Positions 1 through 20,353 of a stretch of DNA of 20,353 nucleotides are shown here, in pieces (positions within the stretch are counted from its first letter, which is position 1; the number at the start of each line of letters is the position of its first letter). Below the pieces are notes generated by a model that was not told the origin of the DNA, ran no database searches, and saw only the letters and a list, made by a program, of their open reading frames with translations. A program made the translations under genes and the position numbers. Origin of the DNA: a virus; IMG/VR virus record IMGVR_UViG_3300030339_000700, positions 1 through 20,353 of that record. One strand, written 5' to 3'.

Positions 1-1
1 A

Positions 2-37
2 TTCATCGCGGCGCGCAACTCACAGTCCAAAAGGTAA
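2..37 (+). CDS. C-terminal end of an upstream gene (partial), possibly scaffold
   Basis: Frame 2 reads FIAARNSQSKR and then a TAA stop that lies between the coat gene's Shine-Dalgarno sequence and its ATG. In P22-like phages the scaffolding protein gene sits just before the coat gene and ends in a basic C-terminus that binds coat, so a basic tail (R, K, R) fits that position. Only 11 codons are visible. The identity is inferred from position, and even the frame is not certain. Confidence 0.3.
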   Translation, partial: FIAARNSQSKR

Positions 38-43
38 CCAGTC

Positions 44-1249
44 ATGGCCAACACACTTTTAACAATCAGCATGATCACCCGAGAAGCGCTGCGCCTGTTC
101 ATGAACAGCAATGCCTTCCTCAAAAACATCGACCGTCAGTACGATAACCAGTTCGCAAAAGAAGGCGCTAAAATCGGTTCGACTCTGAAAATTCGTCTGC
201 CCAACGATTACATCGTGCGTTCTGGCGCGGTGGCATCCCCGGCTGACACGGTTGAACAGTTCACCTCGCTGACAGTCAGCGCCCAAAAGGGTGTTGATAT
301 GGCATTCACATCGGTGGATATGGCCCTGTCGTTGGATGACTTTTCGAAGCGCATCCTGTTGCCAGCAATGAACAACCTTGCCGGTGCTGTAGCGGCTGAC
401 GTTATGACCGCCACAGAGAGTGCTTCTGCGTTCATCTTCAAAGACGGTGGCTCAGGTGTGATCTCTACGCCGACCATGACCGAATGGTTGCTGGCTGGCG
501 CTAAGCTGGACAACAACAGCGCCCCGCGTACCAGCGCATCGCGCCGTGCCATGCTGGACCCGCTGACCCAGGCCCGTACCGTCTCGAGCCTATCCGGTCT
601 GTTCCAAAGCCAAACCAAATTGAAGGATCAATTTGAAACCGGCCAGATGGCCAACGACGTGCTTGGCTTCGACTGGTACATGGATCAAACCGTACTGAAA
701 CACACGCCGGGCAGCTTCACCGCAGGCACCGTCAACGGCGCTTCGCAAACCGGTTCGACGCTCACCACCAACGCCATCACCGGCACACTGAACAAAGGCG
801 ACATAATTACCCTGGCGGGTGTTTTTGCCGTTAACCGCATCACCAAGCAATCGACGGGAGAACTGCAACAGTTCAATGTCACCGCGAACGTGCTGACTGG
901 TGCCACCTCGATCCCGATCTATCCTGCTATCGTGGTTGCTCCAGCCGCCTACAGCACCGTCACTGCATCCCCGGCTAACTCGGCGGTGATCAGCTTGCTC
1001 GGCGCGCCAAACACCATCTACCGTAAAAACCTGGCCTATGTGCCAGAAGCCATCACTATGGCAACGGCTGACCTTGAGTTGCCGAATGGCGTGCAACAAG
1101 CGGCCCGCGAATCCTACGGCGGCGTAAGCCTGCGTATCGTCGGCCAGTACGACATCATCAACGACCGATTCATCTGGCGTCTCGACATCTTGTACGGCTT
1201 TGTTGCCGTGCGTCCTGAGTGGATTTGCGTTGTTGGTGACGCGCTGTAA
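44..1249 (+). CDS. Major capsid (coat) protein, P22 gp5-like
   Basis: 401 residues, close to the 430 of P22 coat protein. It would assemble on scaffold into the T=7 procapsid shell. The N-terminus (MANTLLTISMITREALRLF, then a Q-Y-D-N-Q-F-A stretch, then G-x-T-L-K-I-R-L-P) has the form typical of the P22 coat family: an N-arm helix followed by the HK97-like core with a ready strand of R-L-P-N. A middle part (about 220-310) rich in T, G and V could hold the inserted I-domain, but I cannot place its borders. The ATG has AAGGT at 31-35 as ribosome site. A strong hairpin follows directly after the stop. The position before the gp4- and gp10-like genes supports the call. The family assignment is by recognition and gene order, not by search. 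Confidence 0.88.
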   Translation: MANTLLTISMITREALRLFMNSNAFLKNIDRQYDNQFAKEGAKIGSTLKIRLPNDYIVRSGAVASPADTVEQFTSLTVSAQKGVDMAFTSVDMALSLDDFSKRILLPAMNNLAGAVAADVMTATESASAFIFKDGGSGVISTPTMTEWLLAGAKLDNNSAPRTSASRRAMLDPLTQARTVSSLSGLFQSQTKLKDQFETGQMANDVLGFDWYMDQTVLKHTPGSFTAGTVNGASQTGSTLTTNAITGTLNKGDIITLAGVFAVNRITKQSTGELQQFNVTANVLTGATSIPIYPAIVVAPAAYSTVTASPANSAVISLLGAPNTIYRKNLAYVPEAITMATADLELPNGVQQAARESYGGVSLRIVGQYDIINDRFIWRLDILYGFVAVRPEWICVVGDAL

Positions 1250-1276
1250 GGGCTTCGGCGCTTACTGATACACTCG

Positions 1277-1304
1277 AAAGCCTCCCACCTTGGGGGGCTT
1301 TTTT
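1277..1304 (+). terminator. Rho-independent terminator behind the coat gene
   Basis: Ten-base-pair stem: AAAGCCTCCC (1277-1286), loop ACCTT, GGGGGGCTTT (1292-1301) with one G-U pair, then further T's to 1304. It sits 27 bases past the coat stop and before the next ribosome site, so it would trim transcription after coat and keep coat more abundant than the downstream tail genes. Read-through must occur, because I see no strong new promoter after it. Confidence 0.85.
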
Positions 1305-1328
1305 ACTTTCATAATTGGAGAAACAACC

Positions 1329-1634
1329 ATGTTCGAATTCCCTAAATGGAAATACTCGGCAACTGGCGCAGTGATCGTCGATGACGAAGCGGCCGAAACC
1401 GCACTTGGCGCCGGCTGGTTCAACTTCCCTGATGAGGTGGAACACGACACCGAAGACAAGTTGGCGGCAGAGCTGGCAGCAGCCGATCAGGCCAACAAGG
1501 ATCTGGAAGCCCTGCGCGGCACCGCAAATGATCTGGGTATCGCAGTGGATGGCCGATGGGGCGCCCAACGCCTTGAAGATGAGATCAAGGCCAAGATCCT
1601 GGCAAACGGTAACGCTCCAGCAGCCGAGGCATAA
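1329..1634 (+). CDS. Small phage protein with SAP/HeH-like C-terminus
   Basis: 101 residues from the ATG at 1329, which has TTGGAG at 1315-1320. An in-frame ATG at 1290 lies inside the terminator hairpin and lacks a ribosome site, so I reject it. The N-terminus begins MFEFPKWKYSATGAVIVDD and is followed by an acidic, alanine-rich helix (about 45-70). The C-terminal part, around LGIAVDGRWGAQRLEDEI (about 73-90), resembles the HeH/LEM or SAP-type helix-extension-helix seen at the end of many small phage head proteins. It lies between coat and the gp4-like gene with a 3-base gap to the latter, so it is probably a head-associated protein. Exact function unknown. Confidence 0.75.
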   Translation: MFEFPKWKYSATGAVIVDDEAAETALGAGWFNFPDEVEHDTEDKLAAELAAADQANKDLEALRGTANDLGIAVDGRWGAQRLEDEIKAKILANGNAPAAEA

Positions 1635-1637
1635 ACC

Positions 1638-2357
1638 ATGACGACGCCCGTAGAACTGATCAACCTTGCGCTCAAACAATCGGGCGTCATTGGTGTCGGA
1701 CAAACCGCCTCGGCAGAGGATATGCAGGACTGCTTTAAGCTCATGCAAATGATGCTTGCTCAGTGGCAGACCAAGCGATACATGATGTACCACTTGGTCA
1801 ACCTGTCTATTCCCTGCACTGGCGCGCTGTCTTATTCCATCGGCCCCGGTGGTGACATCGTGCAGGCTTCACGCCCGAACGAGATAGTGACCGCCTTTAT
1901 CCGACTTCCCGCTGTCGGTTCGACCAACAAGATTGATTACTCGTTGAACATCATCAGGTCGCGTGAGGATTACGACCGCATCCTGGCAAAGACGATGGGT
2001 TCAATGCCGTCGTTCCTGTTCTATGACTCAGGGTTTCCGCTGGGCACGCTATACGCCTGGCCAGTTCCATCAAACGTATATGAGCTTCACGTTACTGTTC
2101 TTGATCAGTTCCAGACCTTTGCCACCGTGGCCGACGTGATCAACCTCCCTGCGCAGTATGAAGAGGCGATCATGTACAACTTGGCAGGACGGATGCGCCC
2201 GATGTATGGGATGCAGCCAGACCCGACCATCACTGGCTTGGCAAAGGCCTCACTCAACTGCCTGCAATCTGCAAATGTCCAGATCCCGCGTATGCAGGTT
2301 CAACCGTTCCTGACTTCTCGGGGCCGCTATAACATTTACACCGACCAGGGGAGTTGA
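1638..2357 (+). CDS. Tail accessory factor / head completion protein, P22 gp4-like
   Basis: 239 residues. In P22, gp4 binds the portal ring after DNA packaging and is the platform for gp10. The N-terminus (MTTPVELINLALKQSGVIGVG, then a helix ending MMLAQWQTKRYMMYH) has the form of this family: an alpha-helical start of the type T-x-x-E-L-I-N-x-A-L-x-x-x-G followed by L-x-x-M-x-x-x-W. It is longer than P22 gp4 (166), with an extra middle and a beta-rich part around SYSIGPGGDIVQASRPNEIV. The C-terminus (SRGRYNIYTDQGS) overlaps the ribosome site of the next gene. Order coat, small protein, gp4, gp10 supports the assignment. Homology is by recognition; the extra length is real. Confidence 0.8.
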   Translation: MTTPVELINLALKQSGVIGVGQTASAEDMQDCFKLMQMMLAQWQTKRYMMYHLVNLSIPCTGALSYSIGPGGDIVQASRPNEIVTAFIRLPAVGSTNKIDYSLNIIRSREDYDRILAKTMGSMPSFLFYDSGFPLGTLYAWPVPSNVYELHVTVLDQFQTFATVADVINLPAQYEEAIMYNLAGRMRPMYGMQPDPTITGLAKASLNCLQSANVQIPRMQVQPFLTSRGRYNIYTDQGS

Positions 2358-2359
2358 TT

Positions 2360-3781
2360 ATGAAAGTTCCACTATCAGCGGGTGCGTATTCGTCCAGAAG
2401 CTTGATCGCCAGCGCACAGAGAAGCGTCAACCTGTACAGCGAACACAACAAGGAGGATTCGCCCTACCCATCGACCTACTATCAGACGCCGGGTATTGTC
2501 ACGCTGGTGACGGCTCCGGTGACGGGCTGGCGCTGCTTGTATACATCTACCCTTGGCATTCTGTACGGCGTCTGCAATAACACCCTGTACTCGATCTCAA
2601 GCGATTTTGTGTTGACTGCCATCGGGGTTATCGACTCGGTTTCAGGCCCGGTGTCGATGGTGGATAACAGCCTTTCCCTGTTGATCGTTGACGGGTCATC
2701 GATAGGCTGGACGCTCGACTTATACACCGGGGTTTTCCAGCAAGTTCCAAGCACCGAGGCGTTCTATGGCGGCAGCCGCGTTGATCTGGTGGACGGTTTC
2801 TTTATCCTCAATCGCCCCGATACCAATCAGTGGTACATCAGCGGCTTCCTGACGGTCACCTTCGACGGCCTGGACTTCGCCGGTAAGACTGGTTTCAGCG
2901 ACAAGATAGTTGCCGTGGGTGCAGCTAAGCGCCAAGTGTTCATCTTTGGCGAGCAGACAACCGAGGTCTGGTACAACACGGGAGCTACTGCGTTCACGTT
3001 CGCCCGGATGCCTGGCGCGTTTATCCAGTTCGGGTGCGCGGCGGCGGCTTCCGTGCAGCAAATGGACGGTTCGCTGTTCTGGCTCAGTCGCTCACCACAA
3101 GGGGAGTGCATGGTCCTGCAAACTCAGAACTATGACCGGGTACGGATCTCGACCTTTGCTATAGAAAAAGAATTCCAGTCATACGCTCGCGTTGATGACG
3201 CAACGGCCTACACATACCAGCAGGAAGGCCACACGTTCTATGTCCTGAACTTCCCTACGGCTAACAAAACATGGGCCTTTGATCTGGCTACCGGCGAATG
3301 GCATGAACGCACATTCATGGATGCCAACGGTGTCGAGAACCGCCAGCGCGCCAACTGCCACGCTCTGTTCAACGGCAACAACATCGTGGGCGACTGGCAG
3401 TCAGGGAAGCTCTACCGGCTTGACTCCAGCGTGTTCACCGATGATGGGTCACCCATTCACCGCATCCGCTCATTCCCTCATCTGCTTTCGGATGGTGATC
3501 GAGTGATGTACCGGACACTCATTGCTGACATGGAAGTGGGCAACGGCGTTGCTAACTCGACCGAGGCACCAGAGATCCGCCTGCGCTGGTCAGATACTAA
3601 AGGCGCATCGTGGGGGACCTACATTTCCCAGGACATGGGTGCGTCTGGCGAGTTCCTGACGTGCGTCCAGTTCCAGCGCCTAGGCATGGCCCGAGATCGG
3701 GTTTTTGAGCTGTCGTGGTCGGCCAACGCCAAGACCGCACTGTCTGGCGCCTTCATTGATGCACAGCCCGCAGGGAGTTGA
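2360..3781 (+). CDS. Packaged DNA stabilisation / tail hub protein, P22 gp10-like
   Basis: 473 residues, almost exactly the length of P22 gp10 (472), which binds gp4 at the portal and plugs the head before the needle attaches. I start at ATG 2360, which has AGGGGAG at 2347-2353; an in-frame TTG at 2354 is too close to that site. The N-terminus (VPLSAGAYSSRSLIASAQRS, then NLYSE) is typical of the phage stabilisation protein family. The body is beta-rich with repeated hydrophobic-turn segments (VDNSLSLLIVDGSSIGW, QMDGSLFWLSRSPQGE), as expected for a beta-propeller-like hub. It lies two bases after the gp4-like stop and three before the next gene, so the three genes are translated as a block. 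Confidence 0.87.
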   Translation: MKVPLSAGAYSSRSLIASAQRSVNLYSEHNKEDSPYPSTYYQTPGIVTLVTAPVTGWRCLYTSTLGILYGVCNNTLYSISSDFVLTAIGVIDSVSGPVSMVDNSLSLLIVDGSSIGWTLDLYTGVFQQVPSTEAFYGGSRVDLVDGFFILNRPDTNQWYISGFLTVTFDGLDFAGKTGFSDKIVAVGAAKRQVFIFGEQTTEVWYNTGATAFTFARMPGAFIQFGCAAAASVQQMDGSLFWLSRSPQGECMVLQTQNYDRVRISTFAIEKEFQSYARVDDATAYTYQQEGHTFYVLNFPTANKTWAFDLATGEWHERTFMDANGVENRQRANCHALFNGNNIVGDWQSGKLYRLDSSVFTDDGSPIHRIRSFPHLLSDGDRVMYRTLIADMEVGNGVANSTEAPEIRLRWSDTKGASWGTYISQDMGASGEFLTCVQFQRLGMARDRVFELSWSANAKTALSGAFIDAQPAGS

Positions 3782-3784
3782 TTA

Positions 3785-5200
3785 ATGGCTATCGACATCA
3801 ACACGGTGATACCTGACTTTTCGGTCTCGATTATCGATCCGAACACCGGGCGTATTGATCCGATCTGGTATCAGTTTCTTCTCAAGATCTTCGACCGAAC
3901 CGAGGTGCTGAAAAACGCCGTAACCGATGTGACCGGCGTCCTGCCTATCGCATCAACGGGCGGAACTACTCCAGCAATCAGCATTCTCCCAGTGACTATC
4001 ACTACCCCAGGCGCAATGCTGGCGCTGGACAAGATCAAGCTTGATTCGGTGACCGCAGGCGCAGCCGTGGCAACTGTTCACGGGACGGCGCCGATTGTCA
4101 GCAGTGGCGGAAATAACCCAACGATCAGCATTTCGCCCGTGTCTGGCATTGCCGATGGATCAATGGTGGCAGCCGACAAAAACAAACTCGACAGCATGAC
4201 GGCGGGGGCCGCTGTCGCTGCGGTGTCTGGAACAGCTCCGATCACGTCCACGGGAGGAACTACCCCGGCAATAGGGATCACAGCGGCAACAGGGGCGGCT
4301 GCTGGATCAATGTCGGCGGCAGATAAAACCAAACTTGATGGGATGGGGACGGGGGCAACCGTAACTGGCGTGATCGGTACCGCGCCAATCATCAGCAGCG
4401 GTGGTGCCGCTCCAGCCATTAGCATTAGCGCTGCCACAACCTCGGCTGCTGGATCAATGTCTGCTGCTGACAAGACCAAATTAAACGGTATCGGCACTGG
4501 CGCCACGGTTACTGGAGTGACCGGAACTGCACCCATTGTCAGCTCAGGCGGCGCAGCACCGGCTATCAGTATCAATGCCGCGACCACCTCGACGCCGGGG
4601 AGTCTATCCGCAGCCGATAAAACGAAGCTTGATGGTATTGCCGCTGGCGCCACTGTATCGGCGGTAACTGGTACAGCGCCTATCGTGTCAAGCGGGGGCG
4701 CAGCACCAGCCATAAGCATCGTGGCGGCGACAGGCAGCGTTCCGGGGAGTATGTCGGCGGCAGACAAGGCAAAGCTCGACCTTATCGCCTACACAACCGG
4801 GACATGGACGCCGGTTTTGACGTTTGATACCCCAGGAAACTTGGCGGTCACCTACAGCGCGCAGGTTGGCGCGTATACCCAAATCGGGCGAACCGTTAGG
4901 CTCGACTTTGCCATCGTCACATCGGCTTTTACATGGACCACTGCCAGCGGGTTTATGAAAATTACAGGCCTACCGATTGCGGCAAACGCCACATTCTCAG
5001 AATTCGACGGGTATATGACATGGGGCGGAATTCCAATCGTCGGTTTTATGGCTCTAAATCTGACGATAGTTGCGGCCAACCCGTCCATAATGCGAGTGGT
5101 CGCCAGCGGAAATAACGTGGCCCGCGCCCAGCTTAGTACCGGCAACACCACGAGCGGTGCTAACGTAACTATCATCGGCCACATTGAATACTTTGTTTAG
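3785..5200 (+). CDS. Fibre-like virion protein with six 49-residue repeats (tail needle position)
   Basis: 471 residues in the place where P22 has its tail needle gene 26. Three parts are visible. Residues 1-47 (MAIDINTVIPDFSVSIIDPN, then GRIDPIWYQFLLKIFDRT) form a probable virion-attachment segment. Residues 48 to about 333 are six in-phase copies of a 49-residue unit with core GTAPI-x-S-[ST]-GG-x-x-PAI-x-I and GSMSAADKTKLDG. Residues 334-471 are a beta-rich C-terminal domain starting TGTWTPVLTFDTPG with Y-T-Q-I-G-R, a pattern common at the tips of phage tail fibres. ADKTKLDG repeats are known from phage tail fibres, where they make trimeric stalks. I infer a needle or central fibre; there is no sequence likeness to P22 gp26. 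Confidence 0.72.
   Translation: MAIDINTVIPDFSVSIIDPNTGRIDPIWYQFLLKIFDRTEVLKNAVTDVTGVLPIASTGGTTPAISILPVTITTPGAMLALDKIKLDSVTAGAAVATVHGTAPIVSSGGNNPTISISPVSGIADGSMVAADKNKLDSMTAGAAVAAVSGTAPITSTGGTTPAIGITAATGAAAGSMSAADKTKLDGMGTGATVTGVIGTAPIISSGGAAPAISISAATTSAAGSMSAADKTKLNGIGTGATVTGVTGTAPIVSSGGAAPAISINAATTSTPGSLSAADKTKLDGIAAGATVSAVTGTAPIVSSGGAAPAISIVAATGSVPGSMSAADKAKLDLIAYTTGTWTPVLTFDTPGNLAVTYSAQVGAYTQIGRTVRLDFAIVTSAFTWTTASGFMKITGLPIAANATFSEFDGYMTWGGIPIVGFMALNLTIVAANPSIMRVVASGNNVARAQLSTGNTTSGANVTIIGHIEYFV
3926..4783 (+). repeat. 147-bp coding repeats, six copies, in the fibre-like gene
   Basis: Six tandem units of exactly 147 bases (49 codons) begin at 3926, 4073, 4220, 4367, 4514 and 4661; the last is cut short at about 4783. 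Copies 3-6 are much alike in protein (AADKTKLDG, SSGGAAPAISI) while copies 1 and 2 have drifted (LALDKIKLD, VAADKNKLD). DNA copies differ at many third codon positions, so the repeats are old and kept by selection on protein rather than freshly duplicated. Confidence 0.9.
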
Positions 5201-5230
5201 CCGCCCACATCGGCGGGGAGAAAAATTAAC

Positions 5231-5797
5231 ATGCGCAACTTTCTACTCATTGGCAAAGGTATTGATACCACCCCGTTGCTGGCCGCAATTGCCCGCAAGC
5301 CTGATCTTTGGACCGCTGACACCTACTTGCACGACTATCCGCAAGGCCCATTCGGTGAGATTGATTCGATCATTCTCCGGTTCCCTGTCAAGTCGGTGAA
5401 GGAAACCGAAGCAGAGGTGCTTGATCACTTTTCAAGGTATGACCAGCACGAATGCATTGACCAGCCAGCCTATGCGCTATTGCCAGAAGCTCGCCCGCTT
5501 ATCATGGGCCTGATGTCATACGTGGGAGGCACAAGGCTCGGGCGCGTCATGATTAACCGTATCAAGCCTGGCGGCGTGATCTTCCCGCACTGCGATACGC
5601 CTGCACATGCTGAGTACTGGTCACGCCACCATATCTGCCTACAGGCAGAGCCGGGCGTCGTATTCCGATGTGAAGATGAGCGCGTGTTTATGGGTCCTGG
5701 CGAGACATGGTACTTCGACAACGCGCTGGAGCATGATGTGACAAACAACAGTCGGACAGATCGTATTTCAATGGTTGTCGATGTGAGGTGCGCGTGA
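5231..5797 (+). CDS. Aspartyl/asparaginyl beta-hydroxylase-like 2OG-Fe(II) oxygenase
   Basis: 188 residues. The C-terminal half carries the double-stranded beta-helix signature: FPHCD gives H120-x-D122, LEHDVTN gives the distal H168, and SRTDRISMVVDVR gives R178, the usual 2-oxoglutarate-binding position. Enzymes of this family use Fe(II), O2 and 2-oxoglutarate to hydroxylate Asp/Asn side chains of proteins. All four key residues are present, so it is probably active. The ribosome site GGGGAG lies at 5215-5220, and the stop overlaps the next start as TGATG. It sits in the place of P22 gene 14, between tail and ejection genes. The substrate could be a virion or a host protein; nothing in the sequence decides this. 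Confidence 0.8.
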   Translation: MRNFLLIGKGIDTTPLLAAIARKPDLWTADTYLHDYPQGPFGEIDSIILRFPVKSVKETEAEVLDHFSRYDQHECIDQPAYALLPEARPLIMGLMSYVGGTRLGRVMINRIKPGGVIFPHCDTPAHAEYWSRHHICLQAEPGVVFRCEDERVFMGPGETWYFDNALEHDVTNNSRTDRISMVVDVRCA

Positions 5798-6252
5798 TGA
5801 TCACAATCATGAGCGAATCGTTGGAAGAGCGTCTGCCAGAGCTGCTGCCGATACTGCCGCTTCACTTCGAGGAACTGGCGCTTAACAAGGATAAAGTGCC
5901 ATTGTCTCCACAGTACGGCATCTATCTCGACCGCGAGCGCAACGGGGAGCTGATGTTCATCGTGGTTCGCGATGCAGGCGAACTGATCGGCTACTTCATC
6001 GGTTTCGTGGCCCCCGGCCTGCATTACTCGACCTGTCTTACGCTTACGATGGATATCTTTTTTTTGAGAAAGGATCATCGTGGCAACAATACGGGGGCTA
6101 AATTGTTCAGAGCCGTTGAGCAAGAAGCTAAGAATAGGGGGGTTCAGCGTATGTTTGTAGGTTCTAAGTGCCACTTGGACGCATCATACCTGTTCGAAAA
6201 GCTTGGGTATGACCGTGTAGAGGTCTATTACAGCGCGTGGCTGGGGGAATGA
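5797..6252 (+). CDS. GNAT-family N-acetyltransferase
   Basis: 151 residues from ATG 5797, coupled to the oxygenase stop by one shared base, with GAGG at 5785-5788. An upstream GTG (5788) falls on the ribosome site and is less likely. The GNAT core is visible: strand LMFIVVRDAGELIGYFIGF (about 52-70), strand LTLTMDIFFL, then the acetyl-CoA loop R95-G-N-N-T-G-A101 with helix KLFRAVEQEAKNRG, and a final FEKLGYDRVEVYY typical of the C-terminal strand pair. It would acetylate an amine using acetyl-CoA; substrate unknown. GC content drops inside the gene: about 55% for 5821-6060 and about 47% after an eight-T run at 6058-6065. Confidence 0.82.
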   Translation: MITIMSESLEERLPELLPILPLHFEELALNKDKVPLSPQYGIYLDRERNGELMFIVVRDAGELIGYFIGFVAPGLHYSTCLTLTMDIFFLRKDHRGNNTGAKLFRAVEQEAKNRGVQRMFVGSKCHLDASYLFEKLGYDRVEVYYSAWLGE

Positions 6253-6746
6253 TGGATATTAATCTTGCTAAAAGCATCTATTCGTACGACTCAGCTACCG
6301 GTAATTTCGCATGGCGGGTTGATCGTGGCTATCAGGCTAAGGCTGGCAACATCGCTGGCACTACGAATGCTCTTGGCTATAGGTGCATACGCTTAGAAGG
6401 CAAGCAGGTTCTAGGGCATAGACTTGCATGGGCCATGACCTATGGAATGTTACCAAGCCAAGAAATAGACCATGTCAATGGCGATCCATCAGATAACCGC
6501 TTGGAGAACCTCCGCGAAGCTAGTCATCAGCAAAACATGATTAATAGATGCATGCCTGCAAATAACACATCTGGCATGAAAGGAGTATCTATTCATAAGC
6601 AGTCAGGCAGATGGCGCGCAAGGATAAAAAACCCGAAAGGGAAATATGAGCATATTGGAATGTATGACAGCGCCGAATTCGCTCATGCTGCATACCAGAA
6701 TGAGGCCCTTAAACTTCACGGCGAATACGCCAGAAAGGAGAATTAA
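6249..6746 (+). CDS. HNH homing endonuclease with AP2 DNA-binding domain
   Basis: 165 residues. The start is ATG 6249 (overlapping the GNAT stop as ATGA) or ATG 6252; both share the purine run GGGGGA at 6243-6248. The HNH nuclease core is IDHVNGDPSDNRLENLREAS (residues 73-92), with D74-H75, N83/N87 and a following QQN at 94-96. After a short linker comes an AP2-type domain (about 108-160): GMKGVSIHKQSGRWRARI, a turn, HIGMYDSAEFAHAAY. HNH-AP2 proteins are free-standing selfish endonucleases that spread between phage genomes by cutting alleles lacking them. The gene is AT-richer than its surroundings (about 47% GC) and uses AGA, ATA and AGG codons, consistent with recent arrival. Confidence 0.88.
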   Translation: MMDINLAKSIYSYDSATGNFAWRVDRGYQAKAGNIAGTTNALGYRCIRLEGKQVLGHRLAWAMTYGMLPSQEIDHVNGDPSDNRLENLREASHQQNMINRCMPANNTSGMKGVSIHKQSGRWRARIKNPKGKYEHIGMYDSAEFAHAAYQNEALKLHGEYARKEN

Positions 6747-6749
6747 ATC

Positions 6750-7517
6750 ATGGTTGCAGCAGCAGTTGTTGGCAGTGCCGTAGTTGGCGCCGTCGGATCA
6801 AGCGTGGCGTCAGGTCAGCAGGCAGACGCGGCAAACAATGCAGCGGATCAGCAGCAGCAGGCCAGCCAAGATGCTCAGAACAGATTGCAGCCGTATGCCT
6901 CGACAGGGCAGAAAGCAATCAACCCACTCATTCAGGCAATGGGATATGAACTCGACCCAACCACTGGGCAAATGTATGCAAATCCGAACTCTACCTTGCA
7001 ACAGAAATTCAACTTCAATGCTAATGATTTGGCAAACAGCCCCGGCTATCAATTCAATATGCAGCAGGGTTTGCGTGGGGTAACAAACTCAGCAGCCAGT
7101 CAGGGCCTTGGCCTATCCGGCGCGCAGCTCAAGGGGGCAACATCGTTCGCGTCTGGTTTGGCCGACAACACCTACGGCCAGCAGTACAACCGAGCGCTCT
7201 CGACGTACAACACGAACTATCAGACGGCAAACAATAACGTCAATAATCTGCAAAACATGGTCAACATGGGCCAGAACTCGGCAGCGGGCCAAGGTCAGGC
7301 TGGAATTACCGGGGCGCAGAACGCAGGCAACTATCAGGTGCAGGCAGGCAACGCACAGGCATCCGGGACAATGGGAATAGCCAACGCGGCCAGCAACGGC
7401 GTAAATAATTACCTGACCTATAACGCCCTATACCCAAGCGCTTCGCAGCAAACTCAGACGCAAATGGCGGGCAGCACTGGGGTTGTTGGAACTGGAAATA
7501 GCTGGAAAGACTATTAA
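6750..7517 (+). CDS. DNA ejection (transfer) protein, P22 gp7-like
   Basis: 255 residues (P22 gp7: 229). Ejection proteins are packed in the head and enter the host envelope with the DNA to make a conduit. The N-terminus (MVAAAVVGSAVVGAVGSS) is a small-residue hydrophobic segment with GxxxG-like spacing, suited to membrane insertion. The rest is rich in Q, N, A and G with few charges, including a QPYASTGQKAINPL motif typical of phage DNA transfer proteins. AAGGAG at 6735-6740 is the ribosome site. The neighbouring order gp7, gp20, gp16 matches P22. Composition returns abruptly to about 60% GC at this gene, marking the right edge of the inserted endonuclease. Confidence 0.78.
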   Translation: MVAAAVVGSAVVGAVGSSVASGQQADAANNAADQQQQASQDAQNRLQPYASTGQKAINPLIQAMGYELDPTTGQMYANPNSTLQQKFNFNANDLANSPGYQFNMQQGLRGVTNSAASQGLGLSGAQLKGATSFASGLADNTYGQQYNRALSTYNTNYQTANNNVNNLQNMVNMGQNSAAGQGQAGITGAQNAGNYQVQAGNAQASGTMGIANAASNGVNNYLTYNALYPSASQQTQTQMAGSTGVVGTGNSWKDY

Positions 7518-7541
7518 TGTCGAGCAACAGGAGTTATTTCA

Positions 7542-9074
7542 ATGCCAATTGATCCAACCATAGCTGTCGGGCAAGCGCCTCAGAACTTCACACAGACGCT
7601 TGGCAATATTTCCCAGCTCAAGGGGCAGATGCTCCAGCAAAACCAGCTCACGCAACAGATGGGCGCCAACAAAGCAACATCCCAGGCTATGCAGCAAGCG
7701 TATGACCCTGCAACCGGGCAACTCGACTACAACAAGCTGACTCAAATCATGTCGCAAGATCCGGCAGCGGCCTACAACCTACTGCCTACGCAAAATGCGA
7801 TCCTCGAAAACCAGCAAAAGAGACTAGGCCTTGACTCTGGGCAGTTTGATCTGGCGCTGAAACGGAATACCTACCTACAAGGCGCCATCGGTGGCCTGCT
7901 CAATAAGCCAGAGATCTCGCAAAACGACTTCTATGGCATTGCAGCGGACGCGGTGAAGAACGGCCTGTTACCGGCTGACGTGGCGGCCAAGCAACTGTCG
8001 GGCCTGCCCAGCGATCCTAAAACACTGCGCGAAAAGGCACAGCAGATGTTCTTTCAGGCGCAGGACACAGCCGGTAAGCTCCAGATGATGATGCCGCAGA
8101 ACCAAGTCATCGACACGGGCGGGACCAAACAGTTCGTCGCTGTCGATCCGCGCACTGGCAATCCAACACTCACCGGGCAAATCAACAACAGCATGGCCCC
8201 AGGCGATGCGAACAGCATGGTGCAGGTCTACAACCCGCAAACGCAGTCTATGGTCGTGGTCACCAAGGCCCAGGCCGCACAGATGGCGAACGGCGGCCAA
8301 GGACAGCAAGACCCATCAACTCTCGGCCTTCCGGGCACTGGCGCGAACGGGCGCTATCCGCAACAGCAACAACAGCCAATGATGCCGGGTATTCCGGGCG
8401 GCGGGTTGTCGGCAGGCCCATCTCTGGGCGCGGGCGCGGCGGCAGATGTTACGGCAGCAGGCGCAGCGAAGAACGCGCTGTCATTGCAGGCCAACGCCGA
8501 AGGATCGCCACAGCGCGTTATGTTCCTGCAAAACATGGCGAAGGAATTGCAGAACTTCAATGCAGGCCCAGCCGCAGATTGGACAGCGAAGGCCAAGGCA
8601 CTCGCATTGCAGGCATTCCCCGGTGCGTCGGTGGCAGCAGGCATCGATCCGTCAACCGTGGCGTCGAAAGAAGAGTTTACGAAATACGCCACGAACTTGG
8701 CGATGAACTCGGCGGCAGGGCTGGGCGGCGGCACCGATTCGCAACTGGCGACGGCGGTATCTGGCAACCCTCATGCCGAACTCAGCAGCCTCGGTAACGC
8801 CCAGATAATTCAAGTGCTGACGGGCATCGAACGCGGAGTGCAGGCTAAAAACATGGCATGGCAGAACTCTGGTGTACCGCCTGAGCAATACGGCAAGTGG
8901 TCGGCGCAGTGGGCCAAACAGGTTGACCCGCGTGTTTTTGTTGCGCCTGAAATGTCCCAGGAAGATCGCGCCAAGATGTACAACGCATTGAAACCGGCAG
9001 ATCAAGAGCGATTTATGCAGTCGTACCGCACCGCGATTCAGAGCGGAATCATTCAACGCCCAACGCAGCAATAG
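7542..9074 (+). CDS. DNA ejection protein, P22 gp20-like
   Basis: 510 residues (P22 gp20: 471). It is the middle member of the ejection-protein trio. The N-terminal 150 residues are Q-rich and helical (FTQTLGNISQLKGQMLQQNQ, then LTQQMGANKATSQAMQQAY). A glycine/proline/glutamine stretch (about 245-285, with a run of Q and then PMMPGIPGGGLSAGP) separates this from an alanine-rich helical C-terminal part ending ERFMQSYRTAIQSGIIQRPT. There are no enzymatic motifs. AGGAG at 7529-7533 precedes the start. The call rests on composition, length and gene order; direct sequence likeness to gp20 is not something I can verify by eye. Confidence 0.7.
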   Translation: MPIDPTIAVGQAPQNFTQTLGNISQLKGQMLQQNQLTQQMGANKATSQAMQQAYDPATGQLDYNKLTQIMSQDPAAAYNLLPTQNAILENQQKRLGLDSGQFDLALKRNTYLQGAIGGLLNKPEISQNDFYGIAADAVKNGLLPADVAAKQLSGLPSDPKTLREKAQQMFFQAQDTAGKLQMMMPQNQVIDTGGTKQFVAVDPRTGNPTLTGQINNSMAPGDANSMVQVYNPQTQSMVVVTKAQAAQMANGGQGQQDPSTLGLPGTGANGRYPQQQQQPMMPGIPGGGLSAGPSLGAGAAADVTAAGAAKNALSLQANAEGSPQRVMFLQNMAKELQNFNAGPAADWTAKAKALALQAFPGASVAAGIDPSTVASKEEFTKYATNLAMNSAAGLGGGTDSQLATAVSGNPHAELSSLGNAQIIQVLTGIERGVQAKNMAWQNSGVPPEQYGKWSAQWAKQVDPRVFVAPEMSQEDRAKMYNALKPADQERFMQSYRTAIQSGIIQRPTQQ

Positions 9075-9085
9075 GGGCTTGAGCC

Positions 9086-11710
9086 ATGTCATTTGAGAAA
9101 CTGTTAGACCAGGCCGGGCGCGTTTATAACGTCGATCCGGCCTTATTGCGTGCGCAGATGATGGCGGAAAGCGGTGGCAACCCTAATGCCGTCTCAAACC
9201 AGAACGCGCAAGGGGCGATGCAGATCATCCCATCAACCCAAAAAGCTTTGGGTGTCACCGATCCGTATGACCCGGCGCAGTCCATCAACGGCGCTGCCAA
9301 ACTGATGGCAGAGAATCTAGACCGCTATGGGAACGTGGCGGACGCCGTACGCGCCTATCACGGGGGGACGGACCAAGCTAATTGGGGGCCAAAGACTCAG
9401 GCGTACGCGCAGAAGGTTTTGAACAGCTACGGCGGCGCGGCGCCACAACCGCAGGGAAACCAGCAAATGAGAACTGCACAACAGCCGCAGGATGACTTGG
9501 CGAACGACTTCGCTATGCCGAGTGCAAAAGCGGCGCCGGTTTCAGCGCCAGCCCAGGCCCCGGCAATGATGGGCGGGATTCCGCAGGCCCAGGCCCAGCA
9601 AGCCCCGGCTGATGACTTGGCGAATGACTTTATGATGCCATCCGCCAAAGCTCCTACAGCAGCCGTAGCGCCACAATCGCCACAACAAGCGGCGATGGCG
9701 CAGCAGCAACCAATAAACGCCGCACAGGCACCTAATCCGCATCAAGGTGGAATTCTTAACGGCATTTACAACTATGCCAAGGACGCCATCAATCCAGAAC
9801 TCATCGGCGGCGCCGCAGTCGAGGGCCTGAAACGCGGCGTCGATACTCCGGTCGAGTACCTGACGAAGTGGATGGGCGGCGATTACAACGCGCAGGTAGC
9901 CACTGACAAGGCCCGACGCGATGCCTATGACGCAACCAACCCAGGGGCAGCGGCTACCGTCGCAAGGCTTGGCGGTGAAATGGCAGGCCCAGCCGGTGAA
10001 ATGCTGGGTGCTGGTCGTATTGCAACAGCCGGGGGCAATGCGTTGTTGAGTGGAATGCGCGCCACTGAGGCAGGATCGGCAGTGGCTCCTGCACTGGCCT
10101 CGGCTGGAAACTTCATTTCGGGCAACGGCGGGTTCCTTTCTCGCGTGGCGAATATGTCAGGTCAAGGCGCAGTGGGCGCCGCGCTCACTTCTGGCGGCGG
10201 TAACCCTATTCCTGTTGATGATCAGATGGCCGTTGGTGCGGCGCTGGGCGCAGCAATCCCGGTTGTTGGTGGACTCGTTAGCGGCGCCGGTAAGGTTGCT
10301 AAGGGGATCTATCAAGGAGCCAACCGATTGGCCGGTGGTGGGCAAGATGCAGCGATAAACGATCTTGTGGGCAGCGCTGCACAAAACGCATCCCCAGCTC
10401 TGGCATCGCTACCGAAAGGCGCAACGCTCGATGAGATCGGACAAGCAGCCAATGTAAAAAATGCCGCCTCTCAATCGAACGTGCTGGAAAATGCCTTGGC
10501 CGGGAAGTCATCGGGCGCCCCGGTCGGCGCAGACTTCACGCAATACATTCCTGGCGCACCGCCACCAACGCTGGCGCAGGCGACCGGCAACTCGGGAATC
10601 GCTGAAATTGAGCGAGCGATGAACAGCCGAAACTCTGCTCCGTTCTCTGCGCATGAGGCGGCAACGAATGCAGCTCGCGGAAACTTCCTACAGCAGATTC
10701 GTGGCACGCCTGACACGCTGGCAGAGCTTCAATCAGCAAGGGACACCGTTACGGCGCCTATGCGCGAAGCGGCCTTGTCGAACGTGACAGGACCGGCAGA
10801 CGCCAAGCCAGTGGCAGACCTGATCGATAACATGCTGGCAGGTCCTGATGGTAAGCAAAGCGCCGTGCGCGCCGCGCTCAACAAGGCAAAGGTAGGACTG
10901 TTTGACCCGGCCGGCAACCTAGAGACTGATCCGTCCATGCTTTACGGCGTGCGCAAGGAGATAAACAATCTCATTGACCCGCTCGCAGGATCGCCAACCT
11001 CTGACACGAAACTGGCAGCAGCCCAGCTCGGAAAGGTCAAGGACGCACTCGATAGTGTGATTGAGCCGGTAGCTCCAGGCTTTGGCGATTACATCAAGAC
11101 GTTTGCCGATATGTCGAAGCCAATCGAAGCGCAACGATTCCTGCAAAGCCGGGATCTGACCGACGCGACAGGGACTCAGTTTTCGCTGAACAAGACGAAG
11201 CAACTCATGCTGGCCATCCAGAAAATGCAGTCGGCCCCTGGCGCTAACCCTGCCAAGTCGATTACTCCAGAGCAAATGAGCGGCCTGCAAGCGCTTCACG
11301 CGGATCTCCAACGCCAAGCTAACTCTCAACTAGGGATCGGAAAGAACTCAGCCACAGCGCAGCTATTGAACGGCAATTCGCTGATTAATGGGATTACCGG
11401 GAACGGTGCGCTGGCTCAGTTCGGGCCTCATACCTTGGGCGCTTCGGTGGGCGGAATGGTTGCCGGTCCTTTGGGCGCCGCTGCTGGCGGTGCAGTTGGT
11501 CACTTGGCTGGCAGCGCCATGAACAGCGTTGCCGAGGCCCGATCAGCAGAGCTTAACTCAAAGCTTATCGATTTGCTTTTGGGTAAGGGCGGCCCCGAGT
11601 CGCTTAACATGCTCATGCCGAAGGCGCAACAGGGTACCAGTAATGGGTTTAGTGAGTTGCTTGGTCGAGGGCTTGGCGCAGCGTCTACCACGGGCATAAA
11701 GAACAAGTAA
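9086..11710 (+). CDS. Ejection protein with N-terminal lytic transglycosylase, P22 gp16-like
   Basis: 874 residues, longer than P22 gp16 (609). Residues 1-115 are a soluble lytic transglycosylase domain: MMAESGGNPNAVS with catalytic E28, AQGAMQIIPSTQ, then AYHGGTDQANWG. It would cut peptidoglycan so DNA can cross the cell wall. Residues 116-215 are a Pro/Gln/Ala linker with two copies of DDLANDF-x-MPSAK (136 and 176, 40 residues apart). Residues 255-420 are Gly/Ala-rich hydrophobic segments (AAIPVVGGLVSGAGKVAKGI) that could insert into membrane. Residues 540-760 are helical, and the end has another glycine-zipper segment (GASVGGMVAGPLGAAAGGAV). It is a fusion of wall-degrading and channel functions in one protein. 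Confidence 0.82.
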   Translation: MSFEKLLDQAGRVYNVDPALLRAQMMAESGGNPNAVSNQNAQGAMQIIPSTQKALGVTDPYDPAQSINGAAKLMAENLDRYGNVADAVRAYHGGTDQANWGPKTQAYAQKVLNSYGGAAPQPQGNQQMRTAQQPQDDLANDFAMPSAKAAPVSAPAQAPAMMGGIPQAQAQQAPADDLANDFMMPSAKAPTAAVAPQSPQQAAMAQQQPINAAQAPNPHQGGILNGIYNYAKDAINPELIGGAAVEGLKRGVDTPVEYLTKWMGGDYNAQVATDKARRDAYDATNPGAAATVARLGGEMAGPAGEMLGAGRIATAGGNALLSGMRATEAGSAVAPALASAGNFISGNGGFLSRVANMSGQGAVGAALTSGGGNPIPVDDQMAVGAALGAAIPVVGGLVSGAGKVAKGIYQGANRLAGGGQDAAINDLVGSAAQNASPALASLPKGATLDEIGQAANVKNAASQSNVLENALAGKSSGAPVGADFTQYIPGAPPPTLAQATGNSGIAEIERAMNSRNSAPFSAHEAATNAARGNFLQQIRGTPDTLAELQSARDTVTAPMREAALSNVTGPADAKPVADLIDNMLAGPDGKQSAVRAALNKAKVGLFDPAGNLETDPSMLYGVRKEINNLIDPLAGSPTSDTKLAAAQLGKVKDALDSVIEPVAPGFGDYIKTFADMSKPIEAQRFLQSRDLTDATGTQFSLNKTKQLMLAIQKMQSAPGANPAKSITPEQMSGLQALHADLQRQANSQLGIGKNSATAQLLNGNSLINGITGNGALAQFGPHTLGASVGGMVAGPLGAAAGGAVGHLAGSAMNSVAEARSAELNSKLIDLLLGKGGPESLNMLMPKAQQGTSNGFSELLGRGLGAASTTGIKNK
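9491..9649 (+). repeat. Duplicated DDLANDF-x-MPSAK linker motif
   Basis: Two copies 120 bases apart, at 9491-9529 and 9611-9649, encode DDLANDFAMPSAK and DDLANDFMMPSAK. The DNA copies differ at several positions, so the duplication is not recent. The motif lies in the flexible linker of the transglycosylase-ejection protein and may be a short binding motif displayed twice. Confidence 0.75.
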
Positions 11711-11780
11711 CAAAATAGGCAGAGCGGCGGAGATAATCCCGCTCGAAAACAAATCAATCAGTGACATAGGAAAAAGCCTC

Positions 11781-13574
11781 ATGAGCCAGAACATTCCAAC
11801 GGGTAAGCAGCAGTTTTTCGATATTAATGGGAAACCATTGGTGGGTGGGAAGGTTTTTAACTACGTCGTTGCAACCACAATACCGAAGAACACCTATCAG
11901 GATTCGGCACAGACAACCCCGAATGCAAACCCGGTGATCCTCGATGCGCGGGGCCAGTGTTCAATGTACGGTTCTGGATCGTATCGCCAAGTCCTCAAGG
12001 ACTCAGCCGACAACCTGATATGGGATCAGGTTATTATTGATCTGGCCCAGACCGTAAATGACAACCTTATCCAGTTCCAGGCGGATCTTGCCAGTCAGTC
12101 GGATGTTTCGAAGGGCGCGAACCTCGTTGGCTTCCTGCAAGCAGGGATCGGCGCCGTAGGGCAAACCTTGCTCACCAAGGCGCGCAACGTGGTGACGGCT
12201 GAGGACTTCGGATGCGTTGGCGATGGCGTTACGGATGACACGGCCAACATGCAGAAAGCTTTGAATGCTATGGGCTTGCTGCGCGGTGGAGCGGTCCTTT
12301 GCCGCAAGCGCTACCTCATCAACTCGGCCAATCTGACATTGCCTGAAAATGTGCGCATGGTGGGGACATGGAACCCGGCAGGACAGAATCCTTTCGAAAC
12401 AACCGTGCAGGTGCATGACCTGTCCTGCACTATCATCATGAACACTACCTATTCCATCGTGCTAAGCGCTGGCGCCGAACTCAATAACCTGTCAATCATC
12501 CGTAAGGGCCTGACTACTGGTGAAGCGAACACATCCCTATTCGCAGGGACGGCAATTCAGATCATCGGCGCATCAGGCCAGAACGGGGTAACGCTGCAAA
12601 ATCTCCAGATCCTCGGGTTTGCGCAGGCTGGGTATTTCAGTACATGCGCACGGCTCTACATCAACAATGTGTCAGGCGACAACATTGCCGGTTTCAGGAT
12701 CGGCCTTTGCTATGACGTGATCCGCATCAAGAACGTGCATTTCTGGCCGTTCATCACCAACGGCGCCGGTATGGTTGGCGCCGCAAATAACAGGTCCGGT
12801 ACTGCATTTCTGTTTGCCCAACACATCGACATCGCGCAGTTTGAAGGGATTTTCACCTACGGATATTTGCGCGGGTTCGATATCGTTGGTGATCTGGGGA
12901 CGGCCACATTCGTCAACTGCCATGCCGATAACACGGGCGTTAACCCTGGCTCTATCGGGTTCCTGATCGAAGGGAATGCTACCCACACCGTATTCATCGG
13001 CTGTTCGGCCTACTCATGCACCACGGGGTTCTATTGCACTCCGGGCGTCACTGACCATATTTACTACACAACATGCCGCGCCATCGGGAACACCGGCTAT
13101 GGATGGAACATCCAGCAGGGTAGCGTCCATCTTCTTGGGTGTGAGGCATCAGGATCACCTCAGGGGATCTATGTATATGCAACCGGGACATTGGCCTATG
13201 TCACTAACTGCACAATCATCAACAACTCATCAAACGGGATCATCGCCGGTTCTGGCGCGTATGTGATTGAGCGCAATAACTTCTTTGACACCGCATCAAA
13301 TGGCGGATGGTCAGTCGAGGTGATTCCCTCACAAGACCCATTGCCACTTCCAAACCGAGGGGATTTTTTCACAGTTAGCGGTACTACGTCGTTCGGCAAT
13401 ATCCCTAACGGCTGGGCTGGGCGTAAAATCACGCTGTATTTTACGGGCACATTGACCGTTAACAACGGTTCCGGTGTGCGCATGGGTTCAAGCTTCGCAG
13501 CAACAGCAGACGACATTCTTGAGTTGATACACACCGGGTCGTATTGGGTGAAAGTAGCCAGCTCAGCCAACTAA
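11781..13574 (+). CDS. Tailspike protein with pectate-lyase-type beta-helix
   Basis: 597 residues. The N-terminus (about 1-85) has the attachment-domain pattern of phage tailspikes and fibres: GKQQFFDINGKPLVGGKVFN, KNTYQDSA, ANPVILDARGQ, YRQVLKDS, NLIWDQ. A short neck (SDVSKGANLVGFLQAGIGAV) leads to the pectate lyase superfamily entry motif EDFGCVGDGVTDDTANMQKA (141-160). Residues about 165-510 show repeated strand-turn spacing (NCHADNTG, GCSAYSCTTGFYC, NCTIINNSSNGI) of a right-handed beta-helix. The last 70 residues (TSFGNIPNGWAGRKITLYF onward) form a C-terminal cap. It probably recognises and cleaves a surface polysaccharide. It lies where gene 9 lies in P22, but the immI genes found there are absent: only 70 bases separate it from the gp16-like gene. 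Confidence 0.88.
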   Translation: MSQNIPTGKQQFFDINGKPLVGGKVFNYVVATTIPKNTYQDSAQTTPNANPVILDARGQCSMYGSGSYRQVLKDSADNLIWDQVIIDLAQTVNDNLIQFQADLASQSDVSKGANLVGFLQAGIGAVGQTLLTKARNVVTAEDFGCVGDGVTDDTANMQKALNAMGLLRGGAVLCRKRYLINSANLTLPENVRMVGTWNPAGQNPFETTVQVHDLSCTIIMNTTYSIVLSAGAELNNLSIIRKGLTTGEANTSLFAGTAIQIIGASGQNGVTLQNLQILGFAQAGYFSTCARLYINNVSGDNIAGFRIGLCYDVIRIKNVHFWPFITNGAGMVGAANNRSGTAFLFAQHIDIAQFEGIFTYGYLRGFDIVGDLGTATFVNCHADNTGVNPGSIGFLIEGNATHTVFIGCSAYSCTTGFYCTPGVTDHIYYTTCRAIGNTGYGWNIQQGSVHLLGCEASGSPQGIYVYATGTLAYVTNCTIINNSSNGIIAGSGAYVIERNNFFDTASNGGWSVEVIPSQDPLPLPNRGDFFTVSGTTSFGNIPNGWAGRKITLYFTGTLTVNNGSGVRMGSSFAATADDILELIHTGSYWVKVASSAN

Positions 13575-13611
13575 ACTTTTAGGCCACGGATGGCCGAACA
13601 TGGGGAATTTT

Positions 13612-13920
13612 ATGGAAGGGGAAACCGCGCGCTACCAGGGCGACAGAATCGGCGCGCTGGAACAGGAAATGCAGGTTGTAAAATGGCGACTCAATGAAAT
13701 TGACCGTCGGCACGACAGTTCACCCGAACGACTCGCAAAGGTGGAGCAGGTTATGGCGTATCAGTCTGAAAAACTCGACGACATGGAACAGGGCATTACT
13801 CGCATTCAGCGATCAGTTGAAAAGATGGGAACCAAAATAACGTGGGGATTGAGCGCAGCAGCCACGCTCATGATCGTTTTGGACAAGGCATGGCCGTTTA
13901 TCGTTGGGGGGTTGTCTTGA
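13612..13920 (+). CDS. XhlA-like coiled-coil membrane protein of the lysis module
   Basis: 102 residues from ATG 13612, preceded by GGGGA at 13602-13606; an ATG four codons upstream (13600) has no ribosome site. Residues 5-75 are charged and heptad-like (RIGALEQEMQVVKWRLNEID, KVEQVMAYQSEKLDDMEQ), a probable coiled coil. A single membrane segment follows (WGLSAAATLMIVLDKAWPFI, about 78-97). This plan (soluble coiled coil, then one C-terminal membrane helix) is that of XhlA-type hemolysin/holin accessory proteins. It overlaps the holin candidate by one base (TGATG). It may be a holin partner or antiholin; which one cannot be told from sequence. Confidence 0.72.
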   Translation: MEGETARYQGDRIGALEQEMQVVKWRLNEIDRRHDSSPERLAKVEQVMAYQSEKLDDMEQGITRIQRSVEKMGTKITWGLSAAATLMIVLDKAWPFIVGGLS

Positions 13921-14156
13921 TGGAACTCATTGCACAGTGGCGTAAATGGCATCGCCGCTACAGCGTTCACATTGTTTCACTCATGCCGGTTATCGCAACA
14001 GCCCGCGATCAAGTCCCACAGATCCGCGAATTTCTTCCGCCGGCTGTTTACTCGGCAGTCATGGTGGGGCTATTCGTGGTTTTCTTGGTCGCGCTCAATA
14101 TCAAGCAGGAATCGTTGTCACAGGAGGCCGGCAATGGACCTGACAAGACTGTCTGA
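13920..14156 (+). CDS. Holin candidate
   Basis: 78 residues from ATG 13920, with a GGGGGG run at 13906-13911 as ribosome site; the longer in-frame start at 13842 lies inside the previous gene and lacks such a site. The N-terminus is basic (MELIAQWRKWHRRYSVHIVS). One clear membrane helix is AVYSAVMVGLFVVFLVAL (about 43-60), with a weaker hydrophobic stretch before it (VSLMPVIATA), and a polar tail starts NIKQESLSQ. The pattern W-x-x-x-x-S-x-H ... LP ... Y ... IKQ matches small holins found beside lysozymes in Pseudomonas-type phages. It would open the inner membrane for the lysozyme that follows, whose start overlaps it by 23 bases. Confidence 0.7.
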   Translation: MELIAQWRKWHRRYSVHIVSLMPVIATARDQVPQIREFLPPAVYSAVMVGLFVVFLVALNIKQESLSQEAGNGPDKTV

Positions 14157-14553
14157 CCAGCTCAGCACGGACGAGGGGCGCAAGGCGCGGATCTATACCG
14201 ATACCGTTGGCAAGGTAACCGGTGGCGTTGGCCGAAACCTGACAGATAAGGGTTTCAGTCAAGATGAGATCGACCTAATGTTGTCGAACGATATCGTCGA
14301 GGCGACATCGACTGCTCGGGCGCTGGTCCCAGGCTTCGATCAGCTCAGCGATGTCCGGCAAGAGGTGGTCGTGAACATGGCTTTCAATCTCGGTTACAAC
14401 CGGCTGTCAGGGTTCAAGATGTTTTTGGCCTCGGTCAACTCCAGTTCATGGGACGACGCCGCAGCCGAAATGCTCCAGTCAAAATGGGCAACTCAAGTGG
14501 GCGCACGGGCAACGCGCCTTTCCTATGCCATGAAACACGGGGTGTTCCAATGA
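14134..14553 (+). CDS. Endolysin, T4-type lysozyme (GH24 muramidase)
   Basis: 139 residues from ATG 14134, with a perfect AGGAGG at 14122-14127. The T4 lysozyme catalytic triad spacing is exact: E14 in STDEGRKAR, D23 in YTDTVG and T29 in VTGGVGRNL (T4: 11, 20, 26). A conserved R-Q-E-V-V-V-N-M-A-F-N-L-G segment follows, with WATQVGARATRLSYAMKHG near the end. It cleaves the glycan strand of peptidoglycan. No signal peptide or SAR helix is present, so it needs the holin for release. It has 139 residues against 164 in T4 lysozyme, as usual for compact phage versions. It overlaps both neighbours. Confidence 0.92.
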   Translation: MDLTRLSDQLSTDEGRKARIYTDTVGKVTGGVGRNLTDKGFSQDEIDLMLSNDIVEATSTARALVPGFDQLSDVRQEVVVNMAFNLGYNRLSGFKMFLASVNSSSWDDAAAEMLQSKWATQVGARATRLSYAMKHGVFQ

Positions 14554-14804
14554 GCCTGTCGATGATCATCCTTGCGATTGTGTCCGTGATATCCGCAATC
14601 ATCGGGGCCTTTGTCGGGCACCCATTCAGCAAAGCAGCAGGCAAGGCCCAAGGTTCGCAGGAAGCAACGCAAACCCAGGTGGTCGAGCAGGCAAAGGCGA
14701 CGGTGGAAGCCGTCCAGGAGCGCGCAAGTGTTGAAAAAACTGTTACTGCCTCTACTGATAGCGCTCTCAACGACAAGTTGTCAGAGTTCAATCGTTCGGA
14801 TTGA
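14550..14804 (+). CDS. Rz-like inner-membrane spanin
   Basis: 84 residues from ATG 14550, overlapping the lysozyme stop as ATGA. An N-terminal membrane helix (SMIILAIVSVISAIIGAF, about 4-21) is followed by a polar, Q/E/K/A-rich periplasmic part (QVVEQAKATVEAVQERASVE) likely to form a coiled coil. This is the plan of an i-spanin, which with the Rz1 lipoprotein fuses inner and outer membranes in the last step of lysis. It is shorter than lambda Rz (153). The Rz1-like gene starts inside it in another frame, which is the strongest evidence for the call. Confidence 0.78.
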   Translation: MSLSMIILAIVSVISAIIGAFVGHPFSKAAGKAQGSQEATQTQVVEQAKATVEAVQERASVEKTVTASTDSALNDKLSEFNRSD

Positions 14805-14934
14805 TACGGCCTGTTCATGGGTCAAGCCGATATCAACGACAGCGCAGGACCGGGCCACATTGAGCCGGGGAACAAAAGAGGAAATTGCCGCCCATAACGA
14901 TCTATGGAAGGCGCATTGTTTGACAGCAAAATGA
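14728..14934 (+). CDS. Rz1-like outer-membrane spanin lipoprotein
   Basis: 68 residues from GTG 14728 (TTG 14731 is the alternative), with CAGGAG at 14715-14720. It starts within the Rz-like gene in a different frame and runs 130 bases past its end. The signal peptide LKKLLLPLLIALSTTSC ends at a lipid-attachment cysteine (C18); the lipobox TTSC is non-ideal at -3. The mature part has the Rz1-type pattern C-S-W-V-K-P-I ... D ... T-K-E-E-I-A-A-H-N-x-x-W ... C, seen in many phage Rz1 homologues. As the outer-membrane half of the spanin pair, it is the last gene before the terminator. Confidence 0.82.
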   Translation: MLKKLLLPLLIALSTTSCQSSIVRIDTACSWVKPISTTAQDRATLSRGTKEEIAAHNDLWKAHCLTAK

Positions 14935-14935
14935 G

Positions 14936-14964
14936 AAAGGGCGCCGATTAGGGCGCCCTTTTTT
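14936..14964. terminator. Bidirectional terminator between converging operons
   Basis: Perfect ten-base-pair stem AAAGGGCGCC (14936-14945), loop GATTAG, GGCGCCCTTT (14952-14961), then three more T's: a strong intrinsic terminator for the rightward late operon, starting one base after the Rz1 stop. Read on the minus strand the same stem is followed by CTCATTTT, a weaker T tract. It lies 8 bases past the stop of the last leftward gene, so it probably serves both. Confidence 0.88.
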
Positions 14965-14972
14965 GTGGTCTG

Positions 14973-15086
14973 TTATTCGAAGTTTCGCCGGATGAAAACG
15001 TAATTCTTGCCGACCTGCATCAGTCCATATCCAGGGCTTTTTATCCTATCCATCAGCTCTTTGAAGGTGTACAGACGAATTTTCAT
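14973..15086 (-). CDS. 37-residue small protein, last gene of the leftward operon
   Basis: Minus strand from ATG 15086: MKIRLYTFKELMDRIKSPGY, then GLMQVGKNYVFIRRNFE. The start lies inside the end of the 60-residue gene (41-base overlap) in another frame, with GGGAG about ten bases upstream. It contains a short helix (FKELMDRIKS) and two strand-like stretches. Its basic composition (R/K at both ends) suggests a nucleic-acid or protein binder, but I do not recognise it. Evidence for being real: it fills the space between the last overlapping gene and the terminator exactly, continues the pattern of overlapping starts, and has a ribosome site. Confidence 0.6.
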   Translation of the reverse strand: MKIRLYTFKELMDRIKSPGYGLMQVGKNYVFIRRNFE

Positions 15087-15228
15087 TTCTCATGCGCTCC
15101 CTTTCCTGATATGCCAATTGGCGTATTTTGCTGCATTTATCATGCTTGCGGGTGTTGCGCGACTTTCCGCAAATATCGCACATACCGTCCTGCAAAATGA
15201 TGGTCCCTTTCGGGATTCCATTGGTCAT
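15046..15228 (-). CDS. Small putative zinc-binding protein
   Basis: 60 residues, start overlapping the stop of the upstream 123-residue gene as ATGA. Residues 17-32 (CDICGKSRNTRKHDKC) give C17-x2-C20-x8-H29-x2-C32, a compact zinc-knuckle-like site, followed by a basic helix SKIRQLAYQERERMRNE. Small phage proteins with CxxCG ... HxxCSK and a following R/Q-rich helix are common in early regions; zinc binding and nucleic-acid contact are inferred. The exact function is unknown. Confidence 0.72.
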   Translation of the reverse strand: MTNGIPKGTIILQDGMCDICGKSRNTRKHDKCSKIRQLAYQERERMRNENSSVHLQRADG

Positions 15229-15596
15229 GCTTTCATCATCCTCCGGCCCAGCGCAACAATCCGGCGCTTGATGGTTCCAGCCTGCGCACGCATCGCCGCC
15301 TTTGCATCAAGCAGGCCAGCCAATTCGCGCTGCTCGATGGTAATCCCGTCTGGCGATTCATCAATATCAGGCATATCGACACAATTTATTGCATAGCCCC
15401 ATCCACGCCACCGATCCCCATCCTCAAGGTAAAGCTCTCTGATGTCCGTCAGATCAACAGGCCCGCCCTCTCGCTTCCAGTCAGTAAGAGCGGCAATCTT
15501 CTTGCCGAGTGCGGCTATTGAGTTCCTATTTTCGGCATAGGCCATAACCAGAAGTCCAGCCTCAAAACGCGATTTCTCCAACTCTATGATTTCCAT
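15225..15596 (-). CDS. Hypothetical protein of the leftward operon (123 aa)
   Basis: Not recognised. The predicted protein is helical and charged. Residues 1-45 (MEIIELEKSRFEAGLLVMAY, then SIAALGKKIAALTDW) and 85-120 (QRELAGLLDAKAAMRAQAG, then IKRRIVALGRRMMKA) look like two helices that could pair, joined by an acidic loop (LYLEDGDRWRGWGYAINCVD). The C-terminus is strongly basic. It overlaps its upstream neighbour by 13 bases and its downstream neighbour by 4, which suggests translational coupling. No membrane segment or catalytic motif is visible. Confidence 0.72.
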   Translation of the reverse strand: MEIIELEKSRFEAGLLVMAYAENRNSIAALGKKIAALTDWKREGGPVDLTDIRELYLEDGDRWRGWGYAINCVDMPDIDESPDGITIEQRELAGLLDAKAAMRAQAGTIKRRIVALGRRMMKA

Positions 15597-15790
15597 GATT
15601 CAACCCATCCAACAACCTGCGCCACGCCCTCTGCAAACGAAGGCGGCTTGTTCGCGCACCCGGCCCGCAGGTTATTCAGTAGGTCATCGATCAATGACGG
15701 CTCGGCCAAAGTCTTCTGCGCGTCCATCAGTACGTCGAGAGCGTATTGCTTGCCCTGGCGGAACTGGTAGTTATCGTTTCGTCTGGTCAT
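15584..15790 (-). CDS. Hypothetical small protein (68 aa)
   Basis: Not recognised. ATG 15790 overlaps the ExoX-like stop as ATGA, with GGCGGGG just upstream. The protein starts MTRRNDNYQFRQGKQYALDV and ends FAEGVAQVVGWVESWKS; a helix around LMDAQKTLAEPSLIDDLLNN is likely. There are no cysteine pairs, membrane segments or catalytic motifs. It lies between the exonuclease and the 123-residue protein in an unbroken chain of overlaps, so it is probably made together with the exonuclease and may assist it; this is inference from position only. Confidence 0.7.
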   Translation of the reverse strand: MTRRNDNYQFRQGKQYALDVLMDAQKTLAEPSLIDDLLNNLRAGCANKPPSFAEGVAQVVGWVESWKS

Positions 15791-16503
15791 TTCCCCGCCC
15801 TCTTGAATGCTTCCAGAACGTATTGGTCTGTTTCAGATTGGCCGCGATACCACTTCACATAACTACTCGGCACATCCGCGATCAGCTCGCCTTTATGCTT
15901 GCCAAAGCTCATCACCGTAGGAATCCGCGCATCGTCGCTCAGCAAAAGAACCTGGTCCCAGGTATCGATGCAGAGGTCGCGCTTCTTGATCTCAAGCAGC
16001 AGAAATTTCAGAAGAATGGCGCAGCACTTCACATCAGCCAAAGCCGAGTGCGCGTTTTGCACCATGTTTCGCGCCCAACCCAGGTTCCCCATAGTCTGGC
16101 CGATGTGATAAATCATCGTTGTTTGCTTGTGGTTGTCCATGTCCGGGAATAGCCAGCGGCTCAGGGCCAGGGTGCAGATACGTTTAACATCCGGCTCACC
16201 GAAGATCCGATGGTCAAAATCGATGTTGTGGCCAATCAGAAATTCAACCTCCTCTTCAAACTCAAACAGGCTTGATGCGGCCATTCCATCCAGATCACTT
16301 GGGATGATGTTGTGTGTAGCCATAGCGCCTAGCTCGATACTGCAAGAAGGCTGGAAACGCTGGTGATAGAACGGCAGCGCCAACGGCTTGGCAAGCGCTA
16401 TAAACTCTTCCGGTGTTCCTGGCAGAATCAACCATGCCGCCTCAATAATCTCCGCGTCCTGGCCTGTACCAGTTGTTTCACTGTCTGCAATTATCGTCCT
16501 CAT
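15787..16503 (-). CDS. ExoX-like 3'-5' exonuclease (DnaQ/DEDD fold)
   Basis: 238 residues, close to E. coli ExoX (220). I start at ATG 16503, which overlaps the ATPase stop as ATGA and has GGAG nine bases upstream; a longer frame to 16749 would overlap the ATPase gene heavily. Exo I: IIADSETTGTG with D7 and E9. Exo II: GHNIDFDH with D97. Exo III: NAHSALADVKC with H152 and D157, so the DEDDh set is complete. The C-terminal part VMSFGKHKGELIADVPSSYV (198-217), then W218, matches the tail of ExoX-type enzymes. It would degrade DNA 3' to 5'. Coupling to the Rad50-like ATPase suggests that they act together. Confidence 0.88.
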   Translation of the reverse strand: MRTIIADSETTGTGQDAEIIEAAWLILPGTPEEFIALAKPLALPFYHQRFQPSCSIELGAMATHNIIPSDLDGMAASSLFEFEEEVEFLIGHNIDFDHRIFGEPDVKRICTLALSRWLFPDMDNHKQTTMIYHIGQTMGNLGWARNMVQNAHSALADVKCCAILLKFLLLEIKKRDLCIDTWDQVLLLSDDARIPTVMSFGKHKGELIADVPSSYVKWYRGQSETDQYVLEAFKRAGK

Positions 16504-18233
16504 GCTGTCAGCTCCGCGATACCGTTTTCGATCCAGACACCACCCACAGTCGGCGGTAGTGCTGGAAGCGCCTTCAAGGTCCCCGACAAAATCATGGTGT
16601 CCATCGACTCCAGCTTGCCCAGCTTGATCAGCATTATCAGTAAGGCCGTCCGTGACTTGAGATCCAGAACATCGAAGCGGTCCAGCACCACCAAACGGAG
16701 CTGACTGATTTGGGCAACAGCCAGCGCGATAAGGCAATCGACACGCCATTTCTCAGACTCGCTGCAAAGGCCGTACAGGCGCCCGCCGAACGTAACTGAC
16801 ATATCGGTATCGATTTCAGCCTTAGACCAGCCACACATACCGGCAAGCACGGACATCGACTGATTTACCGGCGCCATCGCGTCAGCAAGTAGTTCGCCGG
16901 GGATGCCGTCAGGTGCCAGCGCATCACCAACCGAGAGCCACGCCTTAACGTCGGCGTGCGCTTTGGCTGCGTCCTTGGTTTTGGTCACGCATGATTCAGC
17001 GTCATACCGGGCCTGTTGCTTGGCGTTGAACTCTTCACGAACGGCGGTGATCATCCCGGCCAGCTTCTCGACCGATACCAACGCGCGGTCCAGTTTGTCT
17101 TGGTCAACCTTGTCGAAAACCTCGGCGCTGATGGTTTTGAATTGCTCGGCAGCGTTTTCAGATTGCGAGATATCCCGCAGGTCGTTGTCGCGGGTACGGC
17201 GCATCAGAGCAATAGCCTCTTTGGCCTTGGTCACTTCCAATGCTAGCGTTTGGGCGCGCCCGGTGTCAGCTTTCAGACCGGCGAACTTTTCAAGCTTGCC
17301 ATCAACGAAACGAAGGTCCTCATCGCAGCATGGGCACTTGATTGGCTCAGCCCCGGCACGGCACTCGGCCAGAGTTTCAACGAGGGCCGGCAACTTGGCT
17401 TCCCAGACAGCGAGATCCTTTTCCGTCTCGGCCAACTTGGCTTTACGGCGCGGCAGCAGCTCGGCAATTTCATCTGCATCGCTCAACCGTTGGTGCCAGC
17501 TATTCGTTGCCTCAGACAGCCCGCGCTGATAAGCGATATAGGCTAGCCCATCCTCACGGTTTTTCTGGTGCTTGGTTGCCTTTGCAAGCAGTTCGTCCAG
17601 CTCTTCCTTGGTAGGCACCTTGCATTCTAGTTTTGGGGCGCTCCAGCCCTCGGCCACGACGCTTCCCCATACTTGCCCGGTGATTGCCTTCCATGTACCT
17701 TTTGCAGCCGTAGCGCGTGCGTACGCCTCTTTGCTGGCAGCAGGGAAGCCGCCGCGCTGCATAGGCGAGAACTCTTCCACCATTTCTTCGCTAATTCCGC
17801 GCTCGATCAGCTTGTCAGCGATCAGCTTGCCGCTGGCCTTGATGCCTGTCAGACCGAACAGCATGGTCCGGCGTGCATCGGCGTCGATCTCGCAGAACAA
17901 CGACGGGCGCAGCACGAACGGGAGGAACTCAGCCCCGGCGATTTTAGGCGCGCCATGCTCACCCTTTGGAATGCGGAATTCGGCGGCGTCCTCTATACCT
18001 TCGAACGTGACATTGATCCGGCCTTTCTCGGCGCCGTTGTTCAATGCTTGGTCAAGGTTCTTTTTCAGATCAACCCGTGCAGGCTTGCCAAGCATCGCCA
18101 TTGACAGGCAATCGCCAATGCTTGACTTTCCAGCCGCGTTATTCCCGGCCAACAGCGTTACGGCGTTTTTAAGATTGAGATCGGCGCGAGCGATGCCGAG
18201 TACAGAGCTGACGGTGATTTGGTTAATTTTCAT
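16500..18233 (-). CDS. Rad50/SbcC-like SMC-family ATPase
   Basis: 577 residues, near T4 gp46 (560), the phage Rad50. The N-terminal Walker A is GNNAAGKSS (30-38). Two helical, charged arms (about 205-298 and 312-430) flank a zinc-hook-like C300-P-C-C303 (AEPIKCPCCDEDLRF). Near the C-terminus are an SMC-type signature S491-E-S-E-K-W-R and a Walker B LRLVVLDRFDVLD with D518; the usual catalytic glutamate after this D is R519. Such ATPases clamp DNA ends and control a nuclease. No Mre11/SbcD partner lies in the window; the next gene encodes an ExoX-like nuclease instead. It overlaps both neighbours (TAATG upstream, ATGA downstream). Confidence 0.87.
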   Translation of the reverse strand: MKINQITVSSVLGIARADLNLKNAVTLLAGNNAAGKSSIGDCLSMAMLGKPARVDLKKNLDQALNNGAEKGRINVTFEGIEDAAEFRIPKGEHGAPKIAGAEFLPFVLRPSLFCEIDADARRTMLFGLTGIKASGKLIADKLIERGISEEMVEEFSPMQRGGFPAASKEAYARATAAKGTWKAITGQVWGSVVAEGWSAPKLECKVPTKEELDELLAKATKHQKNREDGLAYIAYQRGLSEATNSWHQRLSDADEIAELLPRRKAKLAETEKDLAVWEAKLPALVETLAECRAGAEPIKCPCCDEDLRFVDGKLEKFAGLKADTGRAQTLALEVTKAKEAIALMRRTRDNDLRDISQSENAAEQFKTISAEVFDKVDQDKLDRALVSVEKLAGMITAVREEFNAKQQARYDAESCVTKTKDAAKAHADVKAWLSVGDALAPDGIPGELLADAMAPVNQSMSVLAGMCGWSKAEIDTDMSVTFGGRLYGLCSESEKWRVDCLIALAVAQISQLRLVVLDRFDVLDLKSRTALLIMLIKLGKLESMDTMILSGTLKALPALPPTVGGVWIENGIAELTA

Positions 18234-18910
18234 TATTCAGCAACCTTTTCAATTTTTGCAGTTGATCCGATCCACTCACCATCAGCGATCAATTGGCGCA
18301 GGCGTTTTTCCTGTGCGTCCCGTGCTGCGGCCCGTGCTGCGGCCCGTGCTGCGTCCCGTGCTGCGTCCCGTGCTGCGGCCCGTGCTGCGTCCCGTGCTGC
18401 GTCCCCTGCTGCGGCCCGTGCTGCGGCCCGTGCTGCGGCCCGTGCTGCGTCCCGTGCTGCGGCCCGTGCTGCGGCCCGTGCTGCGCCCCGTGCTGCGGCC
18501 CATGCTGCGGCCCATACTGCGGCCCATGCTGCGTCCCCTGCTGCGTCCCATGCTGCGGCCCGTGCTGCGTCCCATGCTGCGGCCCATGCTGCGGCCCGTG
18601 CTGCGTCATCACAAAGACCATTAGCAAATTGCTCAGCGATATTCAGCGCATTCAAGCTACGCGGATCAGTCATTAAGTGCTGAACTTGGCGAGCGGACCA
18701 AACTGCGAAAAGTCTAAAATCTCGGTCGCAACCTTCAAATACTTGTGCGCACCAAAGCGCATCGTCAAGGCCGTTACTCTCAAGAATGGTCAGAAGTGAA
18801 AGAGGCTCGCCATCAGCCTTGTTTTTCCCAAGTGTGCTGAGAAGTTTTTTCCAGCCTAAAGTACATGGATCACATGCGCGAATTTGGTTCAGCGTAGTCG
18901 TAAATTTCAT
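18233..18910 (-). CDS. Protein with alanine-rich tetrapeptide repeat rod
   Basis: 225 residues. Residues 1-101 form a globular-looking domain with C13-x-x-C16 (RACDPCTLGWKKLL), LSLLTILESNGLDDALWC, and RLFAVWSARQVQHLMTDPRS. I recall similar domains before Ala-rich tracts in other phage and island proteins, but cannot name a family or function. Residues 102-197 are 24 tetrapeptides of the form [AD]-A-A-[RWG]: sixteen end in R, six in W (all in the N-terminal half), two in G. A basic end follows (EKRLRQLIADGEWIG). Period four gives a long alanine helix with a slowly turning stripe of Arg/Trp and Asp. It overlaps the HTH gene (ATGA) and the ATPase (TAATG). Confidence 0.82.
   Translation of the reverse strand: MKFTTTLNQIRACDPCTLGWKKLLSTLGKNKADGEPLSLLTILESNGLDDALWCAQVFEGCDRDFRLFAVWSARQVQHLMTDPRSLNALNIAEQFANGLCDDAARAAAWAAAWDAARAAAWDAAGDAAWAAVWAAAWAAARGAARAAARAAARDAARAAARAAARAAAGDAARDAARAAARDAARDAARAAARAAARDAQEKRLRQLIADGEWIGSTAKIEKVAE
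18320..18608 (-). repeat. 12-bp coding minisatellite, 24 units
   Basis: Plus-strand unit CGTGCTGCGGCC repeats in perfect 12-base register from 18321 to 18608. Variants are GCGTCC for GCGGCC (Ala to Asp on the coding strand), CATGCT for CGTGCT (Arg to Trp) and CCTGCT (Arg to Gly), all one-base changes. Since 12 is a multiple of 3 and the unit has no stop in any frame, all six frames are open across the array. Slippage or recombination would change protein length in four-residue steps without breaking the frame. Confidence 0.95.
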
Positions 18911-19086
18911 TGGTCTGATTCCTTAGTCTGTTTGGTCAATGCTTCCATTACTTTTTTCAGGTCGTATCGCTTAGAAGCTCCGATGACGACATGGGGAATT
19001 TCACCTCCCCTGGTCCAGCGCCTGACTGTCTCGACATTTACCGTCAAGACCCTGGCCAAGTCTTTGGCCTTTAGCAGCTCGTTCAT
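18907..19086 (-). CDS. Excisionase/MerR-like helix-turn-helix protein, first gene of the leftward operon
   Basis: 59 residues from ATG 19086, with AAGGTGG directly upstream; a longer in-frame start at 19170 would lie upstream of the promoter's -35 and is rejected. LLKAKDLARVLTVNVETVRR (4-23), then WTRGGEIPHVVIGASKRYDL, is the winged-helix pattern of excisionase and MerR-type N-terminal domains: helix-turn-helix, then the wing with P-x-x-x-I-G-x-x-x-R-Y. It could be an Xis-like architectural protein or a repressor of its own operon. No integrase is visible, and its place as the first gene behind a strong promoter favours a regulator. Confidence 0.8.
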   Translation of the reverse strand: MNELLKAKDLARVLTVNVETVRRWTRGGEIPHVVIGASKRYDLKKVMEALTKQTKESDQ

Positions 19087-19094
19087 AATCCACC

Positions 19095-19130
19095 TTGTCA
19101 AAGTTGGCCAGTTCGACAAAGTACCGGCCA
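19095..19130. promoter_or_regulatory. Possible operator in the leftward leader
   Basis: Between the -10 and the HTH gene start lies an imperfect dyad: TTGTC (19095-19099) and GACAA (19115-19119) around the palindrome TGGCCA (19105-19110), with a further GGCCA at 19126-19130. The two symmetry centres are half a base apart, so it is not a perfect operator. It could bind the HTH protein encoded just downstream. Confidence 0.3.
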
Positions 19131-19137
19131 CAAATGC

Positions 19138-19166
19138 AATGTAGTGTTTTGTTGTATTTATGTCAA
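19138..19166 (-). promoter_or_regulatory. Sigma70-type promoter of the eight-gene leftward operon
   Basis: Minus strand: a perfect -35 TTGACA (19161-19166), a 17-base spacer and -10 TACATT (19138-19143, four of six consensus bases). The -35 begins five bases after the T tract of the preceding terminator, so the operon starts fresh. The leader to the first ATG is roughly 45 bases. Confidence 0.78.
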
Positions 19167-19170
19167 GCAC

Positions 19171-19199
19171 AAAAAAGCCCCGGATGATTAGTCCGGGGC
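19171..19199 (-). terminator. Rho-independent terminator behind the FtsK-gamma gene
   Basis: Read on the minus strand: GCCCCGGA, loop CTAATCA, TCCGGGGC, then six T's. The eight-base-pair GC-rich stem lies about 20 bases past the stop of the FtsK-gamma-like gene and insulates it from the operon behind. Confidence 0.9.
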
Positions 19200-19220
19200 C
19201 TCAGTTACAGATGGTTGACG

Positions 19221-20234
19221 TTACGCGGTTTCACCAATGATCAGGCGCAGGCCCATATCATCTTCCGGTGAAATGAAGCCTTCCAGCTCCAGGCGCTCGA
19301 TGGCTTGTGTCGCCAGCGCTTCGGACAGGTCGAAGGAAACAATCAGGCCGCTTGCATAGATCTCGCCGTCACGCACTGCCTTGGCTCGGATCTTGTCCAA
19401 CAGGTCTTCGGTCAGCTCGGTAGGGTTATCCGAAAAATCATTGAGAGATTCAGATTCATCAGTGGGGACTTCTTTGGCTGCCTCGACCTTTTTGGCCGTG
19501 ACCATTTCCCAACCACCTTCAAGATCGCTACCAACAAACTCAACTATCCCTTCCGCAGCCAGCGCTGAAAGCAGGGCATTGGCTTTATTGAAACCTATGC
19601 TCAAGCGGTTTTGCAGGCCTGCAATGCTGGCGTTCTTGTTGGTCACAACAAAGTCGCGGGCCTTATCGAGCATTTCAGCTTCGATCACCACCGGCTTTGC
19701 TTCTGCCTTTGGCTTTGGATCGGCTTTTGCTTTGCGTACAGGCTTGGCTTTTTCAGAAGGATCTACCGTATCAACAGGCTCATCAATTGGCAGCGACTTC
19801 TGTTGCTTCTCGCCGCGGTGCGCGTCCATACCTTGCAAGAAGTCACGTTCATTCAGGATCACCAACACATCGGCTTGGTCGGTGGCCGCGTCAAGCAGTT
19901 CATGCTTCCACTCTTCTGTTGCGCTGACTTCACCGGTGACCTTGAGTTTCTTGCCAACCGCACAGCTTTTCAGGCTAAGGCGAACGGTTTTGGTAGCCTG
20001 CGCACCGATGATAGATACGGCGGTTTTGATCGCCTCCTTCAAGCCGTCCTGCATTTCAGCGATGGCCGCATCTTGCTGGATCTCTGACATATTCTTGAAG
20101 GCGACGGCGTGTTTTTTCATCTGCACCAGCATGAGGTCAAGCAGGTCATGCCCCATCAGCTCCTCGGCAAGCTCCATTGGAAGCAGGCCGTCACGGGTAG
20201 CGCGCTGAACGATTGCTTTATGTTCATATTTCAT
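19221..20234 (-). CDS. Protein with two FtsK-gamma-like winged helices and no motor
   Basis: 337 residues. The N-terminal part (1-150) includes a helical region and a strand-rich segment (KTVRLSLKSCAVGKKLKVTG, then WKHELLDAATDQADVLVILN) that I do not recognise, though proteins with this order occur in other phages. A K/P/A linker (about 160-187) follows. Residues 189-246 match the FtsK gamma domain: LDKARDFVVTNKNASIAGLQ, then NRLSIGFNKANALLSALAAE and GIVEF, compared with the bacterial pattern A-S-I-S-x-L-Q-R-x-x-x-I-G-Y-N-R-A-A. Residues 278-333 look like a second, diverged copy (LLDKIRAKAVRDGEIYASGL, then ALATQAIERLELEGFI). FtsK gamma reads KOPS DNA; here no Walker motifs accompany it. Probably a sequence-specific DNA-binding protein. 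Confidence 0.78.
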   Translation of the reverse strand: MKYEHKAIVQRATRDGLLPMELAEELMGHDLLDLMLVQMKKHAVAFKNMSEIQQDAAIAEMQDGLKEAIKTAVSIIGAQATKTVRLSLKSCAVGKKLKVTGEVSATEEWKHELLDAATDQADVLVILNERDFLQGMDAHRGEKQQKSLPIDEPVDTVDPSEKAKPVRKAKADPKPKAEAKPVVIEAEMLDKARDFVVTNKNASIAGLQNRLSIGFNKANALLSALAAEGIVEFVGSDLEGGWEMVTAKKVEAAKEVPTDESESLNDFSDNPTELTEDLLDKIRAKAVRDGEIYASGLIVSFDLSEALATQAIERLELEGFISPEDDMGLRLIIGETA

Positions 20235-20299
20235 GGGATCTCGCTTTTTTGGTTGGGTTGGTCAAAGTGGTTGGCGCAGCTTTCACCGCGCCCGGTCAA

Positions 20300-20353
20300 T
20301 CATTCCATCGAAAAATCTTCGTCAAACTCTTCATCGGGAATCGGGGTTTTAGC
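20300..20353 (-). CDS. C-terminal end of an upstream leftward gene (partial)
   Basis: Seventeen codons and a TGA are visible on the minus strand: AKTPIPDEEFDEDFSME. The strongly acidic end with alternating D/E and F resembles the tails of single-stranded-DNA-binding proteins, though the usual final I-P-F is missing. A phage SSB or recombination protein would fit before the FtsK-gamma gene, but only the tail is present and the frame is judged from composition alone. Confidence 0.45.
   Translation of the reverse strand, partial: AKTPIPDEEFDEDFSME

Follow-up and report, generated by a model that had tools for sequence, protein, structure and literature searches.

A hydroxylase-acetyltransferase gene pair next to the pilot-protein gene of P22-type and other phages: a possible cassette for modification of an ejection protein

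Introduction

Among the phage systems with which the locus described here can be compared, P22 gp7 has been grouped with T7 gp14, which leaves the virion before the other proteins and makes a pore in the outer membrane, in the part of PMC8954989 that treats these proteins. P22 carries gp14 (DUF2824, PF11039) in the slot upstream of gp7. This protein shares the slot and a length of 151 aa with the acetyltransferase considered below, whereas it has no sequence match to it, and the single pointer to a GNAT-like fold is an AF2 model of pLDDT 44.5. A GNAT-family acetyltransferase is also found in cobaviruses (pc40 of Cobavirus/SIO1, with a homologue in Vibrio phage 464E53-1); the passages of PMC6775973 that deal with it place it beside internal virion proteins, liken it to T7 gp13 and tie it to virion morphogenesis. 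Like the GNAT of the present locus, pc40 and T7 gp13 adjoin internal virion or ejection genes; unlike it, pc40 has no hydroxylase partner.

As for the hydroxylase, a PF05118-type protein (ORF8) of Limnohabitans phage DC33 has been filed under metabolic potential, and the passages of PMC12195039 that concern it make no mention of its GNAT neighbour. The genome of this phage (PQ492659.1; 39 kb) has tailed-phage-type genes, and its assignment to Inoviridae in the record is probably a taxonomy slip. Targeted literature searches returned no paper on the hydroxylase-acetyltransferase pair, on its exchange for cupin-SET genes or on the N-terminal rule set out below; the hydroxylase term also occurs in pelagimyophage and cyanobacterial myovirus papers.

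Organisation of the locus

The stretch analysed (the window) is the 20,353-base virus record IMGVR_UViG_3300030339_000700, which carries P22-type late genes in the order coat, gp4, gp10, fibre, HYD (hydroxylase), GNAT (acetyltransferase), HNH, gp7, gp20, gp16. The features of interest are as follows.

3785-5200: fibre-like gene, 5' neighbour of HYD
5231-5797, + strand: HYD, PF05118-type Fe(II)/2-oxoglutarate hydroxylase, 188 aa, with HxD 120/122, H168 and R178 (Pfam match, ligand alignment)
5795-5799, + strand: TGATG, stop/start overlap of HYD and GNAT, one shared base
5797-6252, + strand: GNAT-family acetyltransferase, 151 aa (PF00583 match, fold model)
6249-6746 (about), + strand: HNH_3/AP2 endonuclease gene between GNAT and the gp7-like gene (Pfam and PHROG profiles)
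6750-7517, + strand: gp7-like (T7 gp14-like) ejection or pilot protein, the proposed partner and substrate (phrog_598 'DNA ejection', 3.1e-27)
6750-6785, + strand: first codons of the gp7-like gene, for the N-terminus that differs with the cassette (N-terminus comparisons)
7542-11710, + strand: gp20-like and gp16-like ejection genes, 3' of gp7 (position, homologues; the counterpart in PfAn1 is annotated as a transglycosylase)

Because this order parallels that of P22 (10-26-14-7-20-16), HYD and GNAT can be said to lie in the slot of gene 14, and gene order thus backs what a sequence-only reading of the window had claimed. The same reading had taken the two genes to be translationally coupled. 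The GNAT start is now moved to ATG 5797, the aligned start (151 aa), which is likelier than GTG 5788 (154 aa); the TGA of HYD (5795-5797) and this ATG overlap by one base, and the resulting TGATG is consistent with translational coupling. The HNH_3/AP2 gene is a free-standing intruder between GNAT and gp7, outside the cassette, and is missing in relatives (e.g., L007 and L012) in which gp7 lies directly 3' of GNAT. Elsewhere in the window, positions 18233-18910 (- strand) consist of Ala/Arg/Asp-rich low-complexity repeats, with long ORFs open in several frames on both strands.

Features of the two enzymes

In a Pfam profile search, HYD matches PF05118 at 57.4 bits (cut-off 22.6). It resembles the Asp/Asn beta-hydroxylase family in this above-cut-off match and in the HxD/H/R set, and differs from it as a 188-aa phage protein. 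H120, D122, H168 and R178, which the earlier reading had listed as a complete set, are in place and identical in 135/135 aligned rows. That most homologues lack the metal ligands, which that reading had named as contrary evidence, is therefore not borne out. The arginine of the set, R178, presumably holds 2-oxoglutarate. These alignments make HYD look intact, and with pairwise dN/dS values of 0.017-0.173 (where computable) the gene is under purifying selection.

The nearest solved relatives of HYD by profile are L-proline cis-4-hydroxylase (4p7w) and AspH. The first of these lends something to the view that the pair has a small molecule or the envelope as its target (an LpxO-like lipid or a free amino acid), the site before gp7 being a tolerated insertion with which the gp7 start codons would travel along; taken as a whole, this view is rather unlikely. 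The HYDs of DC33 and MW202665 match the LpxO model NF033391, weakly and far below the cut-off (24.5 and 21.2 bits vs 500), whereas the window HYD does not match it at E 0.1.

GNAT matches PF00583 at 36.9 bits (cut-off 20.7) in the same kind of search. Seven residues (H23, E26, H76, Y77, D86, R95 and K124) are identical in 129/129 rows, and pairwise dN/dS lies at 0.016-0.163 where computable; as judged from these alignments, this enzyme also looks intact, and its gene is under purifying selection. The acetyl-CoA loop of GNATs has the consensus R/Q-x-x-G-x-G/A. In the aligned rows the pyrophosphate loop keeps R95 (129/129) and the glycine at +5 (G100, 121/129), and it is unusual in that the first glycine, at +3, appears in just 28/129 rows.

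The AF2 model of GNAT has a pLDDT of 95.1, and 956 of the 1000 chains aligned to it in a structure search reach a Z of at least 8. The top match, RimI 7n1l (Z 15.9), is tied with many other GNATs; for this reason the substrate is not given by the fold alone, and the modelled fold leaves acetylation of proteins and of small molecules unseparated. Among solved chains, the one closest by profile is the N-alpha-acetyltransferase NAA30. RimI and NatA-type N-alpha-acetyltransferases are the top NCBIfam/PDB profile leads as well as the top structural match, although GNAT falls far short of RimI membership (TIGR01575, 22.1 bits vs a cut-off of 86.4) and the structural ties extend to other GNATs.

One rival view sees GNAT mainly as a chaperone or scaffold that serves the ejection proteins during morphogenesis, in the manner of T7 gp13, with HYD as an accessory and catalysis secondary or unselected. 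T7 gp13 lies directly 5' of the ejection genes and is labelled a probable scaffold protein in Pfam; the cobavirus GNAT has been proposed as its counterpart in the passages of PMC6775973 cited above; a homologue of the window GNAT in a Vibrio Zobellviridae phage occupies the same slot; and the PDB matches listed for the low-confidence model of P22 gp14 include acetyltransferases. However, seven GNAT residues without exception in 129 rows are more than a scaffold needs, the HYD ligands are kept in all 135 rows, and by sequence the window GNAT matches neither T7 gp13 nor P22 gp14. Both PF11090 (T7 gp13) and PF11039 (P22 gp14) are absent from its Pfam matches, with hhalign probabilities of 0.1 percent and 0.2 percent, respectively. 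A scaffolding role as the main one is rather unlikely. The low-confidence gp14 model is that of a close relative (L033:9387-9842), and on its listed acetyltransferase-type PDB matches DUF2824 may be a degenerate GNAT.

Association of HYD and GNAT across genomes

Phage records, viral contigs and bacterial genomes supplied the 188 loci read, with 135 distinct HYD loci among them. Selection was by similarity to HYD (best 80 of 303) or to GNAT (best 80 of 581) of the window, and the linkage and identity figures are therefore those of near relatives. GNAT is present in 129/135 distinct HYD loci of this best-match sample and lies directly downstream on the same strand in 125 of them; among these adjacent pairs, 94/125 have a 4-base overlap and five a gap of 59-457 bases. 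Conversely, HYD lies upstream of GNAT in all 80 loci fetched by the GNAT profile alone (best 80 of 581). The pair has a cultured carrier, Pseudomonas phage PfAn1, which infects P. fluorescens.

Four of the six HYD loci without GNAT (L006, L056, L060 and L087) end shortly after HYD. GNAT is truly missing from MW202665 (L003) and from a Variovorax locus (L187), which also has no recognised ejection gene. A Vibrio Zobellviridae phage and ct2os315 carry GNAT without HYD, after a head-closure/stabilisation gene. In four Burkholderiales prophages (L183, L184, L185 and L188), HYD and GNAT are about 4 kb apart on opposite strands, with GNAT near portal-side genes.

The distances of HYD and GNAT correlate with those of virion genes at rho 0.13-0.68, against 0.41-0.79 among the virion genes themselves, as expected of a mobile cassette. 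This weak correlation would also suit an insertion acting on small molecules. Median identities are 0.60 for HYD/GNAT vs 0.25-0.32 for the virion genes, a difference inflated by the choice of loci. HYD-GNAT is a widespread unit and the association is well supported; with the conserved catalytic residues, this linkage bears out the earlier proposal of two intact, linked late enzymes, and its suggested survey of co-occurrence comes out in favour of the pair, at least among near relatives.

The pilot gene as constant neighbour

A gp7-like N-terminus is found at most 300 nt 3' of GNAT in 118 of 121 loci with sequence there, when a lenient motif is used. A strict gp7 motif, in a count that omits loci with less than 150 nt after GNAT, is present after GNAT in 93/121 cases vs 4/722 after other genes of the same loci. 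Loci were also collected by a scan with a DNA motif of gp7, blind to the HYD-GNAT pair: among the 69 loci whose upstream sequence reaches 1100 nt or more (the other 11 of 80, with less, are left out of the count), 42 have both genes, 27 have neither and none has one alone.

This neighbourhood extends beyond P22-type phages. The pair also lies 5' of the corresponding ejection gene in phrog_8003 phages and in a Caenibius phage-plasmid with an N4-type coat; in DC33, which has an N-terminal Gly, it is followed by a small Ala/Val-rich protein, and in MW202665 HYD alone lies directly 5' of a 'DNA ejection' gene. That the pair stays with the pilot gene across unrelated architectures speaks against an insertion that is merely tolerated at this site. 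A Massilia plasmid carries HYD and a small cupin before a phrog_8003 protein.

Exchange of cassettes upstream of gp7

Phages without the pair often carry something else in its place: of 29 no-pair loci in which an upstream ORF could be called, 16 encode a cupin-family protein there, and in none of the 135 HYD loci was a cupin found in the gp7-upstream slot. A SET domain occupies the slot in three no-pair phages (L190, L192 and L284), fused to a cupin in L192 and L284 as read. The Pfam SET match reaches 32.6 bits in L284 (cut-off 22.4) and stays below the cut-off in L192 (17.6); that of L190 was obtained at E 0.1, without a displayed score. When this SET domain was used for a search, all 80 viral ORFs fetched (80 of 285) also contained a cupin, and neither HYD nor GNAT was present in these 80 loci. 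The gp7-upstream slot is thus a swap site, with HYD-GNAT and cupin or cupin-SET mutually exclusive in the loci read.

Cupin-SET fusions (L190, L192, L284 and L400-L479) form a large phage family, with 80 members fetched of 285 confirmed, most of them directly before a Met-Ser pilot-type protein; Rhodoferax phage P26218 is a carrier of cupin-SET. Xanthomonas phage PBR31 has an annotated 'acetyltransferase' in this slot (L195:9072-9443). At E 1 it matches no Pfam family, and its sole PHROG match is a tail-fibre one at 0.26; the label is likely a misannotation and the gene is not counted.

The sequence-only reading had left several roles open to the enzymes, namely modification of virion proteins, marking of host factors and disarming of a defence. 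The first is now favoured by the adjacency of the pilot gene, the swaps and the cassette-dependent N-terminus described below; the other two gain no support. Counter-defence or host takeover, in which the enzymes would modify host proteins late in infection, can draw on a weak GNAT match to phrog_2746, a 'host range and adsorption protein' (0.0046), but the pair has a fixed place in the ejection operon and is swapped there for cupin or cupin-SET, not in accessory regions, which makes such a role very improbable.

The pilot N-terminus and the type of cassette

The gp7-like protein of the window starts M-V-A-A-A-V-V-G. Leaderless pilot proteins after HYD-GNAT begin with Met-Val in 96 of 97 cases; outside this count are 28 of the 125 pair loci, which have a leader, reach a contig end or gave no call. 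Where cupin-SET comes first, Ser is the second residue at 54/56 distinct junctions, encoded by TCN in 31 and by AGY in 23; from the 80 SET loci, five without a call and repeats of the same junction are omitted. The no-pair loci of the gp7-motif scan have Ser in 21 cases, Pro in two, Ala, Gly and Thr in one each, and one is unclear.

In further pair loci, V-A-A-A of the pilot protein is preceded by a leader some 11-25 residues long, with Tyr/Phe/His-Cys-x at the end of several of these leaders. Leaders of the form K-x-L-R...D-A-L-L...(Y/F/H)-C-x occur in this position in the pair phages L044, L051, L053, L058, L078, L098 and others, and part of this leader resembles the start of P22 gp7.

On the best tree of 145 pilot proteins, built with the N-termini removed, the pair is gained or lost at least 12 times (27.7 expected by shuffling), and six of these changes are forced by well-supported branches. 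A change in the pair goes with a change of N-terminal type in 5/5 independent well-supported contrasts (sign test p 0.0625); 13 of the 145 rows, whose N-terminal state is a different one, are left out, and the contrasts rise to 11 when weak branches are used.

The main rival for this N-terminal rule is that the gp7 start codons may have been co-transferred with the cassette, whose 3' boundary lies at the gp7 start. This boundary is also what a tolerated insertion acting on small molecules would leave. Serine drawn from both codon classes after cupin-SET goes against such passive carriage; together with Val in 96/97 diverged loci, the use of both classes argues for selection on residue 2, short of proof of coupling.

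Proposed role of the cassette

Taken together, the two enzymes, their fixed neighbour, the swaps and the N-terminal rule suggest that the pilot protein is what is modified. HYD-GNAT is accordingly proposed to be a portable late cassette whose enzymes complete, by covalent modification, the gp7-like pilot protein encoded next to them, a reading given a little less than an even chance. The cassette would be expressed late, and the pilot protein, its putative substrate, would be finished before or during virion assembly; as a member of the P22 gp7/T7 gp14 class, this protein would be the first to enter the outer membrane.

The initiator Met can be removed from Met-Val and Met-Ser starts. Both starts would therefore leave an amine for acetylation by GNAT, whose site is probably the N-terminus of the pilot protein: GNAT may acetylate the N-terminal amine of a mature V-A-A-A end, freed by removal of Met or of the leader. 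HYD could hydroxylate a side chain in the pilot protein or in a neighbouring ejection protein; the conserved N-terminal stretch of the pilot protein, with neither Asp nor Asn, has no obvious candidate site. This stretch, the Burkholderiales prophages in which HYD and GNAT are split, and locus L187 with neither GNAT nor a recognised ejection gene stand against pilot modification, as do the scarce glycine at +3 of the GNAT loop and the fold match that is tied among GNATs.

A broader reading, possible but doubtful, is that the interchangeable cassettes (HYD-GNAT, cupin-SET and cupin) all target the N-terminus of the first-ejected pore protein. Each cassette would set the residue (Val or Ser) and its cap (acetyl, perhaps methyl), and the ejection pore would be tuned post-translationally.

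If pilot modification is true, phages would devote late enzymes to the few pore-forming proteins that open the envelope, and this modification would be exchangeable between lineages. Phage PF05118 hydroxylases, ejection-side GNATs and phage SET-domain proteins would for the first time have a defined substrate and role, and the unexplained role of slot genes of the T7 gp13/P22 gp14 type would become testable. It would also be a warning against the default labelling of genes of the HYD and GNAT types as auxiliary metabolic genes.
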